Of a stretch of 8,589 nt of DNA, positions 1 through 8,589 are shown piece after piece. The first letter of the stretch is position 1; every line of letters starts with the position of its first letter. The notes under the pieces were generated by a model. It had not been told where the DNA came from. It searched no databases and saw nothing but the letters and a program-made list of their open reading frames with translations. Both the position numbers and the translations under genes were made by a program. The DNA comes from Calditrichota bacterium (GTDB lineage Bacteria; Calditrichota; Calditrichia; RBG-13-44-9; J042), in the NCBI GenBank assembly GCA_013150955.1, contig JAADJD010000035.1:1-8589 (forward strand), written 5' to 3'.

Positions 1-15
1 TCATGATACTCCCCC
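1..15 (-). other. Possible start codon and RBS of a minus-strand gene that leaves the window
   Basis: On the minus strand an ATG occupies positions 4 to 2, preceded after four bases by GGGGGAG (positions 15 to 9), which looks like a Shine-Dalgarno sequence. An operator-like dyad lies just upstream at 21-40, as expected for the control region of such a gene. Only the first codon is visible, so nothing can be said about the product, and the match could be chance. Confidence 0.2.
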
Positions 16-20
16 AATAC

Positions 21-54
21 TATATTGTGATTACAATATAAATATTATATTTGT
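21..54. promoter_or_regulatory. Operator-like inverted repeat in AT-rich DNA
   Basis: TATATTGT at 21-28 is exactly mirrored by ACAATATA at 33-40 across a four-base spacer, giving a perfect 8+8 dyad. A further TTGT at 51-54 forms a looser second dyad with ACAA at 33-36. Dyads of this size suit dimeric helix-turn-helix repressors. The position, just upstream of a possible minus-strand start at 4 and about 160 bases before the plus-strand gene at 202, would suit control of the minus-strand gene. The regulator cannot be named from sequence alone. Confidence 0.35.
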
Positions 55-144
55 AGATTTCAATCATTTAGGATTAGGAATGATATGTTCGGCATCTTCA
101 TGGTGAGGCAAGGACTCCATTTTTTAAACAGGAACTTTTAGCGA

Positions 145-173
145 TTGAATATTCCGTCTTGCGCCCGTAATTT
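145..173 (+). promoter_or_regulatory. Weak candidate sigma-70-type promoter for the gene at 202
   Basis: TTGAAT at 145-150 (four of six bases of the -35 consensus) is separated by 17 bases from TAATTT at 168-173 (three of six bases of the -10 consensus). Transcription would begin near 180, leaving a leader of about 22 bases with the ribosome site AAAGG at 191-195. The spacing is ideal but the hexamers are poor. Confidence 0.25.
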
Positions 174-201
174 AGATTCGTAACATTGAAAAAGGTTGTG
201 C

Positions 202-495
202 ATGGACAGCCGTTTTACACGATATATGATAGCGACACTTCTGATGATAGCGATTGCGGATTTACCATACGGTTATTACATTTTCTTAAGAATAGCTGTA
301 ACTCTCGTTGCGATTACCATGGCAAATATGGCGTATCGACAAAAGCATTCGTACTGGATGATGCTGTTTATTGCAATTGCTATTCTGTTTAATCCTATAA
401 TTCCCGTTTATCTGGACAAGGAGATATGGATTGTAATTGACCTGGTGGTTGCACTTTTGTTCATTGTATCAGTGTTCTCTTTGCGCCTAAAATGA
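202..495 (+). CDS. Small four-helix membrane protein, DUF6804-like
   Basis: A 97-residue, very hydrophobic protein with about four membrane segments (roughly residues 8-19, 27-44, 51-68 and 75-94). The motifs LPYGYY (21-26), AILFNPIIPVYL (60-71) and EIW...IDL (74-81) match my recollection of the DUF6804 family of small bacterial membrane proteins, whose function is unknown. The start is the ATG at 202 because AAAGG lies six bases upstream; a TTG at 196 in frame would leave no room for that site. The gene stands alone: it points toward the convergent groEL end, and a MITE-like element begins nine bases after its stop. Its DNA is AT-rich compared with the chaperone cluster, suggesting an accessory or acquired gene. 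I am sure it is coding, moderately sure of the family, and can assign no role. Confidence 0.75.
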   Translation: MDSRFTRYMIATLLMIAIADLPYGYYIFLRIAVTLVAITMANMAYRQKHSYWMMLFIAIAILFNPIIPVYLDKEIWIVIDLVVALLFIVSVFSLRLK

Positions 496-503
496 ACAAT
501 TAA

Positions 504-668
504 CCCAAATAATGCATTAAACCGCGAATCACACGAATGAAACCAAAAAATATCTACAAAATCGCGAATAAACCCTGAAACACCTTTTCATACAGACACA
601 ATCCAATGTATTATATTGGTTTTATTTGTGTTAATTCGTGTCATTCGTAGGCTAATGCATAATCTGGG
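504..668. mobile_element. MITE-like palindromic element with 38-nt imperfect terminal inverted repeats
   Basis: The left end (504-541) and the reverse complement of the right end (668-631) agree at 30 of 38 positions, with uninterrupted blocks ATGCATTA and ACACGAAT. The 89-base interior has no gene and contains a smaller hairpin, CCAAT at 603-607 with ATTGG at 615-619. The 'CGAAT.ACACGAAT' theme resembles intergenic repeats I recall from many unrelated bacterial genomes. Its size, ends and lack of coding capacity suit a non-autonomous element moved by a transposase encoded elsewhere. No clear target-site duplication is visible. It fills the gap between the DUF6804-like gene and the groEL terminator and could fold into a long hairpin in RNA from either strand. 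Confidence 0.55.
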
Positions 669-670
669 AT

Positions 671-694
671 AAAAAACGCAGGCTGAAGCCTGCG
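671..694 (-). terminator. Rho-independent terminator of groEL
   Basis: CGCAGGCT at 677-684 is perfectly mirrored by AGCCTGCG at 687-694. Read on the minus strand, this GC-rich stem with a tight loop is followed at once by six T residues (A676 to A671 on the plus strand). It lies 71 bases after the groEL stop codon and is the only hairpin in the cluster with a proper T tract, so it is the likely end of the whole transcript. Confidence 0.8.
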
Positions 695-724
695 CCTGCC
701 GGTACCGTGAACATTCGAGTAGCA

Positions 725-755
725 CACCGACTTTCCCACCGGGGGAAAGCCGGTG
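725..755. repeat. REP-like imperfect palindrome after groEL
   Basis: CACCG (725-729) plus CTTTCCC (731-737) pairs with GGGAAAG (743-749) plus CGGTG (751-755), giving twelve base pairs with one mismatch and a five-base loop. It begins ten bases after the groEL stop, and only 30 bases separate it from the terminator stem. It has no T tract. It may be a REP-type intergenic palindrome, or a stem that protects the groEL mRNA 3' end from exonucleases. Confidence 0.5.
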
Positions 756-764
756 CCCCTGACA

Positions 765-2396
<1,632 letters not shown>

Positions 2397-2403
2397 TTAT
2401 TTT

Positions 2404-2688
2404 TTACAGAATGGCCAGGATATCATCTTCTTCCATAATCAAATATTTCTCTCCGTGAATCTCCACCTCTTCGCCAGCGTATTTGCTGAACAACACCTTG
2501 TCTCCCACCATGACCTCCAAGGGAACGCGTTTTCCATTTTTCAAGACACGGCCTTTCCCCACCGCGATCACTTCTCCCCGTTGCGGCTTATCCTTGGCCG
2601 TATCCGGAATGATGATCCCACCCGGCGTTTTTTCGTCTTCTTCCAGACGCCGGACGATGACGTGACTTCCCAGGGGTCGTAACTTCAT
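2404..2688 (-). CDS. groES: 10-kDa co-chaperonin GroES
   Basis: This 94-residue protein is the seven-fold lid that caps GroEL and sets the size and timing of its folding chamber. The N-terminal [11 protein letters not shown] strand is typical. The mobile loop is intact (residues about 16-35), with the hydrophobic tripeptide III (25-27) in GGIIIPDTA that docks onto GroEL. The C-terminal part, [13 protein letters not shown] followed by [13 protein letters not shown], is also standard. Length is normal for the family. The start follows GGAGGAGGAG by two bases, a close but very strong site. It lies 16 bases after the stop of the unknown secreted-protein gene, and no hairpin separates them, so translation or transcription may be linked to that gene. 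No CIRCE operator was seen upstream. Confidence 0.98.
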
Positions 2689-2704
2689 GGCTCCTCCTCC
2701 TGTT

Positions 2705-3238
2705 TTAGACCACCCGTTGATTTTTCATCCGGTATCTGGCATAAAGATTCACTTTTGTGAATGGGCAAAAGTTTCCATCCAGAGAAATTTTTTGGCTGGA
2801 CACCGCATCCTCCCGGTGGATCAGATCCAATTCCTGCATCCGAACCGGAACAATGTAAATGGGTAAATTCATCGGGTAGCAGGTGAGGTAAAAGCGTCCA
2901 GGGGGCAACACCAATCGCACAGTGACGGTATCCACGCGCCCCGGAACGAACCGAATGGTTCGGGAAAAGTGTTTTAACAGCAGTAACTCTCTCTTGGCAT
3001 TCCACACGGAGAAATCCAGGCGGTATCGCAACTGTTTTCCATCTTCCAGAATACCCGGTAAGGCATTTTCCGGAAATGGCACCTGTACCATCAACGTCAC
3101 CTGCAGGGAATCCCCGACAGGTGATATCTTTACCGGTTGAATGCGAATCTGCGGATCGGGCTGTGCCAGCAACATCGACGTCCACACGACAATTCCGGCC
3201 AGTACTCCCCACCTCGGCCAGATGCTGGATCGGTTCAT
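2705..3238 (-). CDS. Secreted protein of unknown function, in the chaperone cluster
   Basis: The 177-residue product begins with a classic signal peptide: [10 protein letters not shown], then a hydrophobic stretch (11-24) ending LLA before QPDP, so cleavage is likely after Ala25. No cysteine is placed for lipid attachment. The mature part alternates hydrophobic and polar residues in the manner of a beta-sandwich ([33 protein letters not shown]) and has two cysteines, in YLTCYP and GNFCPF, that could pair. I recognise no family. The ATG at 3238 is chosen because GGGAGGTGG lies five bases upstream; an in-frame ATG eight codons earlier has no such site and would spoil the signal peptide. It sits between htrA and groES, reading the same way, which suggests an envelope-stress or secretion role, but that is inference from position. 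Confidence 0.85.
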
Positions 3239-3290
3239 GCAACCACCTCCCGTATTCCGCATCCATTGCCTTTCGAGCTGAGATCAAACA

Positions 3291-3321
3291 GGAGCCCGAA
3301 ATCCATTCCTTTTCGGGCTCC
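3291..3321 (-). terminator. Strong hairpin after htrA, without a full T tract
   Basis: GGAGCCCGAAA (3291-3301) and TTTCGGGCTCC (3311-3321) form a perfect 11-base-pair stem with a nine-base loop, starting eight bases after the htrA stop. On the minus strand it is followed by TGTTTGAT, a weak U-rich run. It could be a leaky terminator that lowers expression of the downstream unknown gene and groESL, or an RNA-processing or stabilising stem. Only 52 bases separate it from the next start codon, and I see no convincing promoter there. Confidence 0.6.
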
Positions 3322-3329
3322 TCTGCAAA

Positions 3330-4859
3330 CTATTCTTCGGGAATGGTAAAGGCGATAAACAGACGTTGCTCACCCCGCTGCACATACAGGGCGATGGGAT
3401 CTCCGGGTTTCAGCTCATCCACGATGCGCTCGAAGTCGCGGACGTTTTCCACCGGTTTTCGATTCACTTTCAGGATCACATCGCCCACATCCAGTCCACT
3501 GCGGGCTGCCGCGCTGCCGCGCCGGACGCGAACAACGACCACCCCTTTCACATCCTTGCTCAGTCCCAAACGGCTGCGCAGTTCCGGGGTGATGTTTTCC
3601 ACGCTAAATCCAAGCCGTTTGACGGCCTTTTTCTCGCGAGCAACGGGCTGTTCCTCTTCGGGCAATTCACCCAGCTTCACTTTCACTTTTTTCTTTTTGC
3701 CATCCCGCAGAATGGTAAGGGTGACCTCGGTACCGGGTTCGGTGGATGCCACCCGTGTGCTCAGGTCAAAACGGTTCTTGACTTTTTTGCCATTAAATTC
3801 CAGAATGATGTCTTCCGCTTTCAGCCCTGCTTTTTCGGCCGGACTGTCCTCCACCACCTGGCTGATGATGGCTCCTTCGGGTTTATCCAGGCCGTACACT
3901 TTGGCCATATCGGGGGTCACATCCCCAATATACACGCCCAGCCATCCGCGAACCACCCGGCCTTTCTCCAGGATATCTTCCATCACCTTCCGGGCCAGAT
4001 TCACCGGGATGGCAAATCCAATCCCCATGTACCCGCCGGATCGGGTGATGATGGCGGTGTTGATGCCGATGAGCTCGCCCTTGAGATTTACCAGCGGTCC
4101 CCCACTGTTTCCGGGATTGATGGCCGCATCGGTTTGAATGTAGTCCTGATACGTGGCCAGACCGGTGAAGCCACTGCGACCTTTCCCGCTGATGATGCCC
4201 GCCGTGACGGTGTGCTCCAGATTGGGATCCAGCGGCGACCCGATGGCCAGAACCCACTGGCCTACCCGGATATGATCCGAATCCCCAAATTTAATGGCCT
4301 TCAACCCGTCCACGTCAATTTTCAGCACTGCCAGATCGGTACGCTGGTCGCTGCCTTTGATCTCCGCTTTAAATTCCCGGCCATCAATCAATCGCACGTT
4401 GATGTCCTGCGCATCTTTGATCACATGAAAATTGGTGAGAATGATCCCGTCAGAACGGACAATCACACCGGAGCCCAGGCCTTCCCGGATGATATCCCCT
4501 TCCGGTTCGGGCATCTGGAAAAATCGCTTGAAGAAATCATCTCCGAAAAAATCATCGAACGGAAAGCCAAACGGCGTAACCCGCCGCCCTTTGACGACCG
4601 TTCGGGTAAAGATGGTAACCACGGAGGGATTCACCTGCTCGGCAACACTGGCAAAAGCGTTGCTGAGGGCGTCCAGTACTTCGGTGGAACCTTCAGGTGG
4701 TTCCGGTGATGTGGCCGGTGCCGGCACATCCGCCGGTGCCAGTGGCGTATCGGCATGACTCTGGTTGGTAATGTTCAATCCCGAAGCCAGAATCAATCCA
4801 ATGATAATCCCCAAACCAATCAGCAGCACGGCAAAACCGGTTAATTGTTTTCGATTCAT
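3330..4859 (-). CDS. degP: Membrane-anchored HtrA/DegP serine protease with two PDZ domains
   Basis: This 509-residue protein belongs to the HtrA family (S1C), which degrades or shelters misfolded proteins on the outer side of the cytoplasmic membrane. It has an N-terminal hydrophobic segment (about 8-27) that could be an anchor or an uncleaved signal, then a proline-rich linker (38-56). The trypsin-like domain carries the full triad: His145 in TNFHV, Asp175 in TDLAVLKI and Ser252 in GNSGGP. Two PDZ domains follow (about 305-395 and 415-506), as in DegP/DegQ rather than one-PDZ DegS. The F/D-rich segment at 97-114 lies where the regulatory LA loop of this family sits. AGGAGG eight bases before the ATG sets the start. 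It lies 149 bases after clpB with a hairpin between. DegP versus DegQ cannot be settled from sequence alone. Confidence 0.96.
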   Translation of the reverse strand: MNRKQLTGFAVLLIGLGIIIGLILASGLNITNQSHADTPLAPADVPAPATSPEPPEGSTEVLDALSNAFASVAEQVNPSVVTIFTRTVVKGRRVTPFGFPFDDFFGDDFFKRFFQMPEPEGDIIREGLGSGVIVRSDGIILTNFHVIKDAQDINVRLIDGREFKAEIKGSDQRTDLAVLKIDVDGLKAIKFGDSDHIRVGQWVLAIGSPLDPNLEHTVTAGIISGKGRSGFTGLATYQDYIQTDAAINPGNSGGPLVNLKGELIGINTAIITRSGGYMGIGFAIPVNLARKVMEDILEKGRVVRGWLGVYIGDVTPDMAKVYGLDKPEGAIISQVVEDSPAEKAGLKAEDIILEFNGKKVKNRFDLSTRVASTEPGTEVTLTILRDGKKKKVKVKLGELPEEEQPVAREKKAVKRLGFSVENITPELRSRLGLSKDVKGVVVVRVRRGSAAARSGLDVGDVILKVNRKPVENVRDFERIVDELKPGDPIALYVQRGEQRLFIAFTIPEE

Positions 4860-4958
4860 CGCACAATCCTCCTTTCTCCATCATTCGTATTGATGCTACG
4901 GTTGACCGCAACCCTCAGTTTCCACTCCCTGAAAATCGTTTCGCTTCCTGTATTGCAT

Positions 4959-4992
4959 ATCCTGCCCACCCCGGAACGGGAGCGGGCAGGAT
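4959..4992 (-). terminator. Hairpin between clpB and htrA, no T tract
   Basis: ATCCTGCCC (4959-4967) mirrors GGGCAGGAT (4984-4992) as a nine-base-pair stem, and the loop has a small extra CCC/GGG pairing. It starts 16 bases after the clpB stop. No run of T follows on the minus strand, so it is either a weak terminator or a 3'-end-stabilising stem that lets some transcription pass into htrA. The remaining 99 bases to the htrA start hold no promoter I can defend. Confidence 0.5.
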
Positions 4993-5008
4993 GCGTTCAA
5001 CAACGGTT

Positions 5009-7648
5009 TTACTCGGTTTCTTCCACCACTTCCGCTTTCTCGATGGGCTCGAAGACAATTTCCCCGTTTTGATAATCCACTTTGATGATCTGATTGCGGT
5101 GGAATTTGCCCGCCAGCAGATCGAAGGCCAGTTTGTCCACCACTTCTCGCTGAATGACCCGTTTCAACGGTCGGGCACCAAAGGCCGGATCGTAACCCAC
5201 TTCGGCCAGATGGTCTTTGGCAGCTTCGGTCAGTTCGATGTCCAGCCCCTGTTCCGCCAGCTGCTGCCGGATGCGTTCGACCTGCAGATCGACAATCCGT
5301 TTGATGTGCTCTTTGGTGAGGCTGTGGAAAACGATGATTTCATCCACCCGGTTTAAAAATTCCGGACGCAGCTGCTGCCGCAGCAATCCCAGTACCTCTT
5401 CCTGAATTTCCCGGAACAGTTCCTCGCGATTGTGTTCCGTCATCCGCATGGATTTTTCCAGAATCAACGGCGCACCGATGTTCGAGGTCATGATAATGAT
5501 GGTGTTTTTGAAATTCACCGTGCGCCCTTTGTTGTCCGTTAACCGCCCATCGTCCAGTACCTGCAACAGGATGTTGAACACCTCTGGATGTGCCTTTTCG
5601 ATTTCATCCAGTAGCACCACAGAATAAGGTTTGCGGCGTACGGCTTCGGTGAGCTGGCCGCCTTCTTCATAGCCCACATAACCCGGCGGTGCCCCGATCA
5701 AACGACTGACGGAATGCCGCTCCATGTATTCGGACATGTCGATGCGGATCATGGCGTTTTCGTCATCAAACAGGAATTCGGCCAGTGCACGGGCCAGTTC
5801 GGTTTTCCCAACCCCGGTTGGGCCAAGGAAGATGAACGATCCGATGGGACGGTTCTTATCCGCCAGACCCGCACGGGAGCGTCGGATGGCATTGGCCACC
5901 GCACGAATCGCTTCTTCCTGACCAATCACCCGCCGGGAGAGGCGCTCTTCGATCTTTAACAACTTCTCGCGCTCGCTTTCCAGCATTCGGGAAACCGGAA
6001 TGCCCGTCCAGCGACTGACAATTTCCGCAATGTCTTCTTCATCCACTTCTTCCTTCAGCATCTTTCGGTCTTTCTGGATTTCCTGCAGCTTCCGGGTCAG
6101 TTCTTCCACCTGTTTTTGCAATTCGGGGATGCGGCCGTATTTAATCTCGGCCACCCGGTTCAAATCGCCCATTCGCTCCGCCTTCTCCATTTCCACACGC
6201 AGCTGATCGATCTGGGCCTTGGTTTCCCGAATTTGTTGAATGGTTTGCTTTTCCAGCATCCAGTGGGCTCGCAATTTGTTGCGCTCTTCGCGCAAGTTGG
6301 CCAGCTCTTCCTCAATCTTCTTCAGCCGTTCCTTCGCCGCCGCATCTTTCTCTTTCTTCAGCGCCACCTGTTCAATTTCAAGCTGTTTGATGCGGCGCTC
6401 GATTTCGTCCAGCTCCTCGGGCATGGAATCAATCTCGATGCGCAGTCGCGAGGCCGCCTCATCGATTAAATCGATGGCCTTATCCGGTAAATACCGATCG
6501 GTGATGTAGCGATGCGACAGAGTGGCGGCGGCAATGATGGCTGCATCGGTAATTTTGACACCGTGGTGCACTTCATACTTCTCCTTCAATCCCCGAAGGA
6601 TGGAGATGGTGTCTTCCACGCTGGGCTCTTCCACCAGGATGGGCTGAAACCGCCGTTCCAGGGCCGGATCCTTTTCAATATGCTTGCGATACTCATCCAC
6701 GGTGGTTGCCCCAATGCAGCGCAGTTCACCCCGCGCCAGTGCCGGCTTCAGCATATTGGATGCATCCATGGCACCCTCCGCCGCACCGGCACCCACCAGG
6801 GTGTGAATTTCATCGATGAAAGTGATAATCTGCCCTTCCGATTCCTGAATTTCCTTCAGTACCGCCTTCAGGCGCTCTTCAAATTCGCCGCGGAATTTGG
6901 CACCGGCTACCAGCGCTCCCATATCCAGAGCCACAATCCGCTTGTCCTTTAGCGAATCGGGCACATCTCCATTGACGATGCGCTGGGCGATGCCTTCCAC
7001 AATTGCCGTTTTCCCGACACCCGGATCCCCGATTAAAACGGGATTATTTTTGGTGCGTCGGGAAAGCACCTGCAACACCCGGCGTATCTCCTCATCACGA
7101 CCGATGACCGGATCCAGCTTACCCTGACGCGCCAGCGCCGTTAAATCTCGCGTGTAGCGCTCCAGGGCCATGTATTTTCCTTCGGGATTCTGATCGGTAA
7201 CGCGCTGTTTGCCGCGCACTTCCTGCAGTGCTTTCAGGGTTAGATCCCGATCCACCCCAAAACCGGTCAGGATGCGATAGGCCTCTGTCCCTTTCACCTC
7301 CAGCATGGCCAGGAACAGGTGCTCTGTGGAGACGTATTCGTCTTTTAAATTTTTCGCCTCCTGCAAGGCCACGTTGATTAATTGATTCAGCTGGGGAGAT
7401 GCATACACCTGACCCGCAGCGCCATGCACTTTGGGGAATTTATTGATGGCGATGTCCAGCTGGGTCATGACATTGGCGGGATCCACCCCCATCTTTTTCA
7501 ACATGACCGGAACAATGCCCTGATCGTCTTCCAGAAGTGCTTTCAGCACGTGTTCCGGTTCCAGCTGTTGTTGATTGAGGCTAATGACCAGCTGTTGGGC
7601 GTTGGCCAGAGCCTCCTGTGCTTTTATGGTGAATTTATCCAGGTTCAT
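5009..7648 (-). CDS. clpB: ATP-dependent protein disaggregase ClpB
   Basis: This 879-residue Hsp100 ring ATPase extracts chains from aggregates, working with the DnaK system in the cytoplasm. The N-terminal Clp repeat domain covers about 1-145. The first AAA+ module has Walker A GDPGVGKT (207-214), Walker B with Asp279-Glu280, and pore loop KFRGEFE (251-257), with Phe where many ClpB proteins have Tyr. The charged coiled-coil middle domain spans roughly 400-530 and separates ClpB from ClpA/ClpC. The second module has GPTGVGKT (609-616), Walker B LLDE (679-682) and pore loop GYVGYEEGG (656-664). There is no ClpP-binding tripeptide insertion evident. The start at 7648 is chosen for AGGAGGT eight bases upstream; an in-frame ATG at 7693 lacks a ribosome site and adds 15 non-family residues. 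It is the first gene of the cluster. Confidence 0.98.
7169..7183 (-). promoter_or_regulatory. Possible internal translation start in clpB (Met160)
   Basis: Within clpB, GAAGGA (7183-7178) lies six bases before the ATG for Met160 (7171-7169), directly ahead of [10 protein letters not shown], the usual beginning of the first AAA+ module. Initiation here would give a 720-residue ClpB without its N domain. E. coli makes such a short form from a GTG at codon 149; the aligned valine here (Val150) is a GTT codon and cannot do so. Such sites also occur by chance. Confidence 0.3.
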
Positions 7649-7697
7649 CTGTTTCAACCTCCTTTCTTTCGATGGATGATGATTGCACCCCATTTAA

Positions 7698-7713
7698 TAC
7701 AATTTTTGTGCCA
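7698..7713 (-). promoter_or_regulatory. Sigma-54-like -24/-12 site upstream of clpB
   Basis: On the minus strand TGGCAC (7713-7708) is followed after five bases by TTGTA (7702-7698). The spacing is exactly that of the sigma-54 consensus TGGCACGNNNNTTGCW, with differences at only two fixed positions: A for G after TGGCAC, and T for the C of the -12 GC pair. Transcription would begin near 7687, about 39 bases before the clpB ATG. The changed -12 base weakens the case, and no activator gene or enhancer is visible. Confidence 0.35.
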
Positions 7714-7751
7714 AAGGAACCACCTCCAATCTATCCCATTGATTTTATTAA

Positions 7752-7865
7752 GATTATAACAATCACTTCCTGGCGATCGACTCCGGCAATCTGACAAAAG
7801 GTTATGCCATTCAGGCGGACAGTGTTACTGAACGCGGATTTTTTCCAATTAATGTTTCTGGCATT
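7752..7865 (+). pseudogene. Possible 3' remnant of a lost gene
   Basis: Between stop codons at 7749-7751 and at the end of this stretch lies an open frame with no ATG start, ending in ...GYAIQADSVTERGFFPINVSG. From about 7770 to 7830 the DNA is richer in GC than the AT-rich DNA on its right, and the residues look protein-like rather than random. It could be the C-terminal end of a gene cut off by rearrangement. I recognise no family, the stretch is short, and it overlaps the clpB promoter candidates on the other strand, so chance is a real alternative. Confidence 0.2.
7753..7761 (-). promoter_or_regulatory. Extended -10 promoter candidate for clpB
   Basis: The minus strand reads TGTTATAAT (7761-7753), a perfect extended -10 box (TG, one base, then TATAAT). 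No good -35 hexamer stands 16 to 18 bases upstream, as is usual for extended -10 promoters. Transcription would begin near 7746, leaving a leader of about 98 bases. It is the best housekeeping-type promoter visible for the cluster. Confidence 0.5.
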
Positions 7866-7984
7866 GAAAACAATTAAAATTTTGTCCAACTGCAGTAAAT
7901 CAATCAAAACATAATTTTTTACTCGTGCAATTTAGGGCCATTCATTAATTTTTATTAAACAGAAAAATTGGAGATAATGTCGCT
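7866..7984. other. AT-rich leader of the orphan gene; no further feature seen
   Basis: This stretch is strongly AT-rich and contains no open frame, repeat or convincing promoter pair. The only functional signal is GGAG at 7970-7973, 11 bases before the ATG at 7985, a somewhat long but usable ribosome-site spacing. The sharp change of base composition from the clpB side suggests that a boundary of acquired DNA lies close by. Confidence 0.5.
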
Positions 7985-8527
7985 ATGAGCACTTACCTAA
8001 TTGCAATTTTAATAGGTATTTTTTCAAGCTTAATCGCCTCTTTTACTTTCATATTTTTCTTAGCACGGTTACGACCACGAATAGAGATCTCCTCAAAAAT
8101 TGCCAAGAGAATTGGAGAAAATCAGAATCCCGAATACCGGATAAAAATTATTAATCGGACACCTCGTTCTATTATTAACATAAAAGCACAACTGCATTTA
8201 ATGGCCCCCGTAAGTACCCCGGGAGGCATTATTATGACTTCTAAAGAAATTAAATTAAAAAGGGACGAAATTATGGAAATTTCTCGCTTTAACAAGAAAG
8301 ATCCTTTAGCAGGCTATGCTTTTAGATTTGTAACTTTTGAAAATATTGATGAAATTTGGCAGGATGATACCCATTTTTTTCTTCGATTCCGTATCCACGC
8401 TACCGATTCCTTTTCAGGATTTAGTCGGGTTTTTGTCAAAGATTACCACAAGAAACGCAGCTCAATTAAAGAAGGCGAGTTCGAATTTGGTAATTCCTTA
8501 AACCCAGATTACGCATTAGAGAATTGA
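7985..8527 (+). CDS. Orphan protein with one membrane helix and a probable beta-rich cytoplasmic domain
   Basis: The 180-residue product has one strong N-terminal membrane helix (about 4-27) followed by Arg28, Arg30 and Arg32, which by the positive-inside rule puts the rest in the cytoplasm. Residues about 33-150 alternate hydrophobic and polar residues as in a beta-sandwich (YRIKIINRTPRSIINIKAQLH; HFFLRFRIHATDSFSG), and the C-terminus is charged and probably flexible. I do not recognise the family. The strand pattern, ending in a 'DDTHFFLRFRIHATDSFSG..RVFVKDY' stretch, faintly recalls the cytoplasmic domain of inward-rectifier potassium channels, but there is no pore or selectivity filter. 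The start ATG has GGAG 11 bases upstream. The gene runs at roughly 28-35% GC in the parts I sampled, against near 58% in clpB, so it was probably acquired separately. It diverges from clpB and has no visible partner in the window. Confidence 0.75.
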   Translation: MSTYLIAILIGIFSSLIASFTFIFFLARLRPRIEISSKIAKRIGENQNPEYRIKIINRTPRSIINIKAQLHLMAPVSTPGGIIMTSKEIKLKRDEIMEISRFNKKDPLAGYAFRFVTFENIDEIWQDDTHFFLRFRIHATDSFSGFSRVFVKDYHKKRSSIKEGEFEFGNSLNPDYALEN

Positions 8528-8528
8528 A

Positions 8529-8560
8529 CTGGCAACTTAAACTGTTTGGATTTTTGCCAG
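8529..8560. terminator. Weak hairpin after the orphan gene
   Basis: CTGGCAA (8529-8535) and TTGCCAG (8554-8560) form a seven-base-pair stem around an 18-base loop, starting two bases after the stop codon. There is no T tract after it, so it is at best a weak terminator or mRNA-end stem. The last 29 bases of the window show nothing else. Confidence 0.3.
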
Positions 8561-8589
8561 AGTCCCGTAAACCATTCTCTTCTTTTCAG

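Follow-up and report, generated by a model that had tools for sequence, protein, structure and literature searches.

Gene X (positions 2705-3238, minus strand) encodes an exported protein of 177 amino acids with a predicted Ig-like fold, and lies between htrA and an additional groES-groEL pair in every genome in which it was found. The constant place of X among heat-shock genes suggests a role in envelope stress. We tentatively propose, as a possibility that falls somewhat short of probable, that X assists envelope quality control as an accessory partner, made together with the heat-shock block in which it resides.

Genomic context and distribution of gene X

The stretch of DNA analysed here (hereafter the window; 8,589 nucleotides) is the entire contig C19 of a Calditrichota bacterium genome of 4.07 Mb. 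Its minus strand carries, in this order, clpB (5009-7648), htrA (3330-4859), X, groES (2404-2688) and groEL (765-2381), groES and groEL each being the second copy in the genome. The likely start of clpB at 7648 was picked by comparison with genome G002 (see below), the longest open reading frame (ORF) starting at 7693. HtrA comprises an N-terminal hydrophobic anchor, a trypsin-like domain and two PDZ domains. The block is flanked on the plus strand by a gene for a DUF6804 protein (196-495; PF20619, E 1.9e-28) and a gene (7985-8527) whose uncharacterised product of 180 aa has a hydrophobic segment at its N-terminus.

X starts at 3238 and its stop codon ends at 2705, the 177 codons encoding a signal peptide, a body of ~110 residues and a tail. 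The signal peptide covers residues 1-25 (3164-3238, minus strand) and ends LLA/QPDP, with predicted cleavage after LLA. A hydrophobic stretch with alanine at the cleavage site is present in all four orthologues (LLA/Q, VRA/Q, VWA/R and ALA/G), in agreement with the signal peptide that the initial annotation had assigned to this protein.

The family set comprised four genomes from three genera, namely the window genome (G000), a same-genus species (G001, locus L035), G002 (locus L120) and G003 (locus L121); the class set comprised 40 genomes. In all four family genomes, X is located between htrA and groES-groEL, and clpB precedes htrA, the G003 contig starting inside clpB. The outer flanks of the block vary: in G002 it is preceded by a response regulator gene and followed by ffh/rpsP, in G003 it is followed by a MiaB-like gene, and other ORFs are found in G000 and G001. 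X was absent from the remaining 36 class genomes by both single-sequence and profile searches, and no unlinked second copy was detected by profile search in any of the four family genomes. Outside the family, htrA was not found within ~1.5 kb of groES at any of the loci checked. Moreover, of 80 HtrA loci drawn from many phyla, only that of the same-genus genome (L035) showed X and the htrA-groES link. The position between htrA and groES noted initially is thus shared by every genome with X, each showing the htrA-groESL link, and counting the genomes in which X adjoins groES or htrA did not reveal widespread unlinked homologues, which had been named beforehand as the outcome that would speak against this association.

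A different arrangement is seen in family f5 of the class, where htrA precedes dnaK, and several MAGs of Cloacimonadota and proteobacteria (L068, L101, L103, L106, L109, L112, L114, L061 and L081) have clpB a few kilobases or less from htrA. HtrA is therefore often found among heat-shock genes, and X is peculiar to one family.

X is a rapidly evolving coding sequence

The mature protein of the window shares 51, 27 and 29% identity with the other three orthologues; identity is 98, 77 and 76% for GroES and 88, 64 and 66% for HtrA. When mature X was compared with that of the same-genus species, 59, 69 and 45% of first, second and third codon positions, respectively, were identical. The dN/dS ratio for this pair is ~0.25 for the mature protein and ~0.35 for the whole protein, with synonymous sites near saturation. 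X is thus fast-evolving yet coding, under moderate purifying selection.

The high divergence and the variable C-terminal tails might be expected of a spurious or decaying frame without function, but we regard this as scarcely credible. The frame, the signal peptide and the sandwich core are intact in four species, the core of the G001 protein is modelled confidently (pLDDT ~90), and second codon positions are the best kept and third positions the least, a pattern that already contradicts such a reading. Orthologues at the same place in four genomes, together with this coding pattern of change, indicate that X is more than a chance ORF: X is a real gene.

The same data bear on a further explanation, according to which X would be an Ig-like protein exported to serve a separate function in the envelope, and would owe its position to inheritance of the whole block within a small family. 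This is quite possible, if a little doubtful: it accords with the restriction of X to four genomes of one family and with a divergence far faster than that of its neighbours in the block, but not with the fact that five genes stay together while their flanks differ, nor with the lack of an unlinked second copy in the four genomes.

Intergenic regions of the block

The distance between X and groES is 16 bases in G000, 58 in G001, 122 in G003 and 189 in G002, and that between htrA and X is 91, 91, 121 and 89 bases, respectively. A hairpin follows the htrA stop codon in all four species and is devoid of a U-rich tail. In the window it is GC-rich with a stem of 12 pairs (3290-3322, minus strand). 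The stability of the htrA-X gap relative to shuffled sequences showed a modest excess in three species (z -1.8 for the window, -2.1 and -2.3); in G001 z was 0.0. In G002 (L120:4754-4889) and G003 (L121:1438-1575), clpB is followed by terminator-like hairpins with T-runs, and a strong hairpin is present after clpB in the window (4860-5008).

The genes of the block are clustered, X being closest to groES. The 16-base spacing to groES, free of any hairpin, could be confirmed for the window genome, to which this spacing is particular. Given the hairpins after htrA in all four species and the varying X-groES gaps, the earlier placement of X inside a chaperonin operon holds only in part: what stands is that groES is the closest gene, on the same strand, with no hairpin in the 16-base gap. 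The hairpins that part X from htrA, and the wide groES gaps in two of the species, are also what would be expected if X had merely been inherited with the block.

Predicted structure of the mature protein

AlphaFold2 models were obtained for two sequences, X of the window and X of G001. Both display a seven-strand Ig-like sandwich (2816-3148, minus strand, in the window), with a core pLDDT of ~85 for the former and ~90 for the latter, so that the beta-sandwich body anticipated in the initial annotation is predicted by the two models alike. The C-terminal tail (2708-2815, minus strand) has a pLDDT below 50 from mature residue 119 in the window model, and each orthologue has a tail of different length and sequence. 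Invariant residues of the core lie around L36-P37, R69, G76 and D79, and the core also contains a P-x-x-x-P-x-Y-I motif (P98-I105). There is no recognisable enzyme motif in X.

Two cysteines had been highlighted in X; they are indeed present in the window protein (mature residues 96 and 133), but G001 keeps the first only and the two more distant orthologues are free of cysteine. They are therefore not a family feature, and the idea of a disulfide was ruled out on this ground.

The best VIA-align Z scores of the two models were 9.5 and 9.3, all to Ig-like domains and hardly exceeding what common folds would be expected to give. The best structural matches were Ig-like domains of family 2 glycoside hydrolases (2vjx, 6byc and 3fn9; Z 9.2-9.5), which sit inside enzymes and share 8-13% identity with X, so that only a common fold is concerned. 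A Foldseek search against the PDB and a viral library returned no match under E 0.001, and a sequence profile search of the PDB returned chance matches only. Because Ig-like folds are so common, these matches carry no information on function.

The fold also bears on whether X might be a periplasmic inhibitor or adaptor acting on the protease or PDZ domains of HtrA, by analogy with the intracellular proteinase inhibitor BsuPI (PF12690, 3isy). X is predicted to be a single-domain Ig-like sandwich of a size similar to BsuPI, the model aligning with most of 3isy (Z 8.9, rmsd 2.7, 100 of 117 residues), and X always lies directly downstream of htrA. However, this score is tied with those of dozens of unrelated Ig-like domains, no match to the BsuPI family was found in X or in any of the 40 genomes, and X is exported whereas BsuPI is intracellular. 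The C-termini of the orthologues are not conserved either: they end RVV, LRQ, MLP and RKT, with nothing in common, and a PDZ-ligand C-terminus was ruled out. Such a direct regulator of HtrA is, in our opinion, distinctly improbable.

A probable relationship with GWxTD proteins

Neither Pfam nor NCBIfam, searched up to E 10, gave a credible family for X or its orthologues, one orthologue having a single chance NCBIfam match (E 0.05); its initial description as an unrecognised protein is thus upheld. When the X profile was searched against the 40 genomes, it retrieved the four X proteins and one other place, the N-terminal part of a GWxTD protein in G026 (L218:1393-2676), with E 1.8e-4 for that one genome; ~0.007 such hits are expected over 40 genomes. 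This GWxTD gene is directly downstream of a RimO-like gene. GWxTD proteins are present in all 40 genomes of the class, with four clear members in the window genome, one of which (L115:1414-2688) came next among GWxTD proteins when ORFs were scored with the X profile. GWxTD proteins were enriched at the top of the 998 ORFs scored in this way, these ORFs not being independent of each other.

We compared mature X with 30 GWxTD N-terminal domains by hhalign and obtained a score of 34.4 (probability 71%). In control comparisons, 200 column shuffles gave a mean of 10.6 (sd 1.9, maximum 17.3) and the reversed profile 13.6. An independent alignment gave a profile-profile value of 74.5%. The second sandwich of GWxTD proteins, a clear relative of the first (97%), scored 26.8 against X. 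CARDB, considered as an alternative Ig-like family, was rejected with a noise-level score of 14.2. It should be noted that the reverse search, with the profile of the GWxTD N-terminal domain, failed to list X in the genome that encodes it, even at E 10.

X and the GWxTD N-terminal domain are alike in being exported, in their size of ~110 residues, in a similar predicted strand order and in a PG(K/R/D)(Y/F) turn. X differs from GWxTD proteins in having a single domain within its 177 aa; the second sandwich is missing, and so is the GWxTD domain (TIGR04514/PF20094), of which Pfam and NCBIfam searches up to E 10 found no trace in X or its orthologues. Of the best-kept residues of the N-terminal domain (T of ETNSR, G of PG and D after the last strand), X keeps the G only; it lacks the ETNSR-like and D motifs and has an LPxYI-like motif of its own. 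X is accordingly, by its sequence, not itself a GWxTD protein. The profile comparisons suggest that its sandwich is a weak relative of the GWxTD N-terminal domain, and a common origin by loss of the rest of the protein appears likely but unproven.

An additional chaperonin and a sigma-54-type promoter

The window GroEL branches separately from the GroEL proteins of the class, whereas the copy on contig C38 (L122:3492-5114) groups with them. The chaperonin operon linked to X is therefore an extra groESL, which phylogenetic placement indicates was gained or kept by the family that bears X. The C-terminus of the window GroEL reads PPDFDEY, without the usual GGM tail.

A sigma-54-type promoter, TGGCACAAAAATTGTA, is located upstream of clpB (7698-7713, minus strand). 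The motif TGGCAC-N5-TTGTA lies directly upstream of clpB in both G000 and G001 (L035:1149-1164), and TGGCAC-N5-TTGTT is found upstream of clpB in G002 (L120:2035-2050). The strict sigma-54 pattern occurs seven times in the whole window genome, compared with none for the reversed control, and two of the six other strict sites precede hsp20 genes. Several f5 genomes have a sigma-54-type site ~65 bases before dnaK (the loci listed for hsp20 and dnaK sites are L143, L144, L146, L150, L154, L230 and L232). In G002, an NtrC-type sigma-54 response regulator gene adjoins clpB upstream (L120:219-1553), and its product is a candidate activator of the heat-shock block. No HrcA/CIRCE element was found in the window.

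Sigma-54 heat-shock genes have been predicted in Bacteroidota and Planctomycetota (PMC12316311). These predictions, together with the conserved site at clpB and the sites before hsp20 and dnaK, support, without proving, a response to heat of the clpB-htrA-X-groESL block, X included. The heat-shock genes of the class may form a sigma-54 regulon.

A possible role of X in envelope quality control

If X does serve envelope quality control as an accessory partner, it would be made upon switch-on of the clpB-htrA-X-groESL block, probably from the sigma-54 promoter before clpB, and its signal peptide would route it through the Sec machinery. The mature protein, predicted to consist of one Ig-like beta-sandwich and a loose tail, would have derived from the N-terminal sandwich of GWxTD proteins after loss of the remainder, and would have become fixed in the family ancestor between htrA and the extra groESL. 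Given that no enzyme motif was recognised, X most likely acts by binding; in the periplasm, it might hold envelope clients or touch the membrane-anchored HtrA.

The maintenance of the block in four of four genomes while its outer flanks differ counts in favour of this accessory role, as do the conserved sigma-54 site at clpB and the two of six other sites that precede hsp20 genes. Since the four genomes are related, the conserved neighbourhood can also be mere inheritance, which counts against it. So do the hairpins after clpB and htrA, the variable gap to groES, and the finding that the orthologues conserve neither a C-terminus suited to a PDZ role nor a disulfide suited to a redox role. The initial annotation had suggested that X may be an adaptor, substrate or sensor for HtrA; nothing specific to such a function was found, the orthologues sharing no PDZ-ligand end and not keeping the cysteines, and the link that emerged being to GWxTD proteins. 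We know of no GWxTD protein that is a partner of HtrA and, to our knowledge, no function has been assigned to GWxTD proteins.

At present, X is a family-restricted accessory gene whose role we infer. It is unlikely, although conceivable, that X is a periplasmic HtrA partner that arose by detachment of a GWxTD-type Ig-like domain and is produced alongside the cytoplasmic chaperones through sigma-54 upon heat shock; if true, one regulon would couple cytoplasmic and envelope protein quality control. The block is also an example of sigma-54 promoters at heat-shock genes in a lineage beyond the well-studied groups. Moreover, a stand-alone relative of the GWxTD N-terminal domain beside htrA and groESL would be the first functional lead for GWxTD proteins, and X would offer a small target for experiment.
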